A stretch of 64,000 bases of DNA. Origin: Puniceicoccus vermicola. GTDB lineage: Bacteria; Verrucomicrobiota; Verrucomicrobiia; Opitutales; Puniceicoccaceae. Positions within the stretch are counted from its first letter, which is position 1; every line of letters begins with the position of its first letter. Under the pieces are notes generated by a model. The model ran no database searches, was not told the origin of the DNA, and saw nothing but the letters and a program-made list of their open reading frames with translations. Location of the stretch: positions 1 through 64,000 of the forward strand of contig NZ_JACHVA010000086.1 of NCBI RefSeq assembly GCF_014230055.1. Reading direction: 5' to 3'. Shown here in pieces: positions 1 to 64,000 of the stretch. A program made the position numbers and the translations under genes.

Positions 1-492
1 CTTTTTTTTCACTTCCGGATAGACCTCTCCCATCCACTGCTTCACCTCAGCCGGGCGTTGCTCGTAAGCCTTCTTCAGTGGTCGCTGGGGAGTGAAACCC
101 CAGCGAGCCAAGACTACACTCATCGATTGAAGTCCATACTCGATTTTAAACCGGTTTTTGATCAGCTCTCTCACGGCTTCCCGCGTCCAGAGAGCGAAAC
201 GCAGCTTCAATTGATCCGGGGTCTTGTCGGTGATAAGCTTTTGAATCTCTTTCTCTTGATCCGCAGTCATCTTGCGTCCACTTCCATCTTGCCGACCCCG
301 CTTGCCCTTACCGATAGCCGCCCAACCCCCAACCTCAAAGCGTTTCCACCACCGATTCACCGTGGGCTGGGCCACACCAAAATCCTTGGCAACCTGTGTT
401 TGTGTTCGGCCCTTTTTCAAGGCACGGATCGCCTGACGGCGCATCTCTTGCTGGGCATCCTGACTCAGCGTGCGGGCATCTCGATTTTCCAT
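1..492 (-). CDS. IS630-type transposase, N-terminal part (runs off left edge)
   Basis: The reverse strand from the ATG at 492 stays open for 164 codons to the window edge. It reads as the N-terminal DNA-binding part of an IS630/Tc1-like transposase. After a short basic start there is a helix-turn-helix with RRQAIRALKKGRTQTQVAKD and PTVNRWWKRF, then a basic linker (GKGKRGRQDG), then a second HTH region typical of the family, ending EVYPEVKKK. The catalytic DDE domain would lie beyond the left edge, so I cannot say whether the element is intact. IS630 elements insert at TA dinucleotides; I could not identify the terminal inverted repeat to the right of 492. The plus-strand open frame over the same bases is only its shadow. 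Confidence 0.8.
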   Translation of the reverse strand, partial: MENRDARTLSQDAQQEMRRQAIRALKKGRTQTQVAKDFGVAQPTVNRWWKRFEVGGWAAIGKGKRGRQDGSGRKMTADQEKEIQKLITDKTPDQLKLRFALWTREAVRELIKNRFKIEYGLQSMSVVLARWGFTPQRPLKKAYEQRPAEVKQWMGEVYPEVKKK

Positions 493-511
493 CAGTAAAG
501 ATCGCTCGATT

Positions 512-706
512 ATGATCTATTTGTCAAGCGAGTTAATAACCCGTCTTCTCTTCGCCTTATTCATGTGTATCCCTTCCGTCAATTTGATCGATTTCGTTTC
601 GCCAGGTTCCGATGATTTGGAAAAGTGGCGTAGGGAACCATCATGGGCGGTCGCTAGAATTAGGTTTTTGATCAAGCTGGGTAGGCTCCAGAGGGAGCTC
701 CGGTGA
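512..706 (+). CDS. doubtful small ORF, possible gene remnant next to the IS
   Basis: A 64-codon frame starts at the ATG at 512. An in-frame upstream ATG at 470 would lie inside the transposase. Its TGA overlaps a GTG at 703 (GTGA), an arrangement typical of coupled genes, although the next gene probably starts further on, at 727. The product begins with a hydrophobic stretch (LLFALFMCIPSV) and has a basic C-terminus; I recognise no family. It could be the tail of a gene cut by the neighbouring insertion sequence, or a chance frame. Low confidence. Confidence 0.2.
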   Translation: MIYLSSELITRLLFALFMCIPSVNLIDFVSPGSDDLEKWRREPSWAVARIRFLIKLGRLQRELR

Positions 707-726
707 ATTGTATCGAATCGCGAATC

Positions 727-1341
727 ATGAACGCTATCCTGAAACTCTTTGGAGTCGTATTGGCAATGGCCTCGGTCTCTTGTTCTTCCGAACGTTTCAT
801 TGAAGGAGACTTCTCTTCGGTCGGGAAAGACTACGATCCTCAACAGACTAAGGCGTATGAGATCTTGGGACTTACAACGATGACCTACCAATATTCGGTG
901 GAGCCCCATCATGAGCTGGAGTTCGCTGTCGAATTGATTGATTATTTGGATAAAGATTCTAGTCGGGAAGATGTCATTACCGCCCGTAATGACGGGAGTT
1001 CTCCCATTTCCGGGAGTTTTGAAATATATTATTACATAAACCCCTTGAATGGTGACACGATTATTGAAGTGACCAATAAGCCATCCCGGGGAAATGTCGT
1101 TTCGCAGTACTTCCGATTGCGATCCGAGACTTATCAGAAAGTGAGATCCGCGCGGCCAGCATTGGCCTTTTCTTCCGATCCGAATCTGCGATGGATCTCT
1201 GAGAATCAAGCAGAGTTACTGAAGTTTCGGGGGTATGGTGATAACGACGGGGAAGATCTCATTTTGTCGTTGGAAATCACCGCTGAATTGAAATCGAGCT
1301 CCAGTGAGAGCGGGGGAGGAGAGGGAGTTTCCTCTCACTGA
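727..1341 (+). CDS. putative lipoprotein of unknown function
   Basis: The 204-residue product starts with a lipoprotein signal peptide: a short basic n-region, a hydrophobic core (LKLFGVVLAMASVSC) and a lipobox-like ASVSC, with Cys19 as the likely acylated residue. I prefer the ATG at 727 over the in-frame GTG at 703 because it puts the signal peptide at the very N-terminus. The mature part is acidic and ends in a Ser/Gly-rich tail. I recognise no domain. It lies alone between the insertion sequence and a repeat-rich gap and probably sits in the outer or inner membrane facing the periplasm. Confidence 0.6.
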   Translation: MNAILKLFGVVLAMASVSCSSERFIEGDFSSVGKDYDPQQTKAYEILGLTTMTYQYSVEPHHELEFAVELIDYLDKDSSREDVITARNDGSSPISGSFEIYYYINPLNGDTIIEVTNKPSRGNVVSQYFRLRSETYQKVRSARPALAFSSDPNLRWISENQAELLKFRGYGDNDGEDLILSLEITAELKSSSSESGGGEGVSSH

Positions 1342-1441
1342 GGCCGGAGGTGAAAGAAGAATTTTTCCATGTTTAGATCAATGCGGGATACACGGACGAT
1401 AGTCCGAATGGGACTCGTTTAGGGACTCATCCACCCCTCCA

Positions 1442-1460
1442 CCCCCGACATCGTCGGGGG
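1442..1460. repeat. GC-rich hairpin, 8 bp perfect stem
   Basis: CCCCCGAC (1442-1449) pairs perfectly with GTCGGGGG (1453-1460) across a 3-base loop. It lies about 100 bp after the lipoprotein stop. No T-run follows, so an intrinsic terminator is possible but weak. It may equally be the flank of the repeat element that starts at 1479. Confidence 0.5.
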
Positions 1461-1478
1461 TCCCCCTCCCGTGCGAGA

Positions 1479-1723
1479 ATATCCTTATACACAAGCCTAT
1501 AGCTCTGGACGGTCTCGAAAACGCAAGAACAGGGGAGCGCGGCATTCATTCCGCGCCGCATGCCACTCAGGCCTTTCGCCTTAGATTCTGAGGGAAACTT
1601 TTCATTCGCAGCGAATCTGACGGGGCGGAATGAATTCCGCGCTCCATTTGGGGCATACTCCTACAAGATAACTCAAAGTTATTGCAGGAAAACGTTAGTC
1701 TAGGAAGTTGTGTGTAAGGATAT
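1479..1723. repeat. nested inverted-repeat element in 0.5 kb gap
   Basis: The gap 1342-1850 has no convincing gene. It holds two nested inverted repeats. The outer arms are 1479-1494 and 1708-1723 (ATATCCTTATACACAA against its complement, one mismatch in 16). The inner arms are 1534-1554 and 1625-1645 (21 bp, one mismatch). The inner arm begins GAGCGCGG and ends CCGCG, so each arm is itself a small hairpin. The same GAGCGCGG...TCCGCG plan marks the ends of the repeat arrays at 33235 and 43793, so this looks like a short member of the same family. No coding frame is supported inside. Confidence 0.65.
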
Positions 1724-1850
1724 GCCTGCATGCAGGGGTGAAGTCTCGGTCAATACTTGAGAGCCCCTTCGACTGGCAGAGTCGTGCATCTAATTGCTTT
1801 AAAAGACTGCAGTCTCGGTTGATAAAGAAAGTAACTTTATCGAAATTGTT

Positions 1851-2417
1851 GTGAGAAAAGGGCTGAAAACACTAATTGCGGGGATCGTTCTCGTATTGCT
1901 CGGGCTCTTTGTTATCCCCGCGGTCATTCTCTTGGCGATCTTTCTGCCGGACCACGAGGACCTTTCCTTTCAAGTGCCTGGTCAGGTCGAGATTTCGGTG
2001 GAGGAACCGGGAAACTACTATCTTTGGAACGACTATGTAACTTTTTTTGAAGGGAAGAGCTATCGCCGTTCCGAGGAAATTCCCGATGGTTTGGCGATTG
2101 GTGTTCAGGGGGAAGATGGAAAGGAAGTCGTTTTTCACAGGAATTCGTCCGTTACGTTGGACTTTGGAGACCGACAACAGAGGAGCGTTGGATATGTCTC
2201 GGTTGCGGATCCCGGGACTCTTTTGATATCTGTTTCCGGTAACTTCGAACCGCGTATCTTCTCCTTTAGCCGATCCCGTTTGTTTATGTTCTTCGGACTG
2301 ATTTTTGGAGGCGTTGGCGCATCGATTCTCTTGTCTATACTAGGTGTCGGGGTTTCCATCTGGGGGATCGTCAAACTCGCCAAGAATCCACCGCCCAATG
2401 AGGTTGAAGGATCCTGA
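1851..2417 (+). CDS. membrane protein with two transmembrane segments, unknown
   Basis: The 188-residue product starts at a GTG. It has an N-terminal transmembrane helix (about residues 7-30, AGIVLVLLGLFVIPAVILLA) and a C-terminal one (about 145-175, rich in Gly, Leu and Ile). Between them lies a beta-rich soluble stretch of about 110 residues with a repeated pattern of charged turns, probably extracytoplasmic. I recognise no family. The neighbour at 2512 is also uncharacterised and on the same strand, 94 bp downstream, so the two may be co-transcribed. Confidence 0.5.
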   Translation: MRKGLKTLIAGIVLVLLGLFVIPAVILLAIFLPDHEDLSFQVPGQVEISVEEPGNYYLWNDYVTFFEGKSYRRSEEIPDGLAIGVQGEDGKEVVFHRNSSVTLDFGDRQQRSVGYVSVADPGTLLISVSGNFEPRIFSFSRSRLFMFFGLIFGGVGASILLSILGVGVSIWGIVKLAKNPPPNEVEGS

Positions 2418-2511
2418 GTCGGAGACTACAGGATGGATGGAGTTCGTTTAAGGGCTCCGGCCACTGGGCCTAAGGAGCTCCTGACCCGCTGGCTCTGATC
2501 CCTGGGCCGAC

Positions 2512-3180
2512 TTGTCGAAGGGGTACCCCGATATTCTTGCTTGGATCGAACCTGGGGCCACTCGAAGGGCGAGGAGTTGCTTGTTCGCAGAAGTCTCGGC
2601 TAAGGATTTTGGAAATTTTGCAAGATGGTGGGTGTGGTCATTGAACTCATTTTTGTCGCCCGGAAATTCCGAGGTGATATATCTTAAGAAGGTGACATCT
2701 GTGGCTACAGATCGGGCCTATCGCATCCGTGCGAAAGCATTTGGTGCGAGTCCGCACGTCCTCATTGAGGATTCGGCAGGTCAACTTGCTTGGATCGTCA
2801 GGGGCAGGTGGTTTGTTGTTTTTGGGCAAAAATATGACGTCCTCAATTCAGCGGGGACCAAGATTCTCTCAGCCAAACAAGAGCACCGAGTTGCCGAGGT
2901 TTTCTACTCGATCCGTCGGGGCGAGCGGCTAATTGGCGCCGCGGGAGTTTCAGTGACTAGCTCGTCAGGTTTCATCGAGATGGGGAGAAGCCCACGAGCT
3001 AAGATTTCGTTTGGATGGGGAATGAAGCGATCGCTGACGTTAAGCGACAAGGCAGGTCCTTGGGCAAAGGTCGACAAACGGATGTCCGGGTGGGATGTGA
3101 CTCTGTTGAAGGAGGATGAACCGATTGTACTCCTGACCGGAATGGCAATCATCTTTGCCGAATTCCGCACCCGGGGTTGA
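2512..3180 (+). CDS. possible LURP-one/tubby-like beta-barrel protein
   Basis: The open frame runs from a TTG at 2512; a GTG near 2671 is an alternative start. From about residue 65 the sequence alternates short beta strands and turns, e.g. YRIRAKAFG, HVLIEDSAGQLAWIVRGRW and KYDVLNSAGTKILS. This strand, 'D..G...' turn and strand rhythm is what LURP-one-related/tubby-C-like proteins show. The similarity is by eye and weak. The first 50 residues are Arg/Ala/Trp-rich and may not be translated. No signal peptide or membrane segment is clear. The catalytic or binding role is unknown. Confidence 0.4.
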   Translation: MSKGYPDILAWIEPGATRRARSCLFAEVSAKDFGNFARWWVWSLNSFLSPGNSEVIYLKKVTSVATDRAYRIRAKAFGASPHVLIEDSAGQLAWIVRGRWFVVFGQKYDVLNSAGTKILSAKQEHRVAEVFYSIRRGERLIGAAGVSVTSSSGFIEMGRSPRAKISFGWGMKRSLTLSDKAGPWAKVDKRMSGWDVTLLKEDEPIVLLTGMAIIFAEFRTRG

Positions 3181-3218
3181 TAACTTTTCAGAGGAGGACA
3201 TTCTCGACCGAAGTGTCT

Positions 3219-4259
3219 TCAGGTTCCTTCGGTGGGGGCGAAGCCCAGGGTCTGTAAGCAATCTTCGATGGAATATAGAGTCTGAGTGGGGCGATCGGGG
3301 GGCGAAAGCCTCCACTGAGTCGGCTGTGAGTCGGTCGTGACCTCAATCTGGATTGTGGGGCCGGAAGTTGTGGTCGCCGTCCAGCCGTAGCGTTCGAGAG
3401 CCCGTTCGGTCCAGAGTCGGTGGGGATCGGGGCCGGCTAGGTGGACCGGAGGGCCGGAACGCGTCTTGGGACGAAAATTTCCTTGGGAAATGTCGAACTC
3501 GAGAGCAGGGGAGGGGAAGGTTTTAGCGAAGGCACCTTCGAGAACCAAATCTTCGGGCGCGCCGCCGGTCCATTTCCCATCGGCGCTGAGGAGCCAAATC
3601 CGATCGGCGTGGCGGAGGGCGCTCTCGAGATCGTGAGTGGTCAGGAGGATGGCGATCTTTCTGGTCCGGGCGATTGCGGCGAGTTTTCCAAGTATTTCGA
3701 TCCGTGAAGGAAGGTCGAGGAAGGCTGCAGGTTCGTCGAGGAAGGCCAGAGCGGGTTCTTGGGCAAGAAGGCGGGCGATCGAAACACGTTGCCGTTCTCC
3801 GTCACTCAATTCACCAATGGGCCGATCGCGAAATTGTTGGCTGGCCGTGTCACGAAAAGCGGAATCAATCGCAGCCTGGTCATTCGGTGTCAGCTTGCCG
3901 GCCCAGTTCGAATGCGGATGGCGCCCGAGGGAGACCAACTCCCCCGCCGTCATGCCTTCGGGGGAAGATTCGCGAGTCGGGAGAACGCCGCGAACACGGG
4001 CGAGTTCTCGGGGAGAATAATCAGAGAGGTCACGTCCAGCGATCGACACGGAACCGCTGATCGGCGGGAGAAATCCGCAAAGAGATCGGAGGAGGGTGCT
4101 CTTTCCGGCTCCATTTGGACCGAGGAGGCAAACGAGTTCTCCACGGGAGAGGGTGAGATTGAGGGGGCCCCCGAGTTTGCGCTCATGCTTGGTACCGAGG
4201 TCGTGCCCAAACGCGAGGTTTTGGGTTTGGAGGATGAGATCTGAAGTCAAATTACTCAC
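3219..4259 (-). CDS. iron-chelate/cobalamin-type ABC transporter ATPase (FecE/BtuD-like) with C-terminal extension
   Basis: This is the ATP-hydrolysing subunit of an importer for a metal chelate (siderophore-iron, haem or cobalamin class). Walker A is GPNGAGKST (about residues 47-55), followed by a Q-loop region, the signature LSDGERQR, Walker B LAFLDEP and the switch His in LLTTHD. I start it at the GTG at 4259, whose GTGA overlaps the permease stop; the frame is also open further upstream to an ATG at 4298. The usual ATPase is about 255 residues, but this one is about 346. The extra ~90 residues (after GNFRPKTRS) contain WTERALERYGW and end in QTLGFAPTEGT; their role is unknown. No substrate-binding protein gene is adjacent. 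Confidence 0.85.
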   Translation of the reverse strand: MSNLTSDLILQTQNLAFGHDLGTKHERKLGGPLNLTLSRGELVCLLGPNGAGKSTLLRSLCGFLPPISGSVSIAGRDLSDYSPRELARVRGVLPTRESSPEGMTAGELVSLGRHPHSNWAGKLTPNDQAAIDSAFRDTASQQFRDRPIGELSDGERQRVSIARLLAQEPALAFLDEPAAFLDLPSRIEILGKLAAIARTRKIAILLTTHDLESALRHADRIWLLSADGKWTGGAPEDLVLEGAFAKTFPSPALEFDISQGNFRPKTRSGPPVHLAGPDPHRLWTERALERYGWTATTTSGPTIQIEVTTDSQPTQWRLSPPDRPTQTLYSIEDCLQTLGFAPTEGT

Positions 4260-5275
4260 GACAGGGATCTTGTGGTGCGACTTTTGAGGAGGACCCAAAT
4301 GATGACGGGGGCACCGATGAGGGCGGTGATGGCATTGACCGGTAGCGTCGTCGAGGTTCCCGGAAGCCTGGCGATGAGATCGGAGAGGAGCGCGAGGGAA
4401 GCTCCGAGGGTCAAGGTGACGGGGATGAGCTTGCGATGGGATTGGGTGCGCAGGAGACCTCGGGCGAGGTGGGGAACGGCCACTCCGAGGAATCCGATTG
4501 GACCGCAGAAAGCGGTCACGGCTCCAGCAATTATGGCGGCGCTCGAAAGAATGCGGATCCGAGTGCGTCGGGTATTTTCTCCGAGAGCCGTAGCCTGCTC
4601 CTCACCGAGAAGAAGGACGTCCATCGATTTGAACTGTAGGGATCCGAAGATGACGGCGAGACCGGCTGCGGTGAGAAAGACCCAAAACTGGTTCCAGGAA
4701 ACGGTTCCAAACTGACCAAAGCTCCATGAGATGAAGGCCTGAAGCCGTTCGGGCATGGCAAAATAGATAAGGATGCTGACGATGGCGTTGATCAGGTAGG
4801 CCAGCATTAGGCCGATGATGAGGAGGGTCATGACCCCAATTCGTGAGGTGAGGGCCAGAATGAGGGCGAGAACGGCTCCGGATCCGATGGAGGCAGCGAT
4901 GACCGTAGAGAAGGCTCCGCCTCCGGCCAGGGTGCCCAGAAGGCCAGGTCCAACCGGTGCGGCGACGAGCATGACGATGGCAACACCGAGGCTGGCCCCG
5001 GAGTTTACTCCGAGAATGTAGGGATCCGCGAGAGGGTTGCGAAAGACGGTCTGCATCTGCAGACCGGCAAAGGCCAACCCCGCCCCAGCGACGGAAGCGG
5101 TCAGAGCACGAGGGAGGCGGATATTTTGGAGAATGTAGCCCTCTGCGGTATCTGGACCCAGTCGCCCGGTGAGGAAGAGGAAAACGTCGTGGAGCGGGAT
5201 GGTGACGGAGCCAAAGGCAATCGCGGCGAGAAACAGCGATACCAAGAGAAGAAAACAGCCCCAGCGAACAATCAT
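4256..5275 (-). CDS. FecCD-family ABC transporter permease
   Basis: The 339-residue polytopic membrane protein has about nine or ten hydrophobic helices. It carries FecCD/BtuC hallmarks: PRALTASVAGAGLAFAGLQM after the first helix, NPLADPYILGVNSGASLG, and GPIGFLGVAVPHLAR near the ATPase-coupling region. It would form the membrane channel for an iron-siderophore or cobalamin importer, together with the ATPase whose start it overlaps by 4 bp. The gene before it, across an 80 bp gap, is a histidine kinase on the same strand, so the transporter could be read from that operon or from its own promoter. No riboswitch is visible in the gap. Confidence 0.9.
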   Translation of the reverse strand: MIVRWGCFLLLVSLFLAAIAFGSVTIPLHDVFLFLTGRLGPDTAEGYILQNIRLPRALTASVAGAGLAFAGLQMQTVFRNPLADPYILGVNSGASLGVAIVMLVAAPVGPGLLGTLAGGGAFSTVIAASIGSGAVLALILALTSRIGVMTLLIIGLMLAYLINAIVSILIYFAMPERLQAFISWSFGQFGTVSWNQFWVFLTAAGLAVIFGSLQFKSMDVLLLGEEQATALGENTRRTRIRILSSAAIIAGAVTAFCGPIGFLGVAVPHLARGLLRTQSHRKLIPVTLTLGASLALLSDLIARLPGTSTTLPVNAITALIGAPVIIWVLLKSRTTRSLS

Positions 5276-5355
5276 CGAAAAGAGATGAACTTAGGGCAGA
5301 TCGAGTCGCGGCTGCAAATCCCAAAAACTGGACCTGGGAGAACCTTTCGTTGGCG

Positions 5356-7719
5356 TCAGGTCGAGGGGGAAGATTTCGCGAGAGTGACTAGGGTTTCCGA
5401 GAGTTCGGTTGTCGAAAACGGCTTGGTGATGAAGGCGTTGACCTTTTCGGTGAGGCAACTATCGCGGATTTCGTCCAGAGCGTAGGCGGTGATGGCTACG
5501 ATCGGAACGTCATTCCTGTTCTGAGAGGAAAATGTGTCGGCCCGGACAGAACGGATAATATCGAGCCCGCTCTCTTCCCCGAGGTGTAAATCCATGAGGA
5601 TCATCCCATACGATTTCATGCGCAGTTTTTCCTCTGCCTCGCGTCGGTCATGGGCAATGTTTACGGACTTTGCTCCGGCTTTTTTGAGAAATTTCTGCAG
5701 CACCTCGGCGTTGTTCGAATCATCTTCAACGATCAGGAAATCGATCGGCAGGGAAGGGATCTTATTCTGAATGGAAAACCGATTTTGCAGTTCGGCAGGG
5801 AGGACTGACGGTTCGGAAGATTCCCGGAGAGGCAGGCTCAAGGTAAAGGTGCTACCTTTCCCGACCGTGCTCTCTACCTCGAGAGATCCGCCCATGAGTT
5901 CTGCAAGCCGCTTGCAGATCGCAAGCCCCAATCCGGAGCCCTCAAACTTCCTGCGGAGGCCATGATCGACTTGCTCAAAGGGGAGGAAAATAGATTTCAG
6001 GTTTTCGGGAGGAATCCCGAGACCGGTGTCGGCGACCTGGACCTCAAGTCGATGATCTCCGCCCCCGAGAGGGAACAGCTCTCCGCGAATCCGAATTTCT
6101 CCGACTAAGGTAAACTTGAGGGCATTCTCCATGAGATTGGAGAGGATCTGTCGAATCCGGTCGGAATCTCCTATCACCAGTTGATCGAGTTCAAGACCCA
6201 TTTCGAGGGTGATCGAGACTTTGTTGGAATCGATGCGGGTGCGGAAATTATCGGAAAGGGCTTCGAGTTCGAGGGCGGGGTTGAACTCTTCTTCGGCGAT
6301 CTTCACCCGGCCTCCTTGAATCCGGGTGAAATCGAGGATGTTCTCCACCAAGAAGAGGAGTCTCTCGCTATTCTCCATGATCCTCTTCGTGCAGTGGTCA
6401 CGTTCATCCGGATCGGCATCTTCCTCGAGTAGTTGAGAAAATCCGACAATCGCGTTGATCGGAGTGCGGATTTCGTGACTCATGACGGCGAGAAAATCGC
6501 TCTTGGCCCGTGCCAATTCTTCTGCCTCGCGGGTCTTCTTTTTGAGCTCTTCATTTTTCTCCTGGAGAGCCGTCATCTGTTCCTGAATTTGGTTGAAGCT
6601 CTCGTTGAGTTCCTGAGCCATGAATTCGAAAGAGCTGAAGAGGCGGCCGATCTCGTCCTTACGCGTTACGTCTCGTTTTCGGAGCGTTGGAATTTCGCCT
6701 GGGTTGTAAGCGATCATCTCGTGAGACAGGCGTCCGATGGGCCGGATGATGCGGTAGGCTAATACTGCAACGATGCACATGGCAAATCCGAGGATGGCGA
6801 TGACCGTAACCGAGATGGCTCCGAGGAGGAGGTGAATCGGCCGGAAAATGGAATCCAGGGGAATGACCTGGACGAGGGTGGCATCGACCCCGGTAGCGAG
6901 GTGGGGATCCAGGCGGGAATGGGAAACGAGGTATCCTCCATTTCGGGAGGTGATCATATTGCCCTGACGGGATCGGGAAAGTTCGCGCAATTCGGCGGAG
7001 GAAAGAATCTCGACTGCAGTGCGACTTTTCCTGCCCTCGGTTTCCGGAAGATGCTCGAGTAGGATGTCTGCCTCCTCGTCGATGACGAAGAAATGAGCCT
7101 CCTTTGTGTCTGGATTCAGGGTTCTCAGGATGTCGTCGAGATCCAGGTCCAAGGCGAGGATACCGATTGTGAGGTCGTTCTCATCGAAGATCGGTGCAGT
7201 GAGTCGGAGGACTGACTCCTGACTCGATCCCAAGGCGGTGCTGGATTCGACAAAAACCGGGATTTTAGCCATGGCGTTGAGAGGATCGAGGCCTTTCTCG
7301 AACAAGTCACTGCTGACCTCTTCTCGATAAGGGGCCTCCGATCCTTGGCTCATGATCATGCGGATGCGGAAATCGAGACCGATAATGGCGGCGGAGGAGA
7401 ATTCCGGATTTCGTTCGAGGAAACTCTGCATCCGCCTTTGTGCACGATCCACCTTGTCGGGAGATTTCAGGTCCTTGAGATAGTCGCGCAGTTCGCCACG
7501 ATGAGATAAACGGAGAGCTTGTAGGGCGGCTTGCTGGGTGCGGGCGGAAAGGTGGGCGGATTCAACATTCACGATCTCCTGATGGTAGGCGATGGCCCGA
7601 TTCAAGATCTCGGTGCGAACGATGGAGCGCGTCTGGATGACGAGGAGGATCGCGGCTAGAGAGAGAACTGAAAAGAACGCCAGTAATAGGCGTAGAACGA
7701 CCCGGTTTGGTAGTCTCAT
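5356..7719 (-). CDS. hybrid sensor histidine kinase with periplasmic sensor, HAMP and receiver
   Basis: The 787-residue inner-membrane sensor kinase has these parts in order. Transmembrane helix 1 is at about 7-28, followed by a long periplasmic Cache-like domain (about 30-290). Transmembrane helix 2 lies at about 295-325, then a HAMP segment and a short coiled coil. The HisKA domain has phospho-acceptor His415 in SHEIRTPINAIVGF. The HATPase has an N box (NLMENALKFT), DTGLGIP and GSGLGLAICKRL. The C-terminal receiver has phospho-acceptor Asp710 in ILMDLHLG and KPFS. It overlaps the preceding solute-binding lipoprotein gene by 4 bp, so the two are probably translated together and the lipoprotein is likely its ligand-binding partner. 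This pairing is inferred from context. Confidence 0.92.
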   Translation of the reverse strand: MRLPNRVVLRLLLAFFSVLSLAAILLVIQTRSIVRTEILNRAIAYHQEIVNVESAHLSARTQQAALQALRLSHRGELRDYLKDLKSPDKVDRAQRRMQSFLERNPEFSSAAIIGLDFRIRMIMSQGSEAPYREEVSSDLFEKGLDPLNAMAKIPVFVESSTALGSSQESVLRLTAPIFDENDLTIGILALDLDLDDILRTLNPDTKEAHFFVIDEEADILLEHLPETEGRKSRTAVEILSSAELRELSRSRQGNMITSRNGGYLVSHSRLDPHLATGVDATLVQVIPLDSIFRPIHLLLGAISVTVIAILGFAMCIVAVLAYRIIRPIGRLSHEMIAYNPGEIPTLRKRDVTRKDEIGRLFSSFEFMAQELNESFNQIQEQMTALQEKNEELKKKTREAEELARAKSDFLAVMSHEIRTPINAIVGFSQLLEEDADPDERDHCTKRIMENSERLLFLVENILDFTRIQGGRVKIAEEEFNPALELEALSDNFRTRIDSNKVSITLEMGLELDQLVIGDSDRIRQILSNLMENALKFTLVGEIRIRGELFPLGGGDHRLEVQVADTGLGIPPENLKSIFLPFEQVDHGLRRKFEGSGLGLAICKRLAELMGGSLEVESTVGKGSTFTLSLPLRESSEPSVLPAELQNRFSIQNKIPSLPIDFLIVEDDSNNAEVLQKFLKKAGAKSVNIAHDRREAEEKLRMKSYGMILMDLHLGEESGLDIIRSVRADTFSSQNRNDVPIVAITAYALDEIRDSCLTEKVNAFITKPFSTTELSETLVTLAKSSPST

Positions 7720-9056
7720 AGGACGGGTTCCAGTGGAAGGCCCATGGCCTCATCGGCACGGGCTTGGGCGAGCCTCAGCGCTTCTTCATTCGTCATTCGC
7801 CCGAGTAGGGCGTCGTGAAAAGTGGTTCCTAAAATGTCTGCGAGCTGTGTCCAATTTTCCAGGCGAGGGCGAGCTTCCTCGGAAGTTCGGTCATTGGCAA
7901 AAATTTCCCGGCTCGTGCGGAGATATTCTGAGGACTGAGCAACTCCTGCGGGAGGTTTTCGGTAGAGATTTTCAAGACCGGAATCTGCGAACATCTCGTA
8001 GACATCGGAGGAAAGGAGCACTTTAAGAAGTCGAAGCGAACGTTGGCGTTCATCAGGAGTTAAGTTCGCCGGAAGGCCTAGGTTCCATTGGCCCAGAGGG
8101 ACCTTCTCGGAGAAACCATTCTCTCCCGGAGGAATGGAGTAGCCGACACGTCCTGCGACTTGGGAAGCTGGATCGTGCTCGAGGGTCATCGCCCGGGCTC
8201 CCCAACCGTAGGTGAATGCGGATTGTCCGTTTTGAAACCGTTCGATTCGTTGATCCCAAGCCATGGTCAGAACGTCGGGAGGAGACACTGCAAGGAGTTC
8301 TTGGAGGAAAACGAGTACTTTTTCCCCAGTTTCAGTGTCTATCTGCGGCTCACCCTCATCATTGACGATAGAGCTGCCAAAAGAAGCGTAGAGGTGGGCT
8401 ATGGTCTGCCCGAAGGCCTGACCGCGAAGACCATTCCAGCATATGCCAAAACGATTATCCTCCGGAGAGTGGAACAATCGGGCCTGCTCCAGCAATTCTT
8501 CAAAGCTCCTCGGGGGAGCCAGTCCTTCGGCCTCTAACCAATCTTTTCGGTAAAACATCAGCTCGAAATGGGGTTGAATCGGGATCCCCAGGAGCTCTCC
8601 CTCATAACGGCTACTCTCGATTGTTTGAGGGTAAAAGGTTTTCGGATCGATCCCGATCTCCTCCAAATCTTTTTCAGATATCGGATCGAGGATATGGTTC
8701 TGGGCCAGATGCGGAAGCCAGAGAATATCAAAGGATACTAAATTGTAGAACGACTCGGAATCCTGAGCGTTTCGAATGATTGAGCGTCGGGTGTTTGAAT
8801 AGCGTTCAATCTTCAGGTTAACCGGATCCCCGAAGGAGTCTTCAATCTTCTCCCAGTTTTGCTCTAAAACATAGGCAAATGGGTCGCCGACAAACAGGAT
8901 TTCAGCGGGACGATCGGGCGGACCTTCGAGAGATTCATCCTGGGTGCAGCCGAGGAAGAAAAGAAGTGGGGTGGAGAGAAAACCGAAAAAGAAAGAGGTC
9001 GAGACCCGATTTTGGAGCGGTCGTGAGCTCGGTGAACTCTCCTGGTTCCTCGGCAT
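7716..9056 (-). CDS. extracellular solute-binding lipoprotein (sugar-binding type), kinase-coupled
   Basis: The 446-residue product has a lipoprotein signal with lipobox LFFLGC (Cys37) and a periplasmic-binding-protein fold of the carbohydrate (UgpB/MalE-like, family 1) type. Recognisable parts are DILWLPHLAQN, GIPIQPHFELMFYRKDWLE, the cleft region NRFGICWNGLRG, and FQNGQSAFTYGWGA (a QGKAAM-like motif). No permease or ATPase of a sugar transporter is near it. Instead it is sandwiched between a receiver protein and a histidine kinase, overlapping the kinase by 4 bp. I infer that it senses a solute and passes the signal to the kinase's periplasmic domain rather than feeding transport. Confidence 0.88.
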   Translation of the reverse strand: MPRNQESSPSSRPLQNRVSTSFFFGFLSTPLLFFLGCTQDESLEGPPDRPAEILFVGDPFAYVLEQNWEKIEDSFGDPVNLKIERYSNTRRSIIRNAQDSESFYNLVSFDILWLPHLAQNHILDPISEKDLEEIGIDPKTFYPQTIESSRYEGELLGIPIQPHFELMFYRKDWLEAEGLAPPRSFEELLEQARLFHSPEDNRFGICWNGLRGQAFGQTIAHLYASFGSSIVNDEGEPQIDTETGEKVLVFLQELLAVSPPDVLTMAWDQRIERFQNGQSAFTYGWGARAMTLEHDPASQVAGRVGYSIPPGENGFSEKVPLGQWNLGLPANLTPDERQRSLRLLKVLLSSDVYEMFADSGLENLYRKPPAGVAQSSEYLRTSREIFANDRTSEEARPRLENWTQLADILGTTFHDALLGRMTNEEALRLAQARADEAMGLPLEPVL

Positions 9057-9071
9057 TACGATCCTGGATCG

Positions 9072-9497
9072 TCAGCCGCGGAGGAGATTGATGATCGCAT
9101 TGCGGAATCCTTCCTTTGAGGAGGGCTTTGCCAGTGTTCGGCAGTATCCATGATCATCAGAAGCGAGGTTTTCCTCGGAAGGGGGGACGACGCAGGTCAG
9201 GAAAAGAACAGGAGTACGCAGATGCCCGGGGATCTTCCGTATTTCGGAGAAAAGTTCCCAGCCATCCATTTTCGGAAGCATGACATCGAGCACAAATAGG
9301 TCGAACTCTTCCTGTTCAATCATCTCCAAAGCTTCTTCGGAAGATTTAGCCCAGAATAGGCTGGCATATGAGCCACGCAAAAATCGCTCGACCAGGTAGT
9401 GCTGGTCGGAATTGTCTTCAACGAGAAGGATTCGGAGTCCATCCGTGATATGAGAGAAAGTGAGGTCGAGGGACGGGGCCTCTTTAACCGGGGTCAT
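9072..9497 (-). CDS. single-domain response regulator (CheY-like receiver)
   Basis: The 141-residue protein is one receiver domain: LRILLVEDNSD at residues 21-31 with the acidic pair, phospho-acceptor Asp71 in LFVLDVMLPKMDGW, Thr in LFLTCV and the conserved Lys in TLAKPSS. There is no output domain. It is the first gene of the minus-strand operon, ending 15 bp before the solute-binding lipoprotein gene and upstream of the hybrid kinase, so it is a likely phosphotransfer partner. How it acts on the cell is not visible; a DNA-binding partner is not encoded here. Confidence 0.88.
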   Translation of the reverse strand: MTPVKEAPSLDLTFSHITDGLRILLVEDNSDQHYLVERFLRGSYASLFWAKSSEEALEMIEQEEFDLFVLDVMLPKMDGWELFSEIRKIPGHLRTPVLFLTCVVPPSEENLASDDHGYCRTLAKPSSKEGFRNAIINLLRG

Positions 9498-9537
9498 ATT
9501 TGAAACGTAGACCCGAATTCGCTCTGTTTCAAGTAAA

Positions 9538-10602
9538 TTAGGGATTTCCCTCGGCTGCGGAATCGGTGGAATCGATGCTATTCAACAGGTCGAAAAACGG
9601 ACTCCCAGAGCCGATCAGGATACGGCTATTTCCCCCGAGGCCTTTGTCGTAGGCTTGGAGGGTTCGCAGGAAGCGATAGAACCCCGGATCCTGATTGTAA
9701 GCTTCCGCGTAGATCCGAATGGCCTTGGCTTCGGCCTGTCCACGAATGACTTGCGCCCTCTGCTCTGCCTCACTGCTGATCCGGGCCAATTCGCGTTCCA
9801 TCTCCCCGAGGCGTTGCTCGGCGCGCTTTTTTCCGTTCGAACGGAAGCCAGCTGAGATTTTCTGCAATTCAGCGTTCATCTGGGCGTAGACGTTCGACTC
9901 GATTTCCTGCGTGTAGTTCAGCTGTTTGATGAGAATGTCCTCGAGCGCGATTCCGAGACCGATTTGAGCGAGTCTTTTGCGAGCTTCCTGGAGGATGCCT
10001 TGGAGGACAATCGGGCGTCCGGCAAGATAGGCCCCATCGGTGGACTGGTGCAACTCGGGGAGATCGCTTCCGAGAGTGGCGACCTCTTCTACGGAGATTT
10101 CTTCGAGATCGCCCGAATCGAGCTTGATGGAGAGCTCCTCGGTTTTGATGTCGAGGATGCCGTTGCTGCTCCGGATCACCTCGTAGAGATCGTATTTGGC
10201 AATTTCATCCTTCACGGCCCCGGCGATGATTCCGTTGAGGCGAGTGTCTGCTTGGTTGATGGAATTGACCGCTTCGAGAAATTGTTTCGCATCGTCGATG
10301 CGCCAGCGGGCGGTGACGTCGACGTTTACCGTTTTGCGGTCGCGGGTGATGGTCGTGGTTTGGCGTCCGTCCCAACGCTGGAGACGTGAATCGAAACGGC
10401 GCACCTGCTGCCACGGCCTTTTGACGTGAAGGCCAGCTTGGGTAACCGGATCGCCCACGACTTCACCAAATTCGGTGATCACGGCTTGTTCCCATTCACT
10501 GATGGTGTAGAGGCTGGTCCAGGCTGCGGCGACCAATACGATGGCGGCGATGAGTCCGAGGATCCAGAGGACGGCGGGATTTCGTTTGCGGGCGGCGGTC
10601 AT
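9538..10602 (-). CDS. hflC: HflC, SPFH-domain membrane protease modulator
   Basis: The 354-residue SPFH/prohibitin-family protein has one N-terminal transmembrane helix (about 11-32) and the start ISEWEQAVITEFGEVVGDPV, typical of HflC. It has RRFDSRLQRWDG and a Glu/Arg/Ala-rich coiled coil ending QAEAKAIRIYAEAYNQDP. With HflK it builds a ring-like cap in the inner membrane that restrains FtsH proteolysis. Its start overlaps the hflK stop by 4 bp. The C-terminus is Ser/Asp-rich with no further domain. Confidence 0.93.
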   Translation of the reverse strand: MTAARKRNPAVLWILGLIAAIVLVAAAWTSLYTISEWEQAVITEFGEVVGDPVTQAGLHVKRPWQQVRRFDSRLQRWDGRQTTTITRDRKTVNVDVTARWRIDDAKQFLEAVNSINQADTRLNGIIAGAVKDEIAKYDLYEVIRSSNGILDIKTEELSIKLDSGDLEEISVEEVATLGSDLPELHQSTDGAYLAGRPIVLQGILQEARKRLAQIGLGIALEDILIKQLNYTQEIESNVYAQMNAELQKISAGFRSNGKKRAEQRLGEMERELARISSEAEQRAQVIRGQAEAKAIRIYAEAYNQDPGFYRFLRTLQAYDKGLGGNSRILIGSGSPFFDLLNSIDSTDSAAEGNP

Positions 10603-11561
10603 TGTTTCAGTCCTCCTTCATTTAAATTGAGCAGGGGTAGAACCCCTTTCATGTCCTCATCGACAATCCAGACTTCGCCGACCTCGGGCAGTCGTTTTTC
10701 CAAAGTTTCGAGGTAGAGGCGCTGGCGGGTCACTTCCGGTGACTCTTCGTAAGCGCGCAGCATTTCGAGAAAGCGGTCCGCGTCCCCCTCGGCCCGGTTG
10801 ACCCGGCTCTCGAGAAACCCTTCGGATTCGAGGACGATACGCTCGGCCTGCCCTTGCGCCCGTGGGACGTTCTCCTGGTATTCACGGGAGGCTTCTTCAT
10901 AGAACCGCACGGCATCCTGCTCGGCTTTATTCAAATCGTTGAAAGCGGCTTGGACTTGGGCGGGAGGACTGACGAAGATCAGATTCACCTCGTTGATTCG
11001 CAGCCCCATCTTGAACTGGTCGGCTTGAGCTTGAATCAATTTTCTCACCCGCTCCTGAATCTCGGCCCGCCCAATGGTGAGGATGGGAATACTGGCGCGG
11101 TCGCCCATGATCTCTCGCATCACTGACTGCGAAATGTCCCGGAGCGTCGCGATGGGGTCTTTGACGTTAAAGAGGAACTGCTCGGGGTTTTCTCGGCTGA
11201 ACTGTACATCCCAACCGGCGAGGACGATGTTGAGGTCACCCGTCAGCATGGAGGATTCATCGTCGTAGCCCGACTCGGTGATTCGCCCCCCAGGTCCGCT
11301 ACGATAGCCGAACTCTTGGACATCGACCCGCCGAGTCTTGACCTTGACCATTTTGTCGATCGGGTAAGGCAGGTGGAACTGGAGGCCGGGTCCCACGGTC
11401 TTTACCTGCTTGCCGAAACGCAAAAGGACTCCTTCTTCGTCGGCATCGACCTGATGGAAGCTCGTGGCGAGGACCAAGCCGATCAAGAGGACGATGGGGA
11501 TCCAGATATACTTCCAGAAATTAATTTCGGCTTCACGGCCGTCGGGGAACTCAACTCTCAC
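10599..11561 (-). CDS. hflK: HflK, SPFH-domain membrane protease modulator
   Basis: Partner of HflC in the FtsH-regulating complex. It has one transmembrane helix (YIWIPIVLLIGLVLATSF), then VDADEEGVLLRFGK and the HflK-typical GPGLQFHLPYPIDKMVKV, followed by TGDLNIVLAGWDVQF and a long coiled coil (AEGDADRFLEMLRAYEESP). I start it at the GTG at 11561 (VRVEFPDGREAEINFW); the frame is open to an ATG at 11636, but those 25 residues look unlike the family. The long N-terminal Gly-rich tail of some HflK proteins is missing. Confidence 0.9.
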   Translation of the reverse strand: MRVEFPDGREAEINFWKYIWIPIVLLIGLVLATSFHQVDADEEGVLLRFGKQVKTVGPGLQFHLPYPIDKMVKVKTRRVDVQEFGYRSGPGGRITESGYDDESSMLTGDLNIVLAGWDVQFSRENPEQFLFNVKDPIATLRDISQSVMREIMGDRASIPILTIGRAEIQERVRKLIQAQADQFKMGLRINEVNLIFVSPPAQVQAAFNDLNKAEQDAVRFYEEASREYQENVPRAQGQAERIVLESEGFLESRVNRAEGDADRFLEMLRAYEESPEVTRQRLYLETLEKRLPEVGEVWIVDEDMKGVLPLLNLNEGGLKQ

Positions 11562-11644
11562 AATGACCCGAAGGAGAAGGGGGTTCGGACTCCTGTCAAC
11601 GAATTGCGGGAGAATCGCACAAATGAGCTTGTGCACGGACAGGG

Positions 11645-11800
11645 AAGGGCGTTCCCGATCGACTTTAGTCGTTTGGGGTTCCTGGGGAGAGCTATCGATT
11701 GCCGACGCGGTGCGGTGTCACTGTTGGGTTCGGGCGTTTTCTCGTCGTTGGCAGTGGGGAGAATCGCCCGACTCAAGTCATGCGAGAACGGGAATGCGAG
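11645..11800 (-). repeat. reverse-strand copy of the ~145 bp GACTTTAGTC repeat
   Basis: The gap 11562-12058 has no supported gene. It holds a degenerate reverse copy of the repeat that is tandem at 46128-46693. At the left end the phrase GTTCCCGATCGACTTTAGTC (11653-11672) is a close match to the reverse complement of the array phrase that contains GACTAAAGTC and GGGAAC. At the right end CTCAAGTCATGCGAGAACGG (11773-11792) matches the reverse complement of GTTCTCGCATGACTT. The middle has diverged. Confidence 0.55.
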
Positions 11801-11868
11801 GAAGGTAGCGAGAGTTTCCAAGCTTCGTTCGTTCGCTTCGCAGGACCCGTCTAGCTCTCGATTTAGGG

Positions 11869-11887
11869 CACAGGCCGGCAGCCTGTG
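11869..11887. repeat. solo hairpin CACAGGC/GCCTGTG
   Basis: CACAGGC (11869-11875) and GCCTGTG (11881-11887) form a perfect 7 bp stem with a 5-base loop. The plan (short perfect arms, purine/pyrimidine loop) resembles the hairpins inside the tandem arrays at 33.3, 43.9 and 56.7 kb, though the sequence differs. There is no T-run, so it is not a clear terminator. Confidence 0.5.
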
Positions 11888-12058
11888 GTACGCTTCTGCG
11901 GACTTAGAAGTACCGCGCTTCCTTCATCTTGTTCATGGCTTTCTCGCAGAATGGCTTCAGTTGTCCTGTTAAGTCGCCGCACTTCGGGCTATACCCGAGA
12001 ACCGACTTTGTGAAGATTCCACTTGGTTTTTGGCAAAAACTTCTGCTATCTCCATGAA

Positions 12059-12592
12059 ATGAAACGTTTCCACCTTTTCCCTTCAGTTTTTCTCCTCGGA
12101 ATTTTCGCTGCCTCTGCTTCTCTGCAAGCGCAGCAAGCGGTGATCACCCAAAACTACGGTACGCATCGCCTCGGGGTGGGGGCCAATTACTGGGTGTCTC
12201 TTTCCGATATTGATGTCGACGATGTCGATGACAACGGGTTCTCCTACCTCATTTCTTACCAATATTGGAAGAATCTGGTCGGATTTGAGGCCGATGTAGA
12301 ATTTCTGCCTGACCGTTTCGGTGAATCGGCTTGGGCTCCGGAGGCTTATATCCTTTTCGGTGAAGGAATTTATGTAGCCGCTGGGATCGGCTGGATCAAT
12401 GAAGATGGCGATTGGCAGGATAAGCCTTTCTACGCCCTCCGCATGGGATTTGATTTCGAACTGTTTGCCAGTTTCTACCTCGATCTCTCGGCAAACTATC
12501 GCTTCAACGATACGGCCGACCTGAAAAACTCGGACACCAAGGTCGATACAGACACGATCTTTCTGGGTGCCTCTCTACGCTACGCATTCTAA
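12059..12592 (+). CDS. outer-membrane beta-barrel protein, OmpW/porin-like
   Basis: The 177-residue product has a Sec signal peptide (MKRFHLFPSVFLLGIFAASA, cleavage after about SLQAQ). The mature part alternates short amphipathic strands with turns: HRLGVGANYWVSLSDIDVDD, YVAAGIGWINEDG, FYLDLSANYRFNDTADL. It ends in LGASLRYAF, the aromatic C-terminus recognised by the BAM machinery. That indicates an eight-stranded barrel of the general OmpA/OmpW-like size. I use the ATG at 12059, not the TTG/GTG-type starts upstream, because it begins the signal peptide. Ligand unknown. Confidence 0.75.
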   Translation: MKRFHLFPSVFLLGIFAASASLQAQQAVITQNYGTHRLGVGANYWVSLSDIDVDDVDDNGFSYLISYQYWKNLVGFEADVEFLPDRFGESAWAPEAYILFGEGIYVAAGIGWINEDGDWQDKPFYALRMGFDFELFASFYLDLSANYRFNDTADLKNSDTKVDTDTIFLGASLRYAF

Positions 12593-12593
12593 G

Positions 12594-12651
12594 TTCGGCC
12601 GCATTGCGGCGATTCTCTGTTTGAGGTGAAGTTCGTAGCCCTCTGGCCGAA
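12594..12651. repeat. imperfect long hairpin after the beta-barrel gene
   Basis: TTCGGCC (12594-12600) pairs with GGCCGAA (12645-12651). A second small hairpin, GCCGC/GCGGC (12598-12602 with 12606-12610), overlaps the left arm. It directly follows the stop of the barrel gene, so a terminator or processing role is possible, but no T-run is seen. Confidence 0.3.
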
Positions 12652-12662
12652 CGGATACCGCC

Positions 12663-12691
12663 TTGACACCCTTTTTTAAGCGATTCATTCT
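12663..12691 (+). promoter_or_regulatory. candidate promoter of ilvN-ilvC
   Basis: A perfect -35 hexamer TTGACA (12663-12668) is followed after 17 bp by CATTCT (12686-12691), a weak -10. It lies 22 bp before the ilvN start. This is a pattern match only; no attenuator or T-box is visible in the short leader. Confidence 0.35.
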
Positions 12692-12712
12692 TCGCGGTTT
12701 TTCACCATTCCC

Positions 12713-13207
12713 ATGTCATCCGACCAAAAGCACACAATCTCAGTTCTCGTGGAGAACAAATTCGGGGTCCTCGCCCGGGTTGCTGGAATGTTCAGCGGCC
12801 GCGGCTTTAATATCGAGACTTTGAATGTCGGTCCGGTGCATTTGGAAGGGCTTTCCCGGATCACCGCAACCATTCTCGGGGACGATCAGGCTCTGGACCA
12901 AGCTCTCAAGCAGCTCAACAAGCTGGTCAATGTCGTCGAAGTAGAGCACTTCACCGAAGGCGCTGCCGTCGCCCGCGAACTGATTCTCCTGAAAGTCTCG
13001 GCCGATTCCAAGACTCGTCCGGAAATCATGCAAATTTGCGACATTTTCCGTGCCAAGGTGATCGATGTCAGCGCTGAGTCGGTCGTTCTCGAAATCACCG
13101 GGAATGACAGTAAAATTAAAGCGTTCCTCGATCTCGTCGATCCATTCGGCGTTCAGAAAATGGCCCGTACCGGAGTCGTCGCCCTCGAGCGTGGCGCCAA
13201 CTCCTAA
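12713..13207 (+). CDS. ilvN: acetolactate synthase regulatory (small) subunit
   Basis: The 164-residue product is the ACT-domain regulatory subunit of acetolactate synthase (also named IlvH), which gives valine feedback control on the first step of branched-chain amino acid synthesis. The N-terminal ACT domain reads HTISVLVENKFGVLARVAGM then GRGFNIETLNVGP. The C-terminal half (ELILLKVSADSKTRPEIMQI, FRAKVIDVSAESVVLEITG) is the ALS small-subunit C-terminal domain. Length is normal. It sits 42 bp before ilvC on the same strand. The catalytic subunit gene ilvB, usually directly upstream, is not in this position; a beta-barrel gene is there instead. Confidence 0.95.
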   Translation: MSSDQKHTISVLVENKFGVLARVAGMFSGRGFNIETLNVGPVHLEGLSRITATILGDDQALDQALKQLNKLVNVVEVEHFTEGAAVARELILLKVSADSKTRPEIMQICDIFRAKVIDVSAESVVLEITGNDSKIKAFLDLVDPFGVQKMARTGVVALERGANS

Positions 13208-13249
13208 ACTCCTAGCTCAAACAACTCTCAACCTTTCAAAATAAATACT

Positions 13250-14281
13250 ATGTCAGCTACAGTCTATACCGAGAAGGATGCGGATCGCGAGATCCTGAAA
13301 GATAAGACCCTCGCCGTAATTGGTTACGGGTCCCAGGGACACGCACACGCGCAAAACCTGAAAGACAGTGGTTACGAGGTCATCATCGGCCTGTACCCCA
13401 CCAGTAAGTCGCGCGAAGTCGCAGAAAAGCAAGGCTTCAAGGTATTCGACACCGCAGAAGCGGTTCAAAAGGCTGACGTCATCATGCTCGGTGTTCCGGA
13501 CATGGTTCAGAAGAAGGTTTTTGAAAACGATGTGGCTCCAAACCTGACCGCTGGCAAGACGATCGTCTTCTCCCACGGTCTGGCGATCCACTACGGCCTG
13601 ATCGACGTCCAGTCCGACGTTGACGTGATCATGGTTGCTCCAAAGGGTCCAGGTCACATCGTCCGTGCGCAGTTTGTCGAAGGGAAGGGCGTTCCCGCAT
13701 TGATCGCGGTTCACCAGGACGCTTCCGGCAAGGCCAAGGATGTGGCTCTCGCTTGGGCCGACGGCGTAGGCGGCACTCGTGCCGGCGTCATCCAAACCTC
13801 TTTCAAGGAAGAAACCGAAACCGACCTCTTCGGTGAGCAAGCTGTCCTCTGTGGCGGTGCCAGTGCTCTCGTTCAGGCTGGATTCGAAACTTTGGTCGAA
13901 GCCGGTTATCAGCCGGAAATGGCTTATTTCGAATGTCTCCACGAGTTGAAGCTCATCGTCGACCTGATGGTTGAGTCCGGTATCGCCGGAATGCGTTTCT
14001 CGATCTCGGAAACCGCGAAGTACGGGGACATCACCCGTGGACCTCGTGTCATCACGGAAGAGACCAAGAAGTCGATGGCCAAGATCCTCGAAGAAATTCA
14101 AAGCGGACAGTTTACCCGTGAGTGGGTGAAAGAGTACGAAGAAGGCCTCCCGAACTACAACAAGATGCTGGAGGACGGCGAGAAGCACCCGATCGAAACG
14201 ACCGGTCAGCACCTTCGCAGCTTGATGCCTTGGGTTGCTAAGCGCAACCTCAAGGGTTCACAGGCTAGCTACAACGGGTAA
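13250..14281 (+). CDS. ilvC: ketol-acid reductoisomerase (class I)
   Basis: Converts acetolactate or acetohydroxybutyrate to the dihydroxy acid with NADPH and Mg2+. The 343-residue length is that of the short class I enzyme. The Rossmann motif is GYGSQGHAHAQNLKDSG (residues about 24-40). The cofactor-specificity loop follows (LYPTSKSREVAEK). Further conserved parts are MVAPKGPGHIVR, the metal-binding DLFGEQAVLCGG, and HELKLIVDLMVESGIAGM with SISETAKYGD. It follows ilvN by 42 bp and is very probably co-transcribed. A long antisense open frame over it is a shadow. Confidence 0.97.
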   Translation: MSATVYTEKDADREILKDKTLAVIGYGSQGHAHAQNLKDSGYEVIIGLYPTSKSREVAEKQGFKVFDTAEAVQKADVIMLGVPDMVQKKVFENDVAPNLTAGKTIVFSHGLAIHYGLIDVQSDVDVIMVAPKGPGHIVRAQFVEGKGVPALIAVHQDASGKAKDVALAWADGVGGTRAGVIQTSFKEETETDLFGEQAVLCGGASALVQAGFETLVEAGYQPEMAYFECLHELKLIVDLMVESGIAGMRFSISETAKYGDITRGPRVITEETKKSMAKILEEIQSGQFTREWVKEYEEGLPNYNKMLEDGEKHPIETTGQHLRSLMPWVAKRNLKGSQASYNG

Positions 14282-14317
14282 CCCCGTTCGGCCTGTAGGG
14301 TCGCGGCTTTCTTGGGC

Positions 14318-15187
14318 ATGAGCGCAGAGACGGTCATCTTCGCCAGTCGGCGCAGTCGTCTCGCTCGTGCCCAGGCATTGCTCGCGGAACGTGCCGCGAT
14401 CGAATACGATCCGTCCTGGGTGACGGGTCTGCTTTGGCTCACTACGACCGGTGATCGCCAAACGACTTGGTCTCTCGAAAAGGAGGGGGGCAAGGGACTG
14501 TTCACGAAGGAAATTGAGGATGCAGTCCTCTCCGGAGAGGCGGACCTAGCGGTTCACAGCGCCAAAGACCTCCCGACAGAGATGCCGGAGGGATTAGGGC
14601 TTGCGGCCTTTCTTCCGCGGGAAGATCCCCGGGATATTTTGATCCTCCGCGAGGGAGTGACGGAGCCGAATCGGATTGCGACGAGTAGTCCGAGACGAAG
14701 GGCTCAATTGCAGCGATTGTTCCCGAAGGCTGAGTTCTCCGAGATTCGGGGGAACGTGGAGACACGTCTCCAAAAGATCAAGGAAGGGGAGGCGGAGGCG
14801 ACAGTGCTCGCTTCAGCAGGGCTTCACCGTCTGGGCATTCGCCCGCCCGAGGGATTGGTTTTTCGTCGTCTGGAAGTCAGCGAAATGATTCCGGCTGTCG
14901 GGCAGGCCGCTATCGCGCTCCAGACGCGCGTCGAAGATCTGGAGAAATTCTCGGTGTTGGGCTGTGAGAAAACCAAAAAAGCAGTGGTTTGTGAGCGAGC
15001 CTTTTTGCGAGCGCTCGGCGGAGGATGCCACACTGCATTTGCCGGATACTACGACGGAACCATTTTCCATGCTTTCCACGAGGCTCACGAGCGTCGTGAA
15101 ATTCAAGTTCCGACGTTGGAGGAAGCCGACCTCCAAGACTTTTTCGCCGAAGAGTTCGTCGATTGGATCGATCAATCCGATTCCTAG
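14318..15187 (+). CDS. hemC: hydroxymethylbilane synthase (porphobilinogen deaminase)
   Basis: Polymerises four porphobilinogens into hydroxymethylbilane in haem/corrin synthesis, in the cytoplasm. Conserved features are FASRRSRLARAQALL, TTGDRQT, GGKGLFTKEIEDAVLSGEAD, AVHSAKDLPTEMPEGL, the Arg-rich SSPRRRAQL, and RGNVETRLQKI. The dipyrromethane cofactor Cys is in ALGGGCHTAFAGY. I choose the ATG at 14318 rather than a TTG two codons earlier. It begins 36 bp after ilvC. The next haem gene, hemD, follows after one intervening membrane-protein gene. Confidence 0.94.
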   Translation: MSAETVIFASRRSRLARAQALLAERAAIEYDPSWVTGLLWLTTTGDRQTTWSLEKEGGKGLFTKEIEDAVLSGEADLAVHSAKDLPTEMPEGLGLAAFLPREDPRDILILREGVTEPNRIATSSPRRRAQLQRLFPKAEFSEIRGNVETRLQKIKEGEAEATVLASAGLHRLGIRPPEGLVFRRLEVSEMIPAVGQAAIALQTRVEDLEKFSVLGCEKTKKAVVCERAFLRALGGGCHTAFAGYYDGTIFHAFHEAHERREIQVPTLEEADLQDFFAEEFVDWIDQSDS

Positions 15188-15206
15188 GATCGTAAGAGCT
15201 CTCAGG

Positions 15207-15276
15207 ATTGGACGGGAGAGGGGCTGCCCGCTGAATTGGTCCTCACGGTGTAACTCCTATCGTTGACCCGTCCAAT
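15207..15276. repeat. 10 bp inverted repeat between hemC and the SHOCT gene
   Basis: ATTGGACGGG (15207-15216) is perfectly complementary to CCCGTCCAAT (15267-15276). With a 50-base loop it is a weak hairpin by itself. It follows the hemC stop by about 20 bp and may take part in transcript end formation. Nothing else is recognised in the 270 bp gap 15188-15457. Confidence 0.35.
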
Positions 15277-15457
15277 GGTCAGTGATCGCTGAATCCCGGC
15301 GTCCAAGGGTATTCCTATCGGTAAAAATGTCTCAGCAAAAGTAAGCCGTTTAAAGAGAAGGCCGTCAAACTTTGAGGCTCTCTTCGCTTGCCCGATTGCG
15401 AAAACTGCTGCTACGATTTTGGTTATTCCCTAAGATTTGCATCCAAAGCGCCCACCC

Positions 15458-15961
15458 ATGAACCGGATCAATTCCCATCATAGCCGTCAGAGGACCTTTC
15501 TTCGGATTCTCGGTCCCCTCATTCTTCTTGTCGGTATCGCCTTCACGGTGGTTGGGATGGTGAGCTTCTTTTCAAAAGTGGGTGATATTGGAAGCCACAG
15601 CTTGGGTCCCGGGTTTGGGCATAGCGGGGTTGGGGCTCCCGAACGGTTCTGGTGTGTCTTCGTTGGCTTACCGGTTTCCTTTGTGGGCCTGGTTCTCTGC
15701 AATTTTGCCTTTATGGGAAAAGTGGCCCGGTACACGTCGGGTGAACTGGCTCCAGTGGGCAAGGATACCTTCAACTACTTAGCTCATGAAACTCAGGAAG
15801 GGATGGCGGATATTTCCGAAGCCATTTATACGGGACGGTCGCGCCGGCAGATTGGATCGATCGAAGAACGGATCCGGAAGCTGGAGGCGATGCGGGAATC
15901 TGGGTTGATTAACGCGGATGACTTCGAAGAGCAGAAAGATCGAATCCTCTCTGAAATTTAA
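15458..15961 (+). CDS. membrane protein with C-terminal SHOCT domain
   Basis: The 167-residue protein has two transmembrane helices (about 15-38, ILGPLILLVGIAFTVVGMV, and 65-88, WCVFVGLPVSFVGLVLCNFA) and a cytoplasmic C-terminus. That C-terminus ends in a SHOCT-type helical hairpin: IEERIRKLEAMRESGLINAD, then FEEQKDRILSEI. SHOCT domains are short oligomerisation-type modules at protein ends. I use the ATG at 15458 in place of an upstream TTG. It separates hemC from hemD and has no evident haem function. Confidence 0.6.
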   Translation: MNRINSHHSRQRTFLRILGPLILLVGIAFTVVGMVSFFSKVGDIGSHSLGPGFGHSGVGAPERFWCVFVGLPVSFVGLVLCNFAFMGKVARYTSGELAPVGKDTFNYLAHETQEGMADISEAIYTGRSRRQIGSIEERIRKLEAMRESGLINADDFEEQKDRILSEI

Positions 15962-16062
15962 GGTGGGCACGAATCGCTGACTAAATTCAGTATAACATCT
16001 TGTCAAAGACGAGCGCCGAACCGTCCGCCCACCTCGATTTGGACTGGCAAGAGGTTCGGCCG

Positions 16063-16866
16063 ATGGGCTACGTTGTGGGGATGTCATTGGATTTGGCGAA
16101 TAAACGTATTTGTGTCACCCGCGCCCGCACTCAATCGGGCGGTTTGGCCTCGCTCCTTGAGAGTCGCGGGGCCGAAGTGGTCGAGCTGCCTCTAATTGAG
16201 GTGGTCCCGACCAAGAACCGGAAAGTACTCGAAGAGGTTCTGGAACAGCCGGGGGTCTACGATTGGATCATTTTCACCAGCGCAAACGGGGTTCGCCACT
16301 TTTTTGCCGATCTGGTCGCCAAGTGTGAGGATCTTCGGGCCATCGGGTTTGCCCGCATTGCCTGTGTGGGCAAAGCCACTGCAGATGCGGTGCGCAAACA
16401 TCGACTGAGGGTCGATCTCTTGCCGGAGGAATCGAATGCAGAGAGTCTCGCTGTCGCGCTTCTGGAAACGAAAAGTCTCGATAGTGCGCGGGTGCTCATT
16501 GTCGCTGGCAACCGCAATCGGGATACCCTCTCCAGAACGCTGGAGGAGGAAGGCCACGCGATCGTAGACATTGCCGAAGTGTATGAAACCAAATTGGCAG
16601 ATTTGGCGGGAGCCGCCGAAGCCGTGGATTTCCGGACGAACGGCGCGGATGCGATTCTTTTCACCAGTGCGAGCACAGTCGAGGCCTTTGCTGAGCAAGC
16701 CTCCACGTTGCAGCTGGAAAAAGGGGCTCGGTTCCCGAAAGCGTTTAGCATCGGTCCTATGACCTCCGAAGCATTGGCGGGAGCTGGGATTCCTCTCCAA
16801 GCCGAGGCTCCAGAAGCCAGCTTGGAAGCATTGGTGGATGTCGTTGCGACTCATTTGAATTCGTAG
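16063..16866 (+). CDS. hemD: uroporphyrinogen-III synthase
   Basis: Closes and isomerises the linear tetrapyrrole made by HemC. The family is poorly conserved, but the pattern fits. The start is KRICVTRARTQSGGLASLLE, then GAEVVELPLIEV and DWIIFTSANGVRHF. The second lobe has LIVAGNRNRDTLSRTLEEEG, ADAILFTSASTVEAF and FSIGPMTSEALAGAGI. I choose the ATG at 16063 because AGAGG lies 8 bases upstream; the ATG at 16081 is also possible, and the frame opens at a TTG at 16000. The stop abuts the trpF start with no gap, so the two are translationally coupled. Confidence 0.85.
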   Translation: MGYVVGMSLDLANKRICVTRARTQSGGLASLLESRGAEVVELPLIEVVPTKNRKVLEEVLEQPGVYDWIIFTSANGVRHFFADLVAKCEDLRAIGFARIACVGKATADAVRKHRLRVDLLPEESNAESLAVALLETKSLDSARVLIVAGNRNRDTLSRTLEEEGHAIVDIAEVYETKLADLAGAAEAVDFRTNGADAILFTSASTVEAFAEQASTLQLEKGARFPKAFSIGPMTSEALAGAGIPLQAEAPEASLEALVDVVATHLNS

Positions 16867-17508
16867 ATGGACGTATCGGTAAAGGTTTGCGGGCTCCGTC
16901 GGCCAGAGGATGCCCGGGAAGCGATGTCGCTAGGCGCGGACTTCGGAGGAGTGATTGCGCATCCTGCCTCGCCCCGATATGTCGCCCCGGGAACGGAGGA
17001 GGCTTTATTGGCTGAAATTCCGAAAGGAAAACGGGTCTGGGTCGCCGTAGAACCGGATCTGGAGGCTATTGAAGCCGCATTTGCCCGAGGTTTTGATTGG
17101 GTGCAGATTCACTTTGATCCTTCTGGAGATTTTGATCCCGTTTCTGTCTCCACACGGTTTGGTGCCTCTCGACTGTGGCTGGTGCCCCGACTGGCCAATC
17201 TTCTCGACTTCAATGAGGACTGGGTCGGCCTCGCGAAGGTAATTCTGATCGACGGTTTCTCCAAGGATCGAATGGGCGGAACGGGGCACCGGGTCGAAGG
17301 CGAATCCTTTGCAAAACTCCAAAACCGTCATCCTGAACAACGGTTCTCGATCGCCGGTGGGATCACCCCTGAGAACGTCGGAGAGGTTCTGAGATCCAGC
17401 GAAGCGGCTCAAATCGACGTGAGCAGCGGGGTCGAGTCATCGCCGGGCAACAAGGATGCCTCCCGATTGAGAGCTCTGTTTCAAGCCGTGAGACAAGCGG
17501 AAGAATAG
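16867..17508 (+). CDS. trpF: phosphoribosylanthranilate isomerase
   Basis: Third step of tryptophan synthesis, a TIM-barrel isomerase. It begins with the family signature VKVCGLRRPEDAREA, with the catalytic Cys in CGL. GADFGGVIAHPASPRYV and the FDWVQIHFDPSG strand follow. Later come ILIDGF, the phosphate-loop GGTGH, SIAGGITPENV and IDVSSGVESSPGNKD, which is strongly typical. The 213-residue length is normal. It starts on the base after the hemD stop. No other trp gene is nearby, so the linkage is to haem rather than tryptophan synthesis. Confidence 0.92.
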   Translation: MDVSVKVCGLRRPEDAREAMSLGADFGGVIAHPASPRYVAPGTEEALLAEIPKGKRVWVAVEPDLEAIEAAFARGFDWVQIHFDPSGDFDPVSVSTRFGASRLWLVPRLANLLDFNEDWVGLAKVILIDGFSKDRMGGTGHRVEGESFAKLQNRHPEQRFSIAGGITPENVGEVLRSSEAAQIDVSSGVESSPGNKDASRLRALFQAVRQAEE

Positions 17509-17523
17509 CTTCTACCGAAGAAA

Positions 17524-17552
17524 CCAAAGTAGTGAGAGCTTCCAGCTCTCTC
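17524..17552. repeat. solo copy of the 56.7-57.2 kb array hairpin
   Basis: AAAGTAGTGAGAGC from 17526, then GAGAGCT-TCC-AGCTCTC as a perfect hairpin (17534-17550), repeats the first half of the array unit at 56665-57172. It sits just after the trpF stop, in the 188 bp gap before a convergent hydrolase gene. It shows that the array unit also exists alone. Confidence 0.75.
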
Positions 17553-17696
17553 AACGCATCCCAAGGGGAAGGGCGGAAGACTATTACCTAAGAAAAATCG
17601 CATCTAAGAGATGAGCGGATTTCTCTCCCTAGCGGTCCCGATGCGATTCAGCAGGACATCTCGCTCGAGCCGAGTTCAATGCGAATTCGGTATTGC

Positions 17697-18515
17697 CTAG
17701 TGGGGTTGTTTGACCTCCGATGTGGCGTCGCGTCTCCGCAAGGTATTTAAAACCTGAATCATCTCATTTTCTCCGACAAAGCGGAGGTTGTTGTGCTCGC
17801 CTTCGGGGAAAAGAAATAGTTCGGCAGAATCGCCCGCTTCTTCAGCCAGTTTTTGGGAATGAGAGGCGGGAATGGTTCGGTCAAGGGCACCGTGAAAAAG
17901 AAAAATCGGACAGGGAACCTCTGCGATGATGGATTCGGTCGGAAAAGGTTCCGCAATCAGCAGGGGAACTGGCAGATTGGCGACGGCGAAAACTGACCGA
18001 AACGTCGATTCCAGAACCAGCCCCCGGAACTTTTCCTGGGTCGCGAGAAACGTGGCGGGAGCGCCCCCGAGTGACCGACCCCATACCACGGTATCTTCGG
18101 CGGCAACTTGCATCTCATCCCGAGCATATTCCCACACGGCCAGCGTAGCGGTACGCACGCTCTCCCCCGTCGGTGTGCCGGTCGTGAGACCATAGCCGGG
18201 ATAGTCCAGTGCGATGACGGTATATCCCTGGTCGTTGAACCAAGCAAAACGGTCGGCATTTGTGCCGATATCTTCTCCATTTCCATGGAGATAAAAAAGA
18301 ACAGAAGCCCCGGATTCTGTGCTTGGTTGGACGATAAAAGCGACCTCATTCCCATCGCCGGATTTTACGGTGATCAATCCTGGAAGGCTTTCGTAACTGC
18401 TTCCGCGGTAGGGAAAAAGCTGTCGAGGATAGATCCATCGCACCAAAAAATTCAGGCCGATGTAGGAAACCGCCAGGCCAATCAGAAGAAGCAAAAGTAA
18501 TGAACGAGACGGCAT
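17697..18515 (-). CDS. alpha/beta hydrolase, membrane-anchored (BEM46/ABHD13-like)
   Basis: The 272-residue serine hydrolase has an N-terminal signal anchor ([20 protein letters not shown]). The fold shows [11 protein letters not shown] (oxyanion region), [15 protein letters not shown], the nucleophile elbow [14 protein letters not shown], an acid strand [12 protein letters not shown] and the catalytic His in EGEHNNL. It resembles the BEM46/ABHD13 group of uncertain substrate. The ATG at 18515 is chosen because it begins the hydrophobic anchor. It is divergent from the UGDH gene, with starts about 58 bp apart, so the two promoters share that gap. Confidence 0.8.
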
Positions 18516-18573
18516 GTGCAGATCGAGGATTGCAGAGCAAAGCAATACCGTGCAAGGTGGGGAAAATTTAGCA

Positions 18574-19965
18574 ATGCCAAAGAAAGTTTGTTGTATCGGA
18601 GCCGGCTACGTTGGGGGACCAACGATGGCGGTTATCGCCCAAAAGAACCCCGACGTTAAGGTAACTGTCGTCGATATTAACGAGGACCGAATCCAAGGCT
18701 GGAACTCAGAGGAACTTCCCGTTTTCGAACCGGGCCTCCTTGAGGTGGTCAAGGAAGCCCGCGGGAGGAATCTCTTCTTCACGACGGCGGTGGAGGCTAC
18801 GATCGCGGAGGCCGACATTATTTTCGTCTCGGTGAACACTCCGACGAAGGAATTCGGAGTCGGTAAGGGGAGTGCCGCCAACCTCATGTACGTCGAGAAG
18901 TGCGCTCGCACCATCGCTCGAGTCGCCCAATCCAACAAGATCATCGTGGAGAAATCGACTGTCCCCGTCCGGACGGCCGAATTCTTGAAACAAATCCTCC
19001 ATGCCGAGGGTTCCAAGCATCAGTTCGAGATCGTTTCAAATCCCGAGTTTCTCGCGGAAGGAACTGCGATCGTCGACCTGAATAATCCAGACCGCGTGCT
19101 GATTGGTGGCGATCAAACCTCCGAAGGGAAGGCGGCCGTCGCTTCCGTTTCCTCGCTTTACGAAGCTTGGGTTCCCAAAGACCGAATTTTGACGACAAAC
19201 CTTTGGTCATCCGAACTGTCCAAGCTCACGGCCAATGCCTTTTTGGCCCAGCGTATTTCCAGCATCAACTCGATTTCAGCCCTCTGCGAACGCACGGATG
19301 CCGATGTCGAAGAAGTTGGCCGGGCGATCGGCATGGACTCGCGGATCGGTTCGAAATTCTTGCGCAGTTCAGTCGGCTTTGGGGGGTCCTGCTTCCAGAA
19401 GGATATTCTGAATTTGGTCTATCTTTGCGATTTCTTCGGGCTTCCTGAGGTGGCCGATTATTGGAGAAAGGTGGTTGAGATGAACAACTACCAAAAGAGG
19501 CGTTTCGTCCGGCGGATCATGAGTGCTATGTTCAACACGGTCAGCGGACGGAATCTGGCCATCTTCGGTTTTGCTTTCAAGAAGGACACCAACGATACCC
19601 GGGAATCCCCCGCGATCTCCGTTTGCCGCGATCTGCTCGATGAGCAGGCCGTTCTCCGGATTTATGACCCTCGGGTGAAAAAAGCACAGATTTACCGGGA
19701 TCTCGGTTTGGATCCATCAATAGAAGATCCGCGAGTCCAGATCATGAGTGATCCGTACCAAGCTGTCCAAGCCTGCGATGCGATTGCTGTGCTTACGGAG
19801 TGGGATGAGTTTGCCGAGCTGGATTATGAGCGGATCTTCGATGCGATGCGGAAGCCCGCTCACATCTTCGATGGACGCAATCTCCTCAAACCGAAAAAAC
19901 TGAAGAAGATTGGATTCAGTCTCCACAGTATCGGTAAGGGTGATTCTGCGACTTCCCTGAGGTAG
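18574..19965 (+). CDS. ugd: UDP-glucose 6-dehydrogenase, animal/plant-type
   Basis: Oxidises UDP-glucose to UDP-glucuronate with 2 NAD+. The 463-residue product has the NAD motif [17 protein letters not shown] at the start, [11 protein letters not shown], and [11 protein letters not shown] with GKGSAANL. The substrate site has [12 protein letters not shown] and the Lys in [20 protein letters not shown]. The catalytic Cys273 is in [10 protein letters not shown]. The C-terminal lobe has [14 protein letters not shown]. The wording and length follow animal and plant UGDH, and Cys273 corresponds to human Cys276, rather than the shorter common bacterial Ugd. The ATG at 18574 is chosen because it begins the Rossmann strand. 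A sugar-phosphate isomerase gene follows 28 bp later. Confidence 0.94.
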
Positions 19966-19993
19966 GCATCTCTAGAGCCGGATTCTTGAAGAT

Positions 19994-20554
19994 ATGCTGG
20001 ATTCTTTAATTTCTGTTCTGCAGGAGTTTCGTTCGTCGATGCCTCTTGTCGAAACGACGGGTGCGGCATTGGGAGAGTGCCTCCAGAACGGAGGAAAGGT
20101 TCTCGCTTGTGGGAATGGTGGTAGCGCCTCCGATTCAATGCACCTTTGTGAGGAGTTGACCGGACGCTATCGAAACAACCGCCAAGCACTTCCCGCGATT
20201 AGCCTGAATGCAGACGGCACGGCGTTGACCTGCATTGCGAACGATTTTGGATTCGAAGAGGTCTTTTCCCGTCAGGTTGAGGCTCTTGGCACCGAAAAAG
20301 ATGTTCTCGTGGTCTTTTCCACGAGCGGTTGCTCGGCCAATGTAATTCGAGCCCTGGAGACCGCGAAGGAGCACCATATGCTGAGCATCGTGCTGTCGGG
20401 CAAGGGCGGGGGACCCGCGGTTGAACTCGCTGATCACGCCATCGTCATACCGTCGCGGGAAAGTGCCCGGATTCAGGAAGTCCACACCTTCATCCTGCAC
20501 ACTTGGCTGGAGATCATTGAGGAACAACTCTTCGGAATCGATCGCTCGCATTGA
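19994..20554 (+). CDS. gmhA: GmhA/DiaA-like sugar-phosphate isomerase (SIS domain)
   Basis: The 186-residue SIS-domain protein has the layout of sedoheptulose-7-phosphate isomerase, which starts the ADP-heptose pathway for lipopolysaccharide core. It has ACGNGGSASDSMHLCEELTG (the metal/active-site region, His and Glu kept), SLNADGTALTCIANDFGFEE, VFSRQVEALG, FSTSGCSANVIRAL, and the end RESARIQEVHTFILHTWLEI. DiaA is a close relative that lacks enzyme function, but the intact HxxxE and the ARIQExH motif favour the enzyme. It lies directly behind UGDH, in line with a nucleotide-sugar/envelope role. Confidence 0.85.
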   Translation: MLDSLISVLQEFRSSMPLVETTGAALGECLQNGGKVLACGNGGSASDSMHLCEELTGRYRNNRQALPAISLNADGTALTCIANDFGFEEVFSRQVEALGTEKDVLVVFSTSGCSANVIRALETAKEHHMLSIVLSGKGGGPAVELADHAIVIPSRESARIQEVHTFILHTWLEIIEEQLFGIDRSH

Positions 20555-20716
20555 TCCAGAGGATCAGTTCCTCATTTCGCTTCGAGAGAACTGCACTTTT
20601 GTGAATTCTCTGAAGTATGCCTGCATGATTTATTCTTTTTTAATTGGCGGTTCCGATTGAATGGGTGATTCTCCTATTCAACGCTTTCTCTATTTTCTAT
20701 TTTCAGCTTCCTTCCT

Positions 20717-20992
20717 ATGTCGATCGGCGAAATCATTTCCATCGCTCTGCTTTGTATCAAATTAGCGCCCGCTTTTCTTCTATTAGTGCTTGGGCTACGC
20801 TACTTGTTTTACAATCCCGACGGATGGAATCTGGACCGGATGTATGAAAAGTATTTTCATGGCCGACGGAAGAAGAAGTATCGGCGTTTTACTCAAAATA
20901 TTGGATTCGTCCTGCTGATTATTGGCTTAATTTACACTTGGTTTGTGGTTTGGCCGATTTTCGAGGAATTTTTTATTGAGAATCCGAAATAG
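20717..20992 (+). CDS. small two-helix membrane protein
   Basis: The 91-residue product has a transmembrane helix at about 5-28 (ISIALLCIKLAPAFLLLVLG), then a basic cytoplasmic loop HGRRKKKYRRFTQN. A second helix lies at about 62-82 (GFVLLIIGLIYTWFVVWPIF). I recognise no family. It lies 42 bp before the thioesterase gene on the same strand; a small 6 bp hairpin (21007-21022) lies between them. Confidence 0.45.
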   Translation: MSIGEIISIALLCIKLAPAFLLLVLGLRYLFYNPDGWNLDRMYEKYFHGRRKKKYRRFTQNIGFVLLIIGLIYTWFVVWPIFEEFFIENPK

Positions 20993-21034
20993 GAGTTGAG
21001 AGGACCGTCCCGATTGCGGGACAATTGAAACCCT

Positions 21035-21445
21035 ATGGTTCAATCGAAGACGTCGATTCGGGTCCGCTACGCGGAAACCGATATGATGGGGATCGTCTAT
21101 CACAGTCGGTACCTCCCTTGGCTGGAATGTTCCCGGATTCAACTTCTGGACGATCTTGGATGCCCGTATGTAGAAATGGAAAAAATGGGCGTCCGGCTCC
21201 CGGTCGTTGAGGTAAATTGTCGGTATCGGTATCCCGCTCGTTTCGATGATCGGGTCACAGTCACCGCGGAAATTAGGGAAATGCCCCGCGCACGGATCAA
21301 GATCTACTATCAAGTTCAGCGTGATGACGGACAGCTTCTTTGCGAGGCCTCGACGCTGCACGGATTTATGGATCTGGAAAATCGCCCTTGCCGCCCTCCG
21401 GAAAAGTTGAGGAAGGCCTTCCAAGCGAGTTTTCCCTCGAGCTAG
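21035..21445 (+). CDS. acyl-CoA thioesterase, YbgC-like hotdog fold
   Basis: The 136-residue 4HBT/YbgC-type thioesterase has the signature IRVRYAETDMMGIVYHSRYL near the N-terminus, with Asp16 as the catalytic acid, then LECSRIQLLDDLG and strands up to LCEASTLHGFMDLENRPCRP. Such proteins hydrolyse short acyl-CoA or acyl-ACP thioesters in the cytoplasm. YbgC itself is usually next to tol-pal genes, which is not so here. The ATG at 21035 fits the family's N-terminus. It converges with lipA. Confidence 0.85.
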   Translation: MVQSKTSIRVRYAETDMMGIVYHSRYLPWLECSRIQLLDDLGCPYVEMEKMGVRLPVVEVNCRYRYPARFDDRVTVTAEIREMPRARIKIYYQVQRDDGQLLCEASTLHGFMDLENRPCRPPEKLRKAFQASFPSS

Positions 21446-21538
21446 GTTTGTCTTTCTCCCTGTGACCTCCTACAGGGGCGAGCTAGTAACTTCGGAGTAG
21501 GAGGCCAGCCATCAAACCAAGTCTCGCCGCGGTAATTC

Positions 21539-21580
21539 GATCCCTAGGACCCTTCCGAGGCTAGGGACTTCCTAGGGATC
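21539..21580. terminator. candidate bidirectional terminator hairpin
   Basis: GATCCCTAGG (21539-21548) and CCTAGGGATC (21571-21580) are perfect 10 bp arms with a 22-base loop. They lie in the gap between two convergent genes (thioesterase plus strand, lipA minus strand), where a shared terminator is expected. T-runs beside it are poor, so this is tentative. Confidence 0.4.
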
Positions 21581-21605
21581 TCGGTCTGAATTTTCTCTCC
21601 CCAGA

Positions 21606-22490
21606 TTAAGCGCTCCGAGCCAGTTCTTTGCGTCGAGCGCTGAACTTGGCGGATTGCTCATCGGCGTGGTAAGAGGACCTTACCAGAGGTCCGGATTCGA
21701 CAAAATCAAACCCGATTTCGAGTCCATACTCCTTCCACTCGTCAAACTCTTCGGGAGTGACCCAACGGTCAATCGGAGCGTGTTTGGGAGTCGGGGACAG
21801 GTATTGTCCAATCGTCAGAATTTTGACTCCGGCATCAAGGATGTCCTGCATGACTTCCTTGATCTCTTCCTTTTCCTCACCGATTCCCAGCATCAAACCC
21901 GACTTGGTAACGAACCCGCGGGAGCCTGCGTGACGAAGGCACCAGAGGGAACGGTCGTAGCGAGCCGTTCTACGGATCGGGCGCTGAAGGCGCTTCACCG
22001 TTTCCAAATTGTGGTTAAAAATGTCGGGCTCGGCATCGAGAACAATGTCCAAGTGCTCCTGGCGGCCCCGGAAATCTGCTGTCAGGATTTCGACCGCAGT
22101 ATTGGGGTTCTTGTTGCGGATGGCGCGAACGGTTGCAGCCCATACCGAAGCCCCGCCATCTTTCAAATCGTCGCGGGCTACCGAGGTGATGACGCAGTGT
22201 TTCAGATTCATGCGTCGGACCGATTCGGCAACGCGGGCTGGCTCACCAATGTCCAGTTCAGTAGGACGACCCGTCTGGATGGCGCAGAACGAACAAGCAC
22301 GGGTGCAAATGTTCCCAAGGATCATCAACGTCGCAGTTCCGCGGGACCAGCACTCTCCCATATTGGGGCACTGGGCACTGCTGCAGACCGTGTGGAGATT
22401 GTTCTTTTCGACGTTTTCTTGAACTTCATCAAACCACGGGCCTGATGGAAGTTTTCCTTTCAACCACTCTGGACGTTTATCAGTGAGCAT
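21606..22490 (-). CDS. lipA: lipoyl synthase
   Basis: Radical-SAM enzyme that inserts two sulfurs into octanoyl groups on lipoate-dependent enzymes. The auxiliary-cluster cysteines are in TVCSSAQCPNMGECWSRGTA. The radical-SAM CxxxCxxC is CTRACSFC. Other family motifs are TSVARDDLKDGGA, IFNHNLETVKRL, TKSGLMLGIGEEKEE and TIGQYLSPTPKHAP. The start at the ATG at 22490 (MLTDKRPEWL) fits the family; the frame opens earlier at 22553. The product has 294 residues. A lipB gene is not next to it. Confidence 0.96.
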   Translation of the reverse strand: MLTDKRPEWLKGKLPSGPWFDEVQENVEKNNLHTVCSSAQCPNMGECWSRGTATLMILGNICTRACSFCAIQTGRPTELDIGEPARVAESVRRMNLKHCVITSVARDDLKDGGASVWAATVRAIRNKNPNTAVEILTADFRGRQEHLDIVLDAEPDIFNHNLETVKRLQRPIRRTARYDRSLWCLRHAGSRGFVTKSGLMLGIGEEKEEIKEVMQDILDAGVKILTIGQYLSPTPKHAPIDRWVTPEEFDEWKEYGLEIGFDFVESGPLVRSSYHADEQSAKFSARRKELARSA

Positions 22491-22598
22491 TGTGGACGTT
22501 ATAGGGGAGAGTCTCTGAACCTCAAACACATTCCCTTGGTTTTCACGCTCCAAGGACAGAAAATGGCCGATTTTTCAAGTTGAGGGTGGCGAGATTCC

Positions 22599-23483
22599 TC
22601 AGGAAAGGAAAAGTCCGACCGTCAACAAGACGCCGTACAGAATCAATCCGGAGGCCGATTTTTGAAGGAGTCCGCCGAATCCATCCCGCCGCAATGCTCT
22701 GGGCATCTTGCGCCAGACGATGAAGATGGGGATCATTCCAGGCAGGGCGATCAAGGTTGTCCAGCGCTCCTGGATCAGGCCAAAGCCAAAACAAAGGAAG
22801 ATCGAGACGCAAATGCTGGTGAGCACCAGAGCTTCTCCGAACGCTGGTCCCAGACGGACGATTAACGTTCGCTTTCCGGCGACGAGGTCTGATTCGCGAT
22901 CGCGGTAGTTGTTGATAACGAGAAGATTGTTGGCGAGAAGCCCGATCGCCAATCCGGCGGGCCAAACCGAGCAGGGAAAACTGCCGACCTGGACGTAGGC
23001 AGTAAAGCCCACAGCGACAAAACCGAAAAAGGCGATCACGAATACATCCCCGAGTCCCCGGTAGCCCAGTGCAATCGGTTGAGCGGTGTAGGCCACCGCG
23101 GATAAAACACTGCCGAGCCCCACCGCAAGAAGCCACCAACCGCCCCAGTAAATCAGGGAAAGGCCGACGAGGAAACCGATCCCCAGTGTAAGAAAGGCCG
23201 CCGTTCTCATCTGCTGCGGGGCGATCAATCCACTGGCGACGGCTCGAGTGGGGCCGATTCTCTCTTCCGTGTCCGCTCCCTGCTTCCAGTCGTAGTAATC
23301 GTTGGCGAAGTTGGTCCCCACTTGAATAATGATCGCGAATAGTCCGCAAATCATCGCGGGAAGCCAGTGAAAGGCATCTACGGACGCGGCTACGCCCGAA
23401 CCCACCAAGACCGGAATGACTGCGGCCGGAAGGGTTCGGGGACGGGATGCCAATATCCAAGGTTGCAGCTTCATAGGCTTCAT
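22599..23483 (-). CDS. menA: 1,4-dihydroxy-2-naphthoate polyprenyltransferase
   Basis: UbiA-family integral membrane prenyltransferase that makes demethylmenaquinone, so the cell uses menaquinone. The sequence begins LQPWILASRPRTLPAAVIPV, typical of MenA. It has the first aspartate-rich motif in NFANDYYDWKQGADTEER and the second in NNYRDRESDLVAGKRT. About eight hydrophobic helices are visible. Length 294 is normal. It is followed by lipA on the same strand, 108 bp away, and other men genes are not in the window. Confidence 0.93.
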   Translation of the reverse strand: MKPMKLQPWILASRPRTLPAAVIPVLVGSGVAASVDAFHWLPAMICGLFAIIIQVGTNFANDYYDWKQGADTEERIGPTRAVASGLIAPQQMRTAAFLTLGIGFLVGLSLIYWGGWWLLAVGLGSVLSAVAYTAQPIALGYRGLGDVFVIAFFGFVAVGFTAYVQVGSFPCSVWPAGLAIGLLANNLLVINNYRDRESDLVAGKRTLIVRLGPAFGEALVLTSICVSIFLCFGFGLIQERWTTLIALPGMIPIFIVWRKMPRALRRDGFGGLLQKSASGLILYGVLLTVGLFLS

Positions 23484-23574
23484 AGAATAGATAAGGCAGC
23501 CTCCACCTTAGACATCAAGAACGGACACAGGCTGAACGGGGTAAATGGCAATTCACCCGCAATGTGGTGGAAGA

Positions 23575-23979
23575 TTATTCGGAAGTCTCAGTGCTCAACA
23601 GAAAATCGGCGATGTAATGGAGCACCTTATTTTTGCCATCTTCGGATTCGATTTCTCCGAAAAATGGGAATCGTCGTTCCTGTGGCTTGCCGAATGCATG
23701 AACATCGATGAAGGCATAGGGAACGCGGGAAATCTCGGCGATTTTTAGTTCAAAAGCCAGTTTTTCATCGTCGCCATCCCGGAGAAAAGTGAACGAAGAA
23801 AAGGTCCACAGATCGTTTTCACAGGCCCCGTACTGGAACTTTACGTCGGCTCCCTTGAGTTCGGATTTTAACCAGGAAGAAGCATCGGATACGATTTGGC
23901 AGGAGTCCGAAGCCGAGTTGCGCTTCGTTTCCAGAATCATAAACAGATCGGAGGTGGGGTTAGGATTACCGCTTTTCAT
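23575..23979 (-). CDS. hypothetical protein, 134 residues
   Basis: This small soluble protein has no signal peptide and no membrane helix. It has predicted alternating helices and strands (SWLKSELKGADVKFQYGA, YAFIDVHAFGKPQERRFPFF). I recognise no domain. It lies 92 bp upstream of menA on the same strand. Reading-frame length and the clean fit between neighbours are the only support. Confidence 0.4.
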   Translation of the reverse strand: MKSGNPNPTSDLFMILETKRNSASDSCQIVSDASSWLKSELKGADVKFQYGACENDLWTFSSFTFLRDGDDEKLAFELKIAEISRVPYAFIDVHAFGKPQERRFPFFGEIESEDGKNKVLHYIADFLLSTETSE

Positions 23980-24106
23980 TTCATGTAAACATAGGTGAAG
24001 ATCTACTTATGTCCAGCAAGATTCTGACTGATCGTCATCGAATTTTTGATTGGCCAGTCGTTTGAGTGCGGAATGCGGCAAGCAGGGTAGGCGATAATAC
24101 GCTGTC

Positions 24107-25927
24107 TCAGCTCAGGAGACTAATCAGAGACTCAAGCACTCCCATTAAACTCTCCCCAGCGACGAGCCCGGCAGCGACGACGATCACGTATTTCTTCTTC
24201 CAGCTAGGAGCAAAACTCCCGATTAGGAGGGAGATGAGAGCTCCGAGAAAGAGAGAAATGCTGATGGAGGCCGGGATGACGAAGGCGAGGCCGATACTCG
24301 CACCGCTTGGGACCCAATGCCGTTTATCTTCGCGAACCCATTTTTCCAAACAAGCGAGGGCAATGCCCACGAGACCGGCAATGATCATTGCCGTTACACA
24401 CCCGGTGGGAATGGTGTCGAAACCGTCCGCGAGCACCTCTGCCACGGCTTTCCAAGTGGCGACTGCGGGCGCGGGCCACTCTTCGGTGAGTAGCATCTCC
24501 TTGGGATCCGGGATGAGGATGAGATAGGCTGCTGTCCCGGCAAGGGCACCAGAAAGTATCCCGAAGACCTGGGCGATCGCCTGAAGTTTTAGGCGAGCTC
24601 CAACAAGCATCCCGGTTTTAAGGTCGTGGAGCAGGTCCGAACACTGCCCAGCGGCCCCGCCAGTCACATTAGCCGCCATTAAATTGACGGTTGTGTTGGT
24701 CGGAGCGAGGGCGCCGAAGGTGAGCTGAGTAATCTTGCCGAGCGCGCCAATGGGAGGGATCCCCGTCTCTCCGGAAACGCGGGCGGCGACAATCGCGAGG
24801 ACGAAGGTCAATAGGACCGCGAGAATCCCGAGCCAGATCGGGATCGCAAAAATGGTATTCTGAGCAATTGTGGATGCGGTGAGAGCAATTCCCAATCCGA
24901 TCCAGAACCAAGACCAAGGAATGTAAAGCCGCCCACCGGGTTGCTCTTCTGGATCCAGATTTCGAGCCTTTCGTCCTTCCGCAGACGCTTTCCCTTGTTC
25001 CCACCAGCCGCCGACGATTCGCCGAAGCGAGAATGCGAAAGAGGTCAGAGAAGAGAGGAGCATGAGACTGACACCGGGCCAGAGTAGCCACTCCAGAAGC
25101 TCACCGTACCAAAGAACTGTCGGGTCAGAAGTTCCCGGTGCGATCCACCCCTGATTGACAGCCCAAGGCCCAAGGATCAACCAGGCGAGAATCCCCCCCC
25201 CGAGGAGCGACGCTCCTACCCGCATTCCAACAATGGCTCCGAAGCCGACCATAAGCAGAGATGGATCGAGCTGAAAACCCAAGTTGCGGAGTGACATGAG
25301 GGAAACGCCTTTGGCCGCAACTGAGGAAGAGGTCGCGACCCCCCAGGAAAGCGGAAGGCTCAGGGAAGGGATCTTCACAAAGAAGGTTCCGAAGGCTTTA
25401 ACGAGTGCAGAGACACCCGCTGCCGTTCCAAGAAGGAAGATTCGGTAAACAGCGTCCCGCCCGTGCCCATACATCTCCCGAATCGTTTCGGCGGTGGCGA
25501 CCCCATTGGGGAATGGAAGCTTTTCCTCGACCAGCATCTGGCGCCGCAGTCCGAGGGCGATGATGATTCCGGTAAAGCTGACGGTGAAGACCCAGATGGC
25601 GAGAATCCAATAGGTGAACTCTTTTCCGGTCAGGATGGTGAGAGCGGGGATGGGGGCTACGAGACCGGCCGAAATGATGGAGGCGGCGGAGGATGCGGTC
25701 GTTTGGTTGATGTTGTTCTCCAACAGATCCCAGCGGCGACCGATGCCCATCCTGTGGAGACCATTCCAAAGACCATAGCTGAGGAGAGCCGCCGCAATTG
25801 ACATGTTGAAAGACCACCCAATCTTGAGCCCGCTGTAGATGTTGCACGGGGTCAGAATTGCACCAATGACAAACCCCGTGATAATGGCACGGAATGTTAA
25901 CTGGGGAGGCGAAGGCTCAGAAGACAC
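24107..25927 (-). CDS. OPT-family oligopeptide transporter
   Basis: The 606-residue polytopic protein has about 14-16 hydrophobic helices. OPT hallmarks include the N-terminal LTFRAIITGFVIGAILTPCN with IYSGLKIGWSFNMSIAAALL, then PFPNGVATAETIREMYGHGR and RVSGETGIPPIGALGKITQL. OPT proteins import peptides or metal chelates, driven by protons; bacterial members often lack proven substrates. It lies between menA-side genes and a CDF metal exporter on the same strand, 145 bp after the latter, which hints at metal handling but does not prove it. Confidence 0.9.
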   Translation of the reverse strand: MSSEPSPPQLTFRAIITGFVIGAILTPCNIYSGLKIGWSFNMSIAAALLSYGLWNGLHRMGIGRRWDLLENNINQTTASSAASIISAGLVAPIPALTILTGKEFTYWILAIWVFTVSFTGIIIALGLRRQMLVEEKLPFPNGVATAETIREMYGHGRDAVYRIFLLGTAAGVSALVKAFGTFFVKIPSLSLPLSWGVATSSSVAAKGVSLMSLRNLGFQLDPSLLMVGFGAIVGMRVGASLLGGGILAWLILGPWAVNQGWIAPGTSDPTVLWYGELLEWLLWPGVSLMLLSSLTSFAFSLRRIVGGWWEQGKASAEGRKARNLDPEEQPGGRLYIPWSWFWIGLGIALTASTIAQNTIFAIPIWLGILAVLLTFVLAIVAARVSGETGIPPIGALGKITQLTFGALAPTNTTVNLMAANVTGGAAGQCSDLLHDLKTGMLVGARLKLQAIAQVFGILSGALAGTAAYLILIPDPKEMLLTEEWPAPAVATWKAVAEVLADGFDTIPTGCVTAMIIAGLVGIALACLEKWVREDKRHWVPSGASIGLAFVIPASISISLFLGALISLLIGSFAPSWKKKYVIVVAAGLVAGESLMGVLESLISLLS

Positions 25928-26072
25928 AGCAAGAGACTTGAAGCCTCGGACGCCAGGGGCAAGGGAGTTTTCCCTGTGGAGAGGCTAAGGAGAAATTACA
26001 GCCGTATCGTTGAAGCGACAACCATGATGCGTCGATGCGGGGATCATCGCCGACCTCGTCTCGTTCGCGAGC

Positions 26073-27062
26073 TCAGTGGCTGGGAATCATTTCCGAACCC
26101 TCATCTCCACAACCGTGGTTTGAGGTTTCGAGTTCGAGGGTGGAGTGCTCGATCGAAAAATCATCTGCGAGGACCTTCTTGATGGAGGAGCGGATTTGAT
26201 GGCGTTCCTCGGCCGTCGTCTCCTCGGGAATGGTGATATGCGCCTCGAGAGCACGATGAGTCTCATCAAGCTCCCATGCGTGCAGATGGTGGAGGCCTTC
26301 GACGCCTTTTACGGCACAGACGGCTGTTGTCAGTTGATTGAGGTCGAGATCATCCGGAGTTCCCTCCATGAGAATCTTGGCCGTCTGCTTCAGCAAGCCG
26401 AACGACATGTAGAGAATGTACCCGGCGATGATGAGGGTGAGGCAGGGGTCGACCCATTCCCAGCCGAGCCAGAAAATCGCGGCACCGCCCAAGAGAACCG
26501 CGACCGAAGCGGCGGCGTCGGTCAGGTTGTGGAGGAAGGCTGCCTTGAGATTCAGGCTACCCTTGGAAAGGGCCCAGAGAAGCCATGCGGTTCCGACGTC
26601 GACCACGATCGCCACGGAAGAGGCGATCATGACCCAGCCTCCCTTAATCGGTTCGGGATCGAAGAATTTCTCGATAGCCTCGCTGACCAGATAAATACCG
26701 ACGACGATAAGGGCCGTGAGTTGGATGACTGCACCGATCAACTCCGCCCGGCGGTAACCGAACGTATACCGTTCGTCCGCTCCTTTGCGACCGATCTTGC
26801 GCGCGACGTAGGCCACGATGAGGGCGGCCGCATCATTTGTGTTGTGGAGAGCGTCCGCCATCAAGGCGACGCTGCCTGCGAACAATCCGGCGAGAAATTC
26901 GAAAACCGAAAGGCCTAAGTTCAGGACGATCGCCCAGAACAGAGTCCGGTCATTTACCTCCGAAGTGCCGTGGTCGTGATGATGATGGTGGCCTCGATGG
27001 GAGTGTCCGTGGCCATGCTGGTGACCTTCTTCCCCGTGATGGTGCTCGTGGCCGGCTCCCAT
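26073..27062 (-). CDS. cation diffusion facilitator (Zn2+/Co2+ efflux)
   Basis: The 329-residue CDF-family antiporter exports divalent metal in exchange for protons. A histidine-rich N-terminal tail (HEHHHGEEGHQHGHGHSHRG, more His after it) is followed by six transmembrane helices. The metal-site HxxxD pairs are in MADALHNTNDAAAL and FLHNLTDAAAS. The C-terminal cytoplasmic domain has VEGLHHLHAWELDETHRALE. It resembles CzcD/ZitB. It starts 8 bp after the truB stop, so it appears to be the distal member of the nusA-truB operon. Confidence 0.92.
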   Translation of the reverse strand: MGAGHEHHHGEEGHQHGHGHSHRGHHHHHDHGTSEVNDRTLFWAIVLNLGLSVFEFLAGLFAGSVALMADALHNTNDAAALIVAYVARKIGRKGADERYTFGYRRAELIGAVIQLTALIVVGIYLVSEAIEKFFDPEPIKGGWVMIASSVAIVVDVGTAWLLWALSKGSLNLKAAFLHNLTDAAASVAVLLGGAAIFWLGWEWVDPCLTLIIAGYILYMSFGLLKQTAKILMEGTPDDLDLNQLTTAVCAVKGVEGLHHLHAWELDETHRALEAHITIPEETTAEERHQIRSSIKKVLADDFSIEHSTLELETSNHGCGDEGSEMIPSH

Positions 27063-27070
27063 AGGATTCC

Positions 27071-27796
27071 TTAAATGACGTGGCTTGGAACGTGTTGGTG
27101 TACTGGGATCAGGAAACGGCCCAACTGGGAAGGAGGTGCTTCCTGCAGTGTTTCCAGGGGAACCGCCCGCTTTATGTCGATGTCGTTAATGGCGGTCCTT
27201 CGCAAGCTCGTGAGGTAGGCTCCGCAACCTAGCTTTTGGCCGAGGTCGTGGGCAACCGTTCGTACGTAGGTACCCTTGCTGACAGCGATCCGGAATTTGA
27301 CGTCCGGAACATTCATGTCGAGCAGGTCGAAAGATTTGATGTGCACGAACCGGGGCTCGCGCTCTACCTCTTGCCCCTTGCGGGCCAATTTGTAGAGGGG
27401 GACGCCCTTGATCTTCTTCGCGGAGAACATGGGAGGCGTCTGGTATTGGTCTCCAAGAAAGCCGTCAAAGAGCTCCTTCATCTGCTCTTCGGAAACGGGC
27501 GGCACCTCTTTTTCTTCGACGACTTCACCGTCGGCATCTTGAGAGTCGGTGACTTTCCCGAGGCGAAATTCACCTTCGTAAGTCTTGGGCTGACTCATCA
27601 GGAAATTGGAAGCTTTGGTCGCTCTTCCGACTAAAATGATGAGGAGGCCGGTCGCCATCGGGTCAAGAGTGCCGGCGTGACCGACTTTCTTAATGTGGTA
27701 AATTCTACGGACTCGAGCGACGACATCGTGGGAGGTCATCCCGGATGGTTTGTCGACGAAAAGGAGTCCCTCTAATCGGTTGGAATCAGCTGGCAT
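27071..27796 (-). CDS. truB: tRNA pseudouridine-55 synthase
   Basis: Makes pseudouridine 55 in the T-loop of tRNAs. Family motifs are [20 protein letters not shown], the catalytic Asp in [14 protein letters not shown], then [13 protein letters not shown] and [18 protein letters not shown], and later [13 protein letters not shown] use the ATG at 27796 ([10 protein letters not shown]); the longer frame to 28030 would extend into nrnA. At 241 residues it is short, and lacks most of the C-terminal PUA region of the E. coli enzyme. It lies 19 bp behind nrnA. Confidence 0.94.
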
Positions 27797-27815
27797 GGAA
27801 ATGGAAAAGCTTGGG

Positions 27816-28823
27816 TCAACCTGCGACTTGCGAGTTTTGCAGGTGGTCTTCGAGGATGCGAACCAGTTTGGGGTAAAATTCCTCAATAGTCGATTCGACT
27901 CGGAATCCAGCCGCGCAGGCATGACCGCCGCCGTCGAATTGCTTGGCGATGGTATCGACCCGGAAAATGGGATCCTTGCAACGAAGGCTTCCCTTGATCT
28001 TGCCTTTGTTTTCTTCGAGGAAAACCCCAACGCGTACCCCCTCGATGGCCCGGGCGTAGTCGACGAACCCCTCGGAGTCCTCGTTGCTGGTTCCCGTGCG
28101 CTCGTACTCCCCGTCGAGGATGCAGCCAGTGCAGACCTTACCGTCGAGGGAAAGTTTCAGGGTAGAGAGGAAAGATTGGAGGAGTTGCATCCGCCCCATG
28201 GTTTCCTGCTCGTAGAGGAACGTCGCAACTTTTGCCGGATTTGCGCCAAACTCGCAGAGGTTGCAGCAAATTTCGAAAGTCCGGGTGCTGGTGGAGGGGA
28301 ACCGGAACTGCCCGGTGTCCGTCGCGATGCCGACGTAGAGAGCGTTGGCCGTTACCTCATCGGGATGGTGGCCCAAGGAAAGAAACAACTCCGAGAGGAT
28401 TTCTGCAGTGGCACAGGAGTGCGCCATGATCAGATTGTGCTCCGCATATCCGGGATTGGAGATGTGGTGGTCCACATTGAAGAGAGTCGTCGGAAGCTTC
28501 TCGCGAAGGGCTTTCCCGACCCGGATCTCATCGGCACAATCGACGGCGACCATTTCCCAACCTGCGGGATCAAAATCCTTCACATCGATGTAGGGCGTAT
28601 CGCCGACAAAGCTTTCCAGATTTCGGGGAATCGGGTCTGTCTTGATGGCGGCCGCTTCAATCCCCTTTGCAAGAAGGAAACGACAGAAGGCGACTTGGGA
28701 GCCAATGCAATCACCATCCGGGCGGAGGTGGCCGCAGACCGCCAGCTTCTTGCCCTTCCAGGAATCAACCAACTTTTGGAAGTTCTCGCGTTTCAGAAGG
28801 GGGCTGAGTGGAAGTTCGGTCAT
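27816..28823 (-). CDS. nrnA: DHH/DHHA1 phosphoesterase, NrnA-like oligoribonuclease
   Basis: The 335-residue protein has the NrnA layout. The DHH domain has [17 protein letters not shown] and [10 protein letters not shown], and the DHH triad in [16 protein letters not shown] helical middle follows, then a DHHA1 substrate domain ([20 protein letters not shown] with ACAAGF). NrnA degrades nano-RNAs and dephosphorylates pAp. It overlaps the rbfA stop by 4 bp and precedes truB, a common bacterial order. Confidence 0.9.
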
Positions 28824-29161
28824 GGTTTTTCGTCTAGGTCGTCCAGTTTTTCGATGAGGCCAAATCCACGCTTGAGCGAGTCGTCCCGCACGAAGGTGAA
28901 AAACGGAAGGTATTTCAAAACGACCCGTTTGCCGACCTTGAAACGAATCTCCGAGGCTTTTACACGGAAGAATCGCTGAGCTTCCTTCTCGCGTTGTTCG
29001 CCACCGAGCACTGAGTAATAGACCTGCGCCTGCCTCAGGTCGGGCGAGACATCCACCTCACTAATCGTGGTATACACCCCCTCGGACTGATAGTCCGTGT
29101 GGAGGAGCGTACTGATTTCGCGACGGAGGAGCTCGTCGACTCTAACTTTGCGTTTCGGCAC
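28820..29161 (-). CDS. rbfA: ribosome-binding factor A
   Basis: The 113-residue KH-like protein helps maturation of the 30S subunit. It starts RKVRVDELLRREISTLLHTD, and has ISEVDVSPDLRQAQVYYSVL, the RbfA signature. The C-terminus reads VLKYLPFFTFVRDDSLKRGF, with LIEKLDDL at the very end. It sits between infB (34 bp) and nrnA (4 bp overlap). Confidence 0.93.
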   Translation of the reverse strand: MPKRKVRVDELLRREISTLLHTDYQSEGVYTTISEVDVSPDLRQAQVYYSVLGGEQREKEAQRFFRVKASEIRFKVGKRVVLKYLPFFTFVRDDSLKRGFGLIEKLDDLDEKP

Positions 29162-29195
29162 CGTTTATAGGATCCTGCACGTATTGAGCCAACTC

Positions 29196-31748
29196 TTAGA
29201 GAGTGGGGCGGATTTTCTCCACCTCGTAGCACTCAATGAGATCGCCTTCTTCGTAGCCGTTGAAACCTGCAATGGCGATACCGCACTCGAAACCAGCCCG
29301 AACCTCGGTGGCGTCGTCCTTGAATCGCTTCAAGGTGCCGACCTTGCCCTCGTGCACCAGTTCGCCCTTGCGGAGGAGACGGGTCGTCGCGTTGCGCTGG
29401 ATCTTGCCTTCGGTAACCATACACCCGGCCACGAAACTCTTCCCGAGCGGGAAGACCACGCGTACCTCGGCCACACCGAGCTTCTTCTCGCGAAGTTCCG
29501 GCTCGAGCAGCTCGGCCATCGACTCACGGATGATGTCGATCAACTGGTAGATGATGTTGTCCTGGAGGATGCGGACGTCGAGGTGCTTGGCATGACCCTG
29601 AACTCCGTTTTCCATCCGGACGTTGAAACCGACGATGGTCGCGTCAGAGGCACCGGCAAGTTCGACATCCTTCTTGGTGATCATCCCGACTCCCTTACCG
29701 ACTACCTTGAGCTCCACCTGATCGGAGGGAAGCTCTTGCAGCATGCCCGTGAGGGCTTCGAGGGAGCCATGAACGTCCGCCTTGAGGATGACGTTGAAGT
29801 TGGTCTTCCGGGTGCTCTCGATGGCCGAGAAGAGGTCGTCCAGATTCGAGCCCGCTGACTTGGCGGCGAGCCGATCTTCTTCTTCCTTCTTCTTGCGACT
29901 TTCGAGTGTCTCTTCGGCAACGCGTTTGGCTTCCCGCTCGTTCTTGACCGTTTCATAGGTCGAGCCCGATTCGGGAGCGTCGCTCCAGCCAATGACCTTC
30001 ACCGGAGTGGAGGGGCCTGCTTCCTTGACGGCTTTGCCAAGGTCGTCATGCATCGCCTTTACCTTGCAGGAGGCGGTTCCGCAGACGAGAGCGTCACCGA
30101 CCTTGAGCTTACCCTTTTTGACGAGGATCGTAGCCGTTGGGCCGCGTCCTTGTTCGATCTGGGACTCAATGATCACGCCAGAGCTCTTCCCCTTGGGAAC
30201 GGCCTTCAATTCCATGATCTCGGACTGAAGACGAATCATTTCCAGGAGCTGGTCAATGCCTTCACCCTTCAGAGCCGATACGGGAACCGTAATCACTTCG
30301 CCACCCCAATCTTCGGGGGCGATTCCACGCTCTTGCATCTGCGTTTTCACGCGGTCGATGTTGGCTCCTTTTGCGTCAATCTTATTGATTGCGACGATCA
30401 GGGAGACGCCCGCTTTCTTGGCGAACTTCAGCGCTTCATCGGTTTGAGGCTTGAAGCCGTCATCCGCGGCAACGACGAGAACCGCAATATCCGTAGTCGA
30501 TGCACCGCGTTCCCGCATCCGTGAAAAGGCTGCGTGACCGGGAGTATCAAGGAAGGAGAGAGGCTCGCCACTGGCTTCGACTTGGTAGGCGCCGATGTGC
30601 TGGGTGATTCCACCAAACTCATCATCGACGACCTTAGCCTTGCGGATGGTGTCGAGCAGGGTGGTTTTCCCGTGGTCGACGTGACCGAGAATACAAACAA
30701 CCGGAGGACGCGGCTCGAGAAGAGCGGATTCGTCTTCCTGTTCCTTCTTCTTCTTCGAGTCGCCCGAGTCGGCTGAACCGCCACGGTGGCGGATCTCCAG
30801 TTCAAATCCATGGGCTTCGGCAACCTTGGCCGCGATATCTTCCTCGATGGTTTGATTCATCGAGGCGAAGATTCCGCGCTCCATCAGATCTGAGAGGAGC
30901 TGGAACGGCTTCAGTTCGAGCAGATTTGCGAAATCCCGGACAATGATCGGGGGCTTCGCATGAATCTTCTTTCTCTCAACAGGTTGCGGAGCTTGTGCTT
31001 CTTCTCCGGATTCACCCTCGGCTGCGTTTGCACGATCCTCGGCTCCAGAAGACGGAGCGGGAGGACGCGGTGCGCCCTTTCCAGGAGGAGGTGACGGAGG
31101 ACGCGGCGCCGAAGGCGGGCGGTTAGAAGGGGGAGGCGTCGGTGCTTTCGGTGGCGTCGGAGCCGAGGAAGAAGCCGTGGCTGCCGGTGCGGCGGGAGCC
31201 GAAGGAGGCTTCGGAGCCGATACCGGAGGCGTAGGTGCACTCGATGCCGCAGGCCGTTTCACCGGAGGAGTTGGAGCCTTCACGGGAGGAGGCGGAGCCG
31301 GTGCTCTCGGAGTCTTGGGCTGCGCCTTTGGCGTGGAGGCCGGCATTTCCGGTGGCTTGGGGGCCGACTTCGGGGCCACTTTGGGCTCCGCGGCTGGAGA
31401 TGGAGTGGGAGGAGGCGTCGGGGCGGCCGCAGCTTTGGCGGCCTCCTTCGCAGCTTCCTTCTCACGTTTGACCTCTTCGGCTGTGCGAACGATGGGACCA
31501 GTGGGGCGCTTGAAGGTCGATTTTTCCTCTTCCTCCTTTTTCTCCTCTGAAGCGGTTTCTTTCACTTCTTCGGCGGCACTCTCTTCTGATTCCGGTTTCG
31601 AGTATTCCTCGATCAGGGAATCAGCACTGATATTGTCGATGGTGCTCGACACACTCTTTACGGCAAAACCTCGCTCCTGCAGCAGCTTCAACAGGTCCTT
31701 GTTTTCCATTCCGATCTGTTTGGCGATCTGGTGGATTCTGACACTCAT
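29196..31748 (-). CDS. infB: translation initiation factor IF-2
   Basis: The 850-residue GTPase places initiator tRNA on the 30S subunit. The N-terminal IF2-N domain ([20 protein letters not shown]) is followed by a long Pro/Ala/Lys-rich linker (about residues 90-260) and a second IF2-N-like module. The G domain starts at about residue 355: G1 [12 protein letters not shown]2/G3 [13 protein letters not shown] and [16 protein letters not shown]4 NKID. Beta-barrel domains II-IV follow ([20 protein letters not shown], near the end [18 protein letters not shown]). The linker's low complexity makes opposite-strand shadow frames. It lies between nusA and rbfA. Confidence 0.97.
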
Positions 31749-31799
31749 TCTGTAATTCGAAGCTCCTTACTCTTCTGACTAAACGGTTTACGAGACGGA

Positions 31800-33035
31800 T
31801 TATTCCGTTTCAATGCGGGAGATAATTGTTTGGGACTCTTCTTCGCTGAATCCCATATCCATAAGATCCTCGATCCGGGCTCCTTCAAAGGCGGCCGGAG
31901 TGGTGAAGCCCATTTCGACCAAGCGCATGGCGGTCTGGGGTTTGACACCAATCGATTCCACGAGGTTCTTCGCGGCGGTTTGTTTTTGCTGATCAATTGT
32001 AACATTGGCACTCTCTTCACGACGAATGTCGAGTTTCCAACCCAGCAATTGGGAGGTGAGCTTGGCGTTCATGCCGCCTTTACCAATGGTGACCGAAAGG
32101 TCGTCTTCGGCGATTTCGAAGCCGATCCGGTGATTCTTCTCGTCGATCTCAATGTTGCGTGGGACCGCGGGACTCAGGGCTTCGACGAGCTGATCCTTGA
32201 TGTCCGGATAGTAGCGAATGATATCGATCTTTTCGCCGCCGAGTTCACGGACGATGCTCTTGACGCGGGATCCGCGAGCGCCGACACAGGCGCCAACTGG
32301 ATCGACCTTCGGGTCGGTGGTGTTGACGCAGATCTTCGTGCGGTATCCTGGCTCGCGGGACATCCGCTCGATGACGACTGTTCCGTCTGAGATCTCGGTT
32401 ACTTCCAGGTCGAGGAGTCGGCGCACAAAGCTCAGGCTCGAACGGCTCAAGACGAGGCTCGGGCCCCGGTTGCCGGTTTCGATCTTCAGGAGCAAGGCGC
32501 GGATGCGGTCGCCCGGGTTGAAATTCTCGCGGGGAATGCGCTCGCGGCGGGGGAGGAGGGCTTCGGTCTTGCCGAGGTCGACAATCAAATCACTCCGGTC
32601 CCGACGGTGGATCACTCCACTGACGATGTCTCCAATCTGGTCTTTAAAGTCGTCGAAAACGCGTTCGCGTTCAAACTCACGAATCTTCTGCAAGATCGCT
32701 TGCTTTGCGGTCTGCGCGGCGATTCGTCCCAAATAGGAAGGGTCGATGGGCTTCTCCAGAATCTCTCCCAGCTGGATGTCGGGGTTGATCTTGCGAGCGT
32801 TCTCGATGTGGATTTCCTTCTCTGGGTCGCCGACCGAGTCCGTCACCATGAGAAGCGACCACGCTTTCATGTTCCCCGAGCGAGGATCAATCTCGATTCG
32901 GAGTTCCTGTCCGGCGTGTACGCCTTTTTGTGCCGCGTTGTGAATGGAATTGGTAATCGCGGAAATCATGTCGGCACGACCGATTCCCTTTTCCTTTTCC
33001 ATGTATTCTAATACGGAAAGAAGTTCGCTGCTCAT
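31800..33035 (-). CDS. nusA: transcription termination/antitermination factor NusA
   Basis: The 411-residue protein binds RNA polymerase. The N-terminal domain starts [20 protein letters not shown]. An S1 domain follows ([40 protein letters not shown]), then KH1/KH2 ([40 protein letters not shown]). A C-terminal helix-hairpin-helix region ends in [10 protein letters not shown]. The ATG at 33035 fits the family start; the open frame reaches 33284. The usual upstream partner rimP is absent; the region upstream is a repeat array. Confidence 0.96.
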
Positions 33036-33234
33036 GTCTGGAGAATAAAAAAAGCGGGCCGAAACCCACTTTTTCCTAGTTGGTGTAAAGTGAAAAAGGA
33101 AGAGATTGATCAGCTCCCCCGCGGGAGTCAAGTCTGCTACTGGAACTCTTCCCGAACCGGGTGAAACTAGAAGTGCGGGGACTTCGCCTGGCGATTGCTG
33201 CCAAATTGTGAAAAAACCACGGAAAGGTTCAGGG

Positions 33235-33765
33235 GAGCGCGGTGCTTCCGTCCGCGTTTTCGGAGCGTTCTTTCGCGCACGCACGCAGGCTTACAGATTC
33301 GCCCTAGAAGTAGCCGCTCAGCTTTAGCTGCGCGGTCCTGCGATCACGGAAGGTCTTCCCCAGTAGGATCCGTCCGAGAAATCGCAATGGGGGCAGCTGA
33401 AGTTGAACCCCTACGGGAGCAGACGCTCAGCATTAGCTGCGCGGTCCTGCGGTAACGGAAGGTCTTCCCCAGTAGGATCCGTCTGAGAAATACGCAATGG
33501 GGGCAGCTGAAGCTGCACCCCTACGGGAGCAGACGCTCAGCATTAGCTGCGCGGTCCTGCGATCACGGAAGGTCTTCCCCGGTAGGATCTGTCTGAGAAA
33601 TACGCAATGGGGGCAGCTGAAGCTGCACCCCTACGGGAGTAGCCGCTCAGCTTTAGCTGCGCGGTCCTGCGATCACGGAAGGTCTTCCCCGGTAGGATCT
33701 GTCTGAGAAATACGCAATGGGGGCAGCTGAAGCTGCGCCCCTACGGGAATGGCCGCTCAGCCTGC
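33235..33765. repeat. tandem hairpin array 1, ~110 bp units with leader, in the nusA-ilvA divergent gap
   Basis: A leader (33235-33310) begins GAGCGCGGTGCTTCCGTCCG. It is followed by four units of about 108-110 bp; GCGCGGTCCTGCG recurs at 33331, 33439, 33549 and 33659, and a truncated fifth unit ends near 33765. Each unit carries two short hairpins in opposite orientation: one around AGCTTTAGCT or AGCATTAGCT, one around GCAGCTGAAGCTGC. The leader is shared with the element at 43793. No right terminal repeat is found, so the right end looks lost. Apart from these repeats, 33036-33234 holds no supported gene. Confidence 0.8.
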
Positions 33766-33839
33766 GGATAAAATGAGGGGGAATGAGCTGGTTTCGCTTT
33801 TTCGTTTCGTCGGAGCGAATTCTTTCCCATGGTGTCGGA

Positions 33840-35375
33840 ATGACATGGGACAAAGCCGAACTGGAGAATGAAATTCTCCTCGCCCGACAGCGCGTCTACC
33901 GCGCCGGAACTCCAACCCCTCTCGAGACGTTGGAACTGGATGGTTTGGGCGAAATTTATGTGAAGCGGGAAGATATTTCGCCGATCAAGGCTTACAAGTG
34001 GCGGGGATCCTTCAATCGCATGGCCCTGATCGAGGGAGAGGATCGCAAACTTCCCGTGATTGCCGCTTCGGCGGGGAATCACGCCCAGGGTGTAGCTCTC
34101 GCCGCGAAGATTCTGGGCTTGAAGGCGCGGATCTACATGCCGACCACCACCCCCGCAGTCAAGAGGTCGGCGGTCCTCGAAAAAGGAGGAGACAGTGTCG
34201 AGATCGTCCTCATCGGCGACGGCTACGACGACGCTCTGGCCGCAGCGAAAGAGTCGGCCAAGAAAGGTGGGGTTTTCGTTCATGCTTATGACGACCTTCA
34301 CGTGATCGCCGGCCAAGCGACCATCGCGGACGAGGTTGTTCTCTCTGGGAAGGGGCCCTTCGATGTCGCCTACCTTCAGATTGGCGGTGGAGGGATGGCA
34401 GCGGGCGTCGCGACTTGGATGAGAAAGTTCTATCCAGGGATCCGGATCATCGGCGTGGAAGGCGAGGGCCAGGCCTCGATGGCGGCCGCCGTGAACGCGG
34501 GAAAACCGGTGCGGCTGGATGAATTGGATATTTTCTGTGACGGAACCGCCGTTCGGCAGGCTGGCGAATTGACCCACCAGATTTGCTCCGAGGTTATCGA
34601 TGAATTTGTCACCGTGTCCAATGAAGAGGTGAGTGACGCCATTCGCCTCTATTGGGAAAGTCTTCGCTGCCTACAGGAGCCGTCGGGAGCGATGGGACTC
34701 GCAGGTCTTCGCAAGCACGGGGCCCAGCATGGGTTCTCGCGAGCCCTGGTTGTGGCCTGCGGAGCGAACATTGACTTTGGCCAGCTTTCCCGGATTGCCG
34801 ATTTGGCAGGGATCGGAGGCCGCCGGAGAAGGCACGTGAGAATCAACATCCCCGAAAAGAGCGGAACGATGCTCGGTCTTTTTCGGGATGCCTTTGAGGA
34901 CTTGAGTGTGATCGACTTTCAATATGGAAAGACGGATCCGGAACAGGCCTGGCCCGTTTTCGGCTTCGGACTCACGGACCAGGAATTGGAGGCGCTTCTC
35001 TCCCGTCTGAAAACACGGGGTTACGAGGCTGCGATGGCCGATGAAAGTGCTTCTGTTCGGTTTCGGGCGATTCCCTGCGAGCCGCGTTTTCTTTCCCATC
35101 CCGCCTTTCTTGAAATTGACTTCTACGAACGCCCGGGAGCTCTGCGGGGGTTCTTGGATGACGTTGTCCGAGGAGAAGCCAACCTTTGCTACTTTAACTA
35201 CCGCTATTCCGGCGAGCGGATCGGTAGAGCTCTGATTGCGCTCGAATTCGGTACGGATGCTCACCGTTCCCGATTTTGCGAGGATCTTCCCTTTAAAGGA
35301 AGCGGTTACCGCCAGTGCCGCATCCTCTCCGAGGAAGAAGCGGATTGGTTGGTGCCCGAGAATTCGGCGTCGTAG
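33840..35375 (+). CDS. ilvA: threonine ammonia-lyase (biosynthetic, PLP)
   Basis: Deaminates threonine to 2-oxobutyrate, first step to isoleucine. The catalytic PLP domain has [31 protein letters not shown] (Lys in KWRGS), [14 protein letters not shown], the Gly-rich [10 protein letters not shown], and [11 protein letters not shown]. About 190 C-terminal residues ([19 protein letters not shown], then [20 protein letters not shown]) form two ACT-like regulatory modules, so isoleucine feedback is expected. I favour the ATG at 33840 (511 residues); the frame also opens at an ATG at 33783 with a G-rich stretch two bases upstream. Confidence 0.93.
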
Positions 35376-35407
35376 TGTTTCCTTATTTGCGAGGCGGAAC
35401 CGAAGAG

Positions 35408-35468
35408 CCCGTTCCCGATCGACTTTAGTCGTTCGGATCGTGGCGGCGGGAAGTCATGCGAGAACGGA
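35408..35468 (-). repeat. short reverse copy of the GACTTTAGTC repeat
   Basis: GTTCCCGATCGACTTTAGTC (35411-35430) and AGTCATGCGAGAACGG (35452-35467) match the two ends of the hairpin part of the ~145 bp repeat, in reverse orientation. The repeat sits between convergent ilvA and the SUI1 gene. Confidence 0.6.
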
Positions 35469-35519
35469 AGAGTTCGCAGCTTGAGCTTTACCAGCGGCGC
35501 TAGGCGATTTTCCGAAACA

Positions 35520-35915
35520 TCATCCTCCCGCCCGGACTGGGCGGAAACCTTTGTCGGTCAGGATTTCTTCGGCTTTGTCGCGGCAATCTCCCTGAAGTTG
35601 GAAACCGTCATCGATGGGAACTCCACCGGTGCCCAGTTTCTTTTTCAGCGTATGGAGAAGATCTTCCCGCGAATACCGATCCAAGGTGCGCAAGCCCCGC
35701 AAGGTGGTCACGGTCTTTCCCCCTTTCCCGGATTTCTCCCTCCGGATTTCCACCCGCATGCCCGGCTTTTTCTTCTTTTTGGGCTCAGCGGGAGACGGGG
35801 AGGGTGCTTGCGGCTCGACCTCCGGCAGGCCGGAGGAGTCTAAGCTTCCGAAGGGATTCTCATCGGCGAGAAATCCTTCGGATTCCGTCGAAATCTTCTG
35901 TTTCTTGCGCCCCAT
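35520..35915 (-). CDS. yciH: SUI1/YciH-type translation factor (eIF1-like)
   Basis: The 131-residue protein has a charged, low-complexity N-terminal half with a KKKKK cluster, and a C-terminal SUI1 domain: MRVEIRREKSGKGGKTVTTL, then RGL, LLHTLKKKLGTGGVPIDDG and a final QLQGDCRDKAEEIL. Members of this family resemble eukaryotic eIF1, which checks start-codon fidelity; bacterial YciH may play a similar role under stress. It starts 11 bp after the secA stop on the same strand. Confidence 0.9.
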   Translation of the reverse strand: MGRKKQKISTESEGFLADENPFGSLDSSGLPEVEPQAPSPSPAEPKKKKKPGMRVEIRREKSGKGGKTVTTLRGLRTLDRYSREDLLHTLKKKLGTGGVPIDDGFQLQGDCRDKAEEILTDKGFRPVRAGG

Positions 35916-35926
35916 TCAATGGCTAC

Positions 35927-38900
35927 TTATCGTTTGGCTTCCTGAACGAGTTCCCAGCCCTCGTGCTCGAGGAGGGGTTCGGCTTTCTTGAACTTCATTT
36001 CCCGCTCTTCCCCGTTCTTACGGATTTTCACGGTTTCGTTCCGGCCGATCTTCGGGATCTCGCGACGGATCGTGACCTTAGGAAGAGCCGGAGCTGCTTT
36101 CCGAGCAGTAGGTCTTGGTTGCCCGGCCTGGGCTGCCCGGGCTGCTTGCGCCAAAGTGGACTCGTCAGTATCGGAGGGACCTTGCACGGTGGCCGTTTTC
36201 TGGAGCCGTGCCAGCATTTGCTGGAAGGCCTGCATGTTGGTTGCGGTTCGGAATAGGCCGGTACAAATCTCGTTGCGGAGATTTTCCATCATCTCTTGGA
36301 AGTAGACGAAGGCTTCACTCTTGTACTCGTTGAGCGGGTCCTTTTGCCCATAGCTCCGAAGGCTGACGCTCCGGTTCAATTCTTCCATCTCGGTCAAGTG
36401 ATCTTGCCAGAGACGGTCGATCGAGCGGATGACCACGTAACGTGCCAGACGCTTGAGTTCGTCTTCACCTTCGAGGCCGGCACGCTGCTCAAATGCTTCC
36501 CGGATGCGACGGACAATCTCTTTACCGAGTTCGTCGGTGTTGCTGAAATCCAATTCCTCGGATTTGAGCCCGACGGGGAAGTGGTAATTGACCCAATTGA
36601 TAAAGGTCTCTGCTTCACCTGCGTCCGCATCTCCTTTGCTGCTCTCAGGGGTGACGACGGTGTCGAGGCGCTCGACAATCTCTTCCTCGACCATCTCGAA
36701 GGCGATCTCGGAGGGATTGTCGGAATGGATCGCACCATTGCGCAGTTCGTAAATGATCTCGCGCTGGTGGTTGAGAACATCGTCGAACTGGAGTCGGCGT
36801 TTCCGGATCGAGTAGTTGCGTTGCTCGATCTTTTTCTGGGCATTCTCAATCGACCAGTTAAGGGTCGAGTGGGAAAGTTCTTCTTCATCGCTGAGAGACT
36901 TCTCCAGAATGCGGGAGAGAGGACCTTGATTGGCGAACAATCGCATGAGGTCATCCTCCAGCGAAACAAAGAACTTGCTGGAGCCGGGATCTCCCTGACG
37001 GGCGCAACGTCCACGGAGCTGGCGGTCGATCCGGCGCGATTCGTGCCGTTCGGTGCCGATCACATAGAGGCCGCCTTTCTCCTTTACCCCTTCGCCGAGC
37101 TTGATGTCCGTACCGCGACCCGCCATGTTTGTGGCGATGGTTACGGCGCCGGGACGCCCTGCCTGAGAGACGATCTCCGCTTCTTGTTCGTGGAATTTCG
37201 CATTCAACACGCTGTGCGGGATCGCTGCTCTCTTGAGCATCCGGCTGAGAACTTCGGAAGCTTCCACCGAGGCCGTTCCCACGAGGACCGGCTGTCCCTT
37301 CTTGTGCGCGGCTTCGACTTCCTTGATGACCGCATTGTATTTGGCGCGCCGCGACTTGTAGACGACGTCGTTGATGTCGCTGCGCTGGCAGGGGAGGTGA
37401 GTCGGGATGACCATGACGTCGGCCCGATAGATTTCGTGAAACTCACTGGCTTCGGTCTCGGCCGTCCCCGTCATGCCGCTCAACTTGTTGTAGAGACGGA
37501 AGTAGTTCTGGAGGGTAACCGAAGCGTAGGTCTTCGTTTCCTTCTCAATCTTCACTCCTTCTTTCGCCTCGACAGCGGCGTGAAGCCCATCGCTCCAACG
37601 ACGGCCAGCCATCAAACGTCCGGTGTTCTCGTCAACGATCATTACCTTTCCGTCTTGAACGACGTACTCAGTATCCTTTTCGTAAAGACAATAGGCCCGC
37701 AAAAGTTGACTGATGCAGTGCATCTCTTCGCTGGCTTTCTCAAACTTCTTCTGCGCAGCCTCCTTGGCCTCGCGCTTACCATTGTCGTCGAGTTCCTTAT
37801 TCGCCTCGATCTCCATGAACATCATGGGCAGGTCGGGCAGGACAAAGGCATCCGGTTCATCCGGGTGAAGAAGGTTGCGTCCTTTTTCGGTCAGATCCGC
37901 TTGGTGTTGTTTCTCGTCGATAACGAAGAACAACTCCTCCTTCAGGTGATACCGGCGGGTCTTGTTCATGTCGTTGTTCATTTCGAGATCGAACTTCTCG
38001 AAACGCTTACGAATAGCCGGATTTTCCATCAAGCGCATGAACTGCTTGTTCTTCGGCGCACCTTCGTGGACGAGGAAAAGCTTGGAAATGGTTTCATCGG
38101 AGGTGTCTCCGGCATCGATCCGCTTCTTTGCGTCCGAGACGAGCTCATTGCAGAGTCGTTGTTGGGCGCGGGCGAGCTGCTGAATTCCGGGTTTGAGCTC
38201 GTTGAAGGGCATTTGTCGGTCTTCCTGCGAAGGACCTGAAATGATCAACGGAGTACGGGCCTCATCGATGAGAATGGAGTCCGCTTCATCGATAATGCAG
38301 AAGAAGTGTTCCCGCTGGACCTGATCCTCTTTGCGGGTGGCCATGCCATTGTCGCGGAGATAATCGAATCCAAACTCGGAAGCGGTTCCGTAGGTAATAT
38401 CGCTGCCGTAAGCTGCGCGACGGGTCGTCGGGTCCATCCCGTTTTGGAGGCATCCGCAGGTGAGGCCGAGGAAGTTGTAGAGATGCCCCATCCACTCGGA
38501 GTCACGACGGGCGAGGTAATCATTGACGGTAGCCAGCTGACAATTCTTGCCGCTGATGGCGTTCAGGTAGAGGGGGAGGGTAGCGGTGAGCGTCTTTCCT
38601 TCCCCCGTGGCCATTTCGCAGATGTAGCCGCGGTGCATGGCAATGCCGCCCATCAGCTGGACATCGAAATGGACCATTTCCCATTTCTGCTCGTGGCCGC
38701 ACACATCGACAACATTCCCACAGAGGCGCCGGGCGCCATTCTTCACCGTCGCAAAGGCTTCGGGAAGGAGGTCGTCCAAGGATTCACCGTCCTGGTGGCG
38801 TTGTTTTAGTTCTGCGGTCTTGGCCTGCAGTTGCTCGTCGGTGAGCGACTGATATTCGGTCTCCAGAGAGTTGATCCGGTTGATGAGGACCTGGCTCTTT

Positions 38901-38956
38901 CTTCTAAATTTTCGATAATGGCGACCCGCCAATGATTTGAATACGAGTGAAATCAT
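35927..38956 (-). CDS. secA: preprotein translocase ATPase SecA
   Basis: The 1009-residue motor drives proteins through SecYEG. NBD1 has Walker A in [20 protein letters not shown] and the DEAD-type motif [35 protein letters not shown] is SecA-specific. NBD2 has [30 protein letters not shown] and [16 protein letters not shown]. The C-terminus lacks the usual Cys-rich SEC-C zinc motif. It ends in a basic stretch ([20 protein letters not shown]) and [15 protein letters not shown] instead. Extra insert segments make it longer than the ~900-residue E. coli protein. The start lies 29 bp after UXS. Confidence 0.96.
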
Positions 38957-38985
38957 AAAAAGGTTTTTTTGATTGGATCGCTTCC

Positions 38986-39924
38986 TTAGGACTCTTCGGA
39001 AAGAAGGTCCCGGAAGTAGGCGATAGTCTTTTCCAGACCTTCGCGAAGTTGAACTTTGGGCTCCCAGCCCAATTTCTCACGGGCGACATCGATGATCGGC
39101 TGGCGTTGCATCGGGTCGTCGGCGGGAAGGGGTTGCTGGATCAATTTCGACTGGCATCCGGTCAATTCGATAACCAGTTCCGCCAGTTCCCGAATGGTAA
39201 ACTCATTGGGATTGCCGATGTTGACCGGCCCGGTGATCTCGTCCTGATCCATCAGGCGGAGGAATCCTTCGATCAGGTCGTCTACGTAGCAGAAAGAACG
39301 AGTCTGTTGTCCGTCACCGTAAATGGTGATGTCTTGGCCCTGTAGAGCTTGGACAATGAAGTTGGAGACCACCCGACCGTCGTTCGGGAGCATCCGAGGT
39401 CCGTAGGTGTTGAAAATCCGTACGACGCGGATTTCGACGCCGTTCTGACGGTGGTAGTCAAAGAACAGGGTCTCGGCGCAGCGCTTGCCCTCATCGTAAC
39501 AGGCGCGGGGACCGATCGGGTTGACGTTCCCACGATAGCTTTCCGGTTGCGGATGGACCGTTGGGTCGCCGTAAACTTCCGAGGTCGAAGCCTGAAAAAT
39601 CCGCGCATTGACCCGTTTGGCCAGACCCAGCGAATTGATCGCTCCCATGACCGATGTTTTAACGGTCTTGATCGGGTTGTGCTGGTAGTGGACCGGCGAG
39701 GCTGGACAGGCGAGATTGAAAATCCGATCAACCTCAAACTTAAACGGGTCGACAACATCGTGGCGCACCATCTCGAAGAGAGGATGGCTCCGGAGGTGAC
39801 CGATATTGCGCTTTCTGCCTGTGAAATAGTTATCCAAGCAGATTACTTCATCGCCGCGCTCTAGCAGCCGTTCACACAAATGACTGCCGAGAAATCCGGC
39901 TCCTCCAGTAACGAGAACTCTCAT
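38986..39924 (-). CDS. uxs: UDP-glucuronate decarboxylase (UDP-xylose synthase)
   Basis: The 312-residue extended short-chain dehydrogenase has [32 protein letters not shown] and [20 protein letters not shown], all UXS-typical. The catalytic Ser/Tyr/Lys region is [20 protein letters not shown] and [38 protein letters not shown] and [20 protein letters not shown] follow. It oxidatively decarboxylates UDP-glucuronate to UDP-xylose, the product of the UGDH reaction encoded at 18.6 kb. It precedes secA by 29 bp but is functionally unrelated to it. Confidence 0.93.
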
Positions 39925-40094
39925 ATTTAAATCGTAAAAAACTCTATCAAAGCGGTTTTTGGCTTTGTTTTCAACCCATATACCGTCGATTCGCTCGCGA
40001 ATTTGCCCCAGCCCCTAATTCTCCGGATCAGACAATGTTTTCCGAGACGGACTCTTTCGACAATCGGGCCCTACTGCAGTTCGTTTTAGTTTCC

Positions 40095-42590
40095 TCAGCG
40101 AAACTCCAAACGACGCATCTGGTGGATCGGGATCGGGGGTAGGGAGTCGAGATTGGTGGAGGGAGGGGTCTTTTGCAGGTGTCGCCAGGCTTCGTCCCTC
40201 AGTTCAATCCACCGATCCCAGGCAAAGTCGGGAGAGTGGACAATTTGGCGCAGAATCGCCCTCCACTCGAGAACAGCCCGCTGCATGTCCCCAGCCCGCA
40301 CTTGGTCCGTTTCAAACTCATGGGCCTTGCGATGGTCGAGAACGATGGCGGCGACCACCTCCGCGGCCCCTTCACCATACTCGGTGGGAACCCCCCGTTT
40401 GAGGTATCCCGGAATCGTGCGCCACCCGTAGAGCAGTCGACTCAGATCTCCCAGGCGCCCATTGGCATGAGGCAATTCTTCAAACCGATGTCCGGCCCGC
40501 AAGTTCGCGAGTTGGAAGATGAGCTCGGAAATTTCAAAGGAGGGATCCTCGAGCCCGGCGGCGATTGCGAGGCCCTCTCCTTGGCTGAAAAAGCTGAAAA
40601 TGACTCCTCGCCGAGTCGGACGGAAGCGGGAGTCGATCAGGCCGAGATCGAGCCAGTTCCGGGCGGGGCGCCGGGGCTTGTCATCCATCTTCCCTCCGAG
40701 CGCCATCTTCATGTCGGGCTGGTCGTCGACTAGCTTTTCTTCCATCGGCGGATTGATCAGGGCGCGCTGAGAGGAATCGATCCGGCAGAAGGCTACCGCT
40801 TCGGAATAGTCGAGATAAACGCGCACCTCGTCTCGATGCTCTTCCCAGCGGATTGGCACTCCGCCACTGGTCATTCTCGCCATACGGGGGAGGTATGTGG
40901 ATTCCAGAACATCGAGAGGGCAGTGTGACGCCGGTTTCGGATAGTCCTGATGCTCTGCCCAATCCTTTTGCAACAATTTCCGGAAGCTCTTGGTCAAGTC
41001 GAGATTACGATGTCCCTCTTCGCGGGGAAACAGAGCCACGACCATCATCCGCCCGTATTTCAAAGGTTGGCTTTGAGGGATCCGACAGAGGGTGCCGAAG
41101 CGGACGGCTTTGAGAACCTCTGGAGAGGAAATGGCGGGGATCCACTTGCGGCCGTTGAAGAAATACGCTTCTCCGAGAGCGATCTGGCGTTTCTTGCCCA
41201 GCCGCTCCCATTCGCCGTCCAGGTTTTTCATTTCCACCCGCCGAGTGGCACCTCCTGAGGTAAGTTGCTCCTTTGGATGGCCGAAGCGCAGAGGGAGTTC
41301 TTCCCTGAGCCCGAGATTCAGTTTACCGGCGCTGAGAAAACGTCGGTTCAAATCCTCCAATTCCCGGCGGGGGTCGATCCCCATCGCGGAACTGGCCTGC
41401 AGGGTCGTTAAGCAAGCCTGCCAATCGATCCTCCGATTGGGGGCGAGATCGACGCTGCGGCCATCGCGCAGGCGGGGTTTGTCCGCGCCGGTGAGAATAT
41501 AGCCGACTGGGTCGATTCCCCGACGGCCTGCGCGGCCAAACATTTGCAGAAGTTCATCCGAACGAATACGTCGAACTTCCTCCCCGAAGCGATAGTGGGT
41601 TTCAGTGACCAGCACCGAGCGCATGGAAAAATTGATTCCGGCGGCGAGACCAGTGGTCGCCACAATCACCCGGAGCTGCCCCAGCTTGGCCAGTGGCTCG
41701 ATGATTCCGGCCCTCAGCGCGTAGTCCAAACCGCTGTGGTGGTAAGCGATTCGCCGAGAGAGAAGTTTGCGGAAAGGGCCCCGAACCAGAGAATTTTGCT
41801 CGGAAGTCAACTCGAGGGGTTCACAAGGAGGAAGCGTTACGGCAAGACGTTTGGCGATTTCCTCCGCGACTTGGCGCTGGGGGGCGAAAATGAGAATCGG
41901 GCCGAGTCCAGCCGCGAGGGCCTTGGCGATGCGACGGGGCCAGTATCCACGCACCCCTTGGGGAACTTTTTGCCGCAGGGCATCGAGATTTACCTCCTCC
42001 TGAGGAACGGGACGTTCGGCACACTGTACGAGCTCCACCTTGCGGCCGAGGCGCCGGAGCCAATCGGCAATCAGACCAGGGTTCGACGTGCTTCCGCTCA
42101 GGAGGAGGAGCTGCGTTTCGGGAGGAGCGCTGGCGATCGCCAACTCGTAGTGAAGCCCTCGGAGAGGGTCGTTGAGCATTTGATATTCGTCGATGACCAG
42201 CAGCTCCGGTCCTTCGCCACGGAGCAAAGCGTGTCGCTGGGTCTCGAGAGTCGCTACGACCACCGGGGCGGCGAGATTGTCGGCGAGGTCTCCTGTGGCG
42301 ATCCCGACATTCCACCCACGCGTCCGCCACTCCATTAACTTATCGTTGGCCAAGGCCCGGGTGGGAACGGTGTAAACCGCCTTCCGAATCGCGCCCTTCT
42401 GGACCAATTGCTCAAAGACAAACGTCTTGCCAGCACCGGTCGGAGCATCGACGACGACATCCGACCCCGATTGTAAAAACCGGATGGCGTCCTGTTGCCA
42501 GATATCCGGAATGAGGAGGTGGTCTTCCGAGGACACCCTCGACGCGGAAGCCGGAAACTCAAACTGCCGGCCTTGAATCGATCCGCTCAT
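40095..42590 (-). CDS. Ski2-like superfamily II helicase with DEYQ box
   Basis: The 831-residue protein has Walker A VDAPTGAGKTFVFEQLV, a motif II that reads LLVIDEYQML (DEYQ rather than DEVH/DEAH), and LLLLSGSTSNP as motif III. The RecA2 domain has IAYHHSGLDYALRAG, VIVATTGLAAGINFSMRSV and QMFGRAGRRG, the Ski2/Hel308 type. The last ~400 residues have no domain I can name. An RNA or DNA unwinding role is expected; the target is unknown. It is divergent from the pseudopilin gene, and no partner gene is in the same operon. Confidence 0.85.
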   Translation of the reverse strand: MSGSIQGRQFEFPASASRVSSEDHLLIPDIWQQDAIRFLQSGSDVVVDAPTGAGKTFVFEQLVQKGAIRKAVYTVPTRALANDKLMEWRTRGWNVGIATGDLADNLAAPVVVATLETQRHALLRGEGPELLVIDEYQMLNDPLRGLHYELAIASAPPETQLLLLSGSTSNPGLIADWLRRLGRKVELVQCAERPVPQEEVNLDALRQKVPQGVRGYWPRRIAKALAAGLGPILIFAPQRQVAEEIAKRLAVTLPPCEPLELTSEQNSLVRGPFRKLLSRRIAYHHSGLDYALRAGIIEPLAKLGQLRVIVATTGLAAGINFSMRSVLVTETHYRFGEEVRRIRSDELLQMFGRAGRRGIDPVGYILTGADKPRLRDGRSVDLAPNRRIDWQACLTTLQASSAMGIDPRRELEDLNRRFLSAGKLNLGLREELPLRFGHPKEQLTSGGATRRVEMKNLDGEWERLGKKRQIALGEAYFFNGRKWIPAISSPEVLKAVRFGTLCRIPQSQPLKYGRMMVVALFPREEGHRNLDLTKSFRKLLQKDWAEHQDYPKPASHCPLDVLESTYLPRMARMTSGGVPIRWEEHRDEVRVYLDYSEAVAFCRIDSSQRALINPPMEEKLVDDQPDMKMALGGKMDDKPRRPARNWLDLGLIDSRFRPTRRGVIFSFFSQGEGLAIAAGLEDPSFEISELIFQLANLRAGHRFEELPHANGRLGDLSRLLYGWRTIPGYLKRGVPTEYGEGAAEVVAAIVLDHRKAHEFETDQVRAGDMQRAVLEWRAILRQIVHSPDFAWDRWIELRDEAWRHLQKTPPSTNLDSLPPIPIHQMRRLEFR

Positions 42591-42730
42591 CGCTTTTAGA
42601 GGGTGGGGGCGAACTCTCGGTTTGGCAAGTGGGATTCACCAAAATTGAAGCCGTTTCGTAGGAGGTTGCGGCCTCGAAATCAGCGCGGAAAGGGATTTCC
42701 TTTTCAGGGGAATTCACCTAGAAGAGGACT

Positions 42731-43243
42731 GTGCAGAGGAAACCGCATCCAGCAAAGGGAGGATTTACCCTCATCGAGATTCTCCTCGTGATCGCTCTCA
42801 TCGGTCTCTTGAGCGGATTCCTTCTCATGGATTGGGGAAATGTTGCCGATTCCTTTGGGCGCCGCGGCTGGAAGCAGTCGATGGAGGAGTCCTTTCGTCG
42901 GGCTCATTTTCTCGCCGAGACCGAAAATCGAAGGATTCGCCTGCGGTTCGACCCGGAGGAGCAACTCATGATCCTCGAGGACGCCGAAACTGGAAATCAG
43001 ATCGAAACAACCTCCCTCAACGGGGTAGAGAGTATCCGGCGTGTGGGGGGCGCGTCCTTAGGAAGAGGACTGGGGGAATTGCGCAGAGAACCATTTTTTG
43101 CGGTCCAATTTGGACGGGACGGGTCCGCGGAACCCCTTTATTTCGAAGTAATTCGCAATGGAGACCGCTCGATCTTCCAGAATCACCCGTTTTCGGGACG
43201 TTTATTGGGAGAGGATGAAGAAATCGGGCCGCTGATCCGTTAG
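42731..43243 (+). CDS. type II secretion/type IV pilus-like pseudopilin (GspH-like)
   Basis: The 170-residue product starts at a GTG with AGAGG just upstream. It has a prepilin peptidase site: KGGFTLIEILLVIALIGLLS, cleaved after the Gly-Gly and methylated at Phe, followed by the hydrophobic alpha helix. The rest is a beta-rich pilin head of the GspH/FimT size. No other secretin, ATPase or pilin gene is adjacent, so it is an orphan here. It lies divergent from the helicase gene and is followed by a strong terminator. Confidence 0.82.
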   Translation: MQRKPHPAKGGFTLIEILLVIALIGLLSGFLLMDWGNVADSFGRRGWKQSMEESFRRAHFLAETENRRIRLRFDPEEQLMILEDAETGNQIETTSLNGVESIRRVGGASLGRGLGELRREPFFAVQFGRDGSAEPLYFEVIRNGDRSIFQNHPFSGRLLGEDEEIGPLIR

Positions 43244-43342
43244 AAGAAAGTAAAATCGCCAGGTTTTCCCATAAAAATTCCGAATACCCCTCATTAATCT
43301 GAGTTTATTTGAACGAAATCCCGTCTCCACGGGTCTTACCCT

Positions 43343-43438
43343 ATGAAACCAACTTTTAACCGAGTTGTTCATCGTTTCAGTTTAGTTTGTTTTGTGCTCA
43401 AGCGCCCCACCACGTTGGTGGGGCGCTTTTGTGTATAG
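43343..43438 (+). CDS. possible 31-codon ORF or small RNA ahead of a terminator
   Basis: From the ATG at 43343 a 31-codon frame (begins MKPTFNRVVHRF) runs to TAG at 43438, through the terminator hairpin. A real protein would have to be read through that hairpin, so a short non-coding RNA, or simply the 3' end of the pseudopilin transcript, is more likely. There is no clear ribosome-binding site. Listed because it fills the gap 43244-43400. Confidence 0.15.
   Translation: MKPTFNRVVHRFSLVCFVLKRPTTLVGRFCV
43401..43430 (+). terminator. strong intrinsic terminator
   Basis: AGCGCCCCACCA (43401-43412), loop CGT and TGGTGGGGCGCT (43416-43427) form a perfect 12 bp stem followed by TTTT. It lies about 160 bp after the pseudopilin stop. 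Its stem is symmetric, but the T-run marks the plus strand. Confidence 0.85.
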
Positions 43439-43440
43439 AG

Positions 43441-43700
43441 CGTTCTCGCGTGACTTCAGTCGTGCGACTCCTGGGGCAGGAAACGTTCCCTAGAGAACCG
43501 AAACCTTATTGCGAGGCCGCAACCTCTCGGATCTCGGTCGCCGTGGGCAAGTATGCCGAATGACTAAAGTCAATCGGGAACGATTTTTGTTCTCGGATGA
43601 CTTTAGTCGTGCGACTCCCACGTCGGGAAACGTTCCCCAGAGATCCGAAACATCGCGGCGAGGCCGCAACCTCCCCGGATCGCAGGTAACTGAGCTCAGC
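43441..43700 (+). repeat. two copies of the ~145 bp GACTTTAGTC repeat
   Basis: GACTTCAGTCGTGCGACTCC at 43452 and GACTTTAGTCGTGCGACTCC at 43599 are 147 bp apart. Both are followed by a G-rich piece and GGGAAACGTTCCC or AGGAAACGTTCCC. Between them lies the array phrase GACTAAAGTCAATCGGGAAC. This matches the array at 46128-46693 in orientation and period. The gap to 43793 has no gene. Confidence 0.75.
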
Positions 43701-43792
43701 ATCTCTGTGTAGAGGGGGCGTCTCCAAGCGAGAGGCACGACAAGTGCAGAAGTTTCGTCACGAAATGATCTCATTTTACACGGCCTTTCCCG

Positions 43793-44406
43793 GAGCGCAG
43801 TGCTTCAGTCTGCGTTTTCGGAGCGTTCTTCTGCGCACGCACGCAGGCTTAAAGCTTCGACCAACAAAAAGTAGCCGCTCAGCTTTAGCTGTGCGGTCTA
43901 GCGGTTACGAAAGGCCCTTCAGTGTTCCGACCGAACAGACGCGATGGGGGCAGCTGAAGCTACTCCCCTACGAAAAGTAGCCGCTCAGCTTTAGCTGTGC
44001 GGTCCCGCGGTTACGAAAGGCCCTCCAAGGTTCCGACCGAACAGACGTGATGGGGCAGCTGAAGCTACTCCCCTACGAAAAGTAGCCGCTCAGCTTTAGC
44101 TGTGCGGTCCCGCGGTTACGAAAGGCCCTTCAGGGTTCCGACCGAACAGACGTGATGGGGCAGCTGAAGCTACTCCCCTACGAAAAGTAGCCGCTCAGCT
44201 TTAGCTGCGCGGTCCCGCGTTTACGAAAGGCCCTCCAAGGTTCCGACCGAGCAGACGCGATGGGGGCAGCTGAAGCTACTCCCCTACGAAAAGTAGCCGC
44301 TCAGCTTTAGCGGCGCGGTCTCGCGATCACGGAAGGTCTTCCCAGTAGGCTCAGTCCGAGAAATGCGCCATAGCAAATCGCAATCGCGGGCTAAAGCACC
44401 GCGCTC
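43793..44406. repeat. tandem hairpin array 2, five ~105 bp units bounded by 22 bp imperfect terminal inverted repeats
   Basis: The element starts GAGCGCAGTGCTTCAGTCTG (43793) and ends with the reverse complement of GAGCGCGGTGCTTTAGCCCG (ending at 44406). The 22 bp termini differ at four positions, all transitions. Inside, GTAGCCGCTCAGCTTTAGC recurs at 43871, 43977, 44082, 44187 and 44293 (spacing 105-106 bp). Each unit has two hairpins in opposite orientation, around AGCTTTAGCT and CAGCTGAAGCT. The leader matches array 1 at 33235. No protein is supported inside. The last copy's tail differs from the others and resembles array 1 units. Confidence 0.85.
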
Positions 44407-44539
44407 ACTCAATCTCTCCGGGGTGTCCTCTCAAGATGGCTGCGATTGCCAGTGAAGTTCCTGCTCTTCTGGTTGGTGTCAGCTCTGGTCCCCATGCAAC
44501 AAGAACCCTCGTGAATCGTCTCGAAGCAATAAGAATGGC

Positions 44540-44700
44540 GGTAATCTCCCGAGTCTCGGTCGCCGAGGGCGGGTTCGCCGAATGACTGAAGTCAATCGGG
44601 AACGGTTTTCGTTCTCGCATGACTTTAGTAGTGCGACTCCTACGGCGGGAAACGTTCCCCTGAGATCCGAAACATCCCGGCGAGGCCGTAACTGGTTTTC
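44540..44700 (+). repeat. one copy of the ~145 bp GACTTTAGTC repeat
   Basis: The phrase GACTGAAGTCAATCGGGAAC, then GTTCTCGCATGACTTTAGTA, GGGAAACGTTCCC and AGATCCGAAACATC follow the same order as at 43441-43700. It lies directly before the rmuC stop, in the gap of convergent genes. Confidence 0.7.
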
Positions 44701-44719
44701 GGCTGTTCTGCTGAAGACC

Positions 44720-46057
44720 TTACTCTTCGGACTCCAGCGACTTATCAATCCGATCTGAATCGAGTTCCTTCTTGGTTTTGAGTCCAAGGTCACGCATACG
44801 CTCGATGGTGCGGACGGCGTTTCCACGACCGGAGACCAACTTGTTCACGGCCTTTTCATGGGCGTTGCGAGCTTGGTCGAGGCGTTGGCCTACTTCATCC
44901 AGATCGTTGGTGAACCCGACAAACTTGTCGTAGAGTTCTCCCCCGAGACGGGCGATCTCCAGCGCGTTGCGGTTTTGTTTTTCCTGGCGCCAGATAGAGG
45001 CGACTGTCTTCAAGGTGGCGAGGAGGGTTGTTGGGGTGACGAGAACCACCTTTTTCGAAAATGCGTAGTCAAAGAGGGAGGAATCCTCCCGCAGAGCTTC
45101 GATAAAGGCTGGCTCGATCGGAATAAAAAGAAGGACGATTTCCGGTGAGCTCAGACCTTCGATGGCGTCGTAGCGTTTGCCCGAAAGTCCATCAATGTGC
45201 GATCGCAGGGAGGCGAGGTGGTCTTTGAGGGCAGCTTTCCGCTCGCCGTCGGTTGCCGCTTCGGTCACCCGAAGGTAGGCGGTCAACGATACCTTGGCAT
45301 CAATGATGATGTGTTTCTCTTCGGGGAGATAGACAATGACATCCGGTTGTAGGCGTCGGCCGTCCTGAGTATGACTCTCCTGAACGCGATATTCTTCCCC
45401 CTTTTGCAGGCCGGAGGTTTCGAGCACTTTCTCTAAAATAAATTCACCCCACATCCCCTGAGTTTTCTGCCCCTGGAGGGCGCGGGTCAGGTTGCGAGCC
45501 TCCTCGCTCATGCTGACACTGGTCTGGCGGAGGTTTTCCAGCTGGGTTTTGAACTCGGTCTGGTGGCTGATGCCTTGCTCCTTGAGTTCGAGGACCGACT
45601 TCTGGAAATCGACCAGCTTCTCGCTAACCGGTTTGAGGATGAGTCCGATCTTTTCCTCTTGGAGAGCGGTGACTTTTTTCGAATTTTGGTCGAGGATTCG
45701 ATTGGAGAGATTCTCAAACTCCTTCGTCAGCCTCACCGCTTCCTCTTCCCGCTGGGCCTTGTATTCATCGAGCCGGGAGCGTGAATTTTCCAGATCAGCC
45801 TCCATGGAAGAAAGGTTTTCACTCAGGGCCAAGATTCGACTCTGATCCCGCTCCCGCTGTTTTTCCAGCTCGGCGAGCCGCTGTTCCCGGTCTTCCAGTT
45901 GGGTCTGTTTGCGCACCGCTTCTTCTTTCCAGCGGGCCAATTCCTCCTCGGAGTCCGGATCCGTCGCGTTCGCGGAGGAAGACTTTCCGACAAAAAAGAG
46001 AGCGATCGCCAATCCGGCCATCACGAGAAGGAGCAGTATCACGTAAATCGGGTCCAT
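44720..46057 (-). CDS. rmuC: DNA recombination protein RmuC
   Basis: The 445-residue protein has an N-terminal membrane helix (VILLLLVMAGLAIALFFVG), a long coiled coil (about 35-170, LEDREQRLAELEKQRERDQS), and a C-terminal restriction-endonuclease-like domain. Family motifs are LQGQKTQGMWGEFILEKVLE, YLPEEKHIIIDAKVSLTAYL with the catalytic-type Asp/Lys, and VLVTPTTLLATLKTVASIWR. RmuC limits inversions at short repeats in E. coli. It is surrounded by the window's densest inverted-repeat DNA, which may be coincidence. Confidence 0.93.
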   Translation of the reverse strand: MDPIYVILLLLVMAGLAIALFFVGKSSSANATDPDSEEELARWKEEAVRKQTQLEDREQRLAELEKQRERDQSRILALSENLSSMEADLENSRSRLDEYKAQREEEAVRLTKEFENLSNRILDQNSKKVTALQEEKIGLILKPVSEKLVDFQKSVLELKEQGISHQTEFKTQLENLRQTSVSMSEEARNLTRALQGQKTQGMWGEFILEKVLETSGLQKGEEYRVQESHTQDGRRLQPDVIVYLPEEKHIIIDAKVSLTAYLRVTEAATDGERKAALKDHLASLRSHIDGLSGKRYDAIEGLSSPEIVLLFIPIEPAFIEALREDSSLFDYAFSKKVVLVTPTTLLATLKTVASIWRQEKQNRNALEIARLGGELYDKFVGFTNDLDEVGQRLDQARNAHEKAVNKLVSGRGNAVRTIERMRDLGLKTKKELDSDRIDKSLESEE

Positions 46058-46127
46058 GAAGAAAGTGAGTCAAAATCAATCCCCGGCTGTCGGCGATACC
46101 GGATTCATCGAAATCTGGAGGAAATCC

Positions 46128-46693
46128 CGTTCTCGCATGACTTTTCCGGCATGAGCTTGTCGAATGCAGTCGTGCGATTGCTGTGCATTGAATCGAAATC
46201 CGAGGTCCGGAAATCTGCCGCGTTGTCACGACCTCTCGCAGGTCGATGCCGAAGGCCAGTTCGACCGAATGACTAAAGTCAATCGGGAACGGCTTTCGTT
46301 CTCGCATGACTTCAGTCGTGCGATTTCCGCGCATGGAATCGAAACCGAGGTCTGGAAATCTGCCGCGTTGTCACGACCTCTCGAAGGTCGACGCCGATGG
46401 CCAGTTCGGCCGAATGACTAAAGTCAATCGGGAACGGCTTTCGTTCTCGCATGACTTTAGCCGTGCGATTTCCGCGCATGGAATCGAAACCGAGATCCGG
46501 AAATCTGCCGCGTTGTCACGACCTCTCGCAGGTCGATGCCGAAGGCCAGTTCGACCGAATGACTAAAGTCAATCGGGAACGGCTTTCGTTCTCGCATGAC
46601 TTCAGTCGTGCGATTTCCGCGCATGGAATCGAAACCGAGGTCCGGAAATTTGCCGCGTTGTCACGACCTCTCGAAGGTCGATGCCGAAGGCCA
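46128..46693 (+). repeat. tandem array of the ~145 bp GACTTTAGTC repeat (four units)
   Basis: GACTAAAGTCAATCGGGAAC recurs at 46271, 46416 and 46561 (exactly 145 bp apart). A fourth, divergent unit comes first (46128-46270); its hairpin is split by an extra 23 bases. Each unit contains GAACG-GCTTT-CGTTC, a GACTTCAGTC or GACTTTAGCC stretch, and a GACCT...AGGTC hairpin. The array fills the gap between the rmuC start and the comM stop. Open frames through it on the plus strand are products of the repeat. Confidence 0.85.
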
Positions 46694-46715
46694 GCAATCC
46701 GTCAATGGCCTCCAT

Positions 46716-48263
46716 TCAATAGAACAGATTCCGGTCGAGACTGCGGTATTGGATCGCCTCGAGAAGATGATTTCCTTCGATTTTCTCCGACTTTGCGAGA
46801 TCGGCAATGGTGCGCGACACTTTGAGAATTCGGTCATAGGCGCGGGCCGAGAGCGAGAGCTCCTCCATGGCGTTTTGCAGGAGGTCACCGAGGCTCTTGT
46901 CGAGACGGCAATATTCGCGAATCTGCCGATGAGACATTAGAGCATTCGCTGTCGCCCGGGTGCCTTGGAAGCGATCCAGTTGGAGTCCTCGTGCTTCGAC
47001 GATGCGCTCCCGGATGGTTGCCGATTTTTCCCCTTCTTTTTCGGTCCGCAGTTCGTCGATGGAGAGAGCCGGGGCTTCAACGTGGATATCGATTCGGTCC
47101 AGGAGCGGTCCGCTGATTTTGGACCGATAGCGTTGAATCTGAGCCGGGGTGCTGCGGGACTCACGGCCTTCGGCTCCGGTGTATCCATCCGGCGTGGGAT
47201 TCATTGCCGCTACCAGCATGATGGAGGAGGGCAGGGTGATCTTTCCGGCGCTACGGGAAATCGTCACCTGACCGTCCTCGAGAGGTTGGCGCAGGACCTC
47301 CAGCGTCGAGCGGCGGAATTCGGGTAACTCGTCGAGAAAGAGAACACCGTTGTGGGCGAGAGAGATCTCCCCAGGTCCCGGAATAGAACCTCCGCCAAGG
47401 AGCCCGACGTCACTGATTGTGTGGTGCGGAGAGCGGAAAGGCCGCTCGAACCACTGCCCGGAATTTTCGTTGCGGGTGATTCCCGCTGCCGAATGAATTC
47501 GGAGAATTTCCAAATATTCCTCGAGTGTCGGCTCCGGCATGATAGTTGGAATCCGCTTGGCGATCATAGACTTCCCGGAGCCTGGAGGGCCGATAATCAA
47601 AAGATTGTGTCCTCCTGCCACCGCGATTTCAACTGCTCGTCGGAGCGCCTGCTGACCCTTGATCTCTGAAAAATCAACGCTCTCGCCTGTGGGGCGTCGC
47701 TGTGTAAAAGGACTTTGTTCGGGACGGGCGGGCTCGATCTGGATCCGCCCGTCGAGAAAGGAGGCAGCTTGCTCGAGAGAGTCGACGGGGTAGACCGGGA
47801 TGTCCGCGACCAAAGCGGCTTCCTGGGCGGTCTTGCGTGGGAGAAGGATTCCGTCTTTGCCCTCGTTGCGCGCGAGAATGGCGAGAGATAGGCCTCCGCG
47901 AATCGGGCAGGTCCGTCCGGATAGCCTCAGCTCTCCGGCGATGAGAAACCGCTCCATGATGTCGGTTCGCAATTGGCTGGTCGCCGAAAGGATGCCCAGG
48001 GCGATGGGCAGATCGAAAATCGGCCCCTCTTTCCGGAGGTGCCCCGGAGCCAGATTGATCGTCGTCCGGGTCCGGGGAATGTCGAAGCCGCTGTTGGCCA
48101 GGGCGGAGGTGACCCGGTCCTGTGATTCTTTAACGGCGGCATCCGGAAGGCCGACTAGCACGAGCTTCGGGTCCCCAACTTCGCCGGTGTTGACCTCGAC
48201 TTGGACGGGCAGCCCATCAATTCCCGAAAGCGCCCCAGACTGAACTACTGCTAGCATGATCAC
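46716..48263 (-). CDS. comM: ComM/YifB, Mg-chelatase-like AAA+ ATPase
   Basis: The 515-residue protein has an N-terminal Lon-like fold ([40 protein letters not shown]), then an AAA+ domain with Walker [21 protein letters not shown], Walker [12 protein letters not shown], the Mg-chelatase signature [19 protein letters not shown], and CRCP-like [10 protein letters not shown]. ComM is a branch-migration helicase needed for natural transformation in several bacteria. The start could be the Met two codons further on. The 3' end abuts the 46.1-46.7 kb repeat array. Confidence 0.94.
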
Positions 48264-48425
48264 TAGTCAGCCCAAAGAAGGAGCAACTGTCACGCGGAAA
48301 GATCAACCCTCGAAAGATTTGGTCGGAGATGACTTCAGCCGTCTATTCGATGTCCAACTCCAAGAATCCCGACAGAAATCGAGCATTGGCACCGAGGAGC
48401 CTCTCCATGCTATAGTTTCCCCTTT

Positions 48426-48755
48426 ATGAACAAGAAACTCGTTCGAGCCTGCGAATCCTTCTCCGAAGGAAATGTTGAAACCATGGTCGATTTTATCTCG
48501 CCGGAGGTTGAATGGAACATCGTTGGAGAGAAGACCATCACCGGGCTGGAGGATTTGCTTCAATTTTGCGAGGAAATGGCGGAAGCAGGGTGCCCGGAAT
48601 TTCACAATACCCATACGACCGTGAGTGTTTCGCAAATCGTGGTGGAGGGATCCGAACAGAAAGAAAATGGGGTTTTCTACTGCGACTCGTACACGATCGC
48701 CAAAGGGAAGATTGCCGAGATTCGCTCTTACGGCATCATGCCTCAATCGGATTAG
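48426..48755 (+). CDS. SnoaL/NTF2-like protein
   Basis: The 109-residue protein has the SnoaL/NTF2-like pattern: KKLVRACESFSEGNVETMVD, FISPEVEWNIVGEKTITG, LEDLLQFCEEMAEAG, then strands with NGVFYCDSYTIAKGKIAEIR. The Asp/Glu-Trp core of the family is present (VEWNI). Members are small enzymes or ligand-binding proteins with varied roles; the ligand here is unknown. It has no close operon partner except the membrane protein 56 bp downstream. Confidence 0.75.
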   Translation: MNKKLVRACESFSEGNVETMVDFISPEVEWNIVGEKTITGLEDLLQFCEEMAEAGCPEFHNTHTTVSVSQIVVEGSEQKENGVFYCDSYTIAKGKIAEIRSYGIMPQSD

Positions 48756-48811
48756 ACGGGTTCAGGAGGCATGCCTCGCTAACTGAAGCCCCCTGAAGAC
48801 GACTCTTTCCT

Positions 48812-49351
48812 GTGGATTTGCAGTTCTTCATCAATCTTGCCACACGAATACTGTGGGGACTTCCAGCTGTTGTCGCCTCGTTGGCGGGGATGGTCGTTCT
48901 CGGCACCTATCTCTTTAAAGAGCGGCAGTTGGGACGTCCTTGGCTTTTCTTCCTACTTCTCTTCGTGTTCGTCGTGAACTCTCTGCCCCAATGGTTCTGG
49001 GGAGTGAAAGGGGATGATTCCTTTGGGGCGTCTCTGCGAGAGTGGACGCAATGGGTTTTGGGAATTAGCCCCATTTTTGCGATTTGGCTGGAAACGCTGC
49101 GACCCGTCTTGCCACCGCCCGGCGAAATGCGGGCTGAGGTTTTCTGGCGGACCATCCGCACGATCATTTATCCGCGATCCCAAATGATGATTTTTGCAAT
49201 CAGTCTTACCTTCCTCCCCGCATTTCTTGTCTACGATCAGGAGAAAGTCGGATTTAGTTTGGCGGTCAATGCGGGCGTAGGACTCCTGTTTTGCTTTTTG
49301 TTCATGCCGCGGAAGAAGAATCGTAACCGTCCGTCTTCCGTTAGCGCATGA
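48812..49351 (+). CDS. membrane protein of unknown function
   Basis: The 179-residue product starts at a GTG, with about four to five hydrophobic segments (LWGLPAVVASLAGMVVLGTY, PWLFFLLLFVFVVNSLPQWF, WTQWVLGISPIFAIWLETLR, MMIFAISLTFLPAFLVYD, LAVNAGVGLLFCFLFM) and a basic Pro/Ser-rich C-terminal tail. I recognise no family. It lies on the plus strand 56 bp behind the NTF2-like gene. Confidence 0.5.
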   Translation: MDLQFFINLATRILWGLPAVVASLAGMVVLGTYLFKERQLGRPWLFFLLLFVFVVNSLPQWFWGVKGDDSFGASLREWTQWVLGISPIFAIWLETLRPVLPPPGEMRAEVFWRTIRTIIYPRSQMMIFAISLTFLPAFLVYDQEKVGFSLAVNAGVGLLFCFLFMPRKKNRNRPSSVSA

Positions 49352-49460
49352 CTTTTCTGGCATGAGCTCGTCGAATGCAGTCGTGCGATTTCGCGGCATG
49401 AATCGTCCACTAAGTCCCGAAACGTTGCATAATGCCACAACCTCTCAAAGTTCGGTTCCT
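49345..49460 (+). repeat. diverged copy of the GACTTTAGTC repeat with a 23-base insertion
   Basis: GCGCATGACTTTTCTGGCAT (49344-49363), then CAGTCGTGCGATTTC, repeats the hairpin region. A 23-base insertion separates GACTT and CAGTC, matching the unit at 46134. It lies just after the membrane protein stop. Confidence 0.65.
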
Positions 49461-49515
49461 GCCAACGACTGAGCTCGATGCATTTACGACGAGACAGTCA
49501 ATCGTTGGAACCGTC

Positions 49516-49998
49516 TCAGCTCTCCGAAGTTTCGAGGAAGTCGATGGTTTGCGACCGGTTTAGGTAGTGAGCCCTTTTCAGTTCTTGGCCGTTGGCGTCG
49601 AGGACGATAAGGGTGGGGATGCCACGGATGCCGAAGCTTTCGAGAATCGGGCCGTTTTCGGGAACATCGACGTCGAGTTCAACGGGAATGTAATTTTCCC
49701 GCAATACCGCTTTTACTTCATCGTCGGGCCAGACCTTGATGTCCATGAGATTGCAGGGTGGGCACCAATCGGCCGAAACGCGTACGAGAACTCGCTGATC
49801 TTCGGAGTTTGCTTTTTCGATAGCGCTGGCAAGACCGGTTTCCCAGGCAATGGGATCGGGGTCGTTGGCAGCTGTATGTTCAGATTGAATACGATCGGCA
49901 ATGAGCCAAGTGGCAGCGGCAATCGTTGGCAGGATGACGAGAAGAAACAGAGGAAGCCGTTTCTTTTTCGAGGTGGGTTGAGCGATGCGTTCTTTCAT
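49516..49998 (-). CDS. membrane-anchored thioredoxin-like protein
   Basis: The 160-residue protein has an N-terminal signal anchor (about residues 14-34, RLPLFLLVILPTIAAATWLI), then a thioredoxin domain with the redox motif CPPC (Cys79-Cys82) in SADWCPPCNLMDIKVWPDD and cis-Pro in GIRGIPTLIVLD. CPPC is typical of DsbD-gamma-like/TlpA-like periplasmic thioredoxins. It follows the ArsR-rhodanese gene by 59 bp on the same strand, so it is probably in that regulator's operon. Confidence 0.88.
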   Translation of the reverse strand: MKERIAQPTSKKKRLPLFLLVILPTIAAATWLIADRIQSEHTAANDPDPIAWETGLASAIEKANSEDQRVLVRVSADWCPPCNLMDIKVWPDDEVKAVLRENYIPVELDVDVPENGPILESFGIRGIPTLIVLDANGQELKRAHYLNRSQTIDFLETSES

Positions 49999-50057
49999 GA
50001 GAGGAGATGGGTTGAATTGAATCCGACTGTTGCCGATGCGTCAGCGGGTGTGAGGTT

Positions 50058-50735
50058 TTAGGAAAGGGAAGGATCCGGGTACGAGTCTCCCGGAGTTAAA
50101 TCACCAACGCTGGCCCGCCATTCCAGGACGCCCAATCTCAGGCGTTGCGTCGGTAGGCCGAAGTCGTTGAGGGTTTCGACGCTCTCTAGCGCCTTTGCGC
50201 ACCAAGGGCCCCGACAGTATCCGACAGCCGGCCTTTGCGGGTCAAAGCGGTCGATGGAATTTTTGGAAAGTTGGGTAAACGGTAATGACTGGGCTCCCGG
50301 CACGTGCCCATGGTGGAACTCTCTCTCGGTTCGAAAATCGAGAAGGTGGATTTGTGCATCCCGGACATCCCGAATCAATCGATCCATGTCCGTCTCGCGA
50401 TAGAGGTAGGGATCCTCATCGGCGATACGGCCAGCTTCCCGGAGCGAGGGATCGAGAGTTTCTGCCACCCGCGATGCGGTTGAGAGGAGTTCGAAGACCT
50501 CGGGTGCTTTTACTTGGCAAAAAACCTCCCTCCCGACTTTCTCGCTTTCGATCAGCCCTGATGTCCGAAGTGGCTTCAAGTGAGCGCTGACACTGGCGAT
50601 AGATCCGCCTGTCTCGGAAGCGAGTTCTCCCACCGTCCAAGGGCATTGCGCCAGGAGATTGAGGAGGTGAAGACGGGGCGGGCTGGCCAGAGCCTGACAA
50701 AGTTGAGCCGTTTGGCGGTGATGGAGGCGAGACAT
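50058..50735 (-). CDS. ArsR-family regulator fused to a rhodanese domain
   Basis: The 225-residue protein has an ArsR-type winged helix (about 1-95: LCQALASPPRLHLLNLLAQC, SVSAHLKPLRTSGLIESEKV) followed by a rhodanese domain (about 110-215). In the latter, QIHLLDFRTEREFHHGHVPG precedes the catalytic-loop Cys174 in YCRGPWCAKALE. The fusion is known in sulfur- and thiol-responsive regulators. Additional Cys13, Cys31 and Cys73 lie in the DNA-binding half and may sense thiols. It likely represses itself through the palindrome upstream and controls the thioredoxin gene. Confidence 0.9.
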   Translation of the reverse strand: MSRLHHRQTAQLCQALASPPRLHLLNLLAQCPWTVGELASETGGSIASVSAHLKPLRTSGLIESEKVGREVFCQVKAPEVFELLSTASRVAETLDPSLREAGRIADEDPYLYRETDMDRLIRDVRDAQIHLLDFRTEREFHHGHVPGAQSLPFTQLSKNSIDRFDPQRPAVGYCRGPWCAKALESVETLNDFGLPTQRLRLGVLEWRASVGDLTPGDSYPDPSLS

Positions 50736-50761
50736 GATCTAAGTACTAGGGACTATATTTT

Positions 50762-50779
50762 AATAATCAAACGATTATT
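50762..50779. promoter_or_regulatory. candidate ArsR operator palindrome
   Basis: AATAATC (50762-50768), AAAC, GATTATT (50773-50779) is a perfect 7 bp inverted repeat about 27 bp upstream of the ArsR-rhodanese start. It is AT-rich, as ArsR-family operators are, and lies near an AT-rich stretch (ATATTTTA) that could hold the promoter. The remaining part of the gap 50780-51048 shows no gene or motif that I recognise. Confidence 0.55.
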
Positions 50780-51048
50780 TGAATTTCCCATTTTTTAAAT
50801 TCCGCTTTATTGCGGCTTTTATACCGAATTGACGGAGTCGATTCGCGTTCGACCCCTTCCGGAACGCGGTGATGGTTCTCACCCGAAAAGGAGTAACTTC
50901 GCTAGGACAACCTCAATCCCTTGGCCGTTTGACTTGTGGCACCTCCGAAAGGCTCATTGTGGAGATAGCGCGCATGAAGCCGTTCACCTGTCCCGTGAAG
51001 GCTCATCGCTCTCCTCGGGATTTCCTCGCCGAACGACCGGGCACACCT

Positions 51049-54000
51049 TTATCCGCCAGCGGGCCGTCCCGTAATCTTCTGGACCAAAGTGAGTAGAAGA
51101 TGTAGCAAGGAGGGGAGGAATACGAGAGTGACCACGGTCGAGAAGAGCAATCCGAAGAGAACAATTGCGCCTACACCCCGATAGAGCTCGGTTCCGGCTC
51201 CGGGAAAGAGAACCAACGGGAGAATCCCGACCACCGTGGTCGTCGTCGACATTAGGATTGGACGCAAACGCGAGAGGGTGGCGTCTTCAATGGCGGCGGA
51301 AAGATCCGCTCCTTCCTTCAGCGCATCAATGGTACGGGTGACGATAAGAATCGGATTATTCACTACGGTCCCAAGAAGGATGAGGAACCCGAGCATGGTG
51401 ATCATGTCGAATGGCTGATATATCGAACCGAATCCGAACCAGGACAAGCCAGTTCCCGCCAAATTGAGGATCCAGAGTCCTCCAATTCCTCCGGCGATCC
51501 CGATTGGGACCGTAGCGAGGATGATGAGGGGATAACCCCAGTGAGAGAATACGGCGGTTAGCAAAAGATAGGAAAGGATGAGCGCGATGAGAAAATTCCC
51601 GGTCAACGATTCACGGGTTTCCTGCAATTGGTCTCCAGCCCCCGTGACGTCGATGGTGACTCCTTCCGGCACAATGCCTTCCTCGCGTAGCGCCTCGACG
51701 AGATCTGACTGAACGCGATTGACTGCGGTCTCGAGTGCAACATCGGGCGGAGGAATTATGTTGAGCGTAACGGTGCGATCGCCATTGAGCCGCCGGATCG
51801 AGGCGGTATCGACCCGTTCAACCAAATCGGCGACTGCGCCGACCGTCGTGACTCCACCGACCGGAGCGTAAAGCGGCATGCCGCTAAGTTCATCGAGCGA
51901 CTCCGCCTCACGCCCCTGTCCCGAGAGGAAGACATCGATCCGTTCTCCATCGAGGATGAATTCATCGACGAACGCTCCATCAGTGAGGGCGGCAACGGAG
52001 TATCCGAAAGCCTCATTGGAGAAACCTAACTCAGCGATGTGTTCCCAGTCCGGAATGACCTCAACCATCGGCTGCTGAAGGGTAAGGGCAGAGGGCTCCG
52101 AATTGACTTCGGGGCCTTCAAAAATTTCTTGCGCTCTGCGATAGGCTGCTTCCGCGACCGCGTAGATTTCGGCCAATCCGGGACCGGATATATCGAGATT
52201 TACACTTCGTGATCCACCGTCGTTGCTGCTGATGATTGATCCCCGCGAATTGAAATTCCGGATACCGGGATAATCTTTAAAGAAATCGGATAGGGCCTCA
52301 CTCAGATCGTCGATCCGTGCCGGGTCGACCGTCTCTCCAATGATGAAAAGAGACTCACCACTGACATTGACAAGGAACCATTCGATTTCGGGGATCGATT
52401 CATCCGGACGGTCGCCGGGATTCGAGTTCGATTTCAAATAGGGAAGAAACTGATCGTGGACCTCTTGAGCCAAGGCATCCATCGTCTCCAGATTATAGCC
52501 AGGTGGAGCGATGACGCGGGCGAAGATTTTTGCCTCTTCCCCTTCGGGAAGATACTCCGCAGGGGGAGTCAGCCAATAGAGAATCGAGCCGCTGACGATT
52601 GCCACGATCCCGATTCCTCCGGCTGCCCAGCCTCGCGAGTAACTCAGCCGACGAACCATGACGGTAAAGTAGCGGTAGACTCCCTTTGAGTTCTTGTTCT
52701 TGGTGCCGACCCCCAATTTCTTTAGATGCACACTTGCGGTCGGAATCACTGAGATCGCTACCAGCATGGAAGCGATGATTGAGGCGGAAATTGCGATGGA
52801 TATGTCGGAGAAAAGTTGCCCAGCTTCCTCCTCGATGAGCCAAACCGGCGCGAAGACAATCACGGTGGTCATCGTCGATGCGAGAACGGAACTCCATACC
52901 TCCCGCACTCCCCGGAGGGCAGATTCGAGAGGGTTGTGCCCGGCACGCCTCTGTTTTTCGATGGACTCCAGCACCACAATCGCATTGTCGAGAGTCATTC
53001 CGATGGCGAAGGCGACACCGGCAAGTGAAATGACATTAATGGTTCTCCCCGCGGCAAGAAGCCCGATGAAGGCAGCGATGGTACAAGCCGGAATCCCGAT
53101 GACGCAGATGGCGGTGGCTGAGAAAGAGCGCAGGAAGAGAAACAGAACCACGGTTGCCGCGATCGCTCCGACAATCAGGTTTCGCCAGACGTTGGCGACT
53201 GACGCCTCGACGTATCGGACATCGTCGGTCGTTTTGATCAACTCCAGATCTACAGGGGCCAAGACTTGTTGATTGATACTCTCTACCGCCTCGGTCATCG
53301 CCTCTTTGATCTCGATCACATTGGAACCCACTTCGCGGGAAACACTGAGTCGGATGGTCGGGCGGCCATCCTGATAGGACCGCCCGCGTGCTTCGTAGAG
53401 ACCCAGTCGAATCGTAGCGACATCTCCCAAGGTGGTGACGGCGTCTCCTTCGCGCTTGAGAACGGTTTTCGCGAGATCGGTTGGATCCTCCGAACGACCC
53501 ACCGTTCGCACCAGGTAGCGCCGTTTCCCCTCATCAATGTCACCAGCCGAGATGTCGTTGTTCCGGTCACGAAGGGCCGAGCGGACATCCTCCAAAGTCA
53601 GACCCGCCGAGGAAAGTCGAGCGAGGTCGATCCTGATCTGGATCTGACGCTCGGGGGCTCCGCTCACCGAAACCTGGGAAACGCCCGGAACCCTTTCCAT
53701 GCGGGGGCGAACGCGATTATCGATAAAATCACGAAGTTGAAGGACCTCCTCTGGCGTTCTTGAGCCCGAGGTGTCATAAACTCCGTAATACATGAAGGCA
53801 TTTTCCGAAAACGAGGAAGCATAGACCCTCGGTTCGTCGACGTTCTCGGGATAGGAGGGAACTTGGCTCAGCGCGTTGATCACTCGTATGAGGGCGTCGT
53901 TGACATCGACGGAGGAGGGGAATTCCAACTCAATCGAGGCTTCTCCGGTCGACGCGTTCGAGATCATCCGACTCACGCCTGTCACGGTGCTCAGATAGTC

Positions 54001-54198
54001 TTCCTGCTGGATCAGGATCTCCTGCTCCACATCCTGAGGCGTCGCTCCCGGCCACTCAGTGACGACGGAGATCGTGCGCACCTCGAGATCCGGTATCATC
54101 TGCACGGGAATCCGCAAAGCGGCGGCGATCCCGAGAACGCAGATCAGCAGCGTGAAGACGGCAACTTGTACGCCGTGTTTGATGCACCAGTCAAACAT
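51049..54198 (-). CDS. RND-family efflux/multidrug transporter permease
   Basis: The 1049-residue inner-membrane proton-driven pump of AcrB type starts MFDWCIKHGVQVAVFTLLIC. It has large periplasmic loops, the family motif TEWPGATPQDVEQEI and a GMTLDNAIVVLESIEKQ stretch in transmembrane helix 4, with one Asp where AcrB-type pumps often carry two. Its start overlaps the adaptor gene's stop by one base. No outer-membrane factor (TolC-like) gene is in the window. Confidence 0.93.
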   Translation of the reverse strand: MFDWCIKHGVQVAVFTLLICVLGIAAALRIPVQMIPDLEVRTISVVTEWPGATPQDVEQEILIQQEDYLSTVTGVSRMISNASTGEASIELEFPSSVDVNDALIRVINALSQVPSYPENVDEPRVYASSFSENAFMYYGVYDTSGSRTPEEVLQLRDFIDNRVRPRMERVPGVSQVSVSGAPERQIQIRIDLARLSSAGLTLEDVRSALRDRNNDISAGDIDEGKRRYLVRTVGRSEDPTDLAKTVLKREGDAVTTLGDVATIRLGLYEARGRSYQDGRPTIRLSVSREVGSNVIEIKEAMTEAVESINQQVLAPVDLELIKTTDDVRYVEASVANVWRNLIVGAIAATVVLFLFLRSFSATAICVIGIPACTIAAFIGLLAAGRTINVISLAGVAFAIGMTLDNAIVVLESIEKQRRAGHNPLESALRGVREVWSSVLASTMTTVIVFAPVWLIEEEAGQLFSDISIAISASIIASMLVAISVIPTASVHLKKLGVGTKNKNSKGVYRYFTVMVRRLSYSRGWAAGGIGIVAIVSGSILYWLTPPAEYLPEGEEAKIFARVIAPPGYNLETMDALAQEVHDQFLPYLKSNSNPGDRPDESIPEIEWFLVNVSGESLFIIGETVDPARIDDLSEALSDFFKDYPGIRNFNSRGSIISSNDGGSRSVNLDISGPGLAEIYAVAEAAYRRAQEIFEGPEVNSEPSALTLQQPMVEVIPDWEHIAELGFSNEAFGYSVAALTDGAFVDEFILDGERIDVFLSGQGREAESLDELSGMPLYAPVGGVTTVGAVADLVERVDTASIRRLNGDRTVTLNIIPPPDVALETAVNRVQSDLVEALREEGIVPEGVTIDVTGAGDQLQETRESLTGNFLIALILSYLLLTAVFSHWGYPLIILATVPIGIAGGIGGLWILNLAGTGLSWFGFGSIYQPFDMITMLGFLILLGTVVNNPILIVTRTIDALKEGADLSAAIEDATLSRLRPILMSTTTTVVGILPLVLFPGAGTELYRGVGAIVLFGLLFSTVVTLVFLPSLLHLLLTLVQKITGRPAGG

Positions 54199-55295
54199 CA
54201 GTCTTCATGGGTGTCGGAATCGGAGGCATCAACAATTCTGACGCTCTGCCCTTGTCGCAATGCTTCGTTGCCACGGACAACGACTCGGGCACCCGATTCG
54301 ATTCCAGATTCGACGATCATGTTCTTTCCTCGGGGAGCCCCGAGCTCGACCACTGTCGCTTCCACTGTCATGGATTCTCCGGATTCTCGAATCTGCCAGA
54401 CACGGGTCTCGCCCTCTTCCGTGCGGATGATCGCATCGCGGGGGAGGAGAAGGACCGAATCGTCCGAACTCGGGCGGAACACGGCCACAGCCGACATTCC
54501 CGGCTTGAGGATTGATGGGGGATCATCGACGACGATGCGGACCAGGAACGTCCGCGTTCCCGGTTCGACCAGGGGTCCGAGTGCCTCCACATGGCCGAAG
54601 ACCTCGGCTTCCGGGAGACCGGGGAGAAGAATCTCAACGGACTCCGTTTGCAAAGCTTCGCGGATGCGTTCCTGTGGCACTCGCACCTCGAGTCGAAAAT
54701 CTCTATCCCCGACGAGTTCAACTACCGGAGTGCCGGTTTCCACCCATTCGCCGATCTCCGTTAGTTTGCGGGCGATGATGCCCGGAAATGGGGCGATCAC
54801 GTGATGGCGCTGAATCCGTTCCTCCTGCGCTTGCACCTCGGCCTCCGCCCGAATTACGGCCAACTTCGATTGTTCCAAGTCGGTCTCCCGGGCAAGGCGA
54901 TCGGATCGGGGAAATCCGGAATCTCCCAGACGATTCGCCTCATCGACCAAACGTTGGGCCTCTGCCTGCTCGGCTTGCGACAACGACAGATCGGATTCGC
55001 GCAGTCCCAATTCGATTTCTGCCAGGGTTGGGTCGAGTTCCACGACGATATCGCCCGCCTCGACCCGGTCGCCGGCTTCGAGGTCGGCAGTCTCGACTAA
55101 TCCGGGAATGCGGGGAGAAAGCAATGCTTGTCGCCGAACCGTGATGCTCCCGGTGAATCGATAGGAGGGAGAAATGCTGGATCGGTTGACCTCTGCCACC
55201 GCTACTGGGGTTGCCGATTGAGAAAGGAGGGGAGAAACCAATAGGGATGCCCCGCCGAGAGCGAGAAAAGCTGAGCGAAAGAGAGAAATCAGCAT
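54198..55295 (-). CDS. RND efflux periplasmic adaptor (HlyD/AcrA-like)
   Basis: The 365-residue membrane fusion protein has a signal peptide (LISLFRSAFLALGGASLLVS, with SPLLSQ) and a lipoyl/barrel-sandwich domain: FTGSITVRRQALLSPRIPGL, VETADLEAGDRVEAGDIVVE, LDPTLAEIELGLRESDLSLS. A coiled-coil hairpin follows (AEAEVQAQEERIQRHHVIAP), then FPGIIARKLTEIGEWVETGT. It bridges the pump to an outer-membrane channel. The ATG at 55295 starts the signal peptide; the frame opens at a TTG at 55364. Confidence 0.9.
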   Translation of the reverse strand: MLISLFRSAFLALGGASLLVSPLLSQSATPVAVAEVNRSSISPSYRFTGSITVRRQALLSPRIPGLVETADLEAGDRVEAGDIVVELDPTLAEIELGLRESDLSLSQAEQAEAQRLVDEANRLGDSGFPRSDRLARETDLEQSKLAVIRAEAEVQAQEERIQRHHVIAPFPGIIARKLTEIGEWVETGTPVVELVGDRDFRLEVRVPQERIREALQTESVEILLPGLPEAEVFGHVEALGPLVEPGTRTFLVRIVVDDPPSILKPGMSAVAVFRPSSDDSVLLLPRDAIIRTEEGETRVWQIRESGESMTVEATVVELGAPRGKNMIVESGIESGARVVVRGNEALRQGQSVRIVDASDSDTHED

Positions 55296-55528
55296 ACGAA
55301 AAAGTCTGCAGAGGAGAAGAAGAGAGCGAATTTCTGAGGGAGTTGGATTCCGAGCAAAAGTCAACCGATTCGTAGAAGCAATGGTTCATCATGGTGATCC
55401 AGACGATCGAAGGAGGTGGGAGTCGAACCGACTTGGATCGGTGTTTCTGCCCAACATCAACCGTCTTCGCGGTAACGAACGCGTCATTCTTTTTTGCTCT
55501 TCGGAAGATCTCCTGATTCGCTTCGTCT

Positions 55529-56611
55529 ATGATGCGATCGAAACTGAACTTTTCTCACTTCATTTCTTTCTCAAGATTTTCAGGGGTAGCTTTGCTGCTG
55601 GTCCTCGGATTTTCTCACCAAGGATGGGCAGAAACCGTTGAGTCCACGGAATCGAAAGCCGAGGGTCTGAGCGCCGAGAAACTGCAATCCGTCATCGAAT
55701 CCGCGTATGATCGCTATAAGGACCTCGATGAGGGGGCGAATGCGGACTACATTCCTATTCTCGCGACGGTACCGAGCGATCTATTTGGCATTGTCATTAC
55801 CACGAAAGAGGGAGAGGTCTTCACAGTTGGGGATGTCGATTACCAGTTTTCGATTCAGTCGGTGGCGAAGCCTTTCACTGCGGCTCTGGTGATGCAGGAG
55901 CACGGCCCAGAGAAGGTCCAGGAGGACATCGGCGTCGAGCCGACCGGGCTTCCCTTTAACTCGAAGCTGGCCCTCGAGGTGCATGAAGAGCGCTCGGTGA
56001 ACCCGATGGTCAACGCCGGAGCCATTGCCGTGGTCAGTATGGTGCCTGCCGAGAACGAAGACGAGCGGTGGGAGAAGATCATGGACAACTTGGAAGCGTT
56101 TGCGGGGGATGATCTCACCGTGCTCGAAGAGGTTTACCAATCTGAATACGAGAATTGCTGGAGTAACCGGGCGATCGCCAATCTGCTTTTCAACTATGGT
56201 CGTCTCTACTGCGAACCTGAAGAAGCTTTGCGGGTCTACACCCGCGAATGTTCGGTCGGAGTCAGCGCTCTGGATCTCGGAATGATGGGAGCGACATTGG
56301 CCAATGGAGGAACCAATCCGGCAACGCAGGAGGAAGTTCTTGATGCCGACCATGTCCCCGAACTTTTGGCACTGATGGCGATCGCCGGGTTTTACGATGA
56401 ATCGGGAGAATGGATGTACACGGCCGGAATTCCGGCCAAGACGGGAGTCGGAGGCGGAATCGTGGCTGTGGTTCCCGGCGAGATGTCAATCGCCGCCTTC
56501 TCCCCGCGGGTCAACGCTTCGGGAAATTCGGTCAAAGCGATGAAGGCCATTCGTTACATCGCAGGCGAATTGGGTGTGGGAGTTTTTGGAGCGAATCCGG
56601 AGAAAGAATAG
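55529..56611 (+). CDS. glsA: glutaminase (GlsA family) with signal peptide
   Basis: The 360-residue product hydrolyses glutamine to glutamate. An N-terminal signal peptide (GVALLLVLGFSHQGWA, about 19-34) shows it is exported, unlike the usual cytoplasmic enzyme. Catalytic features are the SxxK in FSIQSVAKPF (Ser111, Lys114), NPMVNAGAI and KTGVGGGIVAVVPG. Length is about 35 residues more than the E. coli enzyme because of the signal. It is divergent from the RND adaptor gene and followed by a tandem repeat array. Confidence 0.9.
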   Translation: MMRSKLNFSHFISFSRFSGVALLLVLGFSHQGWAETVESTESKAEGLSAEKLQSVIESAYDRYKDLDEGANADYIPILATVPSDLFGIVITTKEGEVFTVGDVDYQFSIQSVAKPFTAALVMQEHGPEKVQEDIGVEPTGLPFNSKLALEVHEERSVNPMVNAGAIAVVSMVPAENEDERWEKIMDNLEAFAGDDLTVLEEVYQSEYENCWSNRAIANLLFNYGRLYCEPEEALRVYTRECSVGVSALDLGMMGATLANGGTNPATQEEVLDADHVPELLALMAIAGFYDESGEWMYTAGIPAKTGVGGGIVAVVPGEMSIAAFSPRVNASGNSVKAMKAIRYIAGELGVGVFGANPEKE

Positions 56612-56664
56612 GCCGTAAGGGCAAGACCGCTTCCCTAGCTAAAATTAAAAAAAAGCGGCGCAGC

Positions 56665-57172
56665 AAAGTAGGGAGAGCTTCCAGCTCTCTCCTTTCTGAC
56701 GCAAATCGAGAGCAAGATGCTCTCGCTACCTTCTCTTTACCCACCGCAAAAGTCCTACTCAGGCAGACTCACCAAAGTAGTGAGAGCTTCCAGCTCTCTC
56801 TCTCTTCCGACGCGAATCGAGAGCAAGATGCTCTCGCTACTTTCTCTTCCCACCGCAAAAGTCCTACTCAGGCAACCCAGCAAAGTAGTGAGAGCTTCCA
56901 GCTCTCTCCCTTCCGACGCAAATCGAGAGCAAGATGCTCTCGCTACTTTCTCTTCACCCACCGCAAGAGTTCTACCCAGGCAACCCAGCCAAAGTAGCGA
57001 GAGCTTCTAGCTCTCTCCCTTCCGACGCGAATCGAGAGCAAGATGCTCTCGCTACTTTCTCTTCCCCACTGCAATAGGTCTACTCAGGCAACCAAGCCAA
57101 AGTAGTGAGAGCTTCCAGCTCTCTCCTTTCTGACGCAAATCGAGAGCAAGATGCTCTCGCTAGTTTCTCTTC
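56665..57172. repeat. tandem hairpin array 3, five ~108 bp units
   Basis: GAGAGCTTCCAGCTCTC (a perfect 7 bp stem, loop TCC) recurs at 56673, 56782, 56890, 56999 (GAGAGCTTCTAGCTCTC there) and 57107, spacing 108-109 bp. Each unit also carries CGAGAGCA-AGA-TGCTCTCG, a second hairpin, and outer arms AAAGTAG...CTACTTT. Sequence differs from arrays 1 and 2 but the plan (two opposed hairpins, near-identical period) is the same. A solo first half lies at 17524. Gap between convergent glsA and the exchanger gene; no gene is supported in 56612-57204. Confidence 0.85.
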
Positions 57173-57204
57173 CCGCGACGGAGCAGGCTCCAAGCAGTAT
57201 TCAA

Positions 57205-58137
57205 TCACCCCACTGAGGTCGGCCAGAGGCAATAGAGATAGATCCCGTACGCAGCGAGAAAGCACGCGCCTTCGAGTCGGGAGATCTTCCGTTGGCTAAA
57301 GGCGAATGGGAGGAGGACGATACTGAGCCCGAGCATCAGGGCTACGTCGAGTCTTCCGATATCCGTGACTTCGATGGGGAGGATGCTCGCCGTTAGTCCG
57401 AGGATACAGAGGATATTGAAGATGCAGGATCCGATGATGTTGCCAATTGCGACATCGGATTCTTTTTTGAGAGCGGCGAGGACGCTGGTGGCCAGTTCGG
57501 GTAAACTGGTTCCAGCGGCGACGATCGTTAGGCCGATGATCGCCTCCGAGACTCCGAATCGCCTGGCGAGGGAAACCGCCCCTTCCACAAAGAGGTGAGA
57601 GCCGAAGACGAGAACGCCCAGTCCAAGGATGATGAGGAGTCCGCACAACCAAGTGGGATAGGTTTTCACCGGGGAGGGGTCTGCAGAGTTCTCGGAGGAT
57701 TCCTTGCGCGCCTCGCGGATGCAATAAACTGTATAGGCACAGAGGCCCAGAAAGAGGGTTAGGCCAGCCAGTCTGGATACGGATCCGTGGAGAATGAGGA
57801 AAGAGCCGATCAGAGTGACGAAGATGAGAAAGGGGATCTCCCGGCGGATGATGTTGATTTGAACATTCGGAGGCCGGATCAGGGCGGTAATTCCGAGGAT
57901 TACGGCGATGTTAAAGATATTGGAACCGACCACGTTCCCGACGGATACACCGTTGGCCCCGTTGAAGGCGGCAGAGAGACTCACCGTCAACTCGGGGGCA
58001 CTCGTTCCAAAGGCGACGATGGTGAGACCCACAATCAGGGGAGGGATGCCGAATTTGGCAGCGAGTTGAGAGCTCCCGCGGACGAGGCTTTCAGCCCCGA
58101 GATAGAGAAGGAGAATGCCAACGAGAATCGAGATCAT
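57205..58137 (-). CDS. Ca2+/Na+ antiporter (CaCA family, YrbG-like)
   Basis: The 310-residue inner-membrane exchanger has about ten helices and two internal repeats. The two alpha repeats contain the family motifs VAFGTSAPELTVSLSAAFNG, then VGNVVGSNIFNIAVILGITA (first), and VAAGTSLPELATSVLAALKK with AIGNIIGSCIFNILCILGLT (second). It exchanges calcium for sodium or protons. No regulator is adjacent. Confidence 0.93.
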   Translation of the reverse strand: MISILVGILLLYLGAESLVRGSSQLAAKFGIPPLIVGLTIVAFGTSAPELTVSLSAAFNGANGVSVGNVVGSNIFNIAVILGITALIRPPNVQINIIRREIPFLIFVTLIGSFLILHGSVSRLAGLTLFLGLCAYTVYCIREARKESSENSADPSPVKTYPTWLCGLLIILGLGVLVFGSHLFVEGAVSLARRFGVSEAIIGLTIVAAGTSLPELATSVLAALKKESDVAIGNIIGSCIFNILCILGLTASILPIEVTDIGRLDVALMLGLSIVLLPFAFSQRKISRLEGACFLAAYGIYLYCLWPTSVG

Positions 58138-58352
58138 AAAATGAGCTGCAAAGCTGCGAAGGACAGATTAGGTTCGAAACTCATTGAATCCGCAAGCTGG
58201 ATTCGGGGGAGGGGCAAGGGGTGATGGATTTGACCGATGTCCGGCAATCCTGGCCCGGAGGCTCTCGTCGTCTCGAGAAAAGCGAATCTGCCAATGAAGT
58301 TTCGTGATGTCGCATGGCCACCGCTTCAGGCCATCTGACGACGAAGATCCTC

Positions 58353-59846
58353 CTACGGGAGGGCATTCAGTTGAGCGCGGGTAAACTTCTCTCCGAAATT
58401 GAGTTTGCCCCCGGTTTTTACCGGTTCGGCCATCCAAGCTTCACCGCCACGGGTGACGATTCCCAGAAAGGCACCCGCCTTGGTGAAGGCAAAATCTCCC
58501 GCTCCCGGCGAGAACTCACCAAAGAGAGCGCTGAAGATTCGGTTATCGACTTCAATATGGTCGGGCTTTCCCGTGTTGATCCGGAACCCGGTTTCTCCGT
58601 AGCGGGAATCGGGAAGATCGATGACGACCAAATCCTCAAAGCGGAAAGGCTGTTCGCTGTTGGCAAAGGAGTCTACGCCGATCCTCGAAACAATTTCTTG
58701 GGAGAGCGGGAGGAATAGAAGGGATCGATTTTGCTGGAGGATTCCCATCTGCGGGATGCGGAACCGCGAATCACCGACTTGGAAATAGACATCCAGGGAA
58801 TTGAGGAACTTGCGCCGGTCGGCATCGGCGAATGGGGTTTGGGAAAGATGCACCCAGAGGAAGTAACGACCGTCGATCTCGGTAACGACGGTGTCCACGG
58901 TTTCCGAAAAAGGTTTCTCGCCGAAGAGTCCAGAGCGGGCTCCCTCGAATTGCAACTGCACCCGATTGGCGTTCACCGTTTGGTAGATCTCGTTTGCCGT
59001 TTTGGGACGGAGGTTTTTAACCTCTTCGGTAATCTCCGAGGAGGCTTCTGCCAGGCGACTCACGCCTTGCGTAAGCGATTCGGTTTGTTGTCGTAGCTGT
59101 TCCTTTTCCTGACGTTCGACGTTGATCGTCTGGCGTGCGGAATCGAGGGTAGAGGAGAGGAGCTGTTTTTCCCGCTCGGCGGTGGCGACCTCATTGGCGA
59201 GACGGCGTCGTTCGGTCTCGACTTGAGCCCGTTGCCGCTCCGCCTCTTCCAGCGCACGGGAGCGAGAGGCGAGTTGTGCTTCGAGATTGGCGAGTTGTGC
59301 CGTGCGCCTTTCCAGTTCCTCGGCACTCGTGTCTGCCCGATTCGCAAGTTCGTTGACGGTCGCCGCCAATTTCTCTGTTTCGGCTGCTTTTGCCTGCCGC
59401 TCCGCCTCGAGCTGGTCTCGTTCCGCTTGGATCGCAGCGGCGCGCTTTTCGGCTGACGCTTTCTCGGCAGCAACCCGCTGGGCTTCCTTTCGAGCTTCGG
59501 CGAGGAGTTCTTCCCGTTCGGCAAGAAGTCTCTCCCGCTCGGCAATCATCTTTTCCTTTTCCTCCAGGTTTTCGCTCAATTCGTCGCGACTGGATTCGAG
59601 GGTGGAGAGCTCCGCTTGAGCTTGAGCGAGCTGCTCTTGAAGATCGGATTGGGAGGACTGTTCCGCTTCCAAGGCGGAGGCGAGGAGATTCATCATCGCC
59701 TCGTCCTGAGCGGGTTCGTCGGACACCTCTACGGCCACGACCTCTTTCTCGGAAGTCACCGGATCGCCGGTCTGCTCGAAATTGGCCAGAGCCAGAAGGC
59801 TCAAGAGCAGAAAGTCACAGACGATGAGGAGAAGACTCCGGTTCAT
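58353..59846 (-). CDS. membrane-anchored coiled-coil protein with C-terminal trypsin-like pseudo-protease-like domain
   Basis: The 497-residue protein has an N-terminal membrane helix (NRSLLLIVCDFLLLSLLALA) and then a long coiled coil (about 45-270; EEKEKMIAERERLLAEREEL shows the heptads). Its C-terminal half (about 280-497) alternates strands and ends with a stretch, EFSPGAGDFAFTKAGAFLGI, that resembles the GDSGGP loop of trypsin-like proteases but lacks the catalytic Ser; a protease fold is inference only. The N-terminal phrase I associate with Verrucomicrobia. It starts 45 bp behind the ExbB-like gene on the same strand, so the two may form one envelope complex. Confidence 0.6.
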   Translation of the reverse strand: MNRSLLLIVCDFLLLSLLALANFEQTGDPVTSEKEVVAVEVSDEPAQDEAMMNLLASALEAEQSSQSDLQEQLAQAQAELSTLESSRDELSENLEEKEKMIAERERLLAEREELLAEARKEAQRVAAEKASAEKRAAAIQAERDQLEAERQAKAAETEKLAATVNELANRADTSAEELERRTAQLANLEAQLASRSRALEEAERQRAQVETERRRLANEVATAEREKQLLSSTLDSARQTINVERQEKEQLRQQTESLTQGVSRLAEASSEITEEVKNLRPKTANEIYQTVNANRVQLQFEGARSGLFGEKPFSETVDTVVTEIDGRYFLWVHLSQTPFADADRRKFLNSLDVYFQVGDSRFRIPQMGILQQNRSLLFLPLSQEIVSRIGVDSFANSEQPFRFEDLVVIDLPDSRYGETGFRINTGKPDHIEVDNRIFSALFGEFSPGAGDFAFTKAGAFLGIVTRGGEAWMAEPVKTGGKLNFGEKFTRAQLNALP

Positions 59847-59891
59847 GGCAGTTGCGGTCGTTTACGAATGGCGGCGCGGGATCGGAAAGAA

Positions 59892-61463
59892 TCAACCGGG
59901 CTGATTCGCAGCGAGGATTAGCCGCCGTTTGAGGGGGCGGAGATGAAAAATCTTAAAAAAGGAGACGAAAAGGATGCCGAAGAGCGTGGAGGCATAGGCT
60001 GACATCAAGCTGGCTTCGACAACTCCAAGAGCGAGGAGGATGAGGGAGGCGACGGTTCCGCCCAGTCCCAGGTAAAGTCCGCTGTCGAAAAGATTTTCCT
60101 CGTTTTCCAGAAGCCGGATCTTCGTCTCTTCGGAGATCCTTTGACGCCGGATTTCGGAGAGCTTGACGAGGCAGAAGACGTAGAGGCCCAACTGGAGAAC
60201 CAGGAAGATCGAAAGAATGAGAAGGGTGACCGAGTCGATAGTGATCGAGTTCATCATGGTATTGGCGGTGGAAGGATTCGTAATCGAAGCTAAGTTGATC
60301 GAGGAAAGTTCGGAAGTTCTCGCCTGACCGGGCTGGCGAAGGAGAGATGGTTCGAGGAGGAAAAGGAGGCTGGCCGTCAAAATCGAGGCTAGAATGCCTT
60401 TCCGCAGAACGTTCTGAAACGGACGAGGCTCTCTGAGATCCCGGTCCCCCGGGTTGGGGAGGAGGTTGGCGAGAGCTTTCACCAAGCAGAAAAATCCTCC
60501 GAGAAAAAGCAAAACCCGCACGGTTAGGGCTGTTCTCGGCCAGCTATAGGCGAACTGCATCGGTTGGCGGAAACCGGGAAGTTCATAGGAAGCTGGCAGA
60601 AAAGAATTCTTTTGGATCGGAAGCTCGGACTGCAAAAGAAATCGAAGGGCGCCGGGGCCTTCGTCGAAGGCGCTGGCCAAGTCCTCGTTACCCCGTTCCG
60701 GATACGATTCCAGGTAGGTCAAAATATCTTTCGGTGACGCTCCGGAAAGCCCCCAGCGAATGAGAGTCGATCGTGAACCGGAAGGTTCCGCACCGCGACG
60801 AGCCATTGCGAGGAAGTCGGCCGGATCCTCAAAAGACTCCAAATACTGGCCCAGGGCTCCAAAGGGGCTGATTGCTCCCCAGACCGAAAGTTCGGATCCA
60901 AAGCGATCCCAGCGAGCTTGCCCGAGAGGATTGGGGGAGGTGGCCCAAGAGACGAGTCCACCGAGAAAGGCCGGCTGAAAATTGCGCTCTTCCGCGAGGA
61001 ATCCCGTCAAGATTCCCCCGATACGCGAGGGGAGGAGGACCAGCCGTTCACGGGGGGAGGATTCCCGGCTCGGTTCGACGGAGATTTCTGGAACGAGTCG
61101 GCGGACCCCCTCCAGATCGGATGTCTGTAGGATTTTCAGAGCCTCTGTTCGCTTACGAGAAGAGAGGAGAGGCTTTACCGCCGGACCGAAATCGCGCCCT
61201 CCGGGCTGCAACTGTCCCCAGAGAGGGAAAATCTCGTTATCGAAAGTGACATTTGGATTCCAGTTTCCCAGAAGGAAGCTCGCCGCCGCTGGATTGCCTC
61301 CAACGATATAGGACTCCGCCATTCTTGCCCGACTCGGACCTTCGCGGGCAGCGATTTTCACCACGGAGACATCGACCGCCCGAAAGTAGGCGGGAATCAT
61401 AAATCCAGCCGCACCCATCACCAGGGCGAGAAGGATCCATACAATTATCCGGGTGAACCGCAT
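59892..61463 (-). CDS. large membrane protein with C-terminal ExbB/MotA-like region
   Basis: The 523-residue protein has an N-terminal helix (TRIIVWILLALVMGAAGFMI), then about 300 residues of soluble, helical, Arg/Ser-rich sequence that may face the periplasm. Its C-terminal ~180 residues have several membrane helices. The last part reads ENLFDSGLYLGLGGTVASLI and LMSAYASTLFGILFVSFFKI, the small-residue helices and spacing that ExbB/TolQ/MotA proton-channel proteins show. Similarity is by eye. It precedes the coiled-coil gene by 45 bp. Function unknown; a motor- or transducer-type membrane complex is inference. Confidence 0.5.
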   Translation of the reverse strand: MRFTRIIVWILLALVMGAAGFMIPAYFRAVDVSVVKIAAREGPSRARMAESYIVGGNPAAASFLLGNWNPNVTFDNEIFPLWGQLQPGGRDFGPAVKPLLSSRKRTEALKILQTSDLEGVRRLVPEISVEPSRESSPRERLVLLPSRIGGILTGFLAEERNFQPAFLGGLVSWATSPNPLGQARWDRFGSELSVWGAISPFGALGQYLESFEDPADFLAMARRGAEPSGSRSTLIRWGLSGASPKDILTYLESYPERGNEDLASAFDEGPGALRFLLQSELPIQKNSFLPASYELPGFRQPMQFAYSWPRTALTVRVLLFLGGFFCLVKALANLLPNPGDRDLREPRPFQNVLRKGILASILTASLLFLLEPSLLRQPGQARTSELSSINLASITNPSTANTMMNSITIDSVTLLILSIFLVLQLGLYVFCLVKLSEIRRQRISEETKIRLLENEENLFDSGLYLGLGGTVASLILLALGVVEASLMSAYASTLFGILFVSFFKIFHLRPLKRRLILAANQPG

Positions 61464-61515
61464 TGGAGAATGGGATAATACGATCCCGCTTGAAGCAATG
61501 GTGAAGGTGAGCGAA

Positions 61516-62316
61516 TTATCGGGACTCCGGCAGTGGCACTTCGGTTTCCTTCAGAGACGGCAAAAAGACATGTTCGACCGTCCAGGATACGATGCCCTCC
61601 TCGTCAGGTAATCGGGGCAGGCCACTCTCAGGGGAGCCAAAAACTGTGCAGGGGATCCCTTCGCTTTCACAGTAGTCCTTCATTTCAAGTGCGTAGGCAG
61701 GACTGTGGACCGCATCCTCGTAATCTGAGCGGGTGTAGAGAACCAAGGGCACTTTCGCGTTCTTCATCATGGCCGAAACCCTCTCCACCGAATGAGGCTG
61801 TTGGATGGCTAAGCAGGCCTTCAGTCCGAGGTCTTCGTGGTAGACCAGATATTCCGATACCACGGCTCCGGCGGAAGATCCGGAAACCATTATTTTTCCC
61901 ATATCCAGATTGAATCGTTCCGAGTGCTCGCGAAGAAATTCAAAGAGGGGAGAGATTTCGGGGAAAATCTGATCAATGTCCTCATAGGCCCTGGGGCCGA
62001 TGCTGCGACCGTTTCCATGATCTCCAAGAAAAGGGTAGCCGGCGGAGATCACGGCGATGTCCTTTTTCAGCAGATCCATGAATTGATCCCGAAAAGCGAT
62101 GCCTTCTTTGGAGCCTTTAACAAATCCACCGCCGTGGAAATAGACGATCGCGGCGGTGGGAGCATCACTCTCCGGCATCCAGATATCAAAAAGGCAACGT
62201 TCAAAAGCCGGATTGTACCCGATATCCTGCTCCGTCGGTGCTGGTTCCGAATGAAGCAGGGAAGAGAATGTCGCTGCGATAGAGCGAAAGAGAGCCTTGA
62301 TCGATCGATTGAACAT
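61516..62316 (-). CDS. alpha/beta hydrolase, HSL-like carboxylesterase
   Basis: The 266-residue esterase has the oxyanion motif YFHGGGFVKGSK (HGGG from His61), AVISAGYPFLGDHGNG, and the nucleophile elbow VSGSSAGAVVSEYL with Ser148. Further on are the acid region LYTRSDYEDAVH and GSPESGLPRL. It is of the hormone-sensitive-lipase/HSL type, which cleaves short-chain esters. No signal peptide is clear. It starts 17 bp after the recJ stop, so the two are probably co-transcribed. Substrate unknown; catalytic His is not assigned with certainty. Confidence 0.82.
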   Translation of the reverse strand: MFNRSIKALFRSIAATFSSLLHSEPAPTEQDIGYNPAFERCLFDIWMPESDAPTAAIVYFHGGGFVKGSKEGIAFRDQFMDLLKKDIAVISAGYPFLGDHGNGRSIGPRAYEDIDQIFPEISPLFEFLREHSERFNLDMGKIMVSGSSAGAVVSEYLVYHEDLGLKACLAIQQPHSVERVSAMMKNAKVPLVLYTRSDYEDAVHSPAYALEMKDYCESEGIPCTVFGSPESGLPRLPDEEGIVSWTVEHVFLPSLKETEVPLPESR

Positions 62317-62333
62317 AGAAGGGAAGATTTGAG

Positions 62334-64000
62334 TTAGGATGGCAACGGTTCAGCCTGACGCCAATCCACGAGCTCACCACGGACGGATTCCCGGCCCCGC
62401 CACCAAGAGCGGCTGAGACGAAGAGCCAGATCAATTTCGGATCCAACCGGTGGCATCCGCTCGGCCATCCTCCATCCAATCACTTGAATTCCCGAGGCGC
62501 CCGGTAGGTTGAAGCGAATATGGTCGCGCCCCATCAAGCGGGCAGGCTCCTCCAGACGAACCCCGTGGATGGCTACGATCGGCTCGGGGTTTTCCTGTCC
62601 GAACGGCCCCAGAGCTTCAATCTCGAGAATTTCGTGTCGGGATATTGCCGAAGGTTCGGTGACGGCATCGATGCGTAGCTTCTTTGGCGGAAGCTTGCCC
62701 CCGCACTCGGAGGTTACCGCTGCGGAAAAGGCTTCGGCAAAAGCAGGGAGGTCTTCTTCCTCGATGCTCATCCCCATCGCCGCGGGGTGGCCGCCCCATT
62801 TGGGAGGCTTCACGGTGCAGGTCTGCATGACCTCAAGAAGATCGAGTCCAGAAATGCCACGCCCGGACCCTTTGAACCCGGTTCCATCCCAACCGAGGAC
62901 AATCGCTGGTCGGTGGTACTTCCGGGCCAAGCGACCGGCCACGATTCCTACAACTCCCGGATGCCAGTCCCGATCCCAGACTACGATTCCCATCGGTGGC
63001 TCTTCCCCGATCATTTCGATGGCTTTGCCAGAGACACGGCGCTCCATGCTTCGACGGTTGCTGTTCACTGTATCGAGCTTGCGAGCAAGATCGAAGGCCA
63101 GGCGATTGTCTTTGGTCATGAGAAGATCCAGGGCCAGGGCACCGGTTTCGATCCGACCCCCGGCGTTGATCCGGGGACCGAGGCGAAATCCAATATCCGA
63201 ACTGCTCAGCGGATTATTAACGTCCACATCCGAGACCTGGAGGAGGGCTCGCAAACCATGATTGTTCGTTTTGGCCAATTGCTTAAGTCCGTGATGAACA
63301 AATACGCGGTTCTCGCCGCGAAGAGGAACGAGGTCAGCCACGGTGCCCATGGCAACGAGATCCAAAAGTTCCTTAAGGTTGACTCGATCCCGGGCTCCAC
63401 CCACACACTCATCCCATTTGCGTAAAAGAGCATGCACCAGCTTAAAGACCAGACCTACCGTGCAATGGTTTTGAAACTCAGGTTGAAGTTGCTCCGGCAA
63501 ATGAGGATTAATCATTAAGCAATCCTCGGGCAACTTCGGCTGATCATTCCTTGAATGATGATCGACTACGATGACTTGAGTTCCTTGTTTAGCGATCCAC
63601 TCCAGTTCGACCTCGGACCGGGTGCCACAGTCGAGAACGAGCAACAAGTCTGGCTGGTAATCGGCAAAGGAGCGCTCCAGTGCAGCGATGCTCAAGCCGT
63701 ATCCCTCCTCGAGTCGGTCGGGCACAAATGCTTCGACCTCTCCACCGAGATCCCGGATCGCGCACGAGATGAGGGCGGCACTACTGATCCCGTCGACGTC
63801 ATAATCGGAAAAGACGCCTATGGACTTCTTCTCACGCAGGAATTGTGTCAATCGTGCAGCAGCCTCTTCACAATGAAGTAATGTAAAAGGATCGAGAATG
63901 TTTTCCAGTCGGGGAGAGATCCACTCTTCAGCCTGTTCAAGAGTTTTTCCTAAGCGGTGCACTAATATGCGAGCGGCCATCAAGGAGAAACCGGTTTGGC
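62334..64000 (-). CDS. recJ: single-stranded-DNA exonuclease RecJ (5' end beyond right edge)
   Basis: DHH-family 5'-3' ssDNA exonuclease of repair and recombination. Motifs are VFSDYDVDGISSAALISCAI (motif I), LVLDCGTRSEVELEWIAKQG, the DHH in VIVVDHHSRNDQP, then INAGGRIETGALALDLLMTK and GGHPAAMGMSIEEEDLPAF. A start at 63980 (ATG) is possible, but the frame stays open to 64000, and the residues there (GFSLMAARILVHRLG) look like the family's N-terminal region, so the true start is probably outside the window. It is followed by the esterase gene on the same strand. Confidence 0.93.
   Translation of the reverse strand, partial: QTGFSLMAARILVHRLGKTLEQAEEWISPRLENILDPFTLLHCEEAAARLTQFLREKKSIGVFSDYDVDGISSAALISCAIRDLGGEVEAFVPDRLEEGYGLSIAALERSFADYQPDLLLVLDCGTRSEVELEWIAKQGTQVIVVDHHSRNDQPKLPEDCLMINPHLPEQLQPEFQNHCTVGLVFKLVHALLRKWDECVGGARDRVNLKELLDLVAMGTVADLVPLRGENRVFVHHGLKQLAKTNNHGLRALLQVSDVDVNNPLSSSDIGFRLGPRINAGGRIETGALALDLLMTKDNRLAFDLARKLDTVNSNRRSMERRVSGKAIEMIGEEPPMGIVVWDRDWHPGVVGIVAGRLARKYHRPAIVLGWDGTGFKGSGRGISGLDLLEVMQTCTVKPPKWGGHPAAMGMSIEEEDLPAFAEAFSAAVTSECGGKLPPKKLRIDAVTEPSAISRHEILEIEALGPFGQENPEPIVAIHGVRLEEPARLMGRDHIRFNLPGASGIQVIGWRMAERMPPVGSEIDLALRLSRSWWRGRESVRGELVDWRQAEPLPS

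Follow-up and report, generated by a model that had tools for sequence, protein, structure and literature searches.

The locus at 43793-44406 of the window, i.e., of the whole 64,000-nucleotide stretch of Puniceicoccus vermicola DNA analysed here, is very probably a nested cluster of RAYT-type repeats, in which a tandem array of REP doublets (family A) lies inside a REPIN of a second family (B), which is itself found at the centre of a larger host repeat (H). The genome (5.2 Mb in 143 contigs) belongs to the class Opitutia of the Verrucomicrobiota. No protein or Rfam family was found at 43793-44406, in agreement with an earlier note on this DNA that had seen no protein in it, and an Rfam scan of the whole window returned 0 matches. 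The features are listed in Table 1.

Table 1. Features of the composite locus, of the second composite in the window, and of their surroundings.
Feature	Position	Strand	Remarks
Left neighbour gene, with N-methylation (type IV pilin-like) motif	42731..43243	+	Convergent with rmuC
Family-C REP/BIME copies, left of the H/B/A composite	43448..43670	+	Core GACTTTAGTC
Host repeat H, right flank and arm (consensus positions 124-202), reverse	43737..43815	-	Alignment to H consensus
Family-B REP hairpin, GGAG tag	43792..43814	+	Left "terminal repeat" of the earlier note
B-REPIN loop and decayed second arm, GCAGGCTTAAAGC	43815..43862	+	Alignment with intact B-REPINs
Four tandem family-A BIME units (106, 105, 105, 106 bp)	43871..44292	+	GTAG-REP ... 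inverse REP-CTAC, linker GAAAA; hairpin folds
Fifth family-A unit, decayed	44293..44384	+	REP kept, inverse REP lost
Host repeat H, left flank and arm (consensus positions 6-103), reverse	44379..44474	-	Alignment to H consensus
Family-B REP hairpin, inverse orientation, TGAG tag	44385..44407	-	Right "terminal repeat" of the earlier note
Family-C copy, right of the H/B/A composite	44537..44692	+	87% identity to 43515-43670
Right neighbour gene, which we take to be rmuC-like	44720..46057	-	83% identity in G002, 69% in G001
Second H element in the window: left flank, B hairpin, loop	33160..33291	+	87% identity to H consensus
Second family-A array, 110-bp units, after the H/B left half	33310..33761	+	Right side truncated, without right B hairpin

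The units of the array start at 43871, 43977, 44082, 44187 and 44293. The earlier note had counted five units of ~105 bp, and the first four, which are 92-98% identical among themselves, bear this out; the fifth shows only ~63% likeness to them and no longer has an inverse REP, so that the array is composed of four units and a decayed relic, whose first half has more sequence in common with the array at 33310 than with the neighbouring units. The unit has the form GTAG-CCGCTCAGCTTTAGCTGTGCGG ... GGGGCAGCTGAAGCTACTCCCC-TAC, i.e., two GTAG-tagged imperfect hairpins, the second inverted, with the tags facing outward. The hairpins described before are real, given the good fold of the first (GTAG-CCGCTCAGCTTTAGCTGTGCGG) as single-stranded DNA (z = -4.2); folding of the second is weak (z -2.2), and the whole unit folds no better than its shuffles. 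Among 31 distinct genomic sequences of the first hairpin, nine of the ten stem pairs are preserved in 90-100%, and a single mismatch inside the stem is invariant. In the REPs of E. coli, the activity of TnpA-REP depends on a conserved mismatch of the stem (bulge), and the enzyme also reads the GTAG tag (PMC8266576).

As in the REPs of the GTAG superfamily, the tag is carried by both the REP and the inverse REP of family A, both of which are imperfect palindromes; families A and B each occur as dispersed copies, and the window locus is intergenic. The REPs alternate in orientation and the doublets follow one another in tandem, in four near-identical units, as they do in the BIME-2 and REPIN clusters. 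Judged from their sequence, then, the ~105-bp units are REP doublets (BIME/REPIN) arranged in a BIME-2-like array. The idea that an array within terminal repeats is foreign to a REP/BIME does not hold, since REP doublets are known to form tandem arrays in both BIME-2 and REPIN clusters (PMC2817692, PMC3116915), and the array is no argument against this assignment. The genome contains 70 matches to the A array, and the loci retrieved form at least 34 family-A clusters of 2-26 hairpins each, in both orientations. No family-A array was found in 34 related genomes, and the congener G001 and genome G002 likewise gave no A matches.

The earlier suggestion of a mobile-type, non-coding repeat served by a transposase encoded elsewhere is upheld in this part, and the candidate enzyme is a RAYT. 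The gene at C127:8083-8676 (RAYT-A) has, on reading of the DNA, two complete family-A doublets upstream and two downstream, and this flanking by REPs of one family in the same genome is the arrangement of a REPtron. Its product has the HUH and catalytic tyrosine regions and the TnpA-REP similarity expected of a RAYT, both regions being aligned with the E. coli TnpA-REP 4er8 (E=4.9e-5). RAYT-A is thus predicted to be, most likely, the cognate transposase of family A. It scores 68.7 against the NCBIfam model NF047646 (4.8e-19; curated cut-off 80) and 17.1 against Pfam Y1_Tnp (cut-off 23), and no ATG start lies near its N-terminus; given the scores below the curated cut-offs and the missing ATG, it may be divergent or inactive.

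A Pfam search of the genome gave 50 Y1 transposase matches, mostly of a ~320-aa family, and a first scan of these 50 loci found none with family-A flanks, the divergence of the cognate RAYT having put it beyond the reach of Pfam; RAYT-A was recovered by a protein search with a sister RAYT. Protein searches with two small RAYT-like genes revealed about nine small RAYTs, which repeatedly adjoin a family of their own: family-B hairpins flank the C92 RAYT, the C80 RAYT is embedded in tandem copies of its own repeat family, family-C copies stand on both sides of the RAYT at C127:41342-41941, and another is flanked by its own family "GTAGGCGCTGAAGCGACC". That each RAYT is linked to its own REP family is a known rule (PMC2817692).

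Several other observations were made on these genes and repeats. The larger Y1 transposase genes (~40 of ~320 aa; e.g., L028, L039, L050 and L066 in G000), mostly of 72-94% identity, form an expanded family with no A or B repeats adjoining. A family-C array with a 145-bp period and the core GACTTTAGTC occupies 46167-46694, and a family-D tandem array with a 108-bp period (GTAGTGAGAGCTTCCAGCTCTC) is present at 56661-57174, with one unit at 17529; family-D-like units also lie beside the C92 RAYT, and the reading frames upstream of the C16 RAYT resemble the family-D repeat. A congener RAYT (L236, G002:C39:18396-18953) is embedded in a tandem array of its own doublets, TTTGCTAAAGCTGCACGC ... GTGACGCTTCAGCGAACG.

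The surroundings of the array are explained by the host repeat. Alignment of the B-REPIN loci shows that many of them occupy the middle of a ~208-bp repeat, H, whose outer ends are GGTGYAACNAGAAGTGCGGGGACTT and its inverse, i.e., terminal inverted repeats of ~25 bp. The H consensus was found at 36 places in the genome, about a dozen of them near full length; no H element was found in the 34 related genomes, and G001 and G002 gave no H matches. The window locus is one reverse H (43737-44474), with the A array between its halves, 43737-43815 and 44379-44474; as the two B arms are the split centre of H, the A array lies inside the B-REPIN inside H, and the real outer ends at this locus are read from the alignment as those of H, at ~43737 and ~44474. 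The second array of the window (33310-33761) is likewise preceded by the left half of an H and a B-REPIN (33160-33291), and two further H copies are interrupted at their centre by different inserts (C127:18714-18843 and C76:82583-83064). In the latter (L274), the insert has the ends GAATGACACTAG/CTAGTGTCATTC and itself holds a second repeat with the ends AGCATATCCTTACA/TGTAAGGATATGCT, giving nested miniature elements.

On its form, H may be a MITE, and it is possible, if doubtful, that the mobile unit is H as a whole, which a DDE transposase would move together with its passengers, the B-REPIN and the A array. The ~20 copies with common outer limits point this way, as do the direct repeats of 8-9 bp that abut three of 12 H copies (GAAATAAG, CGGGGGAG, CCGATTCCG) and the words of at least 8 letters common to 4 of 12 own flank pairs, versus 3 of 132 mismatched ones. 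However, no duplication flanks the window copy, no autonomous partner of the H elements was found, and H ends were seen beside none of the Y1 genes. Most A arrays lie outside H, and H therefore fails to explain the array.

A second alternative, which is unlikely, is that the array is kept as a functional structure, such as a stabiliser of mRNA 3' ends, a terminator, or a site for gyrase or a nucleoid protein between converging genes. The position between the 3' ends of converging genes is the usual one for a REP, and gyrase binding to BIME-2 is known from E. coli (cited in PMC2817692). Against this, the congener G001 has a simple terminator-like palindrome and no repeats at this spot, another REP family occupies it in G002, and both unit number and family vary from site to site.

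The comparison with the congener also supplies the empty site that had been proposed as a check. The leader and terminator-like palindrome of window 43281-43430 are recognisable in G001 (85% over 78 bp; alignment score 113 versus a shuffle maximum of 34), and the palindrome is followed by rmuC after ~25 bp, versus ~1.29 kb of C, H, B and A repeats in the window; by this alignment, the G001 spot is an empty site. Beyond the palindrome, the left neighbour gene and the outer gene order look different in G001, so that a loss there is possible, and a gain in the window genome is likelier than a loss in G001, though not proven. By RmuC, the nearest named relative of the window genome is Opitutia bacterium UBA4506 (82%), also of the Verrucomicrobiota. 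Genome G002, which is probably UBA4506, was rejected as an empty site because the gene order beyond rmuC differs and a different GTAG doublet is present; this GTAG...CTAC doublet directly follows rmuC there (L101, 7337-7473).

The two composites of the window have the B-REPIN, the junction and the array in common, and the H flanks that adjoin them are opposite, which implies that one of the two has its B-REPIN turned round with respect to H; L223 and L224 suggest a similar inversion, and the edge of homology between the composites falls near the GGAG of the B hairpin. We give little credence to the reading that the B-REPIN and A array would form a compound cassette, which RAYTs of two families, by recognising the hairpins, could exchange between H elements or invert in one piece.

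It remains to consider the 22-bp pair itself, for which the earlier note had proposed the role of element ends. The inverted likeness described there is confirmed: 43793-43814 (GAGCGCAGTGCTTCAGTCTGCG) and the reverse complement of 44385-44406 (GAGCGCGGTGCTTTAGCCCGCG) match at 18 of 22 positions, the four differences all being transitions, and the likeness ends at the outer edge of the pair. For 300 random 22-mers from the window, no inverted partner as good as 18/22 was present 300-900 bp downstream, and the pair is thus not due to chance. A bounded, non-autonomous transposon, cut in trans at these ends and carrying the hairpin array as cargo, would account for this and for the same junction of left B hairpin and array in the second window copy, but it is very improbable in view of the behaviour of B elsewhere. 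The 23-bp B hairpin (GGAGCGCGGTGCTTTAGCCCGCG) has 27 genome matches at up to 3 mismatches, versus 0 for the reversed control pattern, and 24 of these have no A array next to them; in many cases, the hairpin and an inverted copy at 50-bp spacing make up a REPIN of ~73 bp with no array at all. Two of the 27 lie in the window at less than 100 bp from an A array (44385 and 33234), and two more, on C22, have A-like hairpins 130-700 bp away, so that the figure of 24 is conservative. The left hairpin at 43792 is an additional match, at 4 mismatches, and the decayed second arm at 43815-43862 gives it a partner of its own ~50 bp away.

The view from family A is similar. The earlier note had held that copies lacking the terminal repeats would speak against its reading, and such copies are the rule, as no B hairpin lies within 250 bp of 32 of the 34 A clusters; the two exceptions are both in the window, and B hairpins flank the array on both sides only at 43793-44406, since the second copy (33160-33761) has the left one and lacks the right. 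The target-site duplication that was expected next to the 22-bp ends is absent, and homology runs outward into H on both sides. The pair thus consists of REP hairpins of a separate family, B, and not of the ends of the array. The tags of this family are GGAG/TGAG at the window locus and GTAG/CTAC on the B-type doublets of G020, a genome from another family of the order that has the same B doublet; across the 34 related genomes, B-like sequence gave only short matches, in G020 and G024 (H query, one 24-bp match).

An assembly artefact of a metagenome bin is barely credible, even with 143 contigs and repeats that are risky to assemble, as point changes distinguish the units, an array of different units is present 10 kb away, and the other clusters differ in both unit sequence and length.

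Under the nested-cluster reading, RAYT-A (HUH/Y1) would disperse the A doublets by acting on single-stranded, GTAG-tagged hairpins, a role that we infer from the biochemistry of REPtrons in E. coli and Stenotrophomonas. One such doublet would have landed in the middle of an existing B-REPIN, itself the centre of the miniature element H, this order of insertion being suggested by the arrangement of the sequences, and tandem amplification, through either slippage or unequal recombination, would then have raised the number of units. The insertion of REPINs into existing REPINs has been reported (PMC3116915), as have REP dimers inside larger palindromes (PMC3733652).

The closest known systems are the BIME-2 of Escherichia coli and the tandem REPIN clusters of Pseudomonas fluorescens SBW25, which also present near-identical GTAG-type doublets of opposite orientation in intergenic positions, a RAYT gene flanked by the same doublets, and, by report, REPINs within REPINs (PMC3116915). 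Unlike these, the window repeats differ in sequence from the families as printed in the papers and belong to a verrucomicrobial (Opitutia) genome, where several REP families lie side by side. Opitutus terrae is presumably a member of the same class as the window genome. Its genome, of the same phylum, has been reported to be highly enriched in GTAG repeats (PMC3733652), and the likeness drawn here is in this enrichment. The B-REPIN in H also resembles the GTAG-15 dimers of Anabaena variabilis, in which a REP dimer is part of a longer palindrome (PMC3733652), whereas the window has a third repeat family inserted in the centre of the dimer. RAYT-A, for its part, aligns with TnpA-REP / RAYT (PDB 4er8) at the HUH motif (NHLHL) and the Tyr-containing motif, and differs from it in its longer N-terminal part and in its scores below the NCBIfam and Pfam cut-offs. 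The sequence families are therefore new, of known kinds, and the modest addition is the nesting in three layers.

These results document a multi-family RAYT/REP system, together with its cognate transposases and an empty site, in the poorly studied class Opitutia, and they illustrate how a repeat inserted inside the hairpin of another repeat can mimic a bounded transposon to the reader. Finally, with about nine small RAYTs and some 40 larger Y1 genes in one genome, this organism offers a natural case for the question of which RAYT reads which REP.
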